Source of the DNA: Tabrizicola oligotrophica
GTDB taxonomy: Bacteria > Pseudomonadota > Alphaproteobacteria > Rhodobacterales > Rhodobacteraceae
Direction: 5' to 3'
Assembly: GCF_011008935.1 (NCBI RefSeq)
Contig: NZ_JAAIVJ010000003.1
Location: forward strand, 372,001-436,000
DNA length: 64,000 nt
The notes beneath the pieces are model-generated. The model searched no databases, was not told where the DNA came from, and worked only from the letters and a program-made list of their open reading frames with translations. Shown here in pieces: positions 1-64,000 of this stretch (its first letter is position 1; each line of letters opens with the position of its first letter). A program made the position numbers and the translations under genes.

Positions 1-398
1 GCCCGATCGAAGAAATTCGGGTCGATGCCGTAGCCCTCCACCACATCGGCGGCAAAGCCGATGGCATGGCGGTTCATGTCGATCATCGCCCGGTCATCGC
101 CATGGCCGGCGTAATCGTCGGACTGCAACTCATGCGGCAGGTCGATCATGAAACCCGAGTTGCGGCCCGAGGCACCTTCGGCCAGTCGGCCAGCCTCTAG
201 AACGGCAATCCATGCGCCGGGGTTCAGTTGCATCAGCCGCCGGGCGGCGGAAAGGCCGGCAAAGCCCCCGCCCACCAGAGCGAAATCGACAGTCAGATCG
301 CCGTCAAGCGTCACCGGCGCGGGCTGCCCCGGCAAGATCGCCGACCATGCGGCGGGGCCGCGATGAACCGGAGTGCGCCGGGCGGTATAGCCTGTCAT
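1..398 (-). CDS. FAD-dependent oxidoreductase (DAO family), 5' part only
   Basis: This gene runs off the left window edge; only the first ~132 residues are present. Translating the minus strand from the ATG at 396-398 gives an N-terminal stretch of ~38 residues and then a Rossmann dinucleotide-binding motif, VDFALVGGGFAGLSAARRL, followed by EAGRLAEGASGRNSGF, the usual start of D-amino-acid-oxidase-fold flavoenzymes (PuuB, glycine or sarcosine oxidase, D-hydroxyproline dehydrogenase). Such enzymes oxidise a secondary or primary amine to an imine. The start codon overlaps the stop of the upstream ProC-like gene as ATGA, so it is the last visible gene of the minus-strand operon with a ProC-like reductase, an aldehyde dehydrogenase and a DapA-family enzyme. 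Which amine is oxidised cannot be told from this fragment. Confidence 0.85.
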   Translation of the reverse strand, partial: MTGYTARRTPVHRGPAAWSAILPGQPAPVTLDGDLTVDFALVGGGFAGLSAARRLMQLNPGAWIAVLEAGRLAEGASGRNSGFMIDLPHELQSDDYAGHGDDRAMIDMNRHAIGFAADVVEGYGIDPNFFDR

Positions 399-1156
399 GT
401 CTTCTTTCCTTCAAGCCCGAGCCTGCCGCGAAAGCCGTCCAGCCCCGCCCGCAGATCGGCATTCGCCTCGTTCATCGCCGCCCTGAGTGTCGCGTTCAAG
501 CCGCCTTCGGTGGACAGGCTTTGCAGCGCGGCGCCCAGATGGCCCTTTTCGCCGTTTTCCGGCAGATAACCGCGCAAGACATCGCGGACATAGGCCTGCG
601 ACTGGTCGGCATCGCCGGTAAACTCGGTCAGCCATGCGGCAGTGGTCAGCACCTGCGCGAGAAAGGGCGAACACAGCGCCGTCGCCCCGAAATGGGCGTT
701 CAGCGCCACCTCGTCGCGCACGGTAAACACCCGGTTTCTTGCACCGAACAGCATCTCCAGCGCCGGGGACGCCGGATAGACCGGCAGCGGGCAGCCGCCC
801 GTTGCAATCGGCGGCAGGGGAATGGTGATGGCGATGTCGGTCGCCGGGGCGCAGAGCTTTTGCAGCTTTGCCAGCCCGACATCGACCATCACTGAAATCA
901 CCGACTGGCCCGCCCGGAAGGGCAAGCCGGTCAGGGCCTCATCGGCAACGCGCGCCAGCAGGCAGAGGATGACAATATCCGCCGCCGCAACCACCTCGCG
1001 GTTCGACGCCACGCGCAGGCCGGGCACGGTTGCCGCAAGCCGCGCTGCGACTTCCGCGTTGCGGTCCGAGACGACGATCTCATGCCCCTGCCCCGCAAGG
1101 CCCTGCACCATCAGCGAGGCAATCTCGCCGGTGCCGATGAAGCCGACGCGCGCCAT
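395..1156 (-). CDS. ProC-like NAD(P)-binding reductase
   Basis: This 253-residue protein starts with MARVGFIGTGEIASLM, a Rossmann GxGxI motif typical of the pyrroline-5-carboxylate reductase family. The C-terminal helical region carries STEGGLNATLRAAM where true ProC has SPGGTT followed by a helix, and the central MPN segment of ProC is replaced by IPLPPIATGG. The fold is therefore ProC-like, but the substrate-contacting segments have diverged, and a reaction other than proline synthesis is likely, for example reduction of another cyclic or linear imine. It overlaps both neighbours by ATGA (the aldehyde dehydrogenase upstream, the FAD oxidoreductase downstream), so the three are almost certainly translated together. 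Confidence 0.8.
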   Translation of the reverse strand: MARVGFIGTGEIASLMVQGLAGQGHEIVVSDRNAEVAARLAATVPGLRVASNREVVAAADIVILCLLARVADEALTGLPFRAGQSVISVMVDVGLAKLQKLCAPATDIAITIPLPPIATGGCPLPVYPASPALEMLFGARNRVFTVRDEVALNAHFGATALCSPFLAQVLTTAAWLTEFTGDADQSQAYVRDVLRGYLPENGEKGHLGAALQSLSTEGGLNATLRAAMNEANADLRAGLDGFRGRLGLEGKKT

Positions 1157-2649
1157 CAGCCGACGGCCTCGTCCCCGTCATCGGCCAGATCGACCCAGAT
1201 CGTCTTGATTTGGGTATACTGGTCATGGGCGTGGATGCCGTTGTCACGGCCGCCAAAGCCCGACTGCTTGAAGCCGCCGAACGGGGTAGAGATGTCACCC
1301 TCGCCGAAGGAGTTCACCGTCACCGTGCCGGCCCGGATCGCCCGTGCGCCGCGGATCGCCTTCTTGACATTGGCGGTAAAGATCGAGGCCGCCAGTCCGT
1401 ATTCGGTGTCATTGGCCAAGGCGATGGCTTCGTCAAAGCTGTCCACCGTCAAGACCGACAGAACCGGCCCGAAGATTTCCTCGCGCGCCTGTTTGGCATC
1501 GCGGGCAACATCCAGAATGGTCGGCTCCACGAACCCGGCATCGGCCTTGCCGCCCATCAGCACCTTGGGGCCTTTGCCAAGGTAGGAGGAAACCTTGTCG
1601 TAATGCGCCTTTGACACCAGTGCGCCCACGCGGTTCACCGGGTCCAGCGGATCGCCCATCGGCCATTCGCGGGCATGGGCATAGATGCGCCCCAACAGCG
1701 CGTCCTTGACGCCCTTCTGCACGATCAGCCGCGACGAGGCCGAGCAGTTCTCGCCCATGTTCCAGAACGCGCCGTTGACGACATGCGCCGCCACCCGGTC
1801 AAGATTTTCGGCATCGTCCAGCACCACGGCCGGGTTCTTGCCGCCCATTTCCAGCGTGACTTCCTTGAGGTTCGACTCGCTGGCGTATTTCAGGAACCGC
1901 CGTCCGGTCGCGGTCGAGCCGGTGAAGCTGACGGCGTCGATGTCCATGTGCCGGCCGATCGGCTCGCCCACTTCGGCCCCGCCGCCCGGCACGACGTTGA
2001 ACACACCCGCGGGAATCCCCGCTTCCATCGCCAGTTCCGCCATGCGCAGCGCAGTGAGCGAGGTTTCCAGCGCCGGCTTGACGATGATCGAGCAACCCGC
2101 CGCCAGTGCCGGGCCGATCTTCCACGCCAGCATCAAAAGCGGGAAGTTCCACGGCAGCACCAGGCCCACCACGCCAACCGGCTCGCGCACGATCATGGCG
2201 ATGTGGTTATCCGAGGCCGGGGCGACCTGCTCGTAAATCTTGTCGATCAACTCGGCATGCCAGGTCAGGCAGTTCACGGTTTCCGGCACATCGACGGTTT
2301 CGCAATCGAAAATTGTCTTGCCACTGTCCAGCGATTCCATCACCGCCAGCTCTTGCGCATTGCGCGCCACCAGCTTGGCCAGACGGATCAGCGTCTCCTT
2401 GCGTTCCTTGGGGTGCAGACGCGACCAGCGGCCATCTTCAAAGGCGTCGCGGGCCTTCTCAACGGCGAAATCCACATCCGCCGCGTCGCAGGCGGCCACC
2501 TTGGCCAGCACCGCGCCCGTCGCCGGGTTCACCGTGTCAAAGGTCTTGCCCGAGATCGCCGGACGGAAGGCGCCGTCGATGAAGGCCTGCGTCGGGAAGG
2601 ACAGACCGGCGGCGATGGCCTTGTATTCTTCAGTGGTCAAAAGGCTCAT
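1156..2649 (-). CDS. NAD(P)-dependent aldehyde dehydrogenase
   Basis: This 497-residue protein is a full-length class 1/2-type aldehyde dehydrogenase. Visible landmarks are NPATGAVLA, the PWNFP motif with Asn168, Lys191 in SIIVKP, SFTGSTATGR, the general base Glu267 in TLEMGGKNP, and the catalytic Cys302 in GENCSASSR. Near the end FGGFKQSGFGGRD is also standard. It most resembles enzymes that oxidise aminoaldehydes or semialdehydes (PuuC type). The start ATG at 2647-2649 was chosen over longer in-frame extensions because MSLLTTEEYKA is a normal family start. It lies between a DapA-family gene and a ProC-like gene in one operon, which suggests it oxidises the semialdehyde left after deamination or ring opening. 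The exact substrate is inferred. Confidence 0.92.
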   Translation of the reverse strand: MSLLTTEEYKAIAAGLSFPTQAFIDGAFRPAISGKTFDTVNPATGAVLAKVAACDAADVDFAVEKARDAFEDGRWSRLHPKERKETLIRLAKLVARNAQELAVMESLDSGKTIFDCETVDVPETVNCLTWHAELIDKIYEQVAPASDNHIAMIVREPVGVVGLVLPWNFPLLMLAWKIGPALAAGCSIIVKPALETSLTALRMAELAMEAGIPAGVFNVVPGGGAEVGEPIGRHMDIDAVSFTGSTATGRRFLKYASESNLKEVTLEMGGKNPAVVLDDAENLDRVAAHVVNGAFWNMGENCSASSRLIVQKGVKDALLGRIYAHAREWPMGDPLDPVNRVGALVSKAHYDKVSSYLGKGPKVLMGGKADAGFVEPTILDVARDAKQAREEIFGPVLSVLTVDSFDEAIALANDTEYGLAASIFTANVKKAIRGARAIRAGTVTVNSFGEGDISTPFGGFKQSGFGGRDNGIHAHDQYTQIKTIWVDLADDGDEAVG

Positions 2650-2654
2650 GGCGA

Positions 2655-3557
2655 TCACTCCGCAACGATCTTGGCGATGGTGGTTTTCAGGACGCGCACC
2701 GTCTGTTCCAGCTGGCGCTTGTCGTCCTTGTTCAGCGGCTTCAACGGCGGGCGCGGCGGGCCGGCATAGTTGCCCGCCATTTCCACGCCATGCTTGATGC
2801 ACTGGATGAACTTGCCACCCTGCTCCAAGACGCGCATCAGCGGCATCATCGCCGACATGATCCGGCGGCCCTTGTCGAAATTGCCCTCAACGGCGCAAGC
2901 TTGCCACAGCGCGATATGCTCGGCCGGCAGGAAGTTCGACCCACCGCAGACCCAAGACCGGCCGCCCCATGCAAAGAATTCCAGCGCCTGATCGTCCATG
3001 CCGCAGGACATCTGGATATGCGGGTAATCGCGGGCCAGAAGATGCACGCGGTTGATGTCGCCCGAGGATTCCTTGATGGCGCAGAAGTTGCGGCTGCGGC
3101 CGACACGGTCAAGGAATTCCTCGCCCATGTTGATGCCCATGCGGCCGGGGTAGTTGTAAAGCATGATCGGCAGATCGGCGGCGCGGTCGATCGCCAGCGC
3201 GTTCAGCGCATTCTCGCGCTCGGTCGGGACCGAATAGGGCGGGCTGCCCACCAGCATCGAATCCGCGCCGATCTTCGCCGCGTGTTCGGCCATGGTGATC
3301 GAATCTTCCAGCCGGATCGCCACGGTGCCGACCATCAGATGGCAGCGGCCCTTGGTAGCTTCCCGGGCGAGCGAGGCCATTTCCAGCCGCTCTTCCATCG
3401 ACTGGGCATAGTATTCCCCGGTCGAGCCGCCGTTGATGATGCCATGAACGCCCGAGGCGATCAGGTATTCGATATGGGCGACAAAGGCGTCGCGGTCGAT
3501 GCTGCCATCCTCGCGGTGCGGAGTGATGGCCGGCGTGTAGATGCCCTCGAACTTCAT
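2655..3557 (-). CDS. DapA-family Schiff-base lyase/deaminase
   Basis: The 300-residue TIM-barrel protein belongs to the dihydrodipicolinate synthase/N-acetylneuraminate lyase family. It has GGSTGEYY (the GxxGE carboxylate-binding loop), Tyr134 in YNYPGRMG and the Schiff-base lysine Lys162 in CAIKESSG. Family members include DapA, NanA, KDG aldolase and the 1-pyrroline-4-hydroxy-2-carboxylate deaminase of hydroxyproline catabolism. Its place beside a GntR regulator, an aldehyde dehydrogenase and a flavin amine oxidase argues against lysine synthesis and for a catabolic lyase or deaminase. Its ATG overlaps the GntR stop as ATGA, and it ends 5 bases before the aldehyde dehydrogenase start. Confidence 0.88.
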   Translation of the reverse strand: MKFEGIYTPAITPHREDGSIDRDAFVAHIEYLIASGVHGIINGGSTGEYYAQSMEERLEMASLAREATKGRCHLMVGTVAIRLEDSITMAEHAAKIGADSMLVGSPPYSVPTERENALNALAIDRAADLPIMLYNYPGRMGINMGEEFLDRVGRSRNFCAIKESSGDINRVHLLARDYPHIQMSCGMDDQALEFFAWGGRSWVCGGSNFLPAEHIALWQACAVEGNFDKGRRIMSAMMPLMRVLEQGGKFIQCIKHGVEMAGNYAGPPRPPLKPLNKDDKRQLEQTVRVLKTTIAKIVAE

Positions 3558-4276
3558 GAAGCTCCTCTTTGTTCCTCGGCGCCGGGCGCGCGTCCCAGCG
3601 GAAAATGCAGACTGACGGGGGTGACGAAACTTTCGATCTGGGCGCGCGACAGCTCCCAATGGGCAACCGCCAGATCGGCGGCCGCGTCGGCATTGCCGGC
3701 CTCGATCAGGGCGATGAACTCGTCATGCTGATCGGCAGCCAATTCGCGCTGGTTGGCGAGGTCCAGCTTGCGAGGGCTGTAGAAGGTCATGCCGATGCGG
3801 GTGTGGTCGATCAGCAGACGCCGCAGCGACGGGGTGAGAAATTCGTTGTCGGCCATCTCGCCGATGATCGAATGGAAGCGCTCGTTGCCCAGCGCTCGTT
3901 CCGCCGCGTCGCCCGACTTGATAGCCTGCCGGAAAGTCCACTGGCATTCCTTCAGCCGCACGATCTGCGCCGGAGTGGCGTGTTCCGCCGCCAGCCGCGT
4001 GGTGGCGGCATAGATCATCGGGGCAGCAACAAAGAAATTCCGCAGCGTCTTGTGGGTCATCGGCGCCACCTGCGCCCCGCGGTTTTCGTGCAGGACCACA
4101 TAGCCCTCGCCGGCCAGCTGGCGCAGCACTTCGCGCAACGGCGGGCGGGAAATGCCGTAAGCCTCGGAAAGCTCGGTTTCGTCGAGATAGGCCCCCGGCT
4201 CAAGATCCTGGGTCAGAACCTTGCGGCGCAGATCCTCGACACAGATCGTCTTCTTGCTGCGGGTCTCGGTTTCCAC
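3554..4276 (-). CDS. GntR-family regulator, FadR/FCD subfamily
   Basis: The protein of 240 residues has an N-terminal winged helix-turn-helix (LSEAYGISRPPLREVLRQLAGEGYVV) and a C-terminal all-helical FCD effector domain with the usual AxRLAAEHATP and HDEFIALIEAGNADAA segments. FCD regulators bind small carboxylates, often the pathway substrate, and normally repress. The start is a GTG at 4274-4276 with an AGGAG-like site just upstream. It is the first gene of the minus-strand catabolic operon and is divergent from the ABC importer, so it probably controls both directions through the 4277-4450 spacer. Confidence 0.88.
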   Translation of the reverse strand: METETRSKKTICVEDLRRKVLTQDLEPGAYLDETELSEAYGISRPPLREVLRQLAGEGYVVLHENRGAQVAPMTHKTLRNFFVAAPMIYAATTRLAAEHATPAQIVRLKECQWTFRQAIKSGDAAERALGNERFHSIIGEMADNEFLTPSLRRLLIDHTRIGMTFYSPRKLDLANQRELAADQHDEFIALIEAGNADAAADLAVAHWELSRAQIESFVTPVSLHFPLGRAPGAEEQRGAS

Positions 4277-4343
4277 GGGTTTCTCCTTCCTGATTTCGTC
4301 CCGGCTGGGGTGAATCAGGTAACCTTCTTTCTGTCTAACTTAC

Positions 4344-4405
4344 AAAATACATATTGTCTACAGCTTACTCATGAAATGTCTGCCTATAAAATACATGTTG
4401 TCTAC
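4344..4405. promoter_or_regulatory. Two near-identical 18-bp elements in the divergent promoter region
   Basis: The AT-rich spacer between the GntR gene and the importer operon contains AAAATACATATTGTCTAC at 4344-4361 and AAAATACATGTTGTCTAC at 4388-4405. They differ at one base and start 44 bp apart (about four helical turns). Direct repeats on one face of the helix in a divergent promoter are typical operators. The GntR/FCD regulator encoded next door is the natural candidate; the GATase1-AraC regulator at 7562 is the alternative. Confidence 0.6.
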
Positions 4406-4450
4406 TATAGAATTTTATGGTTGTAGTCTTGCAGGAGAGGGAGAATCTGC

Positions 4451-5524
4451 ATGGTTGAACCGCGACGTGAGGACGTCATCCGCTGCGAAGGCATCTGGAA
4501 GATCTTCGGGGACAAGGCGCAGCAGGCGATGGAGGCGGTCCGCAAGGACGGCCTGTCCAAGCGCGAGATCCACGACCGGTTTGACTGCGTCGTCGGGGTT
4601 CAGGATGCCTCGTTCAGCGTCGGGCGTGGCGAGATCTTCTGCATCATGGGGCTGTCGGGGTCGGGCAAGTCGACGCTCATTCGCCACATCAACCGCCTGA
4701 TCGAGCCGACCTCGGGCAATGTCATCATCGAGGGCCAGAACGTCAACGCCATGAATCCGCGCGAATTGCGGGCGCTGCGGGCCGAAAAGATCGGCATGGT
4801 GTTTCAGTCGATGGCGCTGATGCCGCACCGCACCGTGCGCGACAACGTGGTGTTTTCGCTGGAAGTGCGCGGCGTCTCCGAGGCCAAGCGCGCCGAAGTC
4901 GCCGCCCGCGCCATTGCTGCGGTCGACCTGACCGGCTGGGAAAACAGGTATCCCGACGAGCTTTCGGGGGGCATGCAGCAGCGCGTCGGCCTTGCACGCG
5001 CCATCGCCGCCGACCCGACGATCCTTTTGATGGACGAGCCGTTCTCGGCGCTTGATCCGCTGATCCGGCGGCAGTTGCAGGGCACCTTCATGGAGCTGTC
5101 GGCCGAACTGCACAAGACCACGGTGTTCATCACCCATGACCTCGACGAGGCGATCCGCATCGGCGACCGCATTGCCATCATGAAAGACGGCGTTCTGGTG
5201 CAGATCGGCACGCCGGAGGAAATCGTCACTCGCCCGGCCGATGCCTATGTGGCCGAATTCGTGGCCGGCATCTCCAAGCTCGATCTGGTGACGGCGGCCC
5301 GCATCATGCAGCCGCTGGGGCAATACGAACAAGAAAACGGCCCGCAGGACCATGCGGCCTGGCCGGTCGCCAAGCCCGGCGACAAGCTGAACGAGCTGGT
5401 GGATCTGGCCGTGAACACCGATCACCCGATCCTGATCGCGGCCGAAGGGCAGCCGGTCGGCGTGGTGTCGAAGCGCGCGCTTCTGCGCGGCATTCAGGGG
5501 CGCGAAGAAGGGAAGGCGGCGTGA
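4451..5524 (+). CDS. proV: ABC transporter ATPase, glycine betaine/proline type (ProV/OpuAA family)
   Basis: This 357-residue ATPase energises uptake of a quaternary amine or imino acid. It has Walker A GLSGSGKST (residues 67-75), the signature LSGGMQQR, Walker B ILLMDEPFSALDP and the H-loop ITHDLDEA. The N-terminal extension with helices before the ATPase core and the C-terminal tail (VVSKRALLRGI, a partial CBS-like module) are typical of ProV/OpuAA. The start ATG at 4451 follows GGAGAGGGAG. Its stop overlaps the permease start (ATGA), and permease and binding protein follow in order. The family is firm; the ligand is inferred from family and context only. Confidence 0.92.
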   Translation: MVEPRREDVIRCEGIWKIFGDKAQQAMEAVRKDGLSKREIHDRFDCVVGVQDASFSVGRGEIFCIMGLSGSGKSTLIRHINRLIEPTSGNVIIEGQNVNAMNPRELRALRAEKIGMVFQSMALMPHRTVRDNVVFSLEVRGVSEAKRAEVAARAIAAVDLTGWENRYPDELSGGMQQRVGLARAIAADPTILLMDEPFSALDPLIRRQLQGTFMELSAELHKTTVFITHDLDEAIRIGDRIAIMKDGVLVQIGTPEEIVTRPADAYVAEFVAGISKLDLVTAARIMQPLGQYEQENGPQDHAAWPVAKPGDKLNELVDLAVNTDHPILIAAEGQPVGVVSKRALLRGIQGREEGKAA

Positions 5525-6459
5525 TGGAAAGCTCTTTCAACTGGCTGAACCCCTTCGCCGCGGTCGATCTGGGCATTGGCGCCTGGGCGGATGGCATCAA
5601 GCAATGGGCAATCTCGAACCGCGAGATGATCCAGCCGATCAAGCGCTTCTTTGACGGCGTGATCGTCGGCATCGAGGGCGCATTGCAGGCGGTACCGCCG
5701 ATGGTGATGCTGGCCATCCTTGGCCTGATCGCCTGGCAGACCGCCGGGCGCCGCGCCGTCTGGGTGGTGGTCGCATGCCTTGCTATCCTTGGCTTTCTGG
5801 CGCCCGAGGCCTGGGGTCTTGCCATGACCACGCTGGCCATCGTGATTTCGTCGGTGATCCTGTGCGTCCTCATCGGCCTGCCGATGGGCGTGCTGGCCGG
5901 CAAGTCCGACCGTTTCGAAGGTGCGATCCGGCCGGTGCTGGACACCATGCAAACCATCCCGGCCTTCGTTTACCTTGTGCCAGTCGTGATGATGATCGGC
6001 ATCGGCAACGTCTCGGGCGTCATCGTCACCATCATCTTCGCCCTGCCGCCGCTGGTGCGCCTGACCTCGCTGGGCATCCGCGGCGTCAATCCCGCCGTGG
6101 TGGAGGCCGCCCGCGCCTTTGGCGCCACGCCGGGCCAGATCCTGCGCAAGGTGGAGCTTCCCCTTGCCACCCCCACCATTCTGGCCGGCCTGAACCAGAC
6201 CATCATGCTCAGCCTGTCGATGGTCGTCATCGCCTCGATGATCTCGGTCAAGGGGCTGGGCAACGAAGTGCTGCGCGCCATGGGCCGACTGGACGCCGGC
6301 AAGGCCATCGTCGGCGGGCTGGGCATCGTCATGCTGGCCATCGTGCTGGACCGCATCACGCAGGGCTTGGGCCGGTCGGGTCGTGACCGCGGCCACAAAC
6401 CCTGGTGGCAAACCGGGCCAGTGGGTGTGATCGCCCACCTGCTTGGCAAGACTAACTGA
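5524..6459 (+). CDS. proW: ABC transporter permease, glycine betaine/proline type (ProW family)
   Basis: The 311-residue inner-membrane protein has several hydrophobic segments. The permease EAA loop is visible as VEAARAFGATPGQILRKVELPLATPTI, the contact site for the ATPase, followed by GLNQTIMLSLSMVVIASMISVKGLG, a stretch conserved in ProW/OpuAB permeases. The N-terminus contains an amphipathic region before the first membrane helix, as in ProW. Its ATG overlaps the stop of the ATPase gene, and the binding-protein gene begins 25 bases after its stop. Confidence 0.92.
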   Translation: MESSFNWLNPFAAVDLGIGAWADGIKQWAISNREMIQPIKRFFDGVIVGIEGALQAVPPMVMLAILGLIAWQTAGRRAVWVVVACLAILGFLAPEAWGLAMTTLAIVISSVILCVLIGLPMGVLAGKSDRFEGAIRPVLDTMQTIPAFVYLVPVVMMIGIGNVSGVIVTIIFALPPLVRLTSLGIRGVNPAVVEAARAFGATPGQILRKVELPLATPTILAGLNQTIMLSLSMVVIASMISVKGLGNEVLRAMGRLDAGKAIVGGLGIVMLAIVLDRITQGLGRSGRDRGHKPWWQTGPVGVIAHLLGKTN

Positions 6460-6484
6460 GAACGACAACCGGAGGAGACAACCC

Positions 6485-7468
6485 ATGAAACATTTTACCC
6501 TTGGCACCGCGCTTGCGCTCGTGCTGGCCATCCCGGCCTTTGCCAATGAAAAGCCCGGTGAGGGCGTGACCGTCCGCCCGATCCTGCCGACGCAGATCGA
6601 GGAGCATTTCCAGCACAAGATCCTGTTCCACGCACTGAGCGATCTTGGCTACACCGTGGCCGACGCCAACGAGGCCGAGTACCAGACCATCCACCTCGCG
6701 CTGGGCACCGGCGACGCCGATTTCACCGCCGTGTCCTGGCACACCCTGCATGACGCCTTCTTCCAGGAAGCCGGCGGCGAAGCGGTTCTGACCAAGGTCG
6801 GCACCTATATCGAAGGCGCGCTGCAAGGCTATCTGATCGACAAGGCCACCTATGACAGCGGCGTCACCGATCTGGGCATGCTGGCCGACCCGGCCGTGGC
6901 CGCCAAGTTCGACGCTGATGGTGACGGCAAGGCCGATCTCGCCGGCTGCATCCCTGGCTGGGGCTGCGAGCGGGTGATCGAAACCGCGCTGGACGCTTAC
7001 AAGCTGCGCGACACCGTCACCCACAACCAGGGCGCCTATCAGGCGATGATCGCCGACGTGATGGCGCGCAACCAGAACGGCCAGCCGATCCTTTACTATA
7101 CCTGGACCCCCTACTGGGTGTCGGGCGCGCTGGTCCCCGGCCGTGACGTGGAATGGCTGAGCGTGCCCTTCACCGCCCTGCCCGACGGCGCCACCGGCAA
7201 CACCGAATTCAACGGCAAGAACCTTGGCTTTGCCGTCGACAACATCGGTGTCGTCGCCCGCAATGACTTCCTCGCCGCCAACCCGGCCGCCGCGAAGCTC
7301 TTTGAGGTCGCCAAGCTGGACATCAACGACATTTCGGCCGAAAACAAGCTGATCGCTGATGGCGAGAACACCCAGGAAGCCATCGACAAGCACGCGACCG
7401 ACTGGATCGCCGCCCATCAGGCCGAATATGACGCCTGGCTGGCTGCTGCCCGCGACGCCGCGAACTGA
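6485..7468 (+). CDS. proX: Periplasmic substrate-binding protein, glycine betaine/proline betaine type (ProX/OpuAC family)
   Basis: The 327-residue precursor starts with a clear signal peptide (MKHFTLGTALALVLAIPAFA, cleavage near residue 20). The mature part has the OpuAC fold signatures: VRPILPTQIEEHFQHKIL near the start, ADFTAVSWHTLHD, GCIPGWGCE and YYTWTPYWV. The many tryptophan and tyrosine residues are what this family uses to cage a quaternary ammonium group. The start ATG at 6485 follows GGAGGAG. It is the last gene of the importer operon and is followed by a terminator hairpin at 7513-7542. Ligand identity (betaine, proline betaine, hydroxyproline betaine, carnitine) cannot be read from the sequence. 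Confidence 0.9.
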   Translation: MKHFTLGTALALVLAIPAFANEKPGEGVTVRPILPTQIEEHFQHKILFHALSDLGYTVADANEAEYQTIHLALGTGDADFTAVSWHTLHDAFFQEAGGEAVLTKVGTYIEGALQGYLIDKATYDSGVTDLGMLADPAVAAKFDADGDGKADLAGCIPGWGCERVIETALDAYKLRDTVTHNQGAYQAMIADVMARNQNGQPILYYTWTPYWVSGALVPGRDVEWLSVPFTALPDGATGNTEFNGKNLGFAVDNIGVVARNDFLAANPAAAKLFEVAKLDINDISAENKLIADGENTQEAIDKHATDWIAAHQAEYDAWLAAARDAAN

Positions 7469-7512
7469 GCGAGTCGAGGCGCGCGTCTGACGCGCCCGGC
7501 AAGACCAACCTG

Positions 7513-7542
7513 GGGGGGTGCGCCATGCGCGCGCCCCCTTTT
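7513..7542 (+). terminator. Intrinsic terminator after the importer operon
   Basis: A GC-rich hairpin (GGGGGGTGCGC, loop CATGC, GCGCGCCCCC) is followed by TTTT. It sits 45 bases after the proX stop and before the AraC-type regulator gene. Confidence 0.7.
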
Positions 7543-7561
7543 GCAAATCGGCGGGCGAGAG

Positions 7562-8566
7562 ATGGAACGCAGTTCGGCAGCAAAAGCGACGGGCAAGGCC
7601 GCCTCCAAGACGGGCGCCCCTGTCACGACGCATTTCGTGTTTTTCCTGCTGAAAGAGTTCTCGCACCTCGCCTTTTCCTGCGCGCTGGAGCCGTTGCGGA
7701 TCGCCAATCTGGTGGCCGGAAAGCCGCTTTACAGCTGGTCGCTGGCCAGCGAGGACGGCCAGACCGCGACCTGCTCGAACGGCTCGGTGACGCTGGTGCA
7801 GGCCGGCATGGAGCCGGTGCGCCATGCCGACCGTCTGTTCGTGATCTCGGGCATCAACATGCAGGCCAACACTACGCCGCAGATCCTGACCTATCTGCGG
7901 CGCGAGCGCGCGGCGGGAACCCCGCTCGGGGCGATCTGTTCGGGGGCCTATCTGCTGGCGAAGGCCGGGTTTCTCGATGGTGTGGAGACCGCCGTGCATT
8001 GGGCCTACCACGATTTGTTCCTTGAAGAGTTTCCCGAGGTCCGTCTGGTGCGCAACGTCTTTGTTGCCCGAGAAAAGATCATCACCGCCTCGGGCGGGAC
8101 GGCTGCGGCTGACCTGATGCTGCATCTCATCGGCCGCCAGCACGGCAACGACCTTGCTACCGAGGTCGCGGATCAGATGGTCTACAATGCGGTGCGCGAA
8201 GGCAGTGCCGCCCAGCGCGTTTCGCTGCAGTCGCGGCACGGGATGCGCAACGCCCATCTGATGCGGGCAATTGCCATCATGGAAGCCAACATCGAAGAGC
8301 CGCTTTCGCCCAGCCTGATCGCGGAAGAATTGGGAATCTCGACCCGACAGCTTGAACGGCTGTTCGGCCGGTTCCTGAATTCGACGCCGAAGCATTATTA
8401 CATGGAGATGCGCCTGAACCGGGCCCGCAATCTGCTGGTGCAAAGCGAACAGTCGGTGACCGAGATCGCCATGGCCTGCGGCTTTCGGTCAACCTCGCAT
8501 TTTTCCAAGGTCTATCGGGGCCATTTCGGCAAATCGCCGGTCGGCCAACGCTCGACGCTCGGCTAG
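7562..8566 (+). CDS. GATase1-like AraC-family transcriptional regulator (GbdR/CdhR type)
   Basis: The protein (334 residues) has an N-terminal DJ-1/PfpI-like domain with the nucleophile-elbow sequence GAICSGAYLLA and a C-terminal AraC DNA-binding domain (two helix-turn-helix units: PSLIAEELGISTRQLERLF and VTEIAMACGFRSTSHFSKVYRGHFGKSP). Regulators of this architecture (GbdR, CdhR, ArgR of pseudomonads) activate uptake and breakdown of glycine betaine, carnitine and arginine-type compounds. Its position after a betaine-type importer supports a role as activator of the same pathway. The ATG at 7562 was preferred to an upstream TTG at 7541, which lies in the terminator. Confidence 0.88.
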   Translation: MERSSAAKATGKAASKTGAPVTTHFVFFLLKEFSHLAFSCALEPLRIANLVAGKPLYSWSLASEDGQTATCSNGSVTLVQAGMEPVRHADRLFVISGINMQANTTPQILTYLRRERAAGTPLGAICSGAYLLAKAGFLDGVETAVHWAYHDLFLEEFPEVRLVRNVFVAREKIITASGGTAAADLMLHLIGRQHGNDLATEVADQMVYNAVREGSAAQRVSLQSRHGMRNAHLMRAIAIMEANIEEPLSPSLIAEELGISTRQLERLFGRFLNSTPKHYYMEMRLNRARNLLVQSEQSVTEIAMACGFRSTSHFSKVYRGHFGKSPVGQRSTLG

Positions 8567-8606
8567 CGGACGGGCGCCGAACGCCCGCCCAAGGTCTGAA
8601 CCTGCC

Positions 8607-10862
<2,256 letters not shown>

Positions 10863-10983
10863 CAGGGGGCCATCCTTCTGCAATCTTTCGGGTCTTAGCG
10901 TCGCAAATCGCCTCTGCCTAGTCGCTCTATTCGGGCTTTTCGCCACGGGGCGGCTTTTGTAGGGTCTTTCGACTGGTGGGGGA

Positions 10984-13644
10984 ATGAATGTGAGCGACGA
11001 CAGCGTCACGCCGATGATGGCGCAATATCTGGAGATCAAGGCGCGCAATCCGGGCGCGCTCCTGTTCTACCGGATGGGCGATTTCTACGAGATGTTCTTT
11101 GACGATGCGGTCGCGGCGGCCGAGGCGCTGGACATTGCGCTGACCAAGCGCGGCTTTCATCTGGGCGAGCCGATCCAGATGTGCGGCGTGCCGGTGCATG
11201 CCGCCGAGGGCTATCTGCTGGCGCTGATCCGCAAGGGGTTCCGGGTGGCGATTGCCGAGCAGATGGAGGATCCGGCGGAGGCCAGGAAGCGCGGGTCGAA
11301 ATCGGTGGTCAGGCGCGACGTGGTACGGCTGGTGACGCCGGGCACGCTGACCGAGGATTCACTGCTGGAGGCGCGGCGGCACAATTACCTTGCGGCTTGG
11401 GCCGAGGTGCGGGACGAGGCGGCGCTGGCCTGGGCCGATATTTCCACCGGGGAATTGCGGGTTATGGCCTGTCCGCAGGTGCGGCTGGCGCCGGAACTGG
11501 CGCGGCTGGCGCCGCGCGAAGTGCTGGTCAGCGAAGCCCGGGAGCGCGATTTGCAGGCGCTGATCGAGGAGGCGGGGGCTGCCGTGACCGCGCTGGCCCG
11601 GGGGACGTTCGATTCCACGAGCGCCGAGAAGCGGCTTTGCGGGCTGTTTGAAGTGGCGTCGCTGGATGCCTTTGGCGCGTTTGACCGGGCCGAGATTTCG
11701 GCCATGGGGGCTTTGGTCGAGTATCTGGACCTGACGCAGCGCGGCAAGCTGCCGCTTTTGCGCCCGCCGATGCGGGAAGCGGTGGGCGGGTTGATGCAGA
11801 TCGATGCCTCGACCCGGCGGAATCTGGAAATCACGCAGGCGCTTTCGGGAGGGCGGGACGGTTCGCTTTTGGCGGCGGTGGACCGGACGGTGACGGCGGC
11901 GGGCGCGCGGCTTCTGGAGCGGCGGCTCTCGGGACCGTCGCGCGATCTGGCGGTAATCGGGGCGCGGCTGGAGACGGTGCGGTGTCTGAAGGAGGCCTCG
12001 GCCCTGCGAGAGGCGCTGCGGGTCGAGTTGCGGCGGGTGCCAGACATGGACCGGGCCTTGTCGCGGCTGGCGCTGGATCGCGGCGGGCCGCGGGATCTGA
12101 CGGCGATCCGCGCGGGGCTGGAGGGGGCGCTGAAGATCTCCGAAATGCTCGTCGTCGGCGTGCCGCCGCTCCTCGCGACGGCGGCGCGGGCGCTGGTCGG
12201 CCATGAGCGGCTGACCGGGCTTCTGGACGAGGCTCTGGTCGCCGAACCGCCGCTCATGGTGCGCGACGGCGGCTTTGTGGCGACGGGCTTTGATGCGGAT
12301 CTGGACGAGACGCGTCGCCTGCGGGATGAGGGGCGCGGCGTGATTGCCGCCATGCAGGTCGATTACATCGCGCAGACCGGGGTGCAGAGCCTGAAGATCA
12401 AGCACAACAACGTGCTGGGCTATTTCATCGAGACGACCACGACCCATGCCGAGAGGATGTTCGCGCCGCCCTTGTCGGAGACGTTTATTCACCGCCAGAC
12501 CACGGCCAATCAGGTGCGCTTTACCACTTTGCCCCTGAGCGAGATCGAGACGCGGATCCTGAATGCGGGAAATCATGCGGTCGAGATCGAGAAGCGTCAC
12601 TATGAGGCGTTCAGGGCCGCAGTCCTGGATCAGTCCGGCGCGATCGGCGCGGCGGCGCGGGCGTTGGCGGAGATTGATCTGGCGAGCGCTTTGGCGGATC
12701 TGGCGATCCTGGAAGATTGGGTGGAGCCCGTCGTGGACGCCAGCCACGCCTTTGAGGTCACGGGCGGGCGGCATCCGGTGGTGGAGCGGGCGTTGCGCCG
12801 GCAGGGAGCGGGGCCATTTGTGGCCAATGACTGCGCCTTGACCGAGGAACGGACGCCTGCGATCTGGCTTTTGACCGGGCCGAACATGGCCGGGAAATCG
12901 ACATTTCTGCGGCAAAATGCACTGATTGCGCTTCTGGCGCAGGCCGGGAGCTTCGTTCCGGCGCGCGAGGCGCATGTCGGGCTGGTCAGCCAGCTGTTCA
13001 GCCGCGTGGGCGCCAGCGACGATCTGGCGCGGGGCCGGTCGACCTTCATGGTGGAGATGGTGGAAACGGCGGCCATTCTCAATCAGGCGGACGACCGGGC
13101 GCTGGTCATTCTGGACGAGATCGGTCGCGGCACGGCGACCTATGACGGGTTGTCGATTGCCTGGGCGACGCTGGAGCATCTGCATGCCGCGAACCGGTGC
13201 CGGGCGCTTTTTGCGACGCATTACCATGAGATGACCAGTCTGGCCGGCAAACTGGACGGCGTGGAGAACGCGACCGTCGCCGTCAAGGAATGGGAGGGCG
13301 AGCTGATCTTTCTGCATGAGGTCAGGAAGGGGGCCGCCGACCGCAGCTATGGGGTGCAGGTGGCGCGGCTGGCCGGGTTGCCGGCGGTGGTGATCGAACG
13401 GGCGCGGGCCGTGCTGGAGGCGCTGGAATCCGGGGAACGTGAAGGCGCGGGGCGGCAGAAGGCGCTGATTGATGACCTGCCGCTGTTCCGGACCATGGCG
13501 GCGCCTCCGGCACCGCGCGCGGCCGTGAAAAGCTCGGCGGTGGAGGACCGGCTCAAGGCGGTTCATCCGGACGAACTGTCGCCCAAGGAGGCGCTTGCTC
13601 TGGTTTACGAGTTGCGGGAGATTCTGGCGCGGGCGGGCGGCTGA
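10984..13644 (+). CDS. mutS: DNA mismatch repair protein MutS
   Basis: MutS recognises base mismatches and recruits MutL. The 886-residue protein has the N-terminal mismatch-binding [15 protein letters not shown] (with the Phe-x-Glu wedge), a connector and clamp region, and the C-terminal ATPase with Walker [15 protein letters not shown] (near residue 635), [15 protein letters not shown], and ATHYHEM. Length and domain order are normal. It is divergent from maeB across 121 bases. Downstream it is convergent with grpE, with a GC hairpin overlapping its stop codon. Confidence 0.97.
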
Positions 13645-13654
13645 CGCCGCCCGC
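13633..13654. terminator. GC hairpin between convergent mutS and grpE
   Basis: GCGGGCGGC and GCCGCCCGC pair around a TGAC loop that contains the mutS stop codon. There is no T-run on either side, so it may be only a weak or factor-assisted terminator. Confidence 0.35.
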
Positions 13655-13671
13655 TGCGGAACGACCGTCCG

Positions 13672-14208
13672 TCAGGCGCCGGTATTGGAGGACACCCCGA
13701 CCTGCGCGGGCCGCAGCAGGCGATCGTGCAGAAGGAAGCCGACCGCCATGACCTGAATGATCTGGCCCGCCTTGGTGCCGGGAACCGGGGCTTCGAACAT
13801 GGCTTGGTGCGATTGCGGATCAAAGGTGTCGCCGATTGCCGGCTGAACTGCCGAAACGCCGTGTTTTGTCATGACGCTGGTGAGTTCGCGCAGGGTCAGC
13901 TCGACGCCCTCGATCAGGGCGCCGGCCTGGGCGCGGGTATCGTCGTTGGCGGCCTCGAGCGCGCGCTTGAGGTTATCGTAGACGGGCAGCAGGTCACGGG
14001 CGAGTCTGGTGCCGCCGTATTGCTCGGCCTCGCGACGGTCACGCTCGGCGCGCTTGCGGGAATTTTCGGCATCGGCGAGCGCGCGCATGAAGCGATCGCG
14101 CAATTCGTCACGCTCGGCACGGGCGGCTTCAAGTTCGTTCGCCAAGATGCCGTTGTCATCGAGTTCTTCGAGGTTCAGCTCCTCGGTCAGCGGGGTGTCC
14201 TGCACCAT
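13672..14208 (-). CDS. grpE: Nucleotide exchange factor GrpE
   Basis: GrpE releases ADP from DnaK in the heat-shock chaperone cycle. The 178-residue protein has an acidic N-terminal tail, a long coiled-coil segment (ARAERDELRDRFMRALADAENSRKRAERDRREAEQ) and the C-terminal beta domain with PVYDNLKRAL, MTKHGVSAV and GDTFDPQSHQAMFEAP. The ATG at 14206-14208 gives a normal length. It is the downstream gene of an hrcA-grpE pair, 34 bases after hrcA. Confidence 0.95.
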   Translation of the reverse strand: MVQDTPLTEELNLEELDDNGILANELEAARAERDELRDRFMRALADAENSRKRAERDRREAEQYGGTRLARDLLPVYDNLKRALEAANDDTRAQAGALIEGVELTLRELTSVMTKHGVSAVQPAIGDTFDPQSHQAMFEAPVPGTKAGQIIQVMAVGFLLHDRLLRPAQVGVSSNTGA

Positions 14209-14242
14209 GGTGGTCGTTATCCTTGCCTGTTCACGTTCGGGG

Positions 14243-15313
14243 CTAACCTCTGCCGCGCTCGGACAGAAGCTTGCCAACCAACTGCGCCGTATAGTCGACG
14301 ATCGGAACGATGCGGCCATAGTTGAGCCGGGTAGGTCCGATGACACCGACGGCGCCGATGATCTGTCGATCAGCGTTCATATAGGGAGAGACCACCAGAG
14401 AGGAACCCGAAAGTGAAAAAAGCTTGTTCTCGGACCCGATAAAAATGCGCACGCCTTCGCCGCTTTCGGCCAGATCGAGGAATTCGGCGATATCGCGCTT
14501 GCGTTCCAGATCGTCGAAGAGCCGGCGGATTCGGTCGATGTCCTGGGTTTCGTGGGTGTCGGCGAGCAGATTCCCTCTGCCGCGGACGATCAGACGCTCG
14601 GGCTCGTCCCCCTTGGTTTGCCAGATCGCGAGGCCGCTTTCGACCAGTTCGCGGGCCAGCGAATCGATTTCCTGGCGGCGGCTGGCGATCTCTTGCCCGA
14701 TGCTCCGACGCAGCTCGGAGAGCGTTTTGCCTTCGGCGATGGCGTTGAGAAAGTTCGCGGCCTCACGCATGGAGGCGGGCGTCTGGCCGATGGGCGGCGT
14801 GATCATCCGGTTCTCGACATGGCCGTTGGAGAAGACCAGCACCACCAGTGCACGATCTGCGGCAAGGCCGACAAACTCGATATGGCGGATGACGGCGTCC
14901 TGTTTGGGTGACAGCACGAGGCTGGCGCCATTGGTGATCGCGGAAAGCGTGGCGCTGACGTGGTCGAGAAGGCTGGTGACGTCTTTTTCACCTGACGTCA
15001 GGGCGGCATCCATGATTTCGCGATCCTCGGCGGCGACGGAGCCGACTTCGAGCAGGCTGTCGACGAAGAGGCGGAGCCCCTGCTGCGTCGGGATCCGGCC
15101 GGCGGAGACATGCGGGCTGTCGAGGAGGCCGAGAAACTCGAGGTCCTGCATGACATTGCGGATGGTGGCGGCGGAGAGCCGCTCGGTCATGCTGCGGGTC
15201 AGGGTGCGGGAGCCGACCGGATCGCCGGAAGAAAGGTAGCTTTCGACCACCCTGCGGAAGACTTCGCGGGAGCGGTCGTTCAGATCTGACAGGATGTTGG
15301 ATTTCTCGGCCAT
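14243..15313 (-). CDS. hrcA: Heat-inducible transcription repressor HrcA
   Basis: HrcA represses class I heat-shock genes by binding CIRCE elements. The 356-residue protein has the N-terminal winged helix ([49 protein letters not shown]) and the GAF-like HrcA domain ending in [31 protein letters not shown]. No CIRCE inverted repeat (TTAGCACTC-N9-GAGTGCTAA) was seen upstream of hrcA or grpE, so its targets, such as groESL, are probably elsewhere. It is divergent from rph. Confidence 0.95.
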
Positions 15314-15410
15314 GATCGGGGATTATGGAAACAAGGAGCGCGGCGTCAATGGCGCTTGCATCCGGCAACAGGTCGGGACTATCTGGCGCAAAATCATCCA
15401 GGAGGCCAGA

Positions 15411-16133
15411 ATGCGCCCTTCGGCACGCAAACTTGATGAACTGCGCGAAGTTCAGATCGAGATCAACGCAATGGCGCATGCCGAGGGCTCGTGCCTGATC
15501 AAGATGGGCGGCACGCATGTGCTGTGTTCGGCTTCGCTGGAAGAAAAGACGCCGCCGTTTCTGAAGAATACCGGCCTGGGCTGGGTGACGGCCGAGTATG
15601 GCATGCTGCCTCGGGCAACGCATAGCCGGACCAAACGTGAGGCGGCATCCGGGAAGCAATCTGGAAGAACGCAAGAAATTCAGAGGCTTATCGGACGATC
15701 GCTGAGGGCCGGCATTGATCGGGCGGCCTTGGGAGAGCGACAGATCGTCATTGATTGCGATGTGATTCAGGCCGATGGCGGGACGAGATGCGCGTCGATT
15801 ACCGGCGGGTGGGTTGCGCTTCGACTTGCCGTGAACCGGCTTTTGAAGGCGGGGGCGATTTCCAGTGACCCGATCTTGGACAATGTCGCCGCGATTTCCT
15901 GCGGAATCTATGGTGGCCAACCGGTTCTTGACCTGGATTATGCTGAAGATTCAGTTGCCGGGACGGACGGGAACTTCGTCATGACGGGCAAAGGTCGGCT
16001 GATCGAGGTTCAGATGTCTGCCGAGGGCAACAGCTTTGCTCAGGATGAGTTGATGGAATTGCTCAAGCTGGCGAAGCTTGGCAGCGCAGCGCTGGTAGCG
16101 GCGCAGAATAAGGCGTTGGGGGGAAAGGTTTGA
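15411..16133 (+). CDS. rph: Ribonuclease PH
   Basis: This 240-residue phosphorolytic 3'-5' exonuclease trims tRNA 3' ends. Family signatures are [51 protein letters not shown], the phosphate-site arginines in the [16 protein letters not shown] segment, [19 protein letters not shown] and [14 protein letters not shown]. The ATG at 15411 follows GGAGG; longer forms are unlikely. It overlaps the start of rdgB by four bases, as is common in alphaproteobacteria. Confidence 0.97.
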
Positions 16134-16738
16134 CCTGCTGCTTCGGGGATACCCTGATTCTCGCGACCCACAATGAGGGTAAGGTCGAAGAGATGCGCGC
16201 CTTGCTGGCGTCGCGCGGGATTGCCGTGAAGTCCGCCGCTGATTTTGGCGTCGAGGCCCCCGAAGAGACAGAAACGACATTCGTCGGAAATGCGAGACTC
16301 AAGGCCCACCATGTCGCCAGCCAGACCGGGCTTCCGGCGCTTGCAGATGATTCCGGCATGGAGGTGGAGGCGCTTGGCGGTGCGCCCGGGGTTTTCACCG
16401 CGGATTGGGCGGAAACCTCGGCTGGGCGCGACTTCCTTCACGCGATGACGAAGACCTGGGATCTGCTCAAGGCAACGGCAGGAGGCCCGCCCTACAGAGC
16501 TCGGTTCTGCTGCACGCTTGTTCTTGCATTTCCTGATGGCCGCGATGAGGTGTTTGAGGCGCATGTCGATGGCGATCTGGTCTGGCCGCTGAGAGGCGAG
16601 CTGGGTCACGGCTATGATCCGATGTTTGTGCCCGAAGGACAGAGCCGGACCTTTGCGGAGATGAGCGCCGCGGAGAAGAACGCGATCAGCCACAGGGCGC
16701 GGGCCTTTGAGCAGTTTGCCGCGAAATGTTTCACGTGA
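16130..16738 (+). CDS. rdgB: dITP/XTP pyrophosphatase RdgB (HAM1 family)
   Basis: RdgB removes non-canonical purine nucleotides (dITP, XTP) from the pool. The 202-residue protein has the substrate-binding [16 protein letters not shown] near the N-terminus, [52 protein letters not shown] and the end [14 protein letters not shown]. The likely start is a TTG overlapping the rph stop. Unusually, the last codons and the TGA stop lie inside a perfect parS palindrome (16727-16742). Confidence 0.94.
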
Positions 16739-16742
16739 AACA
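16727..16742. other. parS centromere site 1
   Basis: TGTTTCACGTGAAACA is the perfect 16-bp parS palindrome bound by ParB in most bacteria. It covers the rdgB stop codon and lies 1.2 kb from parB. Confidence 0.93.
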
Positions 16743-16773
16743 CTGATGATCCCGTTCCAATTCTGGTGCGAAC

Positions 16774-17928
16774 ATGTATGACTGGCGACCCGGAGGCTTC
16801 GGGCTTTACGTCCACTGGCCATTTTGTCAGGCCAAGTGCCCCTACTGCGACTTCAACAGCCATGTGTCATCGGCTGTTGCGGTCAGCGACTGGCGCGCTG
16901 CGTACCGCGCCGAAATTGCCCGCTACGCCGAAGAAACCTCAGGGCGGGTCCTGCAGACCATCTATATCGGAGGCGGCACCCCTTCCTTGATGGATCCCGA
17001 CCTGATTGCAGACATCATCCAAACCGCACGCGCCAATTGGCCGATGTCAAACGATCTGGAGGTGACGCTTGAGGCAAATCCGAGTTCAGTCGAAGCCGGG
17101 CGTTTTCGCGACTATCGCGAAGCCGGCGTGAATCGTGTTTCGCTGGGTGTTCAGGCCCTCGACGATGCTTCTCTCAAGGCCCTTGGCCGATTGCACAACA
17201 AGCTTGAGGCGCTGACCGCTCTGGACATCGCGCGGTCGACGTTTGACCGGGTGAACTTCGATCTCATCTACGCACGTCAGTTCCAGACGCTAGCCGCCTG
17301 GAAGGACGAGCTGTCGGAAGCCATCTCTATGGCCGGCGATCACCTTTCACTTTACCAGTTGACGATTGAGGACGGCACTGCCTTTGCCGAACGAGAGCGG
17401 CGCGGCCGCCTGCCGGGACTGCCGGACGAGGCGCTCTCCGCCGACATGTTTGACCTGACGCAGGACATGACGTCGGCGGCCGGCCTTCCACCCTACGAAG
17501 TTTCAAACCACGCGAAAGCGGGCGCCGAATCCCGGCACAACATGATTTACTGGCGGGGCGGCGATTACATTGGCGTCGGCCCCGGCGCGCACGGCAGGAT
17601 CACCACGGAGCGGGCTCGATTTGCCACAGAAAGCCACCGGAGCCCCGCCGTCTGGCTGGAGCGGGCCTTGAAACTCGGCAGCGGCGAATCGTCCAGGGCC
17701 ACACTCGATCCCGACGAAATGGGGACAGAGTACCTGCTCATGTCACTGAGAACCAAGGAAGGCCTCGACCTGCGCCGCTATGAGGTCATGCGGGGCAAAG
17801 GACTCCCCGAAGGCAAGATGCGGGACCTGATCGCCCTCGGGCTTGTCTGGACGTCCGACGGCCATGTAGGCACCACGGCCGCCGGACGTCCGCTGCTGAA
17901 CGCAGTCCTGAGAGACTTGTGCGACTGA
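16774..17928 (+). CDS. hemW: Radical SAM heme chaperone HemW
   Basis: HemW binds heme and delivers it to respiratory enzymes; it was long annotated as a HemN-like coproporphyrinogen oxidase. The 384-residue protein begins YVHWPFCQAKCPYCDFNSH, with the radical SAM CxxxCxxC cysteines at 18, 22 and 25. It then has IYIGGGTPSLM, LEANPSSVE and RVSLGVQALDD. The motif HNMIYW (HNxxYW) marks HemW rather than HemN. The C-terminal HemN_C-like domain is present (TEYLLMSLRTKEGLDL). It is convergent with parB, 17 bases apart. Confidence 0.93.
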   Translation: MYDWRPGGFGLYVHWPFCQAKCPYCDFNSHVSSAVAVSDWRAAYRAEIARYAEETSGRVLQTIYIGGGTPSLMDPDLIADIIQTARANWPMSNDLEVTLEANPSSVEAGRFRDYREAGVNRVSLGVQALDDASLKALGRLHNKLEALTALDIARSTFDRVNFDLIYARQFQTLAAWKDELSEAISMAGDHLSLYQLTIEDGTAFAERERRGRLPGLPDEALSADMFDLTQDMTSAAGLPPYEVSNHAKAGAESRHNMIYWRGGDYIGVGPGAHGRITTERARFATESHRSPAVWLERALKLGSGESSRATLDPDEMGTEYLLMSLRTKEGLDLRRYEVMRGKGLPEGKMRDLIALGLVWTSDGHVGTTAAGRPLLNAVLRDLCD

Positions 17929-17945
17929 CCCAAGCGCAGACGCAC

Positions 17946-18860
17946 TCAGAGGCGCTTGAGGCTTGCATCCATGGCGGCGGCCGAAAGCGCGCTGCAGAGC
18001 AGATCCAGCTGGTCGAGTGATCGATAGGCGAGGGTCATCTTGCCACCCCCGGAATGATCATGATCGATACGAACCCCCATGCCCAGCCCGGCAGCGAGGT
18101 CATTCTCCAGGGCCCGGGTGTCCGCATCCTTATCCTCGGGCGCGCGCTTGCGCCTGGGCGCCAGCCCCTCCAGCCCCGCCTTTCGAACCAGATCTTCCGT
18201 CTCGCGAACGGAAAGCCCTTTGCCGACAACCTTCAGCGCCAGCTCCCCGGCGTTCGGCGCGGTGACAAGCGCCCGCGCATGGCCCGCCGACAGTTTGCCC
18301 GTCGCAACCATAGACTGAACGTCGTCCGGCAGGTTCAAAAGCCTGAGAATGTTTGCAATATGGCTTCGGCTTCTTGAAAGCGCCTCGGCCAGCTTTTCCT
18401 GGGTGTGGCCAAATCGATCCATCAACTGACGATACGCCAGCGCCTCCTCAATGGAGTTCAGCTCGGCGCGCTGGATGTTCTCGATGATCGCGATCTCCAG
18501 CACTTCAGAATCCGAGAATTCCCGCAGGACGGCCGGAACGGCGTGCAATTGCGCGATCTGCGCTGCCCGCCAACGCCGCTCTCCTGCGACAATCTCATAT
18601 TTTCCAGAGTCAGCGATCTGACGCACGATCAGGGGCTGAATGATGCCCTTCTGCCGGATCGAATCGGCAAGTTCCTTTAGCGCTGCGGGCTCAAAAGTTC
18701 GACGCGGCTGGTTCGGATTTGGAACGATCTCTTCGATCGGCAGCAAGAGGTCCGGCCGCCTCGCAGATGCCGACGGCGCAGCACCGTTGGTCAGATTGAT
18801 GTCCGCCATCAACGCAGACAACCCGCGCCCGAGGCCCCGACGTTCCGACTTCTTTTCCAT
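17946..18860 (-). CDS. parB: Chromosome partitioning protein ParB
   Basis: ParB is a CTP-dependent clamp that loads at parS and spreads to form the segregation complex. The 304-residue protein starts with a basic RRGLGRGLSALM segment, the region that contacts ParA. The CTP-binding N domain has NPNQPRRTF and GERRWRAAQIA. The parS-binding helix-turn-helix includes FGHTQEKLAEALSRSRSHIANILRLLNLP, and a C-terminal dimerisation domain closes the protein. It follows parA by 16 bases. Two perfect parS sites lie within 3.4 kb on either side. Confidence 0.97.
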   Translation of the reverse strand: MEKKSERRGLGRGLSALMADINLTNGAAPSASARRPDLLLPIEEIVPNPNQPRRTFEPAALKELADSIRQKGIIQPLIVRQIADSGKYEIVAGERRWRAAQIAQLHAVPAVLREFSDSEVLEIAIIENIQRAELNSIEEALAYRQLMDRFGHTQEKLAEALSRSRSHIANILRLLNLPDDVQSMVATGKLSAGHARALVTAPNAGELALKVVGKGLSVRETEDLVRKAGLEGLAPRRKRAPEDKDADTRALENDLAAGLGMGVRIDHDHSGGGKMTLAYRSLDQLDLLCSALSAAAMDASLKRL

Positions 18861-18876
18861 GCGCCCAAACTTCCTT

Positions 18877-19683
18877 TCAGCTTCTCAGGGGGTGCCGCGC
18901 CAAGATCTCTGCCGCAAGCGAACGGTAAGCCTCGGCGCCCTTCGATGTCGTGTCATAGCTCAAGACCGGCTGGGCAAAGGACGGCGCCTCGCTGACCCGA
19001 ACATTTCGCGGAATCATTGTCTTGAACACCAGATCACCCAGCGCTTCCCGCGCGTCTGCTTCCACCTGTTGCGCCAGCCGATTGCGGGTGTCGTGCATCG
19101 TCAATAGCACGCCTTCGATCCGAAGCGCAGGATTTGCCGCTTGCCGCACCTCACGGATGGTCAACATGAGCTGTGAAAGCCCCTCGAGCGCGAAGAACTC
19201 TGTCTGCAGAGGCACCAGGACGGAGTGACTGGCGACCAGCCCGTTCACCGTCAAGAGATTGAGTGACGGGGGGCAATCGATGAGAATGTAGTCGAAACCG
19301 AACTCCGACAGGTCCGGCTGACGAAGCGCGTCGTGAAGCAGGAAGCTCCTTTTCTCGCGCGAAACCAGTTGAATATCCGCCGATGACAGATCGGACGAGG
19401 CCGGGCACAGCATCAGGCCTTCGATGGCCGTCGGCTGAACGACACGGCCAATCGCCGCCTCTTCAACCAGAAGGTCATAAGTCGAAACGATTCTCTGTGC
19501 GGGAGCGATCCCCAGCCCGGTCGAAGCGTTTCCCTGCGGATCAAGGTCAACAACAAGCACACGCCCGCCCGCCTCGACGAGCGCGGCCGCCAGATTGATG
19601 GCCGTCGTGGTTTTGCCCACGCCGCCCTTCTGATTTACCACAGCGAGAATTCGGGTCGAATTTTCACCCAGAAGATCAGCCAC
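18877..19683 (-). CDS. parA: Chromosome partitioning ATPase ParA
   Basis: ParA drives ParB-parS movement by ATP-dependent binding to the nucleoid. The 268-residue protein has the deviant Walker A motif NQKGGVGKTTTAINLAAAL, VLVVDLDPQGNASTGLG, the Walker B-like DYILIDCPPSLNLLTVN, and LLTMHDTRNRLAQQV. It overlaps rsmG upstream by 8 bases. The order mnmE-mnmG-rsmG-parA-parB is the ancestral origin-proximal arrangement. Confidence 0.97.
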   Translation of the reverse strand: MADLLGENSTRILAVVNQKGGVGKTTTAINLAAALVEAGGRVLVVDLDPQGNASTGLGIAPAQRIVSTYDLLVEEAAIGRVVQPTAIEGLMLCPASSDLSSADIQLVSREKRSFLLHDALRQPDLSEFGFDYILIDCPPSLNLLTVNGLVASHSVLVPLQTEFFALEGLSQLMLTIREVRQAANPALRIEGVLLTMHDTRNRLAQQVEADAREALGDLVFKTMIPRNVRVSEAPSFAQPVLSYDTTSKGAEAYRSLAAEILARHPLRS

Positions 19684-20311
19684 GACGCAAGTCCCTCAGA
19701 AACAGCACGGAAGCCTTGCTGTCGGTGATGCTGCTGACGCGGTCAACCTCAAAATGCCACGCCTTCCTTGCAGCTTCGATTTCAACCTCGGCCCCCGAGC
19801 CCTTGAGGAATGCGCAAATGCCGGACGCCTTGAGATGACGCAGGGCATAGCCACACAGATCATCAAGGGCAGCCAATGCCCGCGCCGATACGACATCCGC
19901 AGCTTGAGGCGCCAGGGTCTCGGTGCGACAGGCATGCACAGCGACGACGATGCCGATTTGCCGCGCCGCTTCGGAAAGAAAGACGGCTTTCCGCTTGTCG
20001 CTTTCCACCAGGGCCACCTTCAGATCCGGCAGGAATTCATCCGCCAGGATGGCGATGACAAGGCCCGGAAATCCACCGCCGCTTCCTATGTCGAGCCAGA
20101 GGCTCTGACTGGCTGCGGCGCAACTGAAAAGTTGTACAGAATCAAGAATATGGCGCTCCCAGATTTGATCGGTCGTGGAGCGCCCGACGACATTGATCGT
20201 CGGGTTCCACTTTTGTACCAGATCGACAAGAAGCTCCAGCCGCCGGACCAGCCGACTCGACACCACCAGATCTGACCCCAAGGCACGTCCGAGTCTTTCT
20301 TCGCGAGTCAT
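19676..20311 (-). CDS. rsmG: 16S rRNA (guanine-N7) methyltransferase RsmG (GidB)
   Basis: RsmG methylates N7 of G527 in 16S rRNA. The 211-residue protein has [16 protein letters not shown], the RHILDSVQL segment and the SAM-binding loop [18 protein letters not shown], then [17 protein letters not shown] and [13 protein letters not shown]. It overlaps mnmG by four bases and parA by eight. Confidence 0.96.
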
Positions 20312-22179
20312 TGCCGGGCGGACCGTTTGGATTTCCGGAGGTGCGCCAGAATCAAGGCCAGCGCCGCCGGCGTCATGCCTTCGATCTTGCCCGCCTGCGA
20401 CAGTGTTTCCGGTCGCCGAAGCTGAAGCTTGATGGCAAGCTCGGCAGACAGACCAGGCATGCCTTTATAAGTGAAGTCCTCAGGGATCAGAATGTTCTCG
20501 TCCTTCTGCATCGCCTCGACATCGTGTCGCTGCCGGTCAAGATACTGCTGATAAAGCGCGTCGTTCTCCAGTTGCGTCCGAATTTTCGGGTCCAGATCAT
20601 CAACCCTGGGATCAAGCTGAGCAATCTGCTCTCTCGTGACACCGGGCATGGAGAGAAGTTTCCACAAACTGCGCTTTCCGCTGTCGAGATTGACCGCAAT
20701 GCCGTGGGCATTCAGCTGCTTGGAACTGTGAAGGCTTTCCTCCATAAGCGCCCTCCCCGCGCTGAGCGCTGACCGCTTTCTCTCAAAAGCCGCCGCCCGC
20801 TCAGGCCTGACGCAGCCGATCTGGAGGCCCAGCGGCGTGAGGCGTTGATCGGCATTGTCAGCACGGAGGGTCAACCGAAACTCGGCGCGCGAGGTGAACA
20901 TCCGGTAAGGCTCGGTGACGCCGCGATGGATAAGGTCATCAATCAGGACACCGATATAGCTTTCTGACCTGCCAAAGAGGATCTTTTCCTTTCCGAGAAC
21001 CATGGCCGCCGCATTAAGACCGGCAACCAGGCCCTGGGCGGCCGCCTCTTCATATCCGGTGGTCCCATTGATCTGACCCGCGAAGAAGAGCCCGTCCACG
21101 CTTTGGGTCATCAAGGTCTGGCCAAGACCACGCGGATCAAAGAAATCGTACTCGATCGCATAGGCCGGCTGCAGGATCGCCACCTGCTCGAGGCCGACGA
21201 TTGATCGAACATAGGCCTCCTGAACGCTGACTGGCAGAGAGGAAGAAATGCCGTTCGGATAGATGGTATGATCGTCAAGCCCTTCAGGCTCAAGGAAGAC
21301 CTGATGCGAGCTCTTGTCGGCAAAGCGCACGACCTTGTCTTCGATCGACGGGCAGTAGCGCGGCCCGACACCCTCAATAAAGCCGCCATACATCGCAGAA
21401 AGGTGGAGATGGTCTCGCACGATGTCGTGCGTCTTTTCGTTCGTGTGGGTAATCCCACAAGTGATCTGGCGAACGACGGGCCCGATGCTCATGAACGAAA
21501 ACATTGACGGATCGTCGTCGCCGTCCTGACGGTCAGTCCGGCTCCAGTCGATTGTCCGGCCATCCAGCCTTGGCGGCGTTCCGGTCTTGAGCCGACCGCC
21601 CCTGATGCCAATCTCGGCAAGCTGTGCGGCAAGACGCAAGGACGGCGCATCGCCCATCCGACCAGCGGGGGTTCGGGCGTCGCCGATATGGATCAGGCCA
21701 TTCAAAAAAGTTCCCGCCGTAAGGATCGCCGCGCCGCAGGAAATGACCTCACCATTGGCGAGCCCCACGCCCCCGAGGCGGCCCGCGGAAATTTTCAGGT
21801 CGGTGACTTCTTCTTCAACGACGGTCAGAAGCGGTTCCCGACCGAGCAAATCCTGCACCGCCTTCCGGTAGAGCTTTCGATCCGTCTGTGCCCTGGGCCC
21901 CTGAACAGCAGGGCCCTTTCGCCTGTTCAAAAGCCGAAACTGGATACCCGCAAGGTCCGCACCCTTACCCATCACGCCATCCAGGGCGTCAATCTCGCGA
22001 ACAAGATGGCCTTTGCCCAATCCACCGATGGCCGGATTGCAGGACATCACCCCGATCTTTTCACGATCCAGCGTGATCAAGGCCGTACGCGCACCCATAC
22101 GCGCCGCGGCTGCGGCAGCTTCAGTCCCCGCATGGCCGCCCCCGATGACGATGACATCAAAATGTTTCACGTGAAACAC
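20308..22179 (-). CDS. mnmG: tRNA uridine-5-carboxymethylaminomethyl modification protein MnmG (GidA)
   Basis: MnmG, with MnmE, installs cmnm5 at the wobble uridine of several tRNAs. The protein (about 623 residues) has the FAD motif [57 protein letters not shown], the [10 protein letters not shown] segment and [14 protein letters not shown]. The probable start is the GTG at 22177-22179, giving [14 protein letters not shown]; a TTG 18 bases further upstream is possible. The first residues FHVKH are encoded by a parS palindrome, so the N-terminus doubles as a ParB site. It starts two bases after the mnmE stop. Confidence 0.96.
22163..22178. other. parS centromere site 2, inside the mnmG start
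   Basis: TGTTTCACGTGAAACA, a perfect parS match, lies in the first codons of mnmG and encodes part of FHVKH. It is 3.3 kb from parB and 3.2 kb from the candidate oriC. Confidence 0.93.
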
Positions 22180-22181
22180 CC

Positions 22182-23462
22182 TCACTTCCCGATGCAAAAG
22201 CGCGAAAAGATCTCATCAAGCAGATCTTCGACGCCGACCCGCCCGATCAGGATCTCCAAGGCCCTTGTTGCGCCCCGAATCTCCTCGGCCGTCAACTCAG
22301 CCGCACCCATTACCTCGACGAGAGACAGAGCGCTGCTCAAATTTGCCAAGGCCCGCTCCAAACCATGACGCTGTCGCTCCCGAATGACAAGACTGGGCCG
22401 CGCCGAAAGAACCTCCAACGCCGCAGCGATGCGCGCGATCAGCTCGTCAAGCCCTTCCCCGGTCAACCCCGAAACCGCACCGGCGCGCATCTCTCGCATG
22501 TCGGCCTTCGCCAGAAAGACCAGATCCCTCTCTTCCGGAACAAGCGGCAACTCCTCATCGTCGGCAACAAGAAACACCCTGAGGTCTGCTTGCCGTGCCC
22601 GCACAAGGGCGCGCTCAATGCCGCGGAGTTCGATCTGATCTTGCGTATCCCGCAACCCGGCAGTGTCCAGCAGAGTCACCGGCAATCCGGCGATCTCCAT
22701 CCGAACCTCGATAACATCTCGCGTCGTTCCGGCAATCTCCGACGTTATTGCCGCCTCTCGACCTGCAAGCGCATTCAACAAGGTTGATTTCCCGACGTTC
22801 GGCGCACCGACGATCGCCACTTCGAAACCCTCGCGAATCCGCTCGGCCGCCCCGGCCCCCGCAAGCTCGGCAGCGATGGCGTCCCTCACCCGTCCCAGTG
22901 CCTGACTGACTTCCTCGGTCACGACCTCGGGCACATCCTCCTCGGAAAAATCAATGGTCGCCTCCAGAAGGGATTGAGAGCGCACAAGATCCCTGCGCCA
23001 ATCCTCAGCCTTCCTGCCCAGCGCACCACTCAGCACCGCCACAGCCTGCCGCCGTTGTGCCTCGGTTTCCGCATCAATCAGATCTGCCAAACCTTCGATC
23101 TGCGTCAGGTCCAGCCGCCCATTCTCCAGCGCCCGGCGGCTGAATTCGCCAGCCTCGGCCAGCCGCAGACCAGGTTGCCGGGACAAGGCTGCCAAAACCG
23201 CACTGATGGTTGCCGCCCCACCATGGATCTGAAGCTCGACGCTGCGCTCACCGGTAAAACTCGCGCCCTCTTCGAAGGCCAAAACCAGCGCCTGATCCAG
23301 CAACGACCCCTGAAACTTCAGGGGCCGCACCCCGGCCAGCCGAGGCTCCGGCAGAGTGCCACAAAGCGCCGCGGCGGCCTCGAACGCCCGCTCACCCGAA
23401 ATCCGGATAACAGAAACGCCTGCTTTCCCCCGGGCGCTGGCCAGGGCGAAAATCGTATCCAT
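22182..23462 (-). CDS. mnmE: tRNA modification GTPase MnmE (TrmE)
   Basis: MnmE is the GTPase partner of MnmG. The 426-residue protein has the N-terminal tetrahydrofolate-binding domain ([23 protein letters not shown]), a central helical region, and an inserted G domain with [14 protein letters not shown], switch segment [28 protein letters not shown], and a degenerate NKxD region. The C-terminus ends in FCIGK, the CxGK motif with the essential cysteine. At ~430 residues it is slightly shorter than the enterobacterial form, which is normal for Rhodobacteraceae. Confidence 0.96.
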
Positions 23463-23489
23463 CGTGCAACCCTTTGCTAAGAAACGCCG

Positions 23490-24761
23490 TCAGGCGTTCA
23501 TCGAGTCAAAGAACTCCGCGTTCGACTTGGTCTGCTTCAGCTTCGACAGCAGGAATTCGATGGCATCCGTTGTGCCCATCGGATTCAGGATCCGCCGCAG
23601 CACATAGGTCTTCTGCAGATCGATCTTGTCGACCAGAAGATCCTCTTTGCGCGTGCCCGATTTCAGAATGTCGATCGCCGGGAACACCCGCTTGTCCGCC
23701 ACCTTGCGGTCCAACACGATCTCGCTGTTGCCGGTACCCTTGAACTCTTCGAAGATCACTTCGTCCATCCGGCTGCCGGTGTCGATCAGCGCTGTCGCGA
23801 TGATGGTCAGCGACCCGCCCTCCTCGATATTGCGCGCCGCACCGAAGAACCGCTTCGGGCGCTGCAAGGCATTGGCATCCACACCCCCGGTCAACACCTT
23901 GCCCGAGGACGGCACCACCGTGTTGAACGCCCGACCAAGGCGCGTGATCGAGTCGAGCAGGATCACCACATCCCGCTTGTGCTCCACCAGCCGCTTGGCC
24001 TTCTCGATCACCATCTCTGCCACCGCCACATGCCGCGTCGCCGGTTCATCAAAGGTCGAGGACACAACCTCTCCCTTCACCGAGCGCTGCATATCGGTCA
24101 CCTCTTCGGGGCGCTCATCGATCAGGAGAACAATCAGATAGCACTCCGGATGATTCTTTTCGACGGAATGCGCGATGTTCTGCAAGAGAACCGTCTTGCC
24201 AGTTCGCGGCGGCGCCACGATCAGCGCCCGCTGCCCCTTCCCGATCGGACAGACCAGGTCAATGATCCGCGCCGAGCGATCCTTGATCGTCGGATCCTCG
24301 ATCTCCATCTTCAGCCGCTCGTCGGGATACAACGGCGTCAGGTTGTCGAAGTGAACCTTGTGCCTTGCCTTTTCCGGATCGTCGAAGTTGATCTTCGTGG
24401 CCTTCACCAGGCTGAAATACCGCTCGTTCTCGCGCGGCGCCTGAATGACGCCTTCAATCGAATCGCCAGTCCGCAACGAAAACTGCCGGATCATCTCCGG
24501 GCTCACATAGATATCGTCCGGTCCCGGCAGATAGTTCGCTTCAGGGCTGCGCAAAAACCCGAACCCGTCCTGCAGCACCTCCAGCACGCCATCGCCGCCG
24601 ATTTCCCAACCTTCTTCGGCATGCTCCTTCAAAAGCGAGAACATCATCTCGCCCTTGCGCATGCTGGGTGCGTTCTCGATCTCCCATTCCTCTGCCATCG
24701 ACAACAATTCGGCCGGCGTCTTGGCCTTGAGATCGGCAAGGTTCAAATGCTCAACGGTCAT
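23490..24761 (-). CDS. rho: Transcription termination factor Rho
   Basis: Rho is the RNA-dependent ATPase that terminates transcription. The 423-residue protein has an N-terminal Rho domain ([20 protein letters not shown]), a cold-shock-like RNA-binding fold ([39 protein letters not shown]) and the ATPase core with [11 protein letters not shown] (Walker A), [13 protein letters not shown], and [35 protein letters not shown]. It lies between mnmE and hemJ, as in other alphaproteobacterial origin regions. Confidence 0.97.
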
Positions 24762-24880
24762 GGGAAACCCCTCGTGCCGCCCGGCGGGCGATCAGTGCAA
24801 CAAACGTCAGGAAAGCGCTTCCGGCCGGACGGCCCGCGCATGCTCCGCACCTAAGCCCGCCCCTGCGGCGAGTCAAGCAT

Positions 24881-25345
24881 TCAGAACTTCAGGATCACGG
24901 CAAAGACGATCATCAACATGAAAACCGTCGGCACCTCGTTCATCATCCGGTAATGCCGCCCGCTCAACCCATTCTCCCCGGCCAGGAACAATTTGCGCCG
25001 CGCGGCCAGCCACATGTGAAAGGCAGTCATGCCCAAGACCGCCAGCGCCTTTACCCAGGGCCAGACCTCACTCCAGACCACAATCCCCGGCGTCAGAACC
25101 AGCGCCAATCCGAACACCCAGCTTGCCACCATCGCCGGAGTCATGATCGCCCGCAAAAGCAGCCGCTCCTGATGCTGAAACAACAGGTCCATCTCGCTGC
25201 CCGGCTGAACGCCCTGCTTCCGCAATCCTTCGACGTGATAGACATAGAGACGCGGCAGGTAAAACAACCCCGCCATCCAGGACATCACCGAGACCACATG
25301 CAAGGCCTTGGTCCAAAGATACCACTCCGCCAGGAAATCGCCCAT
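24881..25345 (-). CDS. hemJ: Protoporphyrinogen IX oxidase HemJ
   Basis: HemJ oxidises protoporphyrinogen IX to protoporphyrin IX in the inner membrane. The 154-residue protein has four hydrophobic segments and the family signatures WTKALHVVSVMSWMAGLFYLPRLYVYH, VLTPGIVVWSEVWPWVKALAVLGMTAFHMW and GRHYRMMNEVPTVFMLMIVFAVILKF. The conserved His in KALHVVS is a likely heme ligand. The ATG at 25343-25345 was chosen; the longer upstream reading frame is low-complexity and lies in the origin region. It is the last gene before the candidate oriC, where Caulobacter has hemE. Confidence 0.92.
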   Translation of the reverse strand: MGDFLAEWYLWTKALHVVSVMSWMAGLFYLPRLYVYHVEGLRKQGVQPGSEMDLLFQHQERLLLRAIMTPAMVASWVFGLALVLTPGIVVWSEVWPWVKALAVLGMTAFHMWLAARRKLFLAGENGLSGRHYRMMNEVPTVFMLMIVFAVILKF

Positions 25346-25731
25346 CTTCGCCTCGCAATCCCTTCTTCTTAATAAAGAAGAAAGAAAAAATATTGATGAT
25401 GATGTAAGCCCTGTGGGTAACGGAATACAACCACAGATCCACGAACTTTTCCCCAGGGAAAAGCCTGTGGACGAAAGTTGACTGAAGTCAAAATGCAATA
25501 AATATGTATTTAAAAACAATGTGTTGATTGGATTTCCTTCCACAGGACGCCTTCTGCACCCTGTGGAAGATCACTCATCACCAGTACCGTGGAACCGTTG
25601 TCCAGATGTGGAGAACGCCCGCCGCGCGTCTTGACAAAACCGGATAAACCGCCCCCTCCTCGACGCCGAGATCGGATCTGCCCCACATTTTCCGGTTTTG
25701 CCCCCGCGCCACCCCGGATTTGTCCACAGCC
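25346..25731. other. oriC: Candidate chromosomal replication origin (oriC)
   Basis: This 386-bp gene-free stretch separates leftward (mnmG-mnmE-rho-hemJ) from rightward (maf-aroE-coaE-dnaQ) genes. It is much more AT-rich than its surroundings, notably at 25371-25400 and 25486-25530. DnaA-box-like 9-mers with one mismatch to TTATCCACA are at 25412-25420 (TGTGGGTAA), 25607-25615 (TGTGGAGAA) and 25720-25728 (TTGTCCACA). Two-mismatch copies are at 25447-25455, 25466-25474, 25562-25570 and 25599-25607. The same flanking gene order surrounds the known origin of Caulobacter crescentus. No GANTC methylation site was found inside the gap. Function is inferred from composition, motifs and synteny. Confidence 0.75.
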
Positions 25732-26331
25732 ATGTCCCAGCCCTTCGTCCTGGCCTCCTCCTCCGCCATCCGGCGCGACCTGCTGCGCAACGCCGGCCTT
25801 GAGGTCAGCACCCAGGCCGCGCGCATCGACGAGGACACCATCCGCCAAAGTCTGGAGGCCGAGGCCGCCAAACCCCGCGATATCGCCGACGCTCTGGCCG
25901 AGATGAAGGCCGCCAAGGTCTCTGCCCGCATGCCCGGCGCTCTCGTTCTGGGCTGCGATCAGGTGCTGGACTTCAAGGGTCAGGTTTTCGCCAAACCCGA
26001 AACCGCCGCCGAGGCTCGCCAACACCTGCTGGCGCTCCGCGGCCAGACCCATTCCCTGCTGTCCGCCGCCGTCCTTTATGAATCCGGCAAGCCGGTCTGG
26101 CGCCATGTCGGTCAGGCCCGTCTGACCATGCGCAGCTTTTCCGACACCTATCTTGACGCCTATCTGACTCGCAATTGGCCCGCGATCGGCCATTCCGTCG
26201 GCGGCTACCAGCTGGAATCCGAGGGCGTCCGGCTATTCGACCGGATCGAGGGCGACTACTTCACAATCCTTGGCCTGCCGCTCCTTCCCCTCTTGTCCTA
26301 CCTCGCCACACGGGGTCTTATTCCCGCATGA
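25732..26331 (+). CDS. maf: Maf-family nucleotide pyrophosphatase
   Basis: Maf proteins hydrolyse modified or canonical nucleoside triphosphates. The 199-residue protein starts [21 protein letters not shown], with the family SxxR motif, then [42 protein letters not shown] and [31 protein letters not shown]. The ATG at 25732 lies three bases after a DnaA-box-like 9-mer. It is the first rightward gene from the candidate origin, and its stop overlaps the aroE start. Confidence 0.93.
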
Positions 26332-27167
26332 CAGATCTGCCCAAAATCCCCCTCGCCGGCGTGATCGGCCACCCCATCGCGCATAGCAGGTCGCCGGCGC
26401 TGCATGGGTTCTGGTTGCGCCGCCACGGCATCAAGGGTCATTACATCCCGATGGATGTCGCCCCGGCCGATCTGGAAGCCACGCTGCGTCTGCTGCCAAG
26501 AATTGGCTTCGTCGGGCTGAATGTCACCATCCCGCACAAGGAAGCGGTCCTGAAGATCGCCGATGTCATCACCGACCGCGCGGCGCTGATCGGGGCGGCA
26601 AACACGCTCATCTTCCGCAAGGATGGCAAGATTCACGCCGACAACACCGATGGCGCCGGCTTCATCGCCAACTTGCGCCAGAACGCCCCGAACTGGAACC
26701 CTGCCGCCGGTCCTGCGGCGGTTCTCGGTGCTGGCGGCGCCGCCCGCGCCGTCGTGGCCGCGCTGATCGAGGTCGGCGTGCCGGAAATCCGCATCGCCAA
26801 TCGCACCCGCCCGCGCGCCGATGCCCTGCGCGCCGATTTCGGCGCCAAACTGTCGGTCCATGAATGGGTTCAGGCCGGCAACATGCTGGACGGGGCGGCG
26901 ACGGTCATCAACACCACCTCTCTGGGCATGGCTGGCAAGCCCGAGTTCCGCGTGCCGATGGATGCGCTGTCGCCGGGTGCCGTTGTCAATGATCTGGTCT
27001 ACAACCCTCTGAAAACCCAATTTCTTCTTGAGGCCGAACAGCGCGGCGCCAGCATTGTCGACGGGCTCGGCATGCTGCTGCATCAGGCCGCGCCGGGCTT
27101 CGAACGCTGGTTCGGCCCGACGCCCGCGGTCGATGAGGAAACCCGTCAGGCCGTGCTCGGATCATGA
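26328..27167 (+). CDS. aroE: Shikimate dehydrogenase
   Basis: AroE reduces 3-dehydroshikimate to shikimate with NADPH. The 279-residue protein has the substrate site [33 protein letters not shown] with the catalytic Lys, ADNTDGAGF with the catalytic Asp, the nucleotide site [13 protein letters not shown] followed by IANRTRPRA, and INTTSLGM. It overlaps maf (ATGA) and coaE (ATGA), forming a compact rightward operon. Confidence 0.96.
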
Positions 27168-27772
27168 CCGCCTTTCGCCTTGGCCTCACCGGCTCCATCG
27201 GCATGGGCAAATCCACCACTGCGGGGATGTTTGCTGCCGAGGGCTTGCCGGTCTGGGACGCCGACGCCGCCGTCCACCGCCTTTATGGCCCCGATGGTGC
27301 CGCCGTTGCCCAGATCGCTGCACTTTGCCCCAGGGCCGCCTCGACCCGCGGCATTGACCGCGCCGCGCTGAAAGACTGGATCGCCGCCGACCCCTCGGCA
27401 CTGGTGCAGCTTGAATCCATCGTTCACCCGCTCGTCGCCGCTGACCGCGATGCCTTCATCGCCAGCGCCGCAGCGGATATCGTCGTTCTCGATATCCCGC
27501 TCCTCTTCGAAAAGGGCACCGAGGCCCAGATGGACGCCACCCTGCTTTGCACGGCCCCTGCCGACCTGCAAAAGGCCCGTGTCCTTGCCCGCGGCACCAT
27601 GACGGAACGCCAGTTGGCGACCATTCTCGCCCGTCAGATGCCCGATGCCGAAAAGCGGGCCCGCGCCACGCATATCGTCGAAACCCTGTCTGTGGACAGC
27701 ACCCGCGCCTATGTCCGCGCCCTTATCGCCCATATCCGCGAGACCCAAGCCCGCGAGACCGGCCATGCGTGA
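27164..27772 (+). CDS. coaE: Dephospho-CoA kinase
   Basis: CoaE phosphorylates dephospho-CoA, the last step of CoA synthesis. The 202-residue protein has the P-loop GLTGSIGMGKSTTAGMFA, DADAAVHRLY, QLESIVHPLV, the core strand VLDIPLLFEKG, and the lid with RQMPDAEKRARATHIVE. It overlaps aroE by four bases and dnaQ by eight. Confidence 0.96.
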   Translation: MTAFRLGLTGSIGMGKSTTAGMFAAEGLPVWDADAAVHRLYGPDGAAVAQIAALCPRAASTRGIDRAALKDWIAADPSALVQLESIVHPLVAADRDAFIASAAADIVVLDIPLLFEKGTEAQMDATLLCTAPADLQKARVLARGTMTERQLATILARQMPDAEKRARATHIVETLSVDSTRAYVRALIAHIRETQARETGHA

Positions 27773-28463
27773 GATCGTCCTCGATACCGAAACCACCGGG
27801 TTTGAACCCAGCGAAGGCCATCGCATCGTCGAGATCGGTGCGGTGGAGCTGTTCAACCACATGCCCACCGGCAAGACCTATCATCAATACATCAATCCCG
27901 AACGCCTGATGCCGAAAGAGGCCTTCGAGGTTCATGGCCTCGGCGATGACTTTCTCCGCGACAAGCCGGTGTTCAAGCAGATCGGTCAGGCGTTTCTCGA
28001 CTTCATCGGCGATGCAAGACTGGTCATCCACAACGCCGCCTTCGACGTCAAATTCCTGAACTTCGAACTGAAGCGAATGGCGCTGCCCGGCATCGAATGG
28101 TCCCGCGCCATCGATACGCTCGCCATCGCCCGGCAAAAGTTCCCCGGCTCCCCGGCTTCGCTCGATGCGCTCTGCCGCCGTTTTGGCGTGGACAACTCCG
28201 CGCGCGAGAAACACGGCGCGCTGCTCGATAGCGAGATCCTGGCCGAGGTCTATCTCGAACTGATCGGCGGTCGGCAACCGGATTTCGGGCTGGCGAGCCA
28301 GCCCTCGAAATCCGCTGCCAGCGCGGTGGCCCAGCATGACGACTGGCGGCCCCGCCCCCGCCCGGAACCCTTGCCGCCCCGTCTGACGGCAGAGGAAGCC
28401 GCCAGCCATGCGGCCTTTGTGGCAAAGCTTGGCGAAAACGCGCTCTGGGCCAAGCGGAAGTGA
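27765..28463 (+). CDS. dnaQ: DNA polymerase III epsilon subunit (proofreading exonuclease)
   Basis: DnaQ is the 3'-5' proofreading subunit of the replicase. The 232-residue protein begins REIVLDTETTGF (Exo I, Asp7 and Glu9), then GDARLVIHNAAFDVKFLNFEL (Exo II Asp) and NSAREKHGALLDSEILAEVYLEL (Exo III His and Asp), the DEDDh set. A proline-rich tail that can tether the polymerase alpha subunit follows. It starts eight bases inside coaE and ends the rightward operon at a hairpin. Confidence 0.95.
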   Translation: MREIVLDTETTGFEPSEGHRIVEIGAVELFNHMPTGKTYHQYINPERLMPKEAFEVHGLGDDFLRDKPVFKQIGQAFLDFIGDARLVIHNAAFDVKFLNFELKRMALPGIEWSRAIDTLAIARQKFPGSPASLDALCRRFGVDNSAREKHGALLDSEILAEVYLELIGGRQPDFGLASQPSKSAASAVAQHDDWRPRPRPEPLPPRLTAEEAASHAAFVAKLGENALWAKRK

Positions 28464-28464
28464 A

Positions 28465-28490
28465 AAGACCGGCCCGCCTGGGCCGGCCTT
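28465..28490. terminator. Bidirectional hairpin between convergent dnaQ and secB
   Basis: AAGACCGGCCC and GGGCCGGCCTT pair around GCCT with one mismatch. On the minus strand the stem is followed by a short T-rich run, so it fits secB best, but it also closes the dnaQ operon. Confidence 0.55.
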
Positions 28491-28507
28491 CCACTATCAC
28501 ATCAGGT

Positions 28508-28984
28508 TCAGTTGGCCGGCGTCTGGGCCTGTGCCCGCCGCGCCATCTCTTGCCGGTAAAGCACGAGGAAATCGACGGTGTCGATGTTCAGGGGCGGGAA
28601 GCCGCCGTCACGCGTCACATCCGAGATGATCCGGCGCACGAAGGGGAACAGCATCCGCGGGCATTCGATCAGCAGGAAAGGATGCAGCTGTTCTTCCGGT
28701 ACGCCTTCGACATGGAATACCCCGCCGTAATCGACCTCCAGCAGGAACAGCGTGTCGCCATTGGCCTTGTTCTTCGAGGTAACCTTGTATTTCGTCACGA
28801 TCTCGAACTGGTGATCTGCCTGCCGCTTGCGGGCGTCAAGGCTGACCGCGACCTGAATATCGGGCTGCACATCGGCCCCGGTGATGCCCTTCTGGGCCAC
28901 CATGTTCTCGAAAGACATGTCACGCACGAACTGCGCCAGAACCGACATCCGCACCTGCGGCGTCGCGCCGTTTTCCTCGGCCAT
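28508..28984 (-). CDS. secB: Protein-export chaperone SecB
   Basis: SecB keeps preproteins unfolded and hands them to SecA. The 158-residue protein has VLAQFVRDMSFENM, QPDIQVAVSLDARK, LLEVDYGGVFHVEGVPEEQLHPFLLIECPRMLFPFVRRIISDVTRDGGFPPLNIDTVDFLVLY, all hallmark SecB segments. The ATG at 28982-28984 has AGGAG eight bases upstream and is preferred to a GTG nine bases earlier. It sits in the same relative place as in Caulobacter (dnaQ-secB-timA). Confidence 0.95.
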   Translation of the reverse strand: MAEENGATPQVRMSVLAQFVRDMSFENMVAQKGITGADVQPDIQVAVSLDARKRQADHQFEIVTKYKVTSKNKANGDTLFLLEVDYGGVFHVEGVPEEQLHPFLLIECPRMLFPFVRRIISDVTRDGGFPPLNIDTVDFLVLYRQEMARRAQAQTPAN

Positions 28985-29041
28985 TGCACTCACTCCTGTT
29001 GAACGGGTCGCGGGTGTTCCTAGCAGGTCAGGACCACGGCC

Positions 29042-29488
29042 TCAATCCTGCGTCCACTGCGAAGGCGGCAGCCGTTCGCCCTGGGGCCGGCGCAGCTCTT
29101 CGTAGTCGCCTTCGATGATGTCGTCGTGTTGCGCGGTCGCCCTGCGGAACATGAAGCCAGAAGCGGACAACCTCTGGCCCAGAAGCACCACCATCAGGCG
29201 CTGAACCGGTGGCAGCAACAGCAAGAGCCCCAGCGCGCTGGTGAAAAAACCCGGCACGATCAACAGGAGCCCGGCCAGAAGGGAAAGCCCCTTGCCGGCC
29301 ATCTGCATCATCGGATCGCGCGACCGCGGCTGTCCGACCTGCCCGCCGCGCCGCAGGATCGCCGCGCCCAGAACGGTTGAGCCAAGCACGAAAAACAATG
29401 TCAGCCAAAGGCCCAGAACACCGCCAAGAACCACGAACAGCGTGATCTCGATCAGTGGCACGGCAAGAAGCAGCAAGAAAACCGGCAT
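29042..29488 (-). CDS. fxsA: FxsA-family inner-membrane protein
   Basis: This 148-residue membrane protein has the FxsA pattern: an N-terminal hydrophobic helix pair (MPVFLLLLAVPLIEITLFVVLGGVLGLWLTLFFVLGSTVLG), then RRGGQ, and a second pair ending GFFTSALGLLLLLPPVQRLM. A short cytoplasmic tail with acidic residues (DDIIEGDYEEL) follows. In E. coli the homologue suppresses F-plasmid exclusion of phage T7; its cellular role is not settled. It is divergent from timA. Confidence 0.88.
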   Translation of the reverse strand: MPVFLLLLAVPLIEITLFVVLGGVLGLWLTLFFVLGSTVLGAAILRRGGQVGQPRSRDPMMQMAGKGLSLLAGLLLIVPGFFTSALGLLLLLPPVQRLMVVLLGQRLSASGFMFRRATAQHDDIIEGDYEELRRPQGERLPPSQWTQD

Positions 29489-29594
29489 GGCCCCATCCTT
29501 TGGCGTGCCTAACTGGACTTGGCCGCCCCCAACCCCTACATAAGATCACAACCCCCCCGGCTCAACTGCCGGGAGCAATTGTTCCGAGGTGTCC

Positions 29595-30254
29595 ATGAAC
29601 TCGTCGTTGTTGCAGCTTCTGGTCCTTGCCGGGATCGCGGTTTTCCTGATCCTGAAACTGCGCTCGGTCTTGGGCACGCGCGAAGGCTTTGAAAAGCCTC
29701 CGGTTCCGGCCGATCAGGTGCGGTCGCGTGGCAAGCGGAATTTCGAGGTGATCGAAGGTGGCCCGGACCGCGACATCACCGATCACGCCGCCGAAGGCTC
29801 CGAGATCGCCCGTGCCCTTGCGCAGATGAAACAGGCCGAGCCCGGGTTCTCGGTATCTGACTTCCTGACGGGTGCCCGCGGTGCCTATGAGATGATCCTC
29901 ATGGCCTTCGAGCGCGGTGATATCGAGGCGATCCGCCCCTTCCTCAGCGATGAGGTCGAAGCCAGCTTTGCCCAGGCCATCAATGCCCGCGAACGCGAAG
30001 GCCTGTCGGTCGAGGCGAATTTTGTCGGTCTGCGCGAATTGGCCATCGCCGAGGCGGAGTATGACGCGACCAGCCGCACTGCCGAAATCACCGTGCGCTT
30101 CACCGGCGAGCTGACCTCGGTGGTCAAGAACGCCGCCGGCGAGGTGGTGGACGGGCATCCAACCAGCGTGAAGCGTCAGCGTGACGGCTGGACTTTTGCC
30201 CGCCGCATGGGGGTACAGGACCCGAACTGGCAGCTTGTGGCCACTGCGGACTGA
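29595..30254 (+). CDS. timA: Tim44-domain protein (TimA)
   Basis: This 219-residue protein has one N-terminal membrane helix (LLQLLVLAGIAVFLILKL), a short polar linker and a C-terminal Tim44-like domain (EPGFSVSDFLTGARGAYEMILMAFERGDIEAIRPFLSDEVEASFAQAI). It is the bacterial relative of the mitochondrial import-motor subunit Tim44, seen near secB in alphaproteobacteria. The ATG at 29595 was preferred to a GTG six bases upstream. mltA follows after nine bases, and the order timA-mltA-smr matches Caulobacter. Confidence 0.9.
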   Translation: MNSSLLQLLVLAGIAVFLILKLRSVLGTREGFEKPPVPADQVRSRGKRNFEVIEGGPDRDITDHAAEGSEIARALAQMKQAEPGFSVSDFLTGARGAYEMILMAFERGDIEAIRPFLSDEVEASFAQAINAREREGLSVEANFVGLRELAIAEAEYDATSRTAEITVRFTGELTSVVKNAAGEVVDGHPTSVKRQRDGWTFARRMGVQDPNWQLVATAD

Positions 30255-30263
30255 CAGGGGGTC

Positions 30264-31289
30264 ATGCGTGCCGTCCTTGCCCTATGCCTTGCGGCGCTGG
30301 TCATGACCTGGGCGACCGGCGCCCCGGCGCAGATGCTGGATTTCGAGGCGCTGGACGGCTGGGAGCATGACAATCACCGGGCCGGGCTGACTGCCTTCCT
30401 GCAGACCTGCGATCTGCTGACCGATCCCGACTGGCGCCCGATCTGCGCCTTTGCCGCCGATGCCGGGGCCTCGGACGCCTCCGCCAAGTCGTTCTTCGAG
30501 CTGTTCTTCAAGCCGGTCATCATCGGCACGCCGCCTGCGCTTTTCACCGGCTATTACGAGCCGGAACTGAACGGCGCGCTGACCCGCAGTCCGCGCTTCG
30601 CCTATCCGATCTATCGCAAGCCCCCGGAACTGACCGAAGGCCAGACTTATCTGGACCGCGCCGCCATCGAAGCCGGCGCGCTGCGCGGCCGCGGGTTGGA
30701 GCTTGCCTGGCTGGAAGACCCGGTTGAAGTCTATTTCCTGCATGTTCAAGGTTCTGGACGTATCCGCTTGCCGGATGGACAGATGATGCGCGTGGGCTAT
30801 GGTGGCAAAAACGGGCATCCCTATCGCTCCATCGGGCAGGAAATGATCCGCCGCGGCACCCATACATTGGCGGAGGTTTCCGCGCAGGAAATCCGCTCCT
30901 GGGTCAGGCGGAGCGGAAGGTCTGGCAGTGCGCTGCTGAATCACAACCCGTCTTACGTCTTCTTCCGCAGGCTTGATGACCTGCCCGCCGGCAAGGGGCC
31001 GATCGGAGCCATGGGGCGGTCGATCACCGACCTGCGCTCGGTGGCAATTGATCCGGATTTTACGCCGCTCGGCGCGCCGCTCTGGATCGAGAAAGACGGC
31101 ACCAGCCCTTTGCGTCGCCTGATGGTGGCGCAGGATACCGGCGGGGCTATCAAGGGCATGCAGCGGGCCGATATCTTTTATGGTACGGGGGATGCCGCGG
31201 GCGATGCAGCGGGAATGGTCAAGGATGGCGGACGGCTGATCGTGCTTCTGCCCATCGACCGCGCCTATGCCATGTTGCCGGAAGACTGA
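30264..31289 (+). CDS. mltA: Membrane-bound lytic transglycosylase A
   Basis: MltA cleaves peptidoglycan with formation of 1,6-anhydro-muropeptides. The 341-residue precursor has a signal peptide (MRAVLALCLAALVMTWATGAPAQ) and no obvious lipobox cysteine, so it may be periplasmic rather than lipid-anchored. The MltA domain shows FTGYYEPELNGAL, YPIYRKPPEL, YFLHVQGSGRIRLPDG and NPSYVFF. The 3D domain has VAQDTGGAIKGMQRADIFYGTGDAAGDAAG with the catalytic aspartate in the last segment. It lies between timA and the smr gene. Confidence 0.94.
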   Translation: MRAVLALCLAALVMTWATGAPAQMLDFEALDGWEHDNHRAGLTAFLQTCDLLTDPDWRPICAFAADAGASDASAKSFFELFFKPVIIGTPPALFTGYYEPELNGALTRSPRFAYPIYRKPPELTEGQTYLDRAAIEAGALRGRGLELAWLEDPVEVYFLHVQGSGRIRLPDGQMMRVGYGGKNGHPYRSIGQEMIRRGTHTLAEVSAQEIRSWVRRSGRSGSALLNHNPSYVFFRRLDDLPAGKGPIGAMGRSITDLRSVAIDPDFTPLGAPLWIEKDGTSPLRRLMVAQDTGGAIKGMQRADIFYGTGDAAGDAAGMVKDGGRLIVLLPIDRAYAMLPED

Positions 31290-31292
31290 GCC

Positions 31293-31904
31293 GTGGTCCG
31301 CCGCCGCTCCCTTCGTCCCGAAGAGCAGGAGATCTGGGCCGCAGTGGCGCGCACTGCGACGCCGATGCATCCGGGCCGCCAGCTTTTCCTGAAAGAGGTG
31401 GACAGTTCGGCCAAGGCCGTGCCGGTGCAGGCCGAAGCCCCGATGCCGCACGGCCATGCCCAGCCGCGGATGCCGCTGTTCCGGCTGGGCGAAAAGGCGC
31501 GATCCGCAACCAGCATCGACCTGCTGCCCACCCCGGCCGAGGCGCTGGCGGCAGCGCCCTTGCAGATGGACGCCAAGACTCACGGCAAGATGACCCGCGG
31601 CAAGCTGATGCCCGAGGCGCGCATCGACCTGCATGGCATGACCCTGTCCGAGGCGCATCCAGAGCTGATCCGTTTCCTCCTAAACGCCCAGTCCGACGGC
31701 ATGCGGCTGGTTCTGGTCATCACCGGCAAGGGCAAGCGCGGGCAGGATATCGGCCCCATTCCGCAGCGCATGGGTGTCTTGCGCCATCAGGTGCCGCAAT
31801 GGCTGCGTCTGCCGCCGCTGGGGCAGGCCGTGCAACAAGTGGCCGAAGCGCATCTGAAACACGGCGGCTCGGGCGCCTATTACGTCTACCTGCGCCGCCG
31901 CTGA
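31293..31904 (+). CDS. Smr-domain DNA/RNA-associated protein
   Basis: The 203-residue protein has a basic, low-complexity N-terminal half and a C-terminal Smr domain: RIDLHGMTLSEAHPELIRFLL, LVLVITGKGKRGQDIGPIPQRMGVLRHQVPQWL, and HGGSGAYYVYLRRR. Smr domains occur in MutS2 and in small stand-alone nucleases; in alphaproteobacteria this copy lies next to mltA. The start is a GTG four bases after the mltA stop. Its substrate is unknown. Confidence 0.9.
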   Translation: MVRRRSLRPEEQEIWAAVARTATPMHPGRQLFLKEVDSSAKAVPVQAEAPMPHGHAQPRMPLFRLGEKARSATSIDLLPTPAEALAAAPLQMDAKTHGKMTRGKLMPEARIDLHGMTLSEAHPELIRFLLNAQSDGMRLVLVITGKGKRGQDIGPIPQRMGVLRHQVPQWLRLPPLGQAVQQVAEAHLKHGGSGAYYVYLRRR

Positions 31905-33005
31905 CTACTGGTTCACTTCCACCGCAATCTCGGCCACCGGGCGCAACACGATCTGCGTCGCGTTCTGCACCGAGAGCACCACCCCCGAGACCAGACCGAT
32001 GCGCCGCGCGCGGTCGGCCTCGAACGCGCCCTCGATCTGGCCGATACTGTCGATCAGCCGGATCAGTGCCGGGCTGTCGCCCAGAATGAAATGGCCCGTC
32101 CCGCTGCCAAACTCGCCGACATCAAGGAACGTCACTTCAAGATCGGCAAGCCGCGAGACATCCGACAGCGAGCCGAGCCGTTCGGATTGCCCGGTGAGCT
32201 GCGCCGAAAGCCGCAGCAGCTTGTCGCGGTCCGATCCGAAGATCAGGAAGGGCTGCGGCAGCTTGCCGATCGCCTTGGCCTGCATGCGGAACAGGTCGAC
32301 GTCGATGTCGGGCGAGATCAGGATCACCCCGGCCAGCCGGTCCAGCGTGGCCCGGTCGCCGCGAATGGCGGCTTGCCGCAGCGACTCCATCGCCAGGGCA
32401 GAGCCCATGGAATGCGCCACCAGCAGGATGCGCCGCGCCCCGGCAGCCGCGACCTCGTCCATCAGCTTTTCCAGCCCGTCGCGGGCGAACATCGCGGAAT
32501 CGCGGTCATAGACATAGCCAAGCGGCCGCGCGGCGGAAGGCCAGGCGTAATGCACCACCGTTCCGGGCAATTCCAGATCATGGGCGAATTGCGCCACCCG
32601 GTAGAGCCCTTCGGAGAAATTGTTGTTGTAGCCATGCACGAAGATCACCGCTTCCTGCCCGTGGGCGGCCAGATCGCGCTTCAGATCAGCGCGAAAGGCC
32701 GGATCGCTGCCGTAGACCACTTCGGCCGTGGTCAGGAAGTGGCGCCGCGGGTCGGGCCTCGCCAGACGGGTCGGCCAGTTGATCTCGCCTGCCTCGCGCA
32801 GCGGCGGGATCGAAATGTCATAGCGGGCAAAGCGCATCTCTTCCGAGCGCGCGGGGCCAAAACGGCCGCCGTCAAACTCCCGCGTGGTGCCGATGAACAC
32901 CGGCGTCACATCCCCGACTGCCGCCGCCGCGGGGTCAAGCGTGATCGCGCCGCGCGGGGCGCAGGCCAGAAGGACGATGAACGGCAGGATCAGGGCGAAG
33001 CGCAC
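31905..33005 (-). CDS. Lipoprotein-type alpha/beta hydrolase (DUF900 family)
   Basis: The 366-residue protein has a lipoprotein signal (ALILPFIVLLACAPRG, Cys15 in LLAC). A DUF900 alpha/beta hydrolase domain follows: FIGTTREFDGGRFGPARSEEMRFARYDISIPP, AVIFVHGYNNNFSEGLYRVAQFAHDL, the nucleophile elbow LLVAHSMGSALAMESL, and VILISPDIDVDLFRMQ. The catalytic Ser is in HSMGS. It probably acts in the periplasm on an ester or amide, but the substrate is unknown. Its GTG start overlaps the hslU stop by one base and its own stop abuts that of the smr gene. Confidence 0.88.
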   Translation of the reverse strand: MRFALILPFIVLLACAPRGAITLDPAAAAVGDVTPVFIGTTREFDGGRFGPARSEEMRFARYDISIPPLREAGEINWPTRLARPDPRRHFLTTAEVVYGSDPAFRADLKRDLAAHGQEAVIFVHGYNNNFSEGLYRVAQFAHDLELPGTVVHYAWPSAARPLGYVYDRDSAMFARDGLEKLMDEVAAAGARRILLVAHSMGSALAMESLRQAAIRGDRATLDRLAGVILISPDIDVDLFRMQAKAIGKLPQPFLIFGSDRDKLLRLSAQLTGQSERLGSLSDVSRLADLEVTFLDVGEFGSGTGHFILGDSPALIRLIDSIGQIEGAFEADRARRIGLVSGVVLSVQNATQIVLRPVAEIAVEVNQ

Positions 33006-34300
33006 TACAGCACATATCGCGATATGTCGGCCGAGCGCGACAGTGCGCCGAGATGCCGTTCGACAAAGCCCGCATCCACCGTCACGCTGTCGCCGGATCG
33101 GTCGGGGGCCGTGAAGGACAGCTCTTCGAACACCCGTTCCATCACCGTGTAGAGCCGGCGCGCGCCGATGTTCTCGACGCTGCGGTTCACCTCGGCGGCA
33201 ATGCGGGCCAGCGCGGCGATGCCGTCGGCGGTAAAGCTGACCGCGACATCCTCGGTTGCCATCAGCGCGGCATATTGCCGGGTCAGCGCGTTGTCGGTCT
33301 CGGTCAGGATGCGGACGAAATCCTCCTCGGTCAGCGGCGCCAGCTCCACCCGGATCGGCAGGCGGCCCTGCAGTTCCGGCAACAGATCCGACGGTTTGGC
33401 GATGTGGAACGCGCCCGAAGCGATGAACAGGATATGGTCGGTTTTCACCGGGCCGTATTTGGTGGAAACCGTAGTGCCTTCGATCAGCGGCAAGAGATCG
33501 CGCTGCACGCCTTCGCGGCTGACATCGGCGCCGCGCGCATCGGAGCGGGCGCAGATCTTGTCGATTTCATCAAGAAAAACAATGCCGTTTTCCTGAACCG
33601 CCTCCAGCGCCGCGGCCTTCACCGCCTCGTCGTCCAAAAGCTTGTCCGCCTCCTGGCCAAGCAGGAGATCATAGCTGTCGGCCACCGTCACCCGCTTGCG
33701 CGCGGTGCGGCCGCTGAAGGCCTTGAACAGGTCATTCAGCCCCTGCATCTGGTTTTCCATGCCGGGCATCATGCCGAACATGCCCTGCGGCCCGGCCTCC
33801 TGCACCTCGATCTCGATCATCGTGCTGTCCAGCTCGCCCCGCTTCAGCTTGCCGCGGAACATCTCGCGGGTCTGTTCGCGGGCGTCCTTGCCGGCCAGCG
33901 CCTCGATCACCCGGTTCTCGGCCGCCTCGCGGGCGCGGGCGCGCACGTCGTCGCGCATCCGGGCGCGGGTGTCGATCATCGCGGCGTCGACCAGATCGCG
34001 GATGATGCTGTCGACATCGCGACCGACATAGCCGACCTCGGTGAACTTGGTGGCCTCGATTTTCAGGAAGGGCGCCTTGGCCAGCTTGGCCAGACGGCGG
34101 GAAATCTCGGTCTTGCCGACCCCGGTCGGGCCGATCATCAGGATGTTCTTCGGGTAGACCTCGTCGCGCAGGTCATCGGCCAGTTGCTTGCGGCGCCAGC
34201 GGTTGCGCAGGGCGACGGCGACCGCGCGCTTGGCCTCGCGCTGGCCGATGATGTGGCGGTCAAGCTCCGAGACGATCTCGCGCGGGGTCAGGTTGGTCAT
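33005..34300 (-). CDS. hslU: ATP-dependent protease ATPase subunit HslU
   Basis: HslU unfolds substrates for the HslV peptidase. The 431-residue AAA+ protein starts [35 protein letters not shown] and has Walker [19 protein letters not shown], the pore loop [14 protein letters not shown], an inserted I domain (about residues 110-240), Walker [12 protein letters not shown], and C-terminal [18 protein letters not shown]. It overlaps hslV by four bases. Confidence 0.97.
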
Positions 34301-34854
34301 TTGGTGATGGCCTCCACCGTCAGGTTGCCGTTGGTGTAGACGCAGATGTCGGCGGCAATCGCCATGGCGCGACGGGCGATGTCTTCGGCGGGCAGATCCG
34401 ACTGCATCAGCCCCCGCGCGGCGGCCAGTGCGAAATTCCCGCCCGAACCGATCGCGGCGACGTCATGTTCGGGCTCCAGCACGTCGCCCGCGCCGGTGAT
34501 GACGTAAAGATCGGACCCGTCGGTGACGATCAGCATGGCCTCGAGGTTGCGCAGGTATTTGTCCATGCGCCAGTCTTTCGCCAGCTCGACACAGGCGCGG
34601 GCCAATTGGCCGGGGGCGCTTTCCAGCTTTTTCTCCAGCCGTTCCAGAAGGGTGAAGGCATCGGCGGTCGAGCCGGCAAAGCCGCAGACCACGTCATGCC
34701 CGCCGGGCGACAGCCGGCGCACCTTGCGGGCGGTGCCTTTGATGACCGTGTTGCCAAGGCTGACCTGACCATCGCCGGCCACCACCACTTGCGCGCCCCG
34801 GCGCACCGCCAGAATGGTCGTGCCGTGCCAGCCGGGGAATTTGTCGTCCGCCAT
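34297..34854 (-). CDS. hslV: ATP-dependent protease peptidase subunit HslV
   Basis: HslV is the N-terminal-threonine protease of the HslUV complex. The 185-residue protein reads [48 protein letters not shown]; processing after Gly11 would expose Thr12 as nucleophile. The end contains [19 protein letters not shown]. The ATG at 34852-34854 was chosen because it gives the normal short propeptide, and GGAGAG is upstream. Confidence 0.97.
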
Positions 34855-34899
34855 GGGTCTCTCCATCGTTTCGGTCACTATGGAAGGGCGGGGCGGAAA

Positions 34900-34929
34900 A
34901 CAAAAGGGCGGCCGCAATGGGCCGCCCTT
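34900..34929 (-). terminator. Intrinsic terminator of trxA
   Basis: On the minus strand AAGGGCGGCCC, a short loop and GGCCGCCCTT form a stem, followed by TTGTTTT. It lies 22 bases after the trxA stop. Confidence 0.8.
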
Positions 34930-34950
34930 ACGCCTGATGATTTCCGCCGA

Positions 34951-35277
34951 TCAGATTGCGGACTGAATCCAGTTGGCCAGCGCAGCCTTGGGCGCGGCGC
35001 CGATCTTGTTCGACACCACCTGCCCGTCCTTGAACAGGAACAGTGCCGGAATGCCGCGCACGCCCAGAACCGCCGGGCTGTCGGGGTTTTCGTCGACGTT
35101 GACCTTCACGATCTTGACCTTGCCGGCATATTCGGCGGCAAGCTCTTCAAGCGCCGGGCCGATCTGGCGGCAGGGGCCGCACCATTCGGCCCAGAAATCG
35201 ACGACGACGGGGATGGCCGACTTGCGGACTTCGGCGTCGAAGGTGGCATCGGTGACGGCGACGGTATTGGCACCCAT
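34951..35277 (-). CDS. trxA: Thioredoxin 1
   Basis: TrxA is the general cytoplasmic disulfide reductase. The 108-residue protein has the classical [22 protein letters not shown] with active-site Cys33 and Cys36, [30 protein letters not shown] with the cis-proline, and full family length. It is downstream of addA on the same strand (58-base gap) and has its own terminator. Confidence 0.97.
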
Positions 35278-35335
35278 GGCGGGACTCCTGAGGGAATTGG
35301 TCAGGCAGCGAAGCTAGGCATGCCGGGCGGGAACG

Positions 35336-38300
35336 TCAAGGGATAGCGGCGCGATGCAGTGCCGCACTCACCATCTCGGGATCCAGTGGCATCAGCCGGG
35401 CGCTGCGGGTCCAAAGGAGGTAGGGCTGGATCGGGCGGTCGGGGTAGACCTGCCGCAGGGCGGCGACATAGGCCCCCATCTGGCGCAGGATGCCCTCGGG
35501 CACCTGATCGGGCGTGGCGGGGATCTGGCTGTTTGACTTGAAATCCACCACCGCCACGCGGTCGGGCAGCACGACCAGCCGGTCGATGCTGCCATGAAAC
35601 AAGGCTTCACCAATCCGGGCGCAGAAGGGGGCTTCGGCCAGGGCATCCGGCGCGAAGATCCAGCCGAGATCGGGCGCCTGCAACAGGCGGCGCGCTTCGG
35701 TCAGGGCATCGGCACAAAGCCCGGCCTCCGGGATCAGTGCGGTGGCGGTGACGGGCCAATCCGCGGCCGGCACCAATGGCAGATGTTCAAGCAGAAGATG
35801 CACGGCAGAGCCCCGAGCCTTTGCCGCTTCTTCGGTCAGGGACAGGCTTTCGCCGGGCAAGGCCTTGGCGCCGCCGAGATCGGACGGCGAAAGCGGCCGG
35901 GCCGGGCGGCTGGCTTCGGGGGCGGGGGTGGCGGTCCAGACGGGAAGCGCGGAGTCTGGCCTGATTTCGTCAGGCTGGGCGGAAACCGGCGCGGGCCAGT
36001 CGCCATTCGCCCAGCGCAAGACGCCGCCTGTGGTGGGAACGGCTCCGATGGCTTGCATGGCGCGCTCGACCAAGCGGTACCAGGCCCAATCCTGCACCGG
36101 CTTGGGGCCTTCCTTCCGCTCGGTCTTGGCCTCGCCCGCCCCTGCCACGATCAGCCAGCTGCGCGGGCGCGTCAGAGCAACATAGAGCAGCCGCGCGCTT
36201 TCTGCGGCCTGATCGGCCTTGCGGCGGGCGCGGGCCTCGCGGATCGCGGCGGGCGAGGCGTCGGCCGGGGTTTTCCAGACCGGCAGGCCGTCGGGCAGGC
36301 GGTAGATCTCATCGAGGTCACGCGGATTGCGGTCGGCGGTGTCGGGCAGAATGACGATCGGCGCCTCCAGCCCCTTGGCGCCATGCACTGTCATCACCCG
36401 GATCTTGTCGCCTGCCCCATCCATCTGGCGCTTCACCGTGATCTCGTCGGTTTGCATCCAGATCAGGAAACCGGTCAGGCTGGGCACCTCGGTCTGTTCA
36501 TAGCCGAGCGCCTGCGACAGCAGTTCGTCGATGCCGTCCTCGGCCTCATCCCCCAGTCGGGCGAGCAGGCGTTGGCGGCCCTGATGGCGGGTCAGGATCC
36601 GGTCGATCAGATCGAAGGGCCGCAGGAAATCGGCCTGATCGCGCAGGTCGCGCAACATCTGCAATGTGTCACTATCCGCCGGATAGTCTCGCAGCGCTTC
36701 CCAGAGATAGCCTTTGCGACCATGGGCCAGGCGGAACAGCTCGTCCTCGGTCCAGCCGCAAAGCGGCGAGCGCAGGACGGCGGCGAGCGACAGGTCGTCT
36801 TCGGGCGTGGCAAGGAAGGACAAGAGCGCGGCAAGGTCCTTGACCGCCAGCTCGCCGCCCAGCTTCAGCCGATCCGCGCCGGCAATCGGCAGGCCTTGCT
36901 GTTTGCAGGCCCGGATGACCTCGGTGAACACGGCCGAGCGGCGCTGCACCAGTATCAGGAAATCGCCGGCATGCACCGTGCGGGGTTTGCCGTTCTCGCC
37001 GATGATTGCGGTTCCGCCGTCGATCATCGCCCGGATTTCCGCCGCTATCCGGTTGGCAAGTTGAGCGGTGTGGTGGGTTTCGCCGATGAGATCGACCGGG
37101 TCGTCCCAGTTTTCATCCTCATCAGTCTTGACCGGCTCGATCAGCGGCCAGAGATCGACGCGGCCCGGCATGTCCGGGCGGAAGGCAAGGTGGCTTGGAG
37201 CGCTTCCCAGGGCGTCGCCAAAGCCGGCGGCGAAGGTCTCGTCGACCAGCTTCAGGATTGCGGGGGCAGAGCGGAAGGAGTGCGAAAGCTCCATGTCCAC
37301 GAAGGCTTTGCCGGCGCCGTTGAACTTGGCTTTGAACAGCGCATGTTTTTCATCAAAGGCCGCAACGTCGGCACCCTGAAACGAATAGATCGACTGTTTC
37401 TTGTCACCCACCACGAACAGCGTGCGCCCGCGGTCCGCCTGCGCGCCTTCCCCGGCGGTGAACTCTTCGGCCAGAAGCTCAATCACCTTCCATTGGTCGG
37501 GCGAAGTGTCCTGTGCCTCGTCGACAAGGATATGGTCGATGCCACCATCCAGCCGGTACAGCACCCATTGCGCGACCGAACGGTCGGTCAGCAGACGCTT
37601 GGCGCGGGCGATCAGGTCGTCGAAATCAAGCCAGCCGCGTGCCGATTTGGCCGTCTCATAGACCGGCAGGAAGGCGGCGGCAAAGCGGTGGAGGGCGCGG
37701 GTCTTGGCGGCGGCGCCCAAGGCGATCAACGGTTCCTGAGCCGCCTCGATCCGTGCGGCAAGGTCACGATAGGAGGCAAGAAGGGGGCCGAGCGCCTTGG
37801 CGGTATCGGCCGTCGGAACAGTTTTGCGGAGGGTTCCCGTTTTGGTCAGACAGGCCGATTTCAAGGCCTCGAACCTTTGGGGCAAGGGTGCAGAGAAATC
37901 GACAAGTCTCAGCATGTCGGCCAGGTCGACATCGGTTTTCTTGCCGGCCTTCAACACGGGCAGGCAGGCGGAAACGAGGTCTTGCTCTTGACCAAGGAAG
38001 CAGTCCGCGATGACGGAGTCCTCCGTTTCGCCCGGCATGATTCCCAGCGTTGCGTGCAGCCTTTCGACATCGAGCGGCGCGGCAAATCCGTGCCTTGCAC
38101 CCGCGACCTGCTCCATCAGCGCGGTGAAATCCTCGCCTGTGTAGATGCCGGCCACTTCGGCCATCACCGCCGGAGCCAGACTTTCGGCCATCTCCTCGAC
38201 GATCTGCGCGCGCAGGAGTTTTGCCGCGCGGTCATCCAGTTCGCGGAAGCCGGGCGAAATTCCGGCTTCCAGCGGGAAGCGGCGCAGAAGTGTGGCGCAG

Positions 38301-38680
38301 AAGCTGTGGATGGTCTGGATGCGCAGGCCGCCCGGCGTTTCCAGCGCGCGGGCGAACAGGCGGCGGGCGCGGGCCAGGTCATCAGGGCCAAGGGCTGTAC
38401 TTTCGCCAAGGTTGGCAAGATCTGTCCGCAATGTGTCATCCGGCAGCATCGCCCAGCCGCCAAGGCGCTGGAACAGGCGGTTCTGCATCTCGGTGGCGGC
38501 GGCCTTGGTATAGGTCAGGCACAGGATGCGCTGGGGTTCGGTGCCGCGCAGCAAGAGCCGCGCCACACGGTCGATCAGCACGCGGGTCTTGCCGGAGCCG
38601 GCATTGGCGGCGACCCAGGTGCTTTGTGCCGGATGGGCGGCCTGGATCTGGCGCTCGGAGGCGTCGTCACGCGGGGTCAT
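35336..38680 (-). CDS. addA: Helicase-nuclease subunit AddA
   Basis: AddA, with AddB, resects double-strand breaks for recombination in place of RecBCD. The 1114-residue protein is a UvrD-type helicase with motif I VAANAGSGKTRVLIDRVARLLL, LCLTYTKAAATEMQNRL, motif II ILVDEAQDTSPDQW, VGDKKQSIYSFQGAD, and IRVMTVHGAKGLEAPIVILPD. A C-terminal RecB-type nuclease has VAVVDFKSNSQIP. Its ATG overlaps the addB stop. Long open frames on the opposite strand here are shadows. Confidence 0.95.
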   Translation of the reverse strand: MTPRDDASERQIQAAHPAQSTWVAANAGSGKTRVLIDRVARLLLRGTEPQRILCLTYTKAAATEMQNRLFQRLGGWAMLPDDTLRTDLANLGESTALGPDDLARARRLFARALETPGGLRIQTIHSFCATLLRRFPLEAGISPGFRELDDRAAKLLRAQIVEEMAESLAPAVMAEVAGIYTGEDFTALMEQVAGARHGFAAPLDVERLHATLGIMPGETEDSVIADCFLGQEQDLVSACLPVLKAGKKTDVDLADMLRLVDFSAPLPQRFEALKSACLTKTGTLRKTVPTADTAKALGPLLASYRDLAARIEAAQEPLIALGAAAKTRALHRFAAAFLPVYETAKSARGWLDFDDLIARAKRLLTDRSVAQWVLYRLDGGIDHILVDEAQDTSPDQWKVIELLAEEFTAGEGAQADRGRTLFVVGDKKQSIYSFQGADVAAFDEKHALFKAKFNGAGKAFVDMELSHSFRSAPAILKLVDETFAAGFGDALGSAPSHLAFRPDMPGRVDLWPLIEPVKTDEDENWDDPVDLIGETHHTAQLANRIAAEIRAMIDGGTAIIGENGKPRTVHAGDFLILVQRRSAVFTEVIRACKQQGLPIAGADRLKLGGELAVKDLAALLSFLATPEDDLSLAAVLRSPLCGWTEDELFRLAHGRKGYLWEALRDYPADSDTLQMLRDLRDQADFLRPFDLIDRILTRHQGRQRLLARLGDEAEDGIDELLSQALGYEQTEVPSLTGFLIWMQTDEITVKRQMDGAGDKIRVMTVHGAKGLEAPIVILPDTADRNPRDLDEIYRLPDGLPVWKTPADASPAAIREARARRKADQAAESARLLYVALTRPRSWLIVAGAGEAKTERKEGPKPVQDWAWYRLVERAMQAIGAVPTTGGVLRWANGDWPAPVSAQPDEIRPDSALPVWTATPAPEASRPARPLSPSDLGGAKALPGESLSLTEEAAKARGSAVHLLLEHLPLVPAADWPVTATALIPEAGLCADALTEARRLLQAPDLGWIFAPDALAEAPFCARIGEALFHGSIDRLVVLPDRVAVVDFKSNSQIPATPDQVPEGILRQMGAYVAALRQVYPDRPIQPYLLWTRSARLMPLDPEMVSAALHRAAIP

Positions 38681-41637
38681 GCCGGGTCATCCTCGCCCAC
38701 GCGCGCCGGGGTGGCGCGGTCGGTCATCTGCCATTCGCCGTAACGGGCGAGGTGATCATAATCGCCCTCCATCCGCTCGGCGAAAACCGCACGGCGCGCG
38801 GCATAGCCGGTGCTGCGCAGCGAATACCGGGTGATGAGGCGGAGAAACTTCTCCCATTCGCGGTCAAGATCGATCTTGGCGCGGTCGGTCTCCTCGACCT
38901 TCTGGCCGCTGCCAAGGCCGATGTAGGAAAAGCTGGCCACCTCGCGCGGGCCAAGGTTTTCGAACCCGCCGCGTTCGACCATGGCGGCGGTCAGGCGCAG
39001 CTGTTTTTCATAGACCTCCTGTTGCCGGGCGGTCGGGGGCGTGCCGGTCTTGTAGTCGATCAGATGCAGCCGGCCATCGGGCAAGGCGTCGATCCGGTCG
39101 GGCTTGCCATGCAGCGTGAAGCCCGGAGGATCGATGCGCAGGCTGCCGGGAGTTTCCAGCATGATCGCCGTGCCGCCGTGCCTGCCGTCCTGGATCAGGA
39201 AGTGTTCTGCGGCGCGCTCCAGCCGCGCCAGCCAGAGCAGGCGCGCGGCCGGGAAAGGCGTGCTGTCGGCGAGAACTTCGGCCGCGGTTCCGAGCAGCCG
39301 GATGCGGGCCGCGCCGCGGGTTTCATCCTCGGGACGGGTGCGGACGAAGCGTTCGAGGATGTCATGCAGCACCGAGCCACGGTCGCGCGGGTCGGGGCTG
39401 GCGCGCAGCGGGTCGAGCGGGCGCAGGCGCAGGCTGTGGCGGGCATAGATCGCAAAGGGATCGCGGATCAGGCGGGAGATCTCGGTGAGGGACAGGCGCT
39501 CGGGCCGGGCCGTCCGGGGCGGTTGCGGCGCGGGGCGCCTGGCAGGCTGGAAGCGGGGATCGGCGAGGAGATCCGGCGACGGGCGGTCCATCGCCTGGGC
39601 CATCTCCAGCCACATCGCGCCGCGGGCCCGCATCTTGTTCAGGGCTTCCGGCCCATTGCGCTCGGGCAACCCGGCCATGAGATTTTCCAGCCGGTTCATC
39701 CAGCGCGAGGGCACGGTTTGTGCCTCGGCGTCTCGGGTGGCGCGGGTCAGGATGACGCGCGGGGCAGCGATGGCCTGCTGAAAGTCGTGGGCCGAGAGGC
39801 CGATCTGGCGCTCGGGCAGGAGGAGCCCTGCATCCTTGCGCATCTTGCGGTTCAGCCAAGGGTCGGGGTCGGGAGCTTTCGGCCAGACGCCATCGTTCAG
39901 CCCGCCGAGAATGACAAGATCGGCGCCCTGAACGCGGGCCTCCAGTGTACCCCAGATCATGATGCGGGGATGGGCCTGGACCGCCTCGCGCACCTCTCCC
40001 CCGGCGAAGATGGCCTCGAAAAGAACGGCATATTCGGTGGGGTGGAACTGGCCGCCGTGGGGGGATTCGTCTTGCAGCGACTGGAACGTCTCTGACGCGC
40101 TTTGCCCGGCTTCTTTCAGCCAAAGCTCGCCAGAGCCGAAGGGGGCCATGCCGCGCGCAAGGGTTTCGGCAAGACTGCGGTGGCGCGCGACGAGATCGGC
40201 GAGTGGGGCAGACCGGGTGGGCGCGAACTGGTCGATCACGGTGGCGAGCATTGTGGCCCAGGACCCCGCTTGCGGATCGTCGCGGGTTTCGGCCCAGCGC
40301 ATCAGATCGGCTCCGGTCGGGAAGATCGGGCCGTGGCGGCGGATCGAAAGCTCCAGATCGCGGGTCAGGCGCAGATGCGTGCCACGATCGCCGCCCGAGG
40401 CGGCCAAGGGATGTTTCAGCAGTGCAAGCAGATGGTCGGCGGTCAGCTTTTGCCCCAGACACCGGGCGATCTGGCGCAGGAAACGACCCGGCGGCGACAG
40501 GTTCAGCGGGCGCCCGGCGGAATCGTCGGGCAGGATGCCCCAGCGATCGAGGGCCGCGGTCACCTGCCGCGTGAGATTGCGGTCGGGCGAGACAAGTGCG
40601 GCGGTCTGACCGGAGTCCGCTGCCTGACGCAGCATCAGCGCGATGGCCAAAGCCTCGGTCCGGGTTGAGGGGGCCTCGATCAGCGTCAGATCCGCGGTCG
40701 CCGCGAGCAGGTCGGGCAGCGCTGGTCCGTCGGTCAGCCATTGGTCCGTCACCGGGGCCGGCCGCAAGGCCAGCGATACCAGCGCGTTGCGGGCGGGGGA
40801 GGGCGGCGGCGTGCGGCGCCATGCCGTGATCGACGCAGGGGTCAGGCCAAGTCGGTCGGTTAGGCGACGAAAGCGGTATTGCGGATGGTCCTCGGCGGTC
40901 AGCGCATCGTCCATCCGGGCCCAGACCTGTTCCGGTGTGTCAAAGTCGAACCCCGGCAGGATCAGGGCGCCTTGTGGCAGCCGGGCGACCAGCTCCATCA
41001 GCCGCAGCGTGGTGCCACGCGAGCCGGTCGAGCCGGCGATCAGCACCGGATGCCGCGGTGGGTCGGCCTGCCAGCGTTGGGCCAGAAGGTCGGTTGCCAT
41101 GGCAAGCCGCGCTTCGGCGTCGGGTGCGGCGGTCTGGTCGAAGAACTGCGACACGATGCCCAGAAAGGCCTGGGTCCGCGCCCAATGCGCGGCGTGATTC
41201 GAGACATCCAGTGCGGCCAGCCGGTCGGGGTGCAGCCCTTCGACGCGCAATTCGGCCATCAGGTCGGCCAGACTGTCGGCCAGATCGTAAAGCGCGTGGC
41301 GGGGGGCCAGATCGGGCTGGGCATCGAGAAGCGCCGTGATGAGTTGGGCAAGCTCCAGTCGTCGCCGGAGGCCGGAAACTGCCGGGGGCAGCGCAAGGCC
41401 GGGTCGGTCGGCGAGCTCCGTGAGCAGCCGGAGGCGCGGCAGAAGGCGGGCGCCCCGGGCAAGGAACAAGTCGGTCACACGGCGGCGCATGCGGGCAGTG
41501 TTCAGATAGACCTCGACCCGCGACATGGCCTCGGGCGGCTGGTCGGCCATGCGCTCGATCAGGCCGGAGACCAGTTCTGCCGGGAAATCGCTGCCGGGCG
41601 GCAGGGCGAAAAGGCGCGGGCCGGGGGTGTCAAACAT
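38677..41637 (-). CDS. addB: Double-strand-break repair protein AddB
   Basis: AddB is the partner of AddA, with an inactive helicase-like N-terminus and a second nuclease domain. The 986-residue protein has VLIAGSTGSRGTTLRLMEL, which stands where a Walker A would be, ADLVILGGLNDGVWPKAPDPDPWLNRKMRKDAGL, and a C-terminal nuclease with GSVLHDILERFV and LHLIDYKTGTPPT. I see no CxxC-type iron-sulfur cysteine group after the nuclease, unlike the Bacillus protein. The ATG at 41635-41637 overlaps the murU stop by eight bases. Confidence 0.93.
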   Translation of the reverse strand: MFDTPGPRLFALPPGSDFPAELVSGLIERMADQPPEAMSRVEVYLNTARMRRRVTDLFLARGARLLPRLRLLTELADRPGLALPPAVSGLRRRLELAQLITALLDAQPDLAPRHALYDLADSLADLMAELRVEGLHPDRLAALDVSNHAAHWARTQAFLGIVSQFFDQTAAPDAEARLAMATDLLAQRWQADPPRHPVLIAGSTGSRGTTLRLMELVARLPQGALILPGFDFDTPEQVWARMDDALTAEDHPQYRFRRLTDRLGLTPASITAWRRTPPPSPARNALVSLALRPAPVTDQWLTDGPALPDLLAATADLTLIEAPSTRTEALAIALMLRQAADSGQTAALVSPDRNLTRQVTAALDRWGILPDDSAGRPLNLSPPGRFLRQIARCLGQKLTADHLLALLKHPLAASGGDRGTHLRLTRDLELSIRRHGPIFPTGADLMRWAETRDDPQAGSWATMLATVIDQFAPTRSAPLADLVARHRSLAETLARGMAPFGSGELWLKEAGQSASETFQSLQDESPHGGQFHPTEYAVLFEAIFAGGEVREAVQAHPRIMIWGTLEARVQGADLVILGGLNDGVWPKAPDPDPWLNRKMRKDAGLLLPERQIGLSAHDFQQAIAAPRVILTRATRDAEAQTVPSRWMNRLENLMAGLPERNGPEALNKMRARGAMWLEMAQAMDRPSPDLLADPRFQPARRPAPQPPRTARPERLSLTEISRLIRDPFAIYARHSLRLRPLDPLRASPDPRDRGSVLHDILERFVRTRPEDETRGAARIRLLGTAAEVLADSTPFPAARLLWLARLERAAEHFLIQDGRHGGTAIMLETPGSLRIDPPGFTLHGKPDRIDALPDGRLHLIDYKTGTPPTARQQEVYEKQLRLTAAMVERGGFENLGPREVASFSYIGLGSGQKVEETDRAKIDLDREWEKFLRLITRYSLRSTGYAARRAVFAERMEGDYDHLARYGEWQMTDRATPARVGEDDPA

Positions 41638-42319
41638 TGCCGGCCGCCAGCAGGGATTCTGCCTGCGCGATGCCCTCGGGCCGTCCGACGTCACACCAGC
41701 CGCCCTGATGGACGATGCCGAAGGCGCGGCCTTGGGCGATCATCGCGTCCCACAGCAGGTTCAGCGAAAACACGGTCTTGTCGATATGGGCCAGCCCATC
41801 GGTTTTCAGGATCTGCGCGCCCAGATAGACAAGGCCGGGTTTGCCGGCCGCCCGGCTGATCCGGCCGTCGGCACCGATCAGGAAATCGCCATTGCCCGCG
41901 TGACCCGTCGCCTGCCGGGCCGGAAGCATGAGCAAAAGCGCGTCCATCCGATCTGCGTCCCAATGGGCGGCAAGTTGGGTCAGCGGGTTTTGCCCGGTCC
42001 AGACGGCATCGCTGTTCAATGTCATCACCGGATCCGCGCCCAGCAGCGGCAGGGCGTGTCGCAACCCGCCGCCGGTTTCAAGGATCTGCCCGGGTTCGTC
42101 CGAAAGCGCCACGGACCGTCCTTGCAGGTGTCGGGCGACCTGGGCCGAGAGATAGTGGGTATTTACCACGATCTGCCCCACGTCTGCTCCCGCCAGATCA
42201 AGCGCGTGATCCAGCAACGGCTTCCCCGCCACTTTGATGAGCGGTTTCGGGCGATTGGCGGTCAGGGCGCCCATGCGCGTGCCCAGGCCCGCAGCAAAGA
42301 TCATCAGCGGGAAGGGCAT
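41630..42319 (-). CDS. murU: N-acetylmuramate 1-phosphate uridylyltransferase (MurU-like)
   Basis: The 229-residue nucleotidyltransferase starts MIFAAGLGTRMGALTANRPKPLIKVAGKPLLDHAL, the NTP-binding signature of sugar-1-phosphate nucleotidyltransferases, with GxGTR and the PKPL segment. MurU makes UDP-MurNAc from MurNAc-1-phosphate, letting recycled cell wall bypass de novo synthesis. The call rests on family and on the adjacent amgK-like kinase, whose stop it overlaps by 16 bases; that pair is the conserved MurU-AmgK module. A generic sugar nucleotidyltransferase is the alternative. Confidence 0.85.
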   Translation of the reverse strand: MPFPLMIFAAGLGTRMGALTANRPKPLIKVAGKPLLDHALDLAGADVGQIVVNTHYLSAQVARHLQGRSVALSDEPGQILETGGGLRHALPLLGADPVMTLNSDAVWTGQNPLTQLAAHWDADRMDALLLMLPARQATGHAGNGDFLIGADGRISRAAGKPGLVYLGAQILKTDGLAHIDKTVFSLNLLWDAMIAQGRAFGIVHQGGWCDVGRPEGIAQAESLLAAGNV

Positions 42320-43308
42320 TTTCTACCTATTTCTGCAAGGATTTCCGGGGTCGGTTCGGGCAAGAGTGCAGCGCAGGCGCGGGCAAGCGGGGTATTGACC
42401 GGATGGGACAGGTTTTGCTGCAACTGACCCCAGACCCGCGGCATCAGACGCAGGTAGCCGGGTTTGCCGGCGACAAGGCAAAGTCGGGTGAAAACGCCCA
42501 GGATGCGCAGGGCCCGTTGGGCGCCGAGCACGGCATAAGCCGCGTCGAAGTCGCGACCTGCCCCGGTTGCGGCCTTGAACCTGTGAATCATCCCGGCCTG
42601 TGTTTCACGTGAAACGTCGCGGCGCGCGTCTTGCAAAAGCGAGACCAGATCATAACCTGGCTGCCCCATCTGGGCGAGCTGGAAGTCCAGAATGCCGACC
42701 CGTCCGATCCCGGCGCGGTCCGGGAGCCAAAGCAGGTTCTCGGCGTGGTAATCGCGCAGGATCATCACCCGCGGGCCATCGGCATGAGAGGAAATCAGAT
42801 CCTCCAGAACCGCAAGAAATCCGGCGCGGTCTCCGGCGTCGCCCGTCACCGCCTGGCGATACCAGTCAAGGGCAAAACAGGCTGCCTCGGCCCAGTCCGC
42901 CGCGGAAAGATCGGGCAGTCGGCCAAGTGCCGGTTGCGACTGGAGCCTGAGAAGCGCATCGGTCGCGGCCGCATAAAGCGGCAATTCCCGCCCGGGCTCG
43001 ACCTCGATCAAGCGGGCAAATACGCCATCGCCGAAATCCTCCAGCAGCAGGAACCCCCGCGTCAGATCCTGCGCGAGGCAGCGCGGGGCTGACAGGCCAA
43101 GCTCCAGAAGATGCCCGGCAATTCGCAGGAAGGCCGCAGGGTCGTCGCCTTTGCCGGGGGGAGCGTCCATCAGCACCGCAGTCTTGCCATCCAGCGTCAG
43201 GCGATCATAGCTGCGGTCCGAAGCGTCGCCCGCCAGAAACCGGCGATCGGCGAGTCCCCAGCCGGCCCGAGCCAGAAAGGCCGTGGAAAGACTGTCCCGC
43301 TCAGCCAT
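42304..43308 (-). CDS. amgK: Anomeric MurNAc/GlcNAc kinase (AmgK-like phosphotransferase)
   Basis: The 334-residue APH-fold kinase has GDASDRSYDRL near the N-terminus (nucleotide loop), FLLLEDFGDGVFARL, the catalytic VMILRDYHAENLLW with the base Asp, and VGILDFQLAQMGQPGYDLVSLL with the metal Asp. AmgK phosphorylates MurNAc at the anomeric carbon for MurU. The ATG at 43306-43308 overlaps the tsaE stop by eight bases. It contains the parS-like site 42601-42616, which encodes DVSRET. Confidence 0.85.
   Translation of the reverse strand: MAERDSLSTAFLARAGWGLADRRFLAGDASDRSYDRLTLDGKTAVLMDAPPGKGDDPAAFLRIAGHLLELGLSAPRCLAQDLTRGFLLLEDFGDGVFARLIEVEPGRELPLYAAATDALLRLQSQPALGRLPDLSAADWAEAACFALDWYRQAVTGDAGDRAGFLAVLEDLISSHADGPRVMILRDYHAENLLWLPDRAGIGRVGILDFQLAQMGQPGYDLVSLLQDARRDVSRETQAGMIHRFKAATGAGRDFDAAYAVLGAQRALRILGVFTRLCLVAGKPGYLRLMPRVWGQLQQNLSHPVNTPLARACAALLPEPTPEILAEIGRKCPSR
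42601..42616. other. parS-like site 3 (one mismatch), inside amgK
   Basis: TGTTTCACGTGAAACG matches the 16-bp parS consensus at 15 positions, the last base being G. It is about 17 kb from the candidate origin on the side away from parAB. Confidence 0.75.
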
Positions 43309-43780
43309 CCGCAAGCTCTTTCGCCAGGGCGGCCCGCAGATCTGCCCTTTTGCCAAAACCGATGACAACCCTCCTGCCATCGCCTTCGGCCTGAAAGCAA
43401 AGCCGAAGGGCCTGCGGCGGAGCGTGGCTGCCCAGCCGGTCTGGCCATTCGATCAGGCAGATCGCGGTGTCGAAGGCGGCGTCAAGGCCCAGTTCCAGAA
43501 CCTCATCGGGATGGCTCAGCCGATAAAGGTCGGCGTGCCAGATCTCGACATCGGCGTGATAGGTCTGAACCAAGGTAAAGGTTGGCGACGGCACGTCCTC
43601 GGCCCGGCCAAGCCGCGCCTGAATGAGGGCGCGGGCGAACTGGCTTTTGCCAGACCCGATTGGCCCTTCAAGCAGCAGGCAATCCCCAGGGCCCAACCGC
43701 GGAGCAAACCAGCGTCCCAGGCGGTCGGTTTCATCGGCATCAGCCAGGAAAAGTGAAAAGGGGGAGGCGTCGGCAACCAT
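43301..43780 (-). CDS. tsaE: tRNA t6A biosynthesis ATPase TsaE
   Basis: TsaE assists TsaB and TsaD in making t6A at position 37 of ANN-decoding tRNAs. The 159-residue protein has the P-loop LLLEGPIGSGKSQFARALIQA, PSPTFTLVQTYH, IWHADLYRLSHPDEVLELGL and ICLIEWPDRLG, all typical. It heads the tsaE-amgK-murU-addB-addA run in which every gene overlaps the next. Its functional partner tsaD is also in the window, at 55474-56571. Confidence 0.94.
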   Translation of the reverse strand: MVADASPFSLFLADADETDRLGRWFAPRLGPGDCLLLEGPIGSGKSQFARALIQARLGRAEDVPSPTFTLVQTYHADVEIWHADLYRLSHPDEVLELGLDAAFDTAICLIEWPDRLGSHAPPQALRLCFQAEGDGRRVVIGFGKRADLRAALAKELADG

Positions 43781-43821
43781 CGTGGGCCGACTCTACCCCG
43801 CCTGTCCGCAACCGCAAGCCT

Positions 43822-45408
43822 TCAGGCCGATTTCAAGGCATCGGACTCGGACCGCACCGGGCGGGCCATTTCGACAGGGTCGAGCGTGCGGAAGGCCGCC
43901 AGAGTTGCCCCGCCGGAAAGCGGCGCAAAGCGGCAGGACAGAAGGCGCCCATCCAGCAGACGGGTTTCCGCCGTCCAGCAAATCCGGTTTCCGACTGTGG
44001 AAATGAACTCCTCGGCTTCTGACCAAAGACCCGCCGGGGCCGACATCGACCGCCAATGCCCGGCAATGGCGCGGATCGAGTCATTCTGGATATCTTCCTC
44101 GGGCGCATGGGACCAAAGGGCCGAATAGGCGAGATTCGACATCACCAGCTGACCCGAGGCAGAGAAAACCGCCACCGCCTCGTCCATTTCGTCGATAACC
44201 GCCTGACCCAGCTCCAGGTCCGAGCGATAGCGCCGGCTTCGGGATACCTCGTTGGTGATGTCTTCAATCATCAGGGCCAGCGCGCCGTTGGGGTGCGGAC
44301 GCCCGATCACCCGGAAGGTCTGACCGTCCGGCAGGTTCCAGGTTTCTTCGTAAAGCCCCGAAGCCGCGGCTTTTTCCATTTCAACGAGCTGGCGGCGCCA
44401 GCTGCGATAGTCCTTCGGTTCGGGAATCATCTTGCGATCTCGCAGCGCATCCAGAACCGACACAAGCGAGGGACGCATCGAAAGGAATTCGGCAGGTAGA
44501 CCCGTGAGGTCAAGAAGGGCCGGGTTGAACAACTGCAATTGCCGCTGCCGGTCAAAGATTGCAAGGCCCGTGGGCAGTTGTGCAAAGGTCTTGGTCAGGG
44601 TCTGCATGAAATCGCGCAGCGCCGCTTCAGCATTGACCGCGGCATCCGCAGGCAGGGCGAAGTTCAGCCGCTCCTCGCCGCCTGACATGCCGTATAGATC
44701 ATACCAGGCGGTGCCTTCGCCCTGAACCGTAACGGCCGCCCGCTGTCCGCGCGCGGCCTCCTGGCTGGCAAGCCGCTCGAACAGGCGCGGCAGGGGCCAG
44801 CCCAGCTCCTTGCCGGGGGACAGGGCCGCAATCGCCTTCAGCAGATAGGCGCCATTCGCCCAGACGATGTCGCCCGCCCCGGTCTCGCGCCAGATCAGCA
44901 TCGGAGCCTTGGCAAGCACCTCGCGCAATTGCTCCACCTCCTGGGTCAGGGCAAAATGCGCCAGAGCGTCGGTCATCATCGGCCTGCCGTCCAGCGCCGG
45001 GTCTGTCAGCGCGATGCGCGTCAGACCGCCCTGCAGCGCGGCTGACAGCAAGAGCGGCTTGTCCTGCGCGGTCCGGCCATCCAGAAGAACCTGGCCTTCG
45101 GTCTCGATCCGGCGCAGCCGGGTTTCGATATCGGGAAAATACTGCGACAGAAAGCCGATCAGGCGCAGCCAGTTGCCGCCCCTGGCCCGGCTGGTCGCCA
45201 GAATCTGTCGCGCGCCCGGAGTTGCATCCACCAGCGTTTCGCCGTCGAACAGAAAGACCGTTCCCGCCTCACCCGCCTGAGCCGCATCGGCAAATACCGA
45301 ATGTCCCGGCGGTTTCGGCGCCCCCTGCAAGGCGCTGACCACAAGCAACCCGGCAATGGCCGCCACGAAGGCAATCAGCACCAGCGCGAGCGCGAAAAGC
45401 CAGTCCAA
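43822..45408 (-). CDS. Membrane PAS-domain sensory protein without a kinase domain
   Basis: The protein of about 528 residues starts with a membrane helix (DWLFALALVLIAFVAAIAGLLVVSAL), followed by PAS-type domains, including one near LREVLAKAPMLIWRETGAGDIVWANGAYLL and others near TGLAIFDRQRQLQLFNPALLDLTGLPAEFL and VIDEMDEAVAVFSASGQLVMSNLAYSALW. The chain ends shortly after the last PAS domain, and no HisKA, HATPase or GGDEF motif is present. Start choice is a TTG at 45406-45408 with GGGAGG upstream; the longer TTG start has no ribosome site. It lies just before regB, so a redox or PAS-based input to that system is conceivable. Confidence 0.75.
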   Translation of the reverse strand: MDWLFALALVLIAFVAAIAGLLVVSALQGAPKPPGHSVFADAAQAGEAGTVFLFDGETLVDATPGARQILATSRARGGNWLRLIGFLSQYFPDIETRLRRIETEGQVLLDGRTAQDKPLLLSAALQGGLTRIALTDPALDGRPMMTDALAHFALTQEVEQLREVLAKAPMLIWRETGAGDIVWANGAYLLKAIAALSPGKELGWPLPRLFERLASQEAARGQRAAVTVQGEGTAWYDLYGMSGGEERLNFALPADAAVNAEAALRDFMQTLTKTFAQLPTGLAIFDRQRQLQLFNPALLDLTGLPAEFLSMRPSLVSVLDALRDRKMIPEPKDYRSWRRQLVEMEKAAASGLYEETWNLPDGQTFRVIGRPHPNGALALMIEDITNEVSRSRRYRSDLELGQAVIDEMDEAVAVFSASGQLVMSNLAYSALWSHAPEEDIQNDSIRAIAGHWRSMSAPAGLWSEAEEFISTVGNRICWTAETRLLDGRLLSCRFAPLSGGATLAAFRTLDPVEMARPVRSESDALKSA

Positions 45409-45506
45409 TGCACACCCCTCCCAAGCCGGGATTCTTCCCGCTGCCTTCAACTTAGGGAGGAAAGAGTTAAGGGGTAATTAATGCAAGAAGATGAACGCGC
45501 CCGGCA

Positions 45507-46889
45507 TCACGAGATCGGCTGATTTTGCCCCAAGGGCCGGCCTTTCTGCGCGGCAATGCTGTCCAGCGCCCAGGTCGCCTCGACGATCGCGCCCGAGCGT
45601 TCCGGGCGCTCTTCCGAGGTCAGGAACGGATCGGCGGCGTTGGCAAAGCTCATCTCTGCGCCAGTGCGCTCCAGCAGGGTCTTGGCGATGAAAAGCCCAA
45701 GACCCATGCCCTCATACCCCGGTCGCCGCGGCGCCGCGGCCTCGTCCCGCCGCGAGCGCAGAAATGGATCGCCGATCCGTCCCAGAACCTGCGGCGGAAA
45801 CCCCTCACCATCGTCGATGATGCGCAGCGTCAGGCTGTGGGCCGTCCAGCTGGCATCCACCCAAACCTGACCTTTGGCGAAATCCACCGCGTTCTGAACC
45901 AGATTGCGCAGCCCATGAATCAATTCCGGTCGACGCAGGATTTCAGGCTCGACCCTTTGCCCTCCCGCCGCCGGAGCAAAGCTGAAATGCACCCGCTTGC
46001 CACGGTCGAGATGCGGCTCTGCGGCCTCGCGCAGCACCGCGCTCAAAGGTGCCTGCCGAAGGTGGAGATCGTCCTTGCCGGCCTTGCCCATCGACCGCAG
46101 GATGTCGCGGCATCGGTCGGCCTGTTCGCGGATCAGACGGGCGTCCTCGGCCAGATCGGGCTGGCCGGACAATTCATCCATCATTTCCGTGCTGACCATC
46201 TTGATGGTCGCCAGTGGCGTGCCCAGCTCATGGGCGGCGGCGGCGACTACGCCGCCCAGATCCGTCAGCTTCTGCTCGCGCGCCAGCGCCATCTGGGTGG
46301 CCAGCAACGCATCCGACATCGACCGCTTTTCACCCGCAACGCGATGCGAATAGATCCCCAGAAACACGATCCCGATCACCAGCGAGAGCCAGAATCCAAA
46401 GCCGATCAGCGCCGGCATCCGGATGGCCTCGCCCCGCATCTGCATCGGCACGTTGAGCAGGGCCAGAACCGTCACGAACAGAATGGCAACCAGACCGAGA
46501 AACACCGTCGAGCGCAAAGGCAGCACGCTGGCCGAAACGGTGACTGGCGCAAGGATCAGCAGCGCGAAGGGGTTTGACAGCCCTCCGGTCAGGAACAGCA
46601 GAAAACAAAGCTGGCCCAGATCGAACAACAGCGCCACAAGCGCTTCGGTCTCGTTCAGCCGCTTGTTGGCGGGATAGACCGAAATCAGCACCAGATTTGC
46701 AATGACCGCGGCGCCGACAGCCATGAAGCAGAAGCCAAGCGGCAGCGAGATTTCCAGCGCGCGGGTGGCCACGGCAATCGCCACCAATTGCCCGCCAATC
46801 GCCATCCAGCGCAGAAAGACAAGCGTCTGAAGCCGCAGCCAATCGCCGCGTTCGGGGTTGAAATCGGTGAAATTCCCGGTCGGAGCCAT
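45507..46889 (-). CDS. regB: Redox sensor histidine kinase RegB (PrrB)
   Basis: RegB senses quinone redox state and phosphorylates RegA to control respiration, nitrogen and carbon fixation and, where present, photosynthesis. The 460-residue protein has an N-terminal membrane domain with the quinone-linked heptapeptide GGLSNPF (residues 102-108), the phosphorylation site AAAAHELGTPLATIK (His220), the redox-active cysteine in EQADRCRDILRSMG (Cys260), and a C-terminal HATPase (IDDGEGFPPQ, GMGLGLFIAKTLLERTGA). The 40-residue spacing between His and Cys equals that of R. capsulatus RegB (His225, Cys265). The ATG at 46887-46889 gives that protein's length; a TTG 15 bases upstream is possible. It is divergent from senC-regA. 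Confidence 0.95.
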   Translation of the reverse strand: MAPTGNFTDFNPERGDWLRLQTLVFLRWMAIGGQLVAIAVATRALEISLPLGFCFMAVGAAVIANLVLISVYPANKRLNETEALVALLFDLGQLCFLLFLTGGLSNPFALLILAPVTVSASVLPLRSTVFLGLVAILFVTVLALLNVPMQMRGEAIRMPALIGFGFWLSLVIGIVFLGIYSHRVAGEKRSMSDALLATQMALAREQKLTDLGGVVAAAAHELGTPLATIKMVSTEMMDELSGQPDLAEDARLIREQADRCRDILRSMGKAGKDDLHLRQAPLSAVLREAAEPHLDRGKRVHFSFAPAAGGQRVEPEILRRPELIHGLRNLVQNAVDFAKGQVWVDASWTAHSLTLRIIDDGEGFPPQVLGRIGDPFLRSRRDEAAAPRRPGYEGMGLGLFIAKTLLERTGAEMSFANAADPFLTSEERPERSGAIVEATWALDSIAAQKGRPLGQNQPIS

Positions 46890-46980
46890 TGTTTCGGTTG
46901 ACAATCGGTCTTGATGCGCTTCCAGCGATTGTTAAGGCTGTGTCGGCTTGGGTTCAACGCGAACCTGCAAACTCGGGACG

Positions 46981-47607
46981 ATGGACATGACAAGACTTTA
47001 TGCGGGCGCGGCAGTCCTGGCGGTTGCGGGGCTTCTGGGCGGGACCTGGTGGGCCATTCAATCCGCGCGCGGCGACGACGCATTCGCGGAATGCCGTGTC
47101 GGCTCGATCGGGGGCGGTGCGATCGGCGGGCCGCTGTCTCTGGTCAACGGCGAGGGTCAGCCGGTCACCGATATCGAGATCTTTACCAAGCCGACGCTGC
47201 TGTATTTCGGCTATACCTTCTGTCCCGATGTCTGCCCGATGGACAATGCCCGCAATGCCGAGGCCGTTGATATCCTGGAGGAAAACGGCCTTGATGTTCA
47301 GCCCGCCTTCATCTCGATCGACCCGGCACGCGATACGCCCGAGGTGGTGCGCGACTTTGCCGCCAACCTGCATCCCAAGATGATCGGCCTGACCGGCAGC
47401 GAGGATCAGATCAAGGCAGCGTCACAGGCCTACAAGACCTATTTCAAGAAACAGGACAGCCAGGACGGGTTCTATCTGATGGATCACTCGACCTTCACGT
47501 ATCTTGTCCTGCCGCAGATCGGCTTTGTCGAGTTCTTCAAACGGGACGACACCGCCGCAGACATGGCGGAGCGCACGGCTTGCTTCATCGAGAAAGCCAA
47601 GCCGTAG
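46981..47607 (+). CDS. senC: SenC/PrrC (SCO1 family) copper-binding protein
   Basis: SenC delivers copper to cytochrome c oxidase and modulates RegB signalling in Rhodobacter. The 208-residue protein has an N-terminal membrane anchor (LYAGAAVLAVAGLLGGTWWAI), the copper motif YTFCPDVCPMD with Cys81 and Cys85, SIDPARDTPEVV, and the distant ligand His169 in YLMDHSTF. The start ATG is at 46981. It is followed 68 bases later by regA. Confidence 0.93.
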   Translation: MDMTRLYAGAAVLAVAGLLGGTWWAIQSARGDDAFAECRVGSIGGGAIGGPLSLVNGEGQPVTDIEIFTKPTLLYFGYTFCPDVCPMDNARNAEAVDILEENGLDVQPAFISIDPARDTPEVVRDFAANLHPKMIGLTGSEDQIKAASQAYKTYFKKQDSQDGFYLMDHSTFTYLVLPQIGFVEFFKRDDTAADMAERTACFIEKAKP

Positions 47608-47675
47608 AGTCGCAATTTGACCATGGGCGCGGGACGCATTAGGTGTCCTGCATGCCAAGCAACAAGGACCGCAGC

Positions 47676-48230
47676 ATGGTGGATGAGCCTTCAGCCGAAC
47701 TCGGCGCCGACCGTAGCCTGCTTCTGGTCGATGACGATGATGCTTTCGTCAAGCGTCTCGCCAAGGCCATGGAGAAACGCGGCTTCGTGACGGAAACCGC
47801 CGGAAGCGTGGCAGAGGGCCGCGCGATTGCCGTGTCGCGCCCGCCCGCCTATGCCGTGGTCGATCTTCGGCTTGAAGATGGCAATGGTCTGGATGTCGTC
47901 GAGGCCCTGCGCGAGCGGCGCCCGGATTGCCGCATCGTGGTGCTGACCGGCTATGGCGCAATTGCAACGGCGGTGGCGGCGGTAAAATTCGGCGCGACGG
48001 ATTACCTGTCGAAACCTGCAGATGCAAATGACATCACCAATGCGCTGCTTGCCAAGGGCGACGCAATGCCTGCCCCTCCGGAAAATCCGATGTCGGCAGA
48101 CCGGGTGCGCTGGGAACATATCCAGCGGGTCTATGAAATGTGCGACCGCAACGTGTCTGAAACCGCACGCCGCCTTTCGATGCATCGCCGCACGCTTCAG
48201 CGTATTCTGGCAAAGCGCAGCCCAAAATAA
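47676..48230 (+). CDS. regA: Response regulator RegA (PrrA)
   Basis: RegA is the DNA-binding partner of RegB. The 184-residue protein has the acidic pocket LLLVDDDDAFVKRLAKAMEKRGF, phosphoacceptor Asp63 in AVVDLRLEDGNGLDVV, VVLTGYGAIATAVAAVKFGATDYLSKPAD, and a short Fis-like helix-turn-helix, WEHIQRVYEMCDRNVSETARRLSMHRRTLQRIL. The start ATG at 47676 gives the length of R. capsulatus RegA; an earlier in-frame ATG at 47652 is possible. hvrA follows. Confidence 0.95.
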   Translation: MVDEPSAELGADRSLLLVDDDDAFVKRLAKAMEKRGFVTETAGSVAEGRAIAVSRPPAYAVVDLRLEDGNGLDVVEALRERRPDCRIVVLTGYGAIATAVAAVKFGATDYLSKPADANDITNALLAKGDAMPAPPENPMSADRVRWEHIQRVYEMCDRNVSETARRLSMHRRTLQRILAKRSPK

Positions 48231-48298
48231 TGCCAATTCTTGCCAATTGCGGAATTAGGGGCTAATAAGCCCTATCGGCGCTTGGAAAGGATGCAAAA

Positions 48299-48619
48299 AT
48301 GACAATCAATCTGGACTCCTTGTCGCTTAAAGAGTTGAAAGACCTTCAATCTCAGGTGGCAAAATCCATAGCTTCCTTTGAAGATCGCAAAAAGAAACAG
48401 GCACTTGCCGAGCTTGAAGAAAAAGCCCGCGAAATGGGCTTTTCCCTGGCCGAGCTGACCGGCGCCGCGATCGTGAAAACCCGCAAGCGCGCGCCGGCTG
48501 TTCCGAAATATGCCAATCCGGCAGACAAATCGGATACCTGGTCGGGCCGTGGCCGCAAGCCGCGCTGGTTCGAAGCTGCGCTCAAGGCCGGGAAATCGCC
48601 GGAAGATCTGGCGATCTGA
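48299..48619 (+). CDS. hvrA: H-NS family nucleoid regulator HvrA
   Basis: HvrA is a low-light and nitrogen-related H-NS-type regulator first described beside regA in Rhodobacter. The 106-residue protein has a charged helical N-terminus (LSLKELKDLQSQVAKSIASFEDRKKKQALAELEEKAREMGF) for dimerisation and the AT-hook-like C-terminal motif KYANPADKSDTWSGRGRKPRWFEAAL that contacts curved AT-rich DNA. It lies 68 bases after regA and next to ahcY, the conserved order. Confidence 0.92.
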   Translation: MTINLDSLSLKELKDLQSQVAKSIASFEDRKKKQALAELEEKAREMGFSLAELTGAAIVKTRKRAPAVPKYANPADKSDTWSGRGRKPRWFEAALKAGKSPEDLAI

Positions 48620-48621
48620 TT

Positions 48622-49212
48622 TCAGCAGGCCGCCAGCAGCGCCTGATGTCTGGCAATAAAGGCCGTCCGCACCGTCGCGGGCGGTTGCGGCTGGATTGTC
48701 AGGCCCCGTTGCATTGCCAACTCGGGTTTGCCGAAAAGCCTGTCCGCCTCGACTGCCGAAAATCCGGCAATCTGCACCGCCTCGGCCCAGGCCGAGATTT
48801 TGTCCGCGGCCTTGATTGCTTTCTTTATTGCAACCGGTAATTGTGCCGGCAGGCCAAACCGCAAATGTACCGCCGCCGTCAACCGCTGATCCAATTCGCC
48901 GTATTGCGCCCCAATGGCGGCCTTGACCGGGCTGATCATGTCGCCGATCACGTACTCCGGCGCGTCATGCAAAAGCGCCGCCAATTGCCAGCGCGGCGCA
49001 ATTCCCGGATTCTGCCGGGTGAAGATCTGCTCCACCAGCAGCGAATGTTCGGCCACCGAATAAGGCCAGTCGCCCATGGTCTGACCGTTCCACCGCGCGA
49101 CGAAGGCAAGGCCGTGGGCGATGTCTTCGACTTCGATATCCATCGGCGTCGGGTCGAGCAGGTCCAGCCTGCGGCCAGATAACATGCGCTGCCAGGCGCG
49201 GGGTTGCTTCAT
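48622..49212 (-). CDS. HD-domain metal-dependent phosphohydrolase (YfbR-like)
   Basis: The 196-residue protein has the HD signature: VAEHSLLVEQIF, LAALLHDAPEYVIGDMISPVKAAIG, and AIKAADKISAWAEAVQ. These give the His, His-Asp and Asp metal ligands of small 5'-nucleotidase-type HD proteins. It is likely to hydrolyse a nucleoside monophosphate. The ATG at 49210-49212 (MKQPRAWQRML) was chosen; the much longer frame beyond it runs antisense through ahcY and is not real. It is divergent from ahcY and convergent with hvrA. Confidence 0.85.
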   Translation of the reverse strand: MKQPRAWQRMLSGRRLDLLDPTPMDIEVEDIAHGLAFVARWNGQTMGDWPYSVAEHSLLVEQIFTRQNPGIAPRWQLAALLHDAPEYVIGDMISPVKAAIGAQYGELDQRLTAAVHLRFGLPAQLPVAIKKAIKAADKISAWAEAVQIAGFSAVEADRLFGKPELAMQRGLTIQPQPPATVRTAFIARHQALLAAC

Positions 49213-49287
49213 GATGCGGCCTCGGTTGTCGAAACACCCTGATAATGCTATCTGCCCCGCAATCAAAGGATCAAGGAGAGCGCCGTC

Positions 49288-50688
49288 ATGGCCGCCGATT
49301 ACATCGTCAAAGACATCGCCCTGGCCGAGTTTGGCCGCAAGGAACTGACCATTGCCGAAACCGAGATGCCGGGCCTGATGGCTTGCCGCGACGAGTTCGG
49401 CAAGGCGCAGCCGCTGAAAGGGGCGCGGATCGCGGGTTCGCTGCACATGACCATCCAGACCGGCGTGCTGATCGAAACGCTGAAGGCGCTGGGTGCCGAT
49501 GTGCGCTGGGCGTCGTGCAACATCTTCTCGACGCAGGACCACGCCGCTGCCGCCATTGCCCAGTCCGGCACTCCGGTTTTCGCCATCAAGGGCGAAAGCC
49601 TTGAGGAGTACTGGGATTACACCGATCGTATCTTCCAGTTCGGCGGCGAGGGTGGCACCTGCAACATGATCCTCGACGATGGCGGTGACGCCACGCTGTA
49701 CATCCTTCTGGGCGCGCGGGTCGAGGCCGGCGAGACCGACCTGATCGAGACGCCGACCTCGGACGAGGAAGTTTGCCTGTTCAACCAGATCAAGAAGCGG
49801 CTGAAGGCCTCGCCCGGCTGGTTCACCAGGCAGCGCGCCGAGATCAAGGGCGTGTCGGAAGAAACCACCACCGGCGTACATCGCCTGTATGAGCTGCACA
49901 AGAAGGGCCAGTTGCCCTTCCCGGCGATCAACGTCAACGACTCGGTCACCAAGTCGAAGTTCGACAACAAATACGGCTGCAAGGAATCGCTGGTCGACGG
50001 CATCCGCCGCGCCACCGACACCATGATGGCCGGCAAGGTCGCCGTGGTCTGCGGCTATGGCGATGTGGGCAAAGGCTCGGCCGCGTCCTTGCGCGGTGCC
50101 GGCGCCCGGGTGAAAGTCACCGAGGTCGATCCGATCTGTGCGCTGCAGGCCGCGATGGACGGCTTTGAAGTAACGCTGCTGGAAGACGAAGTCGCTGCCG
50201 CCGACATCTTCATCACCACCACCGGCAACAAGGACGTCATCCGCATCGAGCATATGCGCGCGATGAAAGACATGGCCATCGTCGGCAATATCGGCCATTT
50301 CGACAACGAAATTCAGGTCGCCAGCCTGCGCAACCACAAATGGACCAACATCAAGGATCAGGTGGACATGATCGAGATGCCTTCGGGCGCCCGCATCATC
50401 CTGCTGTCCGAAGGCCGCCTCTTGAACCTTGGCAATGCCACCGGCCATCCGTCCTTTGTGATGTCGGCCTCTTTTACCAATCAGGTTCTGGCCCAGATCG
50501 AGCTGTGGACCAAGGGCAACGACTATGCCCCCGGCGTCTATATCCTGCCGAAGGCGCTGGATGAAAAGGTCGCCCGGCTGCATCTGAAGAAGATCGGCGT
50601 GAAGCTGACGGAACTGCGCAAGGATCAGGCCGACTATATCGGCGTCAAGGTCGAAGGCCCGTTCAAGAGCGAGCATTACCGCTACTGA
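49288..50688 (+). CDS. ahcY: Adenosylhomocysteinase
   Basis: AhcY hydrolyses S-adenosylhomocysteine to adenosine and homocysteine. The 466-residue protein has [97 protein letters not shown], the NAD loop [16 protein letters not shown], and C-terminal EHYRY with the conserved Lys-Tyr-type end. AAGGAGAG lies upstream of the ATG. No SAH riboswitch was recognised in the 75-base leader. A strong terminator follows. Confidence 0.97.
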
Positions 50689-50709
50689 TTGTCGCCACTC
50701 CGGCATCGA

Positions 50710-50735
50710 AAAGGCCCCCTTGCGGGGCCTTTTTC
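50710..50735 (+). terminator. Intrinsic terminator of ahcY
   Basis: AAAGGCCCC and GGGGCCTTT pair around a short CTTGC-type loop and run into TTTC. It lies 22 bases after the ahcY stop. Confidence 0.85.
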
Positions 50736-50843
50736 TTTGGGGGGAAGTTCCGGCGACATTTCCCTTTGTGCAGATTTCTTCCTCGCCTAAGCTTCGGCCT
50801 GCAATTTTACCCAAAGAGCCACGCATCCAATCAGGGGAAGAAC

Positions 50844-51185
50844 ATGGGCAAGAGAGACGAACTGATCGCCAAATACGCCGACGATCTGAAGACCAAGTGC
50901 AAGGTGACGCCGGACATGGCGCTGTTGACCAAGGTGACGATTGGGTGCGGTCCGTCGATCTATGACAATGACGCCCAGACCGTCGCTGCCAGCGACAAGG
51001 ACGAGTTGGAGCGGATCAGGGCCAATTTCCTGATGAAGAAGCTTGGCCTTGCCGATGGCCCGAAGCTGATGGACGGCATCAACGCCGCCATCGACACTTA
51101 TGGCAAATCCGAGCGCAACAAGTTTCGTGCCGTGTTCTATTACCTGCTGGTGAAACATTTCGGCAAGGAAGCCGCCTACAAATAA
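50844..51185 (+). CDS. DUF2853 family protein
   Basis: This 113-residue soluble protein starts MGKRDELIAKYADDLKTKCKVTPDMALLTKVTIGCGPSIYDNDAQTV and is a member of a small conserved family of unknown function found in alphaproteobacteria and others. It has no membrane segment or known catalytic motif; the second half is helical and basic (AIDTYGKSERNKFRAVFYYLLVKHFGK). GGGGAAG precedes the ATG. It stands alone between ahcY and a transporter gene. Confidence 0.8.
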   Translation: MGKRDELIAKYADDLKTKCKVTPDMALLTKVTIGCGPSIYDNDAQTVAASDKDELERIRANFLMKKLGLADGPKLMDGINAAIDTYGKSERNKFRAVFYYLLVKHFGKEAAYK

Positions 51186-51255
51186 GCTGCATCCGGCATT
51201 GAACTTCCCGGGACAGGCGGCCATGGTGCCGCCCGTCTGCATCTGGAAGGCCGCC

Positions 51256-52446
51256 ATGTCAGCCCAATCCCCGACTCACAGCGCCGAAACGACCGTTGTC
51301 CCGGTGATTTTTGCCGTGGCGCTGGGTCATTTCCTGAATGACCTGATGCAGTCGCTGATCCCGGCGGGTTATCCCCTGCTGAAAGAGAACCTCTCGCTGT
51401 CCTTTACCCAGATCGGCCTGATTACCTTTGTGTTCCAGGGCACCGCCTCGATCCTGCAACCGGTGATCGGGTTCTATGCCGACAAGCGGCCCATGCCCTA
51501 TGCCCTCTCGGCCGGCATGGCCTCGACCGGGGTCGGGCTGGTGCTGCTGGCCAATGCCTCCAGCTTTGGCATGGTGCTGCTGGCGGTCGCGCTGATCGGG
51601 CTTGGCTCGTCGATCTTCCACCCGGAATCCTCGCGCATTGTGCGGCTTGCGGCCGGAATGAAGCCCGGGTTCGCCCAATCGGTGTTTCAGGTCGGCGGCA
51701 ATGCCGGCTCGGCGCTTGGCCCGCTGGCGGCGGCCTTCATCGTGTTGGAGCGCGGGCAGGCTTCGATCGAATGGTTCGCGGGCGTGGCCTTGGCCGGCAT
51801 GGTGCTTCTGTTCTTCATCGGGCGCTGGTATCAGGCGGCAGGCGTGGCCCGCGCCGCCCATCGCAAGGCCCGCGCCCTTGCCTCTGCGCCGCCGCCCGAG
51901 GTGGCCCGGCGCGGCATGGCGCTGTTGATGGTGCTGATCTTCTCGAAATTCGTCTACACGGTTTCGTTCTCCAGCTATTACACCTTCTACCTGATCGAGA
52001 AGTTCGGCCTGACCAAAGCCGAAGCCAATCTGAGCCTGTTTGTCTTTCTGGCCGCCGTGGCCGCCGGAACCATCATCGGCGGGCCGATTGGCGACCGGAT
52101 CGGGCGGCGGCGGGTGATCCTGTGGTCGATCCTTGGCATCGTGCCGCTGTCATTGGCCCTGCCCTGGCTGCCGCTCTTGCCGACGATTGCCGTTGCCGCG
52201 CTGGCAGGCATGGTGCTGGCATCGGCCTTTCCGGCCATGGTGGTCTATGCGCAAGACCTGATGCCACAATATACCGGCATGGTCGCCGGCCTGCTGTTCG
52301 GTCTGGCCTTCGGCATCGCGGCCATCGGCGCGGCCGTGCTGGGCGTTCTGGCCGATCACTGGGGGATCGTTGCGGTCTATCAGGTCTGCGCCGCCTTGCC
52401 GCTGCTTGGACTGGCGGCCTTCCTGCTGCCAGACACCCGACACTGA
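51256..52446 (+). CDS. Major facilitator transporter (Fsr/fosmidomycin-resistance type)
   Basis: The 396-residue membrane protein has about twelve hydrophobic segments and the Fsr-like opening FAVALGHFLNDLMQSLIPAGYPLLKENLSLSFTQIGLITFVFQGTASILQPVIGFYADKRP. GLGSSIFHPESSRIVRLAAG and a second-half motif, GPIGDRIGRRRVILWSILG, follow. Relatives export fosmidomycin or related compounds; the true substrate is not known here. The ATG at 51256 with GGAAGG upstream was preferred to a GTG- or TTG-extended form. Confidence 0.85.
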   Translation: MSAQSPTHSAETTVVPVIFAVALGHFLNDLMQSLIPAGYPLLKENLSLSFTQIGLITFVFQGTASILQPVIGFYADKRPMPYALSAGMASTGVGLVLLANASSFGMVLLAVALIGLGSSIFHPESSRIVRLAAGMKPGFAQSVFQVGGNAGSALGPLAAAFIVLERGQASIEWFAGVALAGMVLLFFIGRWYQAAGVARAAHRKARALASAPPPEVARRGMALLMVLIFSKFVYTVSFSSYYTFYLIEKFGLTKAEANLSLFVFLAAVAAGTIIGGPIGDRIGRRRVILWSILGIVPLSLALPWLPLLPTIAVAALAGMVLASAFPAMVVYAQDLMPQYTGMVAGLLFGLAFGIAAIGAAVLGVLADHWGIVAVYQVCAALPLLGLAAFLLPDTRH

Positions 52447-52587
52447 CGGTCGCCGGCATTCGCCTCAAACCTTAGACGCTTCGGCTTTGCCTCGGCAGGC
52501 GATTCCGGGCTAGCGTCAACCCAACAGGGCAGCATGTCCGGGACCTTTTCAGAACACGTGCGGTGCGAGGGGAGCGCGTGGGGTGGT

Positions 52588-52620
52588 GAAGGGTCTCGTA
52601 GGGGTGCGAGGCCCTTCATT
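52588..52620 (+). terminator. Hairpin between the transporter and BNR genes
   Basis: GAAGGGTCTCG and CGAGGCCCTTC pair with one mismatch around TAGGGGTG and are followed by ATTCTTTC. It lies between two convergent genes and could stop transcription from either side. Confidence 0.45.
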
Positions 52621-52623
52621 CTT

Positions 52624-53781
52624 TCAACCCCGCACCATGATCTCGACCCCGAGAACCGTGGGCAGGTGCCGCGCGATCTCGTCCCAATGGTCCCCCTCGT
52701 CGGCGCTGAAAAACACCGAGCCGGAATTGGTGCCAAAGGCGACGCCCGCCGGGTCCAGCCGATCCGCCGCCATGGCTTGCCGCAGAACGGTGAAGTAACA
52801 GCCTGACTGAGGCAGCCCGCTCCGCAGATCCTGCCAGCTTTGCCCGCCATCGCGTGACCGCCAGACTGCGGCCCTGGCCTCCGGCGGATAGCGCCCCGCC
52901 ATGTCGCCATTCAGCGGCACGGTCCAGACAGTCTCGGTGTCGCGGGGGTGGGTGGCAATCGGAAAGCCAAAGGTCGAGGGCAAGCCGTGGGTGATGTCGT
53001 CCCAACTGCGCCCGCCATCCGGGCTGCGAAAGACGCCGTGGTGGTTCTGCTGGTAAAGCACTTCTCCCGTCCCGGCGGCGCGCGCCATGTTATGCACGCA
53101 ATGGCCCGTCTCATGACCGCATTGCCCGGTCTCGGGGTGGGCATGCAGATGATCCGCCGCCGCATTCGAAAGCCGGTTGCGCCGCTCCCAGGTTTCGCCA
53201 CCGTCTTCCGAGTGAAAGACCCCGGCCGCCGAAATCGCCACCCAGAGTTTCCTCCTGTCCTGCGGGTCGGAGAGGATGGTGTGCAGCACCAGCCCCGCTC
53301 CGCCCGGTTGCCAGTCTGGTGCGGAGGGATGGGCGTTCAGCCCGCCAAGGCGCTGCCAGCTTTCGCCCATGTCGTCGCTGGCGAACAGCACCCCCGGCTT
53401 TCCTCCGGCATAAAGCCGGCCATGGGCGAAATGCAGCACCCAGATCGCGGCCACCTCGCCGGTAAACGGTGCGGGCGGGTCGGGTTGCATGCCAATCTGC
53501 GCCGCAAAGCCCGGTTCGTTGGCCAGCCACTCGTCGAACTTGCCGTTGGACAGTTTGGCAAGGGTCCAGCTTGCGCCGCCATCCGTGCTGCGCCAGATGC
53601 CGGCGCCCGTCCATTCCGACCCTCCGGCGGCCCAGAGACAGCCGGAAACCGGATCGCCCAGCACATGATTGATGTTCCATCCGCTGCAATGCGGGCCGCT
53701 CAGGCCCCAGTCTTTCCGCGCCCTGTCCGATGACAGCACAAACGCCCCTTTGGTCGAGCCGACCAAGACAGACACACCCAT
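52624..53781 (-). CDS. BNR/sialidase-fold beta-propeller protein
   Basis: The 385-residue protein carries repeated Asp-box motifs (SxDxGxxW): IWRSTDGGASWT, FASDDMGESWQ, FHSEDGGETWE, FRSPDGGRSWD, WRSRDGGQSWQ and FFSADEGDHWD. They mark a beta-propeller of the sialidase/VPS10/photosystem-assembly type. No signal peptide is visible; it starts MGVSVLVGSTKGAFVLSSD, so it looks cytoplasmic. There is no obvious catalytic triad of a sialidase (no RIP/RLP motif). The natural ligand is unknown. Confidence 0.82.
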   Translation of the reverse strand: MGVSVLVGSTKGAFVLSSDRARKDWGLSGPHCSGWNINHVLGDPVSGCLWAAGGSEWTGAGIWRSTDGGASWTLAKLSNGKFDEWLANEPGFAAQIGMQPDPPAPFTGEVAAIWVLHFAHGRLYAGGKPGVLFASDDMGESWQRLGGLNAHPSAPDWQPGGAGLVLHTILSDPQDRRKLWVAISAAGVFHSEDGGETWERRNRLSNAAADHLHAHPETGQCGHETGHCVHNMARAAGTGEVLYQQNHHGVFRSPDGGRSWDDITHGLPSTFGFPIATHPRDTETVWTVPLNGDMAGRYPPEARAAVWRSRDGGQSWQDLRSGLPQSGCYFTVLRQAMAADRLDPAGVAFGTNSGSVFFSADEGDHWDEIARHLPTVLGVEIMVRG

Positions 53782-53841
53782 GGCACCCTCCCTGTTCGCC
53801 CGTTCAGGCTAACACCGGGGCGCAGTCGGCCAAAGCGGATT

Positions 53842-54261
53842 TCAGGGGGCCACGCCACCCATGCCGCAGACGATCCGCCATTCCTCGGGCGTGACCGGCT
53901 GCACCGACAGTCGGGTGTTGTTGACGAGAACCATCCCCTCCAGCCCCGGCTGCACCTTGCAGTCCTCCAGTGTCACAGCGCGCAGAAAGGGCCTGACCGC
54001 GCGGATGGTGACACAGTCCCAGCGCGGATCATCGGTCGTGCTGTCGGGCGCGCTTTCGGCGATGACCTCGACGATTCCGACGATCTCCTTGCCGATGTTG
54101 GAATGGTAAAAGAATCCCAGATCGCCGACCTTCATCGCCCGCATGTTGTTGCGCGCCTGATAGTTGCGCACCCCATGCCACTCCTCGCCCAGATCGCCCC
54201 TGGCCACCTGATGCGACCAGCCCCAGACATCGGGTTCGGATTTGAACAGCCAGTGGTTCAT
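53842..54261 (-). CDS. EVE-domain protein
   Basis: The 139-residue protein opens MNHWLFKSEPDVWGWSHQV and continues EWHGVRNYQARNNMRAMKVGDLGFFYHSNIGKEIVGIVEV, a PUA-like EVE domain. EVE/YTH-related pockets bind modified nucleobases in DNA or RNA. In many proteobacteria a stand-alone copy lies with yciI-like and gpsA genes, as here. Its start overlaps the yciI-like stop. Confidence 0.93.
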   Translation of the reverse strand: MNHWLFKSEPDVWGWSHQVARGDLGEEWHGVRNYQARNNMRAMKVGDLGFFYHSNIGKEIVGIVEVIAESAPDSTTDDPRWDCVTIRAVRPFLRAVTLEDCKVQPGLEGMVLVNNTRLSVQPVTPEEWRIVCGMGGVAP

Positions 54262-54539
54262 CCGATGACCTTCTTCCATTCCTCGATCCGCACCTTGGCG
54301 AAAAGCCCGGCCTTGGCATAGGGATCGGCGGCAGCCCAGGCTTCGGCCTCGGCCTTCGAGCCGACCTCCAGGACCACCAGCGACCCTGACATCTCGCCCA
54401 TGTCGTTCAGGAAGGGACCGGCCATTTCCACCACGCCCGAGGTACGGATATGGTCCAGATGCGCGTCGCGGTTGGCTTTGCGAACCTCCAGATGGTCGGC
54501 CTTGTCGGTGCAGATCAGGGCATAGCGCATGGGGGTCAT
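54258..54539 (-). CDS. YciI-family protein
   Basis: The 93-residue alpha+beta protein reads MRYALICTDKADHLEVRKANRDAHLDHI, GPFLNDMGEMSGSLVVLEVGSKAEAEAWAAADPYAKAGLF and ends EEWKKVIG, matching the YciI (YCII) dimeric ferredoxin-like family, which keeps a conserved His-Asp pair. Function is unknown. Start: the ATG at 54537-54539 overlaps the gpsA stop, and an internal ATG at 54530 is equally plausible. Confidence 0.88.
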   Translation of the reverse strand: MTPMRYALICTDKADHLEVRKANRDAHLDHIRTSGVVEMAGPFLNDMGEMSGSLVVLEVGSKAEAEAWAAADPYAKAGLFAKVRIEEWKKVIG

Positions 54540-55477
54540 TCCTCTTTCAATGGGCGGGTCATCAGGGCCTGAATGGCGTCGGAAAGCTGGATCTTGCCAT
54601 CCACCAGCGCAGCAATCATCCGGGTGATCGGCATGTCAATCCCGTCGCGGCTTGCCAGCGCCGCAACGGCCCGGGCCGTGGCCGCGCCTTCGACGGTGAC
54701 GGTGGGATCAAAGCTTGTACCCTGCCCGATGGCGTGGCCAAGGCGGAAGTTCCGCGACTGGTTTGAGGTGCAGGTCAGCACCAGATCCCCGAAACCCGAA
54801 AGCCCGGCCAGCGTTTCCGCACGCGCGCCTTTGGCCAGGGCAAACCGCTGCATCTCGGCAAAGCCGCGTGTCATCAGCGCGGCCCGCGCGCTGTCGCCAA
54901 GCCCCGCCCCCATCACCACGCCGGCGGCAATGGCGATCACGTTCTTCAGCGCCCCGCCGAGTTCGGCGCCGATTACATCGGTGCTGCGGTAAAGCCGCAG
55001 GGTGGGCGTTGAAAGCCTGGATTGCAGAGGTTCGTCCCCGCCCGCCAGAGTCAGGGCCGTCGGAAGGCCGCGGGCGATATCGGCGGCAAAGCTGGGTCCG
55101 GTCAGCACCGAAACCGGGCTTTCCGGGCAAGCTGCACGGATCACCGCGCTGGGACCAAGCCAGGTTTGCAGATCAATGCCTTTGCAGCAGGCCACCAGAG
55201 ACCGACCCTGAAGCTTGTCGCCATGCAGCTTCAGAAATCCGGCAAGTGCCTGCATCGGCACGGCCAGCAAGATGACTGCCACGCTGGAAAACAAGTCACT
55301 ATCGGCTGTAACAGTGACGCAATCCGGGATCATCACACCCGGAAGATAGCGCTCATTCCTGCGGGTTTTCGCCAGGTCGCCGACATCGCGCGCCCAAAGC
55401 GAAACCGCCCGCCCCTCACGTCCCAGCGCGATGGCCAGGGCCGTGCCGAATGCTCCTGCGCCTGCAATCGCGATCAT
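54536..55477 (-). CDS. gpsA: Glycerol-3-phosphate dehydrogenase (NAD(P)+)
   Basis: GpsA makes sn-glycerol-3-phosphate for phospholipid synthesis. The 313-residue protein has the nucleotide loop [85 protein letters not shown] with the catalytic Lys, and [22 protein letters not shown]. The ATG at 55475-55477 overlaps the tsaD stop. The pairing with tsaD is conserved. Confidence 0.95.
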
Positions 55478-56571
55478 GCCTTGGCCCCCTTCTTGCCGGA
55501 GCCGATCATCGGCGCCGCCGTTTGATCCAGTGGCCAGCGAGGCCGGGCCGCCAGCGTGGCATCGTCTCGCGCGCCCAGACGGAAGCGCTCGATTCCCGCC
55601 CAGGCGATCATGGCGGCATTGTCGGTGCAAAGCGCCAGAGGCGGGGCCAGAAAGCGAACGCCCATGCGGTCGCACAGCGCGGTCAGTCGTGAACGGATCA
55701 GCGTGTTCGCCGCAACGCCGCCCGCAACCGCCAGAAGTGGCGTGGGTGGATTCAATGCCAGGTAGCGCTCCAGCGCCCGGCGGGATTTCTCGGCCAACAC
55801 ATCCGCGACTGCCGCCTGAAAGCCCGCGCAAAGGTCGCGCCGATCCTGCACGGTAATGCCGCCCTTCTCGGCGATCACCGCATCGCGGGCGCGTAGCAGG
55901 GCGGTTTTCAGGCCGGAAAAGGACATGTCGCAGCCCGGCCGGTCCAGCAACGGCCGGGGGAAGGCAAAGCGTCGGGCGTCACCCTGCGCCGCCTCGGCCT
56001 GCACCGCGGGTCCTCCCGGTTGCGGCAACCCCAAAAGTTTCGCTGTCTTGTCAAAGGCCTCGCCCGGCGCGTCGTCAATCGTGCCACCAAGTCGTTCAAA
56101 ATCGTCGACGTTGCCTGCAATCAGAAACTGGCAATGCCCGCCCGAGACCAGAAGCAAGAGATAGGGAAAGCTGACCGCATCGGTCAGGCGCGGCGTCAGC
56201 GCATGGCCGGCAAGGTGGTTTACCCCGACCATCGGCAGCCCGCTGGCCGCCGAAAGGCCTTTGGCCAGCATCACACCTGACAAGACCCCACCGATCAGCC
56301 CCGGCCCTGCCGTGACGGCGATCCCGTCCAGATCGGAAAGCCGCAAGTTCGCGCCCGCCAGCGCCGCCTCCACACAGTGGTCCAGCCGTTCGGCGTGGGC
56401 ACGGGCGGCGATCTCCGGCACCACCCCGCCAAAGGCGGCGTGCAAGGCGGTCTGACCTTCGACGATCGAGGCCAGAATCTCGGCCGGCTGGCCCGGCACA
56501 TGGCGCACTACGGCGGCGGCGGTGTCGTCGCAACTCGATTCAATGCCAAGAAAGGTCAGCGCCTGCGTCAT
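55474..56571 (-). CDS. tsaD: tRNA N6-adenosine threonylcarbamoyltransferase TsaD
   Basis: TsaD transfers threonylcarbamoyl to A37 of tRNA, forming t6A. The 365-residue protein starts [18 protein letters not shown], then [20 protein letters not shown] (first metal His), [26 protein letters not shown] with the HxxxH metal pair, [12 protein letters not shown], and [16 protein letters not shown]. The ATG at 56569-56571 was chosen over a longer frame that overlaps hemD. Its partner tsaE is at 43301. Confidence 0.96.
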
Positions 56572-56619
56572 CACGGTCTGTCGTTGCCTCGGGGGTCTTG
56601 CGCAGGTAACACCTTGGCC

Positions 56620-57348
56620 ATGGCCAGACAATCCCGCGCCCCCACGCTTCTTTTGACCCGTCCCGCGCCGCAAAGCCAGCGCTTTGCTGAGGATCTGGTC
56701 GCACGGATCGGCGAGGTGCCAGTGGTGATTGCGCCCCTGATGCAGACCGAGTTTCACCAGCCCGCGCTTCCGCCGTTTCCGTTCCGTGCCGTCATCTTCA
56801 CATCGGAAACCGGGGTTGCGGCGGCCTTGGCCCTTGGACAGGCGCTGCCGAAGCGCGCCTTCTGTGTCGGAAACCGAACCGCCGATGCCGCCCGCCGCGC
56901 CGGATTCGACGCGCAATCGGCGGGGGGAGAGGTCAACGCCCTTGCCCGGATGATCCAGGCTTCTGGTGTTGAAGGTCCGTTGCTTCACCTGCGCGGGCAC
57001 GACAGCACGGGAGATCTGGTCGAAACATTGACAAAGGGCGGTCTAGAGACTGTTTTCCTGGTGGTCTACACCCAGAAACCCGCCAATCTGATCCCCGAAG
57101 CTGCGGCGCTGTTCTTGCACGATCAGCCCGTGATCGTGCCGATCTTCTCGCCACGCTCGGCCCGGCTGCTGGCCGAAGCGGTGCCGGTGAACCGTAGGGC
57201 GCCGCTCTGGATTGTCGCCATCAGTGCCGCCGCTGCCAAGGCCGCCGCAGACTTGTCCCCGGCGAGGCTGGTCATCGCCGATCATCCCGACGGCGAAAAC
57301 ATGCTTCATGCCGTCGCGGGGCTGTATATCTCGGCCGGCAAAGCTTGA
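56620..57348 (+). CDS. hemD: Uroporphyrinogen-III synthase
   Basis: HemD cyclises hydroxymethylbilane to uroporphyrinogen III. The 242-residue protein has the poorly conserved but recognisable fold: [76 protein letters not shown] and [12 protein letters not shown]. The order tsaD / hemD / mic60 / hemY (tsaD divergent) is typical of alphaproteobacteria; hemC is not in the window. Confidence 0.92.
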
Positions 57349-57405
57349 ACCCGGGCGGGGCAAGGCATTAGCTTGAGACTTGCCGCGGGCGCATGGGGGA
57401 CAAGC

Positions 57406-58467
57406 ATGGCCGAGACTGACGAGACCACCGCCCGGAGCGATGACGATGCCGCGCCCGTGGTCATGGCCGAACCGGCCGCGGACCAATCCCCGGTGGCCGA
57501 AGCCGTGAAACCGCAGGAACCGAACCGGCGACGCGGCGGCTTTCTCGCGCCGGTAATCGGCGGCGCGCTGGCCGCTGCGGCGGGCTTTGGGTTGGCGCAA
57601 TATGTGCCGAACGGCTGGCCGCTGCAGGATACCACCGCGCTGGAACAACAGCTTGCCACCCAGACCGAGGCCATCGCCGGCCTGCAGGCCCGGCTTGCCG
57701 CGGTTGAAGACGCCAAGGTGCCCGACATCTCGCCGCTGATGGATACGCTTGCCACGTTGAACGGGCGGGTGGCCGCCCTTGAAACCGGCCCGGCGGAACG
57801 GGCCGAGGAAATCGCAGCGCTGGCGCAAGCCGTGGCAGCCCTGCAAGCCCGGCCGGTTGCCGCCCCACAAGCTGGCGGTGAAGTTCCCGACAACATCACC
57901 GCCCTTGCAGCCGAAGCCGAGGCGCGGTTGCAGGAGGCCGAGGCCCAGGCGGTGCAGATGAAAGCCGAGGCCGAGGCGCTGATCCGCGCGGCGATCGCCC
58001 AAGCGGCCTTTGGTCGACTGCAGGCCGCCGTCGACAGCGGCGCCCCCTTTGCCGCGATCCTTCCCGAGTTGGGGCTTACTGTGCCTGAAGCGCTGCAAGC
58101 CCATGCCGAGACGGGCCTGCCCAGCCTTGCCAGCCTGCGGCAGACTTTCCCCGAGGCGGCGCGGCTTGCGCTTGAGGCCGCTCTGCGCGCCAATATGGGC
58201 GACAGCTGGACCGAGCGGGCCACGAGCTTTTTCCGCAGCCAGACCGGTGCCCGCTCGCTGACGCCGCGCGAAGGCAGCGATCCCGATGCCATCCTGTCCC
58301 GCGCCGAAGCGGCCTTGACCGCGGGAGATCTGGCCTCGGCGCTTGATGAGCTTGCCGCCCTGCCCGAACCCGCGCGTGCCCCGCTGACCGACTGGCGGGC
58401 AAAAGCTGAAGCCCGCCAGGCGGGGCTGCAAGCCCTTGATGACCTTGCCGGCAAGGTCGGGGAATGA
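57406..58467 (+). CDS. Mic60/mitofilin-like inner-membrane protein
   Basis: The 353-residue protein has an acidic N-terminus, one membrane helix (GFLAPVIGGALAAAAGFGLAQY, about residues 45-66), a long alanine/glutamate-rich coiled coil (residues 75-200), and a C-terminal mitofilin domain (ALIRAAIAQAAFGRLQAAVDSGAPFAAILPELG, LPSLASLRQTFPEAARLALEAAL, PDAILSRAEAALTAGDLASALDELAALP). Alphaproteobacterial Mic60 homologues lie between hemD and hemY and shape intracytoplasmic membranes, in parallel with mitochondrial cristae. ATG at 57406. Confidence 0.88.
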   Translation: MAETDETTARSDDDAAPVVMAEPAADQSPVAEAVKPQEPNRRRGGFLAPVIGGALAAAAGFGLAQYVPNGWPLQDTTALEQQLATQTEAIAGLQARLAAVEDAKVPDISPLMDTLATLNGRVAALETGPAERAEEIAALAQAVAALQARPVAAPQAGGEVPDNITALAAEAEARLQEAEAQAVQMKAEAEALIRAAIAQAAFGRLQAAVDSGAPFAAILPELGLTVPEALQAHAETGLPSLASLRQTFPEAARLALEAALRANMGDSWTERATSFFRSQTGARSLTPREGSDPDAILSRAEAALTAGDLASALDELAALPEPARAPLTDWRAKAEARQAGLQALDDLAGKVGE

Positions 58468-58477
58468 GGGGGAAACC

Positions 58478-59938
58478 ATGCTCTGGTCACTTCTGAAGGT
58501 TCTGTTCTTCGTGGTCGCCGTCGCGGCCCTGACCTGGGGGGCGAGCCTGCTTCTGGACATCGGCGGCGGGATCCGCCTTTCCGCGGCGGGCTATGAGTTC
58601 ACCCTTGGCCCCCTGCAAGCGATCATCGGCCTGTTGGTGCTGATGCTGGCGATCTGGCTGTTGATGAAGACCATCGGCTTTGTCGTTGCCACGCTGCGGT
58701 TCTTCAATGGCGATGAAACCGCGATCTCGCGCTATTTCGACCGTGACCGCCAGCGCAAGGGCTATCAGGCCTTGTCCGATGGCTTTCTGGCCCTGGCCTC
58801 CGGCGAGGGTCGGCTGGCGCTTTTGCGGGCGCAGCGGGCCGAGAAATATCTGGAGCGACCCGAGCTGACGACGCTTCTGGTGGCACAAGCTGCCGAGGCC
58901 GCGGGAGATACCGCCCGCGCCGCCGCAGCGTACAAGACGCTTCTGGCCGATGACTCTACCCGCTTTGTCGGTATCCGCGGTCTGTTGCAGCAGAAACTGG
59001 CCGAGGGCGATACCGAAACCGCGTTGAAGCTGGCGGAGAAAGCCTTTGCGCTGAAACCCAAGCATGCCGAAACGCAGGACGTGCTTTTGAAGCTGCAGTC
59101 GCAAAGCGCCGACTGGAAGGGCGCGCGGGCCACGCTGGGCGCCAAGCTCAGGGCCGGCGCCATGCCGAAGGACGTCTTCCGCCGCCGTGATGCCGTGCTG
59201 GCCCTGCAGGAAGCCAAGGGCATCATGGACGAAACCGCGAGCCTGGAGGCGCGCGAGGCCGCCATCGAGGCCAATCGCAAGTCGCCCGACCTGATCCCGG
59301 CCGCCGTCATGGCGGCCCGCAGCCTGATTGCCAAGGGCGACCGGAAAGGCGCGACGCGGGTGGTGAAAAAGGCCTGGGAAGGCATGGCCCACCCCGATCT
59401 TGCCGCCGTCTTTGCCGAGATCGAACCTGAGGAAACCCCGGCCGCACGGTTGAAACGCTTCAAGCCGCTGATTGCACAGCACCCGGACCATGACGAAACC
59501 CGGCTGATGCAGGCCGAAATGCTGATTGCTGCCGAAGATTTCCCCGCCGCCCGCCGCGCGCTGGGCGATCTGGTCGAACGTCACCCGACCCAGCGCGCGC
59601 TGGCCGTCATGGCCGCCATCGAACGCGGCGAAGGCTCGGACGACGCCGTGGTGCGCGGCTGGCTGTCGAAAGCCCTGGTCGCGCCGCGCGGGCCGCAGTG
59701 GTGCTGCGACAAGTGCCAGGCGATCCATGCCGAATGGCACCCGATCTGCGACAATTGCGGCGGCTTCGACACGCTTTCCTGGCGCGAGCCACAGGAGAAC
59801 ACCGCGCAAAGCACCCGCGGCGCCGAGCTGTTGCCCCTGATGGTACACCCCCCGGCCAAGCCCGAAGCCGCGCCCCGGGATCCCGGCCAGGAGCCGGAAA
59901 TCATCGACCTTGCCGCCGTCGCAAGAAGTGCAGATTAG
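58478..59938 (+). CDS. hemY: HemY-like TPR membrane protein with C-terminal zinc ribbon
   Basis: The 486-residue protein has two N-terminal membrane helices (LLKVLFFVVAVAALTWGASLLL and PLQAIIGLLVLMLAIWLLMKTIGFVV), the HemY_N signature RYFDRDRQRKGYQALSDGFLALASGEG, and a chain of TPR-like helices. A short CxxC-x10-CxxC zinc ribbon follows (Cys410, Cys413, Cys424, Cys427, in CDKCQAIHAEWHPICDNCGGFDTLSW). The ribbon resembles the rubredoxin-like tail of LapB. Despite its name, HemY of this type has no proven step in heme synthesis. It starts ten bases after mic60. Confidence 0.88.
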   Translation: MLWSLLKVLFFVVAVAALTWGASLLLDIGGGIRLSAAGYEFTLGPLQAIIGLLVLMLAIWLLMKTIGFVVATLRFFNGDETAISRYFDRDRQRKGYQALSDGFLALASGEGRLALLRAQRAEKYLERPELTTLLVAQAAEAAGDTARAAAAYKTLLADDSTRFVGIRGLLQQKLAEGDTETALKLAEKAFALKPKHAETQDVLLKLQSQSADWKGARATLGAKLRAGAMPKDVFRRRDAVLALQEAKGIMDETASLEAREAAIEANRKSPDLIPAAVMAARSLIAKGDRKGATRVVKKAWEGMAHPDLAAVFAEIEPEETPAARLKRFKPLIAQHPDHDETRLMQAEMLIAAEDFPAARRALGDLVERHPTQRALAVMAAIERGEGSDDAVVRGWLSKALVAPRGPQWCCDKCQAIHAEWHPICDNCGGFDTLSWREPQENTAQSTRGAELLPLMVHPPAKPEAAPRDPGQEPEIIDLAAVARSAD

Positions 59939-59983
59939 GGCTACACAGCGCCGGGAAGGGGTGCTAATAGCCCGTCACCTAAG

Positions 59984-60001
59984 GCCGGTGTAGCTCAGCT
60001 G
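59984..60001 (+). repeat. Partial copy of the 5' end of tRNA-Thr
   Basis: GCCGGTGTAGCTCAGCTG, the first 18 bases of the tRNA-Thr at 60074, also occurs here 90 bp upstream, after which the sequence diverges. It cannot fold as a tRNA and looks like a remnant of duplication or recombination at the tRNA. Confidence 0.8.
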
Positions 60002-60073
60002 AATACGACCCAGTTAGTTGCGCCGCTGGTATTTATATAGTGGGGTCCTTGCAGGGCCATGACCGAGAAGGAT

Positions 60074-60149
60074 GCCGGTGTAGCTCAGCTGGTAGAGCAC
60101 GTCATTCGTAATGATGGGGTCGGGGGTTCGAGTCCCTTCACCGGCACCA
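60074..60149 (+). tRNA. tRNA-Thr(CGU)
   Basis: The 76-base gene has a perfect acceptor stem (GCCGGTG/CACCGGC, then A and an encoded CCA). It also has the D-arm TAGCTCAGCTGGTAGAGC, an anticodon loop with CGT between CATT and AATG, and the T-arm GGGGGTTCGAGTCCCTT. The anticodon CGU reads ACG threonine codons. It marks the junction between conserved chromosome and the glycosyltransferase/IS region. Confidence 0.95.
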
Positions 60150-60277
60150 TCCTTCTCAAGAACTTTCACTCAAATACAGATCACTTGCGGGGCGCTGAAG
60201 CAGGTCCTTCGGCACGTTGCCTTGTTTCAAAGCCGAGAAAAGGTAGTAGCGATACTCAAGACGATTTCGCGAGGATG

Positions 60278-61240
60278 TCAACTTTCACCGGAACGTGCCA
60301 GTATCTCGTCGTGGGGCCGATCCAGCTTACCTCGCAGCGCGTCCAGGATCGCCATCCGGATCAACGCTCGATAACACTGACGATCGTGTGAAGGAAGCGC
60401 CGAGCCTTTGGTCATCCAGCGTGGCACGAGCATCAGCATTAATGGCCAGAACAGCACTGGACCGATGGCAAGCCGATAGACCCGGAAAAGATTGCGGTGG
60501 TGATAGTAGGTTTTCCAGTAGGGTCGCATCACTGCGCCATGCAGGGCCGTCGCGCATTCGTGTTCAAAATGGACGCGAGGGTCGAAGGCATTCGACAGTC
60601 CTGCTCGTGCCAGCCGCAAGGTATAGTGGACGTCATCACCATAGATGAACATGCGGCCATCCGGAAAGCCGCAGCGTTCGACTGCGACTCGGGAAATGAA
60701 TTGGCCAACGAAAGAACCACCGTCAATTGAAACGGGCGCCCCGGCGCTGTAGGCCGCATCGGGGATGTGAAAGGCCCGCCGTCCGCCCAGCTTGAGGAAA
60801 GTGTCGCGAAACACGCCCGCATGCCAGAAGGGGTTCCGCCATGGCCGGTTCATCTCGCAGATTGTCCCGTCCGGGAAATAGACTGCAGCCAGAACCGCAC
60901 CTTCGGGGCGAGGCAGAGTGGCGCGAAAGGCGGCTATTGCGCCTTGGTGCGGGCGACCATCATCATCCATCAGAAGATACCAGTCAGGATCGAATCGCGC
61001 GCGCGCCTCGCGCATACCGGTTTCAAAGCCCTTGGCGCCGCCACCGTTCACAGCCTGTTCCAGAACAATCATCCGATCGTCATGCAAGGTCCGCAGCCAT
61101 TCGCGCGTACCATCCGTCGAGCCGTTCTCAATGACAATCAGGTGATCGATCGGCTCCTGCAAAAGGCGCAGCAGGGTGCGCTGGCACTTCTCGAGCCGAT
61201 TGTAAGTGACGACAATGGTGCATAGCGTTGCGTGGGACAT
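60278..61240 (-). CDS. Family 2 glycosyltransferase
   Basis: This 320-residue GT-A enzyme starts LCTIVVTYNRLEKCQRTL, then LIVIENGSTDGTREWL and NGGGAKGFETGMREA, and a DDD metal motif at residues 92-94 (YLLMDDDGRP). SIDGGSFVGQFISR and MFIYGDDVHYTLRLARAG follow. The pattern is that of rhamnosyl- and galactofuranosyl-type transferases that build surface polysaccharides. The start ATG at 61238-61240 follows a longer alternative frame that is less likely. It is divergent from the GlfT2-like gene. Confidence 0.87.
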   Translation of the reverse strand: MSHATLCTIVVTYNRLEKCQRTLLRLLQEPIDHLIVIENGSTDGTREWLRTLHDDRMIVLEQAVNGGGAKGFETGMREARARFDPDWYLLMDDDGRPHQGAIAAFRATLPRPEGAVLAAVYFPDGTICEMNRPWRNPFWHAGVFRDTFLKLGGRRAFHIPDAAYSAGAPVSIDGGSFVGQFISRVAVERCGFPDGRMFIYGDDVHYTLRLARAGLSNAFDPRVHFEHECATALHGAVMRPYWKTYYHHRNLFRVYRLAIGPVLFWPLMLMLVPRWMTKGSALPSHDRQCYRALIRMAILDALRGKLDRPHDEILARSGES

Positions 61241-61628
61241 GGACGACCTGAGCCCTGTTGCAGGCAGATGGCGGATGCAGGCTTTCATCCCTTCCGAATG
61301 CCCACCGCCGCCCTAGCTTATCCCGCGCTGATCGTCCACCCTGCCAGTGAGCGGGAGAACTCCGTCCCGACCCTCGCACTTCAATTCCCGAGGGAAACAC
61401 GGTAGAACCTCCAGAAATCGCAACCGTCACCCGTTGGGGGCACAGCTCGGGGCTCGGACTCTCAATGGAAGCTAACTGCCGTATCGGTCATCACGCGACG
61501 GGCAAAACGAACCTTCAGGCATTTCGAGATCAGAGAACGCCAGGAAACTCCGGCCCGGCATCCGCTTCGAGAGCCACAGCACTCTGGCCCTCAGACGTAC
61601 TGCCGAGATTTCTCGACCGAGCTGCGCA
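61241..61628. other. Gene-free spacer between divergent glycosyltransferases
   Basis: This 388-base stretch has no reading frame with a recognisable product, no long repeat and no clear terminator. It presumably holds the promoters of the two divergent glycosyltransferase genes. Confidence 0.6.
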
Positions 61629-63482
61629 ATGACGCCACAGACATCTAATCCAGTTTCGCCAAGAATTCCAGGAATGGCAGACGTGACTCACTTCACAATA
61701 CAATCAATGCTTTGGCCAGAAGCTGGCATAACAACCGAACGGGATCTTTTCTTTCGGCTCTATGGTGATGTCGTGCATTCCCTGAAAGGCCGCAGTCTGA
61801 CTTTCTCGCTTGGTGGCGTGGCCAATTTTGCGACGTCGGCCAACCTGTTCAACCTCGGGAAATGGCAACGGCATTGTGGCCAAACAGACATTATTCTGCG
61901 GTTGGCGGGTCGGGGTAATTTCGCGCTGATCGTGCATCAGGCTGCACCTGAAAAATCATGGGAGTGCATCTACAGCGAAGCTGTCGAACTGACACCTGAT
62001 GCCCCTTATCGGCTGAATCTGACCCCGCTAATCTCTCGGGTGTCAGGAGGTGTCATCTTCTTCGAGTTGCGGGCACTTGGAGATGGGTACCTGAATGATG
62101 CAAGCTGGGAAACGACGGCGGCCCCCAAAAGTTTGCCCCAATTGGTTTTGTCAATCACGACCTTCAAGCGTGAAGAAGCCGTACGTGCCAGCGTCGCGAG
62201 ATTTGAAGCCTTTATGTCTCGATCAGAGCTGGCCCCGTACCTTCACCTGGTGGTGGTGGACAACGGGAAAAGCGCTGAAATCCAGGCATCCTCACATGTA
62301 ACGCCCATTGCGAATGAGAACTTGGGGGGATCAGGGGGCTTTGCCAGAGGCTTGCTGGCGGCGGAAGAGAGGGGCGCCAGCCATTGTCTGTTCATGGACG
62401 ACGACGCCTCCATTCATATGGAAGCGGTCGAACGGACCTGGGCTTTTCTTGCCTATGCGGAGGACTCCAGGGTCGCAGTGGCGGGGGGGCTGACAATGGC
62501 CAACCATCGCTGGGCGCTTTGGGAGTGCGGGGCAATATTCGATCGAGTCTGTCGCCCGAAGTGGAATGGAACGGATTTGCGCGCACTTCCTGAAGTTCTG
62601 AAGATGGAGTTTGACTCAACCGGAGCAAAGCCGCACAATTTTTACGGTGGTTGGTGGTATTTCGCTTTTCCTATAGCGCACGTGAAATACCGACCTTTTC
62701 CGTTCTTTGTTCGCGGCGATGACATCAGCTTCTCGATCGCAAATGACTTTGAAATAGCCACTTTGCCAGGTGTTTTGTGTTTCCAAGACGCAGACTTTTC
62801 TGACAAGGAAACCCTGCAGACGCTCTATCTCGATCTACGCAGCCACTTGGCTCACCACCTCTCGCTGCCAACTATGGAAATTGGGCGCAAGGGAATCTTG
62901 CGAATCGTTGCTCAGTTCTTTTTGCGATCAATGGTTCAGTCACATTACGAGACGCTTCAAGCCTTGAGACTTGCGGTGACGGACGTCATGGAGGGCCCGG
63001 AGTTTTTCGTAAAGAACGCGGACATGGCAGAGCGTCGCGCCCGGATTGGTAAGATGCGGAATGTGGAGGCCTATGCACCTCTTCAAGGCATGGCGCCAAC
63101 TTCGCGCCGAAAGTTTGATCCTCGCCGCAATAAATTCCTTCGCACCATCATGAAATACTCCCTGAACGGGCATCTGCTGCCCTTCTTCGGATACTGGGGC
63201 AACACGGTTACTTTGAAGTCAAGTCAACGTGGCCAATTGAATGAAGTTTGGGGCGCATCCCGGATCACATATCTCAACAGCGAGGGCACACAGAGCTTCA
63301 CTGTCCGCCACTCGAAGCTGGTCGCTGCCAGGGAAGCTGTGGCGATACTTGGCATTATGGGCAAGTTGGCATGGAACTATCCGCACTTGAGTAAGATGTG
63401 GCGCCAAGGCTACGCACAAATCACACAGGGCGGCTTCTGGTCCAAGAAATTCGAGGCTGGTAACAACAATCCCCAAGTTTGA
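61629..63482 (+). CDS. GlfT2-like galactofuranosyltransferase
   Basis: The 617-residue protein has an N-terminal beta-sandwich region (about residues 1-170). A GT-A domain follows with LSITTFKREEAVRASVARFE, NLGGSGGFARGLLA, the metal-binding DDD at residues 257-259 (LFMDDDASIH), FYGGWWYFAFPI, FPFFVRGDDISFSIAN, and DADFSDKETLQTLYLDLRSHLAHHL. A C-terminal helical part closes it. Domain order, length and these motifs resemble mycobacterial GlfT2, the polymerising galactofuranosyltransferase. The base composition is visibly more AT-rich than neighbouring core genes, consistent with acquisition. The sugar donor is inferred; no glf (UDP-galactopyranose mutase) is in the window. Confidence 0.8.
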   Translation: MTPQTSNPVSPRIPGMADVTHFTIQSMLWPEAGITTERDLFFRLYGDVVHSLKGRSLTFSLGGVANFATSANLFNLGKWQRHCGQTDIILRLAGRGNFALIVHQAAPEKSWECIYSEAVELTPDAPYRLNLTPLISRVSGGVIFFELRALGDGYLNDASWETTAAPKSLPQLVLSITTFKREEAVRASVARFEAFMSRSELAPYLHLVVVDNGKSAEIQASSHVTPIANENLGGSGGFARGLLAAEERGASHCLFMDDDASIHMEAVERTWAFLAYAEDSRVAVAGGLTMANHRWALWECGAIFDRVCRPKWNGTDLRALPEVLKMEFDSTGAKPHNFYGGWWYFAFPIAHVKYRPFPFFVRGDDISFSIANDFEIATLPGVLCFQDADFSDKETLQTLYLDLRSHLAHHLSLPTMEIGRKGILRIVAQFFLRSMVQSHYETLQALRLAVTDVMEGPEFFVKNADMAERRARIGKMRNVEAYAPLQGMAPTSRRKFDPRRNKFLRTIMKYSLNGHLLPFFGYWGNTVTLKSSQRGQLNEVWGASRITYLNSEGTQSFTVRHSKLVAAREAVAILGIMGKLAWNYPHLSKMWRQGYAQITQGGFWSKKFEAGNNNPQV

Positions 63483-63503
63483 AAGACCGGGAGTTCTTCT
63501 GTT

Positions 63504-63526
63504 TGAATCGCCCCTAGTTTCCTAGA
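63504..63526. repeat. Outer inverted-repeat end of an IS3-family element
   Basis: TGAATCGCCCCTAGTTTCC at 63504-63522 is a typical IS3-group terminal sequence (TGAACCGCCCC-type). It overlaps the end of the transposase fragment. Confidence 0.65.
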
Positions 63527-63851
63527 CGCCTCGCAGTTTCAGTTTTTGCTGCTGTTCGAAGGCGATCGGTGACAGCATGCCGTTCCTAACGTGTTTGCGC
63601 TGCGGGTTGTAGAAGAACTCGATGTAGTCGAACACGTCCTGCCGTGCCTCTTCGCGGTTTTTGTATTTCTTTCGCCGGATGCGTTCGCGTTTGAGCAGGT
63701 TGAAGAAGCTCTCCACGACTGCATTGTCCCAGCAGTTCCCGCGGCGGCTCATGCTGGGAGCCAGATTGTGCTGCTCGAGGAATTCTTGCCACTCATAGCC
63801 GGTGAACTGGGACCCTTGGTCAGAATGCACGTAGACCTTGGTCTTTGGTTT
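63522..63851 (-). pseudogene. IS3-family transposase OrfB, C-terminal fragment
   Basis: The minus-strand frame encodes the C-terminal part of an rve integrase: KVYVHSDQGSQFTGYEWQEFLEQHNLAPSMSRRGNCWDNAVVESFFNLLKRERI (DDE residues: Asp of HSDQGSQF and the Glu of VVESFF) and DYIEFFYNPQRKHVRNGMLSPIAFE. The reading frame runs on to 63899 only as non-homologous sequence, because the element is interrupted at about 63851 by the end of another IS. The first catalytic Asp is missing from this fragment. Confidence 0.85.
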
Positions 63852-64000
63852 TGACCTGCCCCCCGGAAGTTCCCTCGCTGTGATGTAGAGTCTGCCCAAC
63901 CTGAAGGAGCAGACGACATGAGGAAAAGCCGTTTCACCGAAGCGCAGATTATCGGGATGATCAAAGAGCAGGAGGCAGGCTTGCCGACGGCAGAGCTGTG
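63852..64000 (+). mobile_element. Left end of a second IS3-family element
   Basis: A new terminal sequence starting TGACCTGCCCCCCGGAAG at 63852 is followed 66 bases later by an IS3 OrfA gene. This places a second insertion inside the first element's transposase gene. The right end is outside the window. Confidence 0.7.
63918..64000 (+). CDS. IS3-family transposase OrfA (partial, right window edge)
   Basis: From the ATG at 63918 the frame reads MRKSRFTEAQIIGMIKEQEAG, then LPTAEL, the helix-turn-helix start of many IS3-group OrfA proteins. GAAGGAG lies upstream. The rest of the gene is beyond the window. Confidence 0.85.
   Translation, partial: MRKSRFTEAQIIGMIKEQEAGLPTAEL

Follow-up and report, generated by a model that had tools for sequence, protein, structure and literature searches.

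The 386-bp segment between hemJ and maf (25346..25731) is almost certainly the site at which this Rhodobacteraceae bacterium initiates chromosome replication (oriC). Coordinates refer to the window, the 64-kb stretch of DNA analyzed here, which comprises bases 372001–436000 of contig C3 (436,546 bp) in a 3.85-Mb draft genome of 62 contigs. A first-pass annotation had proposed a chromosome origin in this gap, and the proposal is supported by a cluster of DnaA boxes, the lowest duplex stability in the window, the placement of parS sites, the conservation of the gap, and GC skew and KOPS polarity in relatives. The finding fixes the origin of the draft genome. Apart from a short conserved triplet array (below), such an origin is ordinary for the family, since a maf-adjacent oriC has already been published: its conservation in Rhodobacteraceae was stated in 2016 from DoriC (PMC4793288), and oriC was assigned in 101 strains by Ori-Finder (PMC6699656). 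As in these described origins (Ketogulonicigenium vulgare, DoriC; PMC4793288, PMC6699656), a segment of similar size carries a DnaA-box cluster, lies directly beside maf (start 25732) and near parAB, and is far from dnaA; no essential difference was found. Cereibacter sphaeroides and Paracoccus species have published marker-frequency profiles (PMC13342612), but the peaks could not be matched to the hemJ–maf gap.

DnaA boxes and duplex stability

The gap extends from the start of the leftward hemJ (UPF0093/PF03653; 24881..25345, minus strand) to the ATG of the rightward maf (PF02545; 25732..26331, plus strand), and its re-measured size and flanks agree with the first-pass annotation. Its AT content is 50.5%, versus roughly 35–41% in the surroundings. 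No RNA families were found in the gap, and a megablast search of the region against plasmids returned no match.

DnaA boxes were scored as mismatches to TTATCCACA. Three candidates carry one mismatch: TTACCCACA (25412..25420, minus strand), which faces the AT-rich tract and is conserved at this position; TTCTCCACA (25607..25615, minus strand); and TTGTCCACA (25720..25728, plus strand), which ends three bases before the maf ATG. A further four box-like sequences carry two mismatches, namely TTTTCCCCA (25447..25455, plus strand, where several relatives also have a plus-strand box), TCGTCCACA (25466..25474, minus strand), TCTTCCACA (25562..25570, minus strand), and TTGTCCAGA (25598..25606, plus strand). 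This recount of three and four reproduces the earlier tally of three and at least four, as well as the earlier placement of one box three bases ahead of maf. Across 245 kb of the same genome, the background density was 0.037 boxes per kb at ≤1 mismatch and 1.07 per kb at ≤2 mismatches, and only scan windows overlapping the gap contained three boxes at the stricter threshold or seven at the looser one. The pattern TTNYCCACA is not enriched genome-wide (98 sites versus 105 for the reversed control), and the hemJ–maf gap is the only place in the whole genome where three such sites fall less than 400 bp apart.

An in-frame TTG of maf overlaps the last box (TTG TCC ACA GCC ATG, 25720–25731). Initiation at this TTG would make the box part of the coding sequence; maf more likely starts with the ATG at 25732.

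As in DnaA-dependent bacterial origins generally, the boxes are clustered in a noncoding segment beside an AT-rich element that should melt easily. In a nearest-neighbor scan of the 64-kb window, stability reached its minimum, for 30-bp and 50-bp stretches alike, at 25357..25407, the proposed site of first melting (DUE). A second AT-rich tract (25485..25535) is the third least stable 50-bp stretch in the window. A putative IHF site, AATCAACACATTG (25517..25529, minus strand), is the one match to WATCAANNNNTTR; matches to this pattern number 14 in the gaps of 86 relatives, versus 2.2 in shuffled sequences.

The gap resembles the Caulobacter crescentus origin (Cori; PMC1914354) in its gene neighborhood, AT-rich tract, DnaA boxes, and IHF-like site. 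Unlike Cori, it is not flanked by hemE and the DUF299 gene, and it contains neither GANTC nor the CtrA site TTAA-N7-TTAA that would mark CtrA control of the Caulobacter type; CtrA sites number only 5 in the gaps of 86 relatives. The first-pass annotation had also reported the lack of GANTC, and the observation itself stands. As a signal it was rejected: 24 of 86 relatives' gaps lack the motif versus about 14 expected by shuffling, which is near chance and makes its absence here uninformative.

A conserved triplet array beside the first box

An array of G[A/T]T triplets, GATGATGATG (25395..25404, plus strand), is located between the AT-rich tract and the first DnaA box, from which it is separated by 8 nt following three GAT triplets. 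The corresponding motif GATG[AT]TG occurs on the plus strand near the hemJ side in 58 of 86 dereplicated gaps, versus 2.1 in shuffles, and on the opposite strand in a single gap of the 86; these counts overstate independence because related sequences share ancestry. Of 63 arrays, 51 lie 14, 17, 20, 26, or 29 nt from the best box, a spacing that varies in steps of three, and tandem DnaA boxes are present in 27 of the 63 array-bearing relatives. The array is also found in three family genomes in which rho replaces hemJ (L186, L189, and L190) and is therefore not part of hemJ.

The position of the array invites comparison with the basal unwinding system of Bacillus subtilis and other bacteria (PMC6669920, PMC8287927). 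Both have a box facing an AT-rich tract across a short, GC-containing spacer, and in both a trinucleotide-periodic element occupies the place where DnaA-trios sit. A published search rule for trios (at least three NAN triplets ≤16 bp from a DnaA box with ≤2 mismatches; PMC8287927) does retrieve GATGATGAT at 25395–25403, with an 8-nt spacer to the one-mismatch box at 25412–25420, although this rule is loose. The trio consensus is 3′-[G/A]A[T/A]-5′ with a conserved middle A, as in 3′-GAT-5′ (PMC6669920, PMC8287927). In contrast, the triplets here run 5′-G[A/T]T-3′ toward the box, which in trio polarity gives 3′-TAG-5′, and relatives often have T in place of the middle A. Polarity and the unretained middle A rule out GATGATGATG as a canonical DnaA-trio. 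We tentatively suggest, as a possibility we consider less probable than its negation, that the array is a Rhodobacteraceae-specific version of the trio, on which DnaA would land in single-stranded DNA by another triplet code, held in triplet register with the box. A literature search did not find a description of the array, which does not prove novelty; the main texts of PMC4793288 and PMC6699656 describe neither it nor the graded loss of flanking genes. The conserved array offers a testable element for the opening of alphaproteobacterial origins by DnaA.

Conservation of the gap and turnover of flanking genes

In a hemJ comparison with the genome collection, Rhodobacteraceae MAGs come out closest, followed by Thioclava and Defluviimonas. 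Among 97 entries with hemJ as well as maf, one of them the window itself, the gap measures 352–478 bp in 95; in the other two it is 1.2 kb and contains DUF299. Each of the 95 short gaps carries 3–12 boxes at ≤2 mismatches, three lack any at ≤1 mismatch, and in 71 a plus-strand box lies no more than 45 bp from maf. When 16 divergent gaps were searched with no motif assumed, the top enriched 7-mer was CTGTGGA (26 occurrences versus 0.7 expected).

Origins of Caulobacter and Rickettsia lie between hemE and COG1806/DUF299 (PMC1914354), in agreement with the first-pass description of the C. crescentus locus. That annotation had reported both genes missing here. Neither flanks the gap, and DUF299 (PF03618) is indeed absent across the whole draft genome; hemE, however, is present on another contig (C6:68746-69765) and has moved rather than disappeared. 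Sampling of about 61 family genomes detected PF03618 in 5, versus 20 of 40 other alphaproteobacteria. The order hemE–gap–DUF299 characterizes the outgroups and, within the family, G007 and G073; hemJ–gap–DUF299 is found in G004, G018, and G076; hemE–gap–maf in G020; and hemJ–gap–maf here, in G074, and in the majority of the family. Six further genomes (G005, G012, G014, G066, G068, and G071) have the order rho–gap–maf. These six (L185–L190) have no usual hemJ at the origin and only a distant UPF0093 relative elsewhere, which suggests loss or replacement of hemJ. In nearly all of the genomes listed, the densest DnaA-box window falls in the gap or at its edge, G020 being an exception.

For this family, an origin between hemJ and maf that lacks hemE and DUF299 as neighbors is the rule and not a special feature of this genome. 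The simplest inference, drawn without a species tree, is that the origin stayed put while neighboring genes relocated or disappeared singly. Since the origin remains in place as its neighbors change, hemE and DUF299 are unsafe as origin markers in this family; safe markers in Rhodobacteraceae are maf, parS, and the box cluster.

The same rearrangements bear on whether the gap is only a divergent hemJ/maf promoter, with DnaA acting as a transcription factor and the origin elsewhere. The gap does part two divergent genes, and DnaA boxes occur at DnaA-regulated promoters too. However, the cluster and the gap length persist where hemE or rho stands in place of hemJ, or DUF299 precedes maf; parS sites surround the gap; and closed relatives switch skew and KOPS polarity there (below). 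We regard a promoter-only role as very improbable.

parS sites and replication polarity

The 3.85-Mb draft has four parS-like sites (0–2 mismatches to TGTTTCACGTGAAACA), every one of them on this contig and no more than 47 kb from the gap: they map to 388.7, 394.2, 414.6, and 350.8 kb of the contig, and the gap to 397.3–397.7 kb. In the genome scan, the sites at 22163..22178 and 16727..16742 match TGTTTCACGTGAAACA perfectly, and one with a single mismatch lies to the right of the gap at 42601..42616. The palindrome at 22163–22178 lies within the beginning of the mnmG ORF and thus doubles as coding sequence for the residues FHVKH; the site at 16727–16742 is close to the start of a hemW-like gene. 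A parA-like gene (18877..19683, minus strand), followed by a parB-like gene (17946–18860), lies 6–8 kb left of the gap; both were identified by reading translations alone. The dnaA gene is on a separate contig with no DnaA boxes nearby, which rules out an origin at dnaA.

Within the draft itself, 9 of 11 left-arm samples show a weakly negative GC skew, as expected to the left of an origin. KOPS are unpolarized on the contig, whose right arm extends only 39 kb beyond the gap, too short for a skew reading. In closed relatives the switch coincides with the orthologous gap (G016 and G074) or falls near it (G006), at a resolution of about 0.1–0.2 Mb because sampled stretches of 12–20 kb each were used: the skew/KOPS optimum for the origin is 1.10–1.19 Mb in G016 (orthologous gap at 1.181 Mb), 20–128 kb in G074 (gap at about 124 kb), and 3.22–3.38 Mb in G006, where the gap, at 3.478 Mb, is some 0.1 Mb away. 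The G006 gap sits in a stretch of near-zero skew.

The weak skew and KOPS signal of this genome would also fit a relic of the ancestral origin, the functional origin having moved elsewhere in this lineage, as would the boxes, which are individually weaker than those of some congeners that carry perfect TTATCCACA at the same places. However, no second cluster of three close TTNYCCACA sites exists in the genome, dnaA is without boxes, the parS sites are located around the gap, and the box cluster, AT-rich tract, and triplet array have all been retained. A displaced origin is thus, in our estimation, even less credible than the promoter reading.

Taking the hemJ–maf gap as the active oriC, the observed sequence, conservation, skew, and parS placement are consistent with the following scheme. 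DnaA would bind the box cluster, and the minus-strand box at 25412, facing the AT-rich tract, may guide it to melt approximately 25357–25407, where the helicase would be loaded. The mid-gap IHF-like site and the maf-side boxes could help to fold the complex. Replication would then proceed bidirectionally, with ParB predicted to load at parS sites 3–17 kb away. Over evolutionary time, the flanks would have changed stepwise, through relocation of hemE and loss of DUF299, around an origin segment that kept its place.

Toward the end of the contig, a tRNA-Thr gene (60074–60149) is followed by a lower-GC stretch reaching 64000 (54–57% versus about 64%), which contains two glycosyltransferase-like ORFs and a transposase-like ORF (63522–63899) near the contig end; 60074–64000 looks like a genomic island beside tRNA-Thr.
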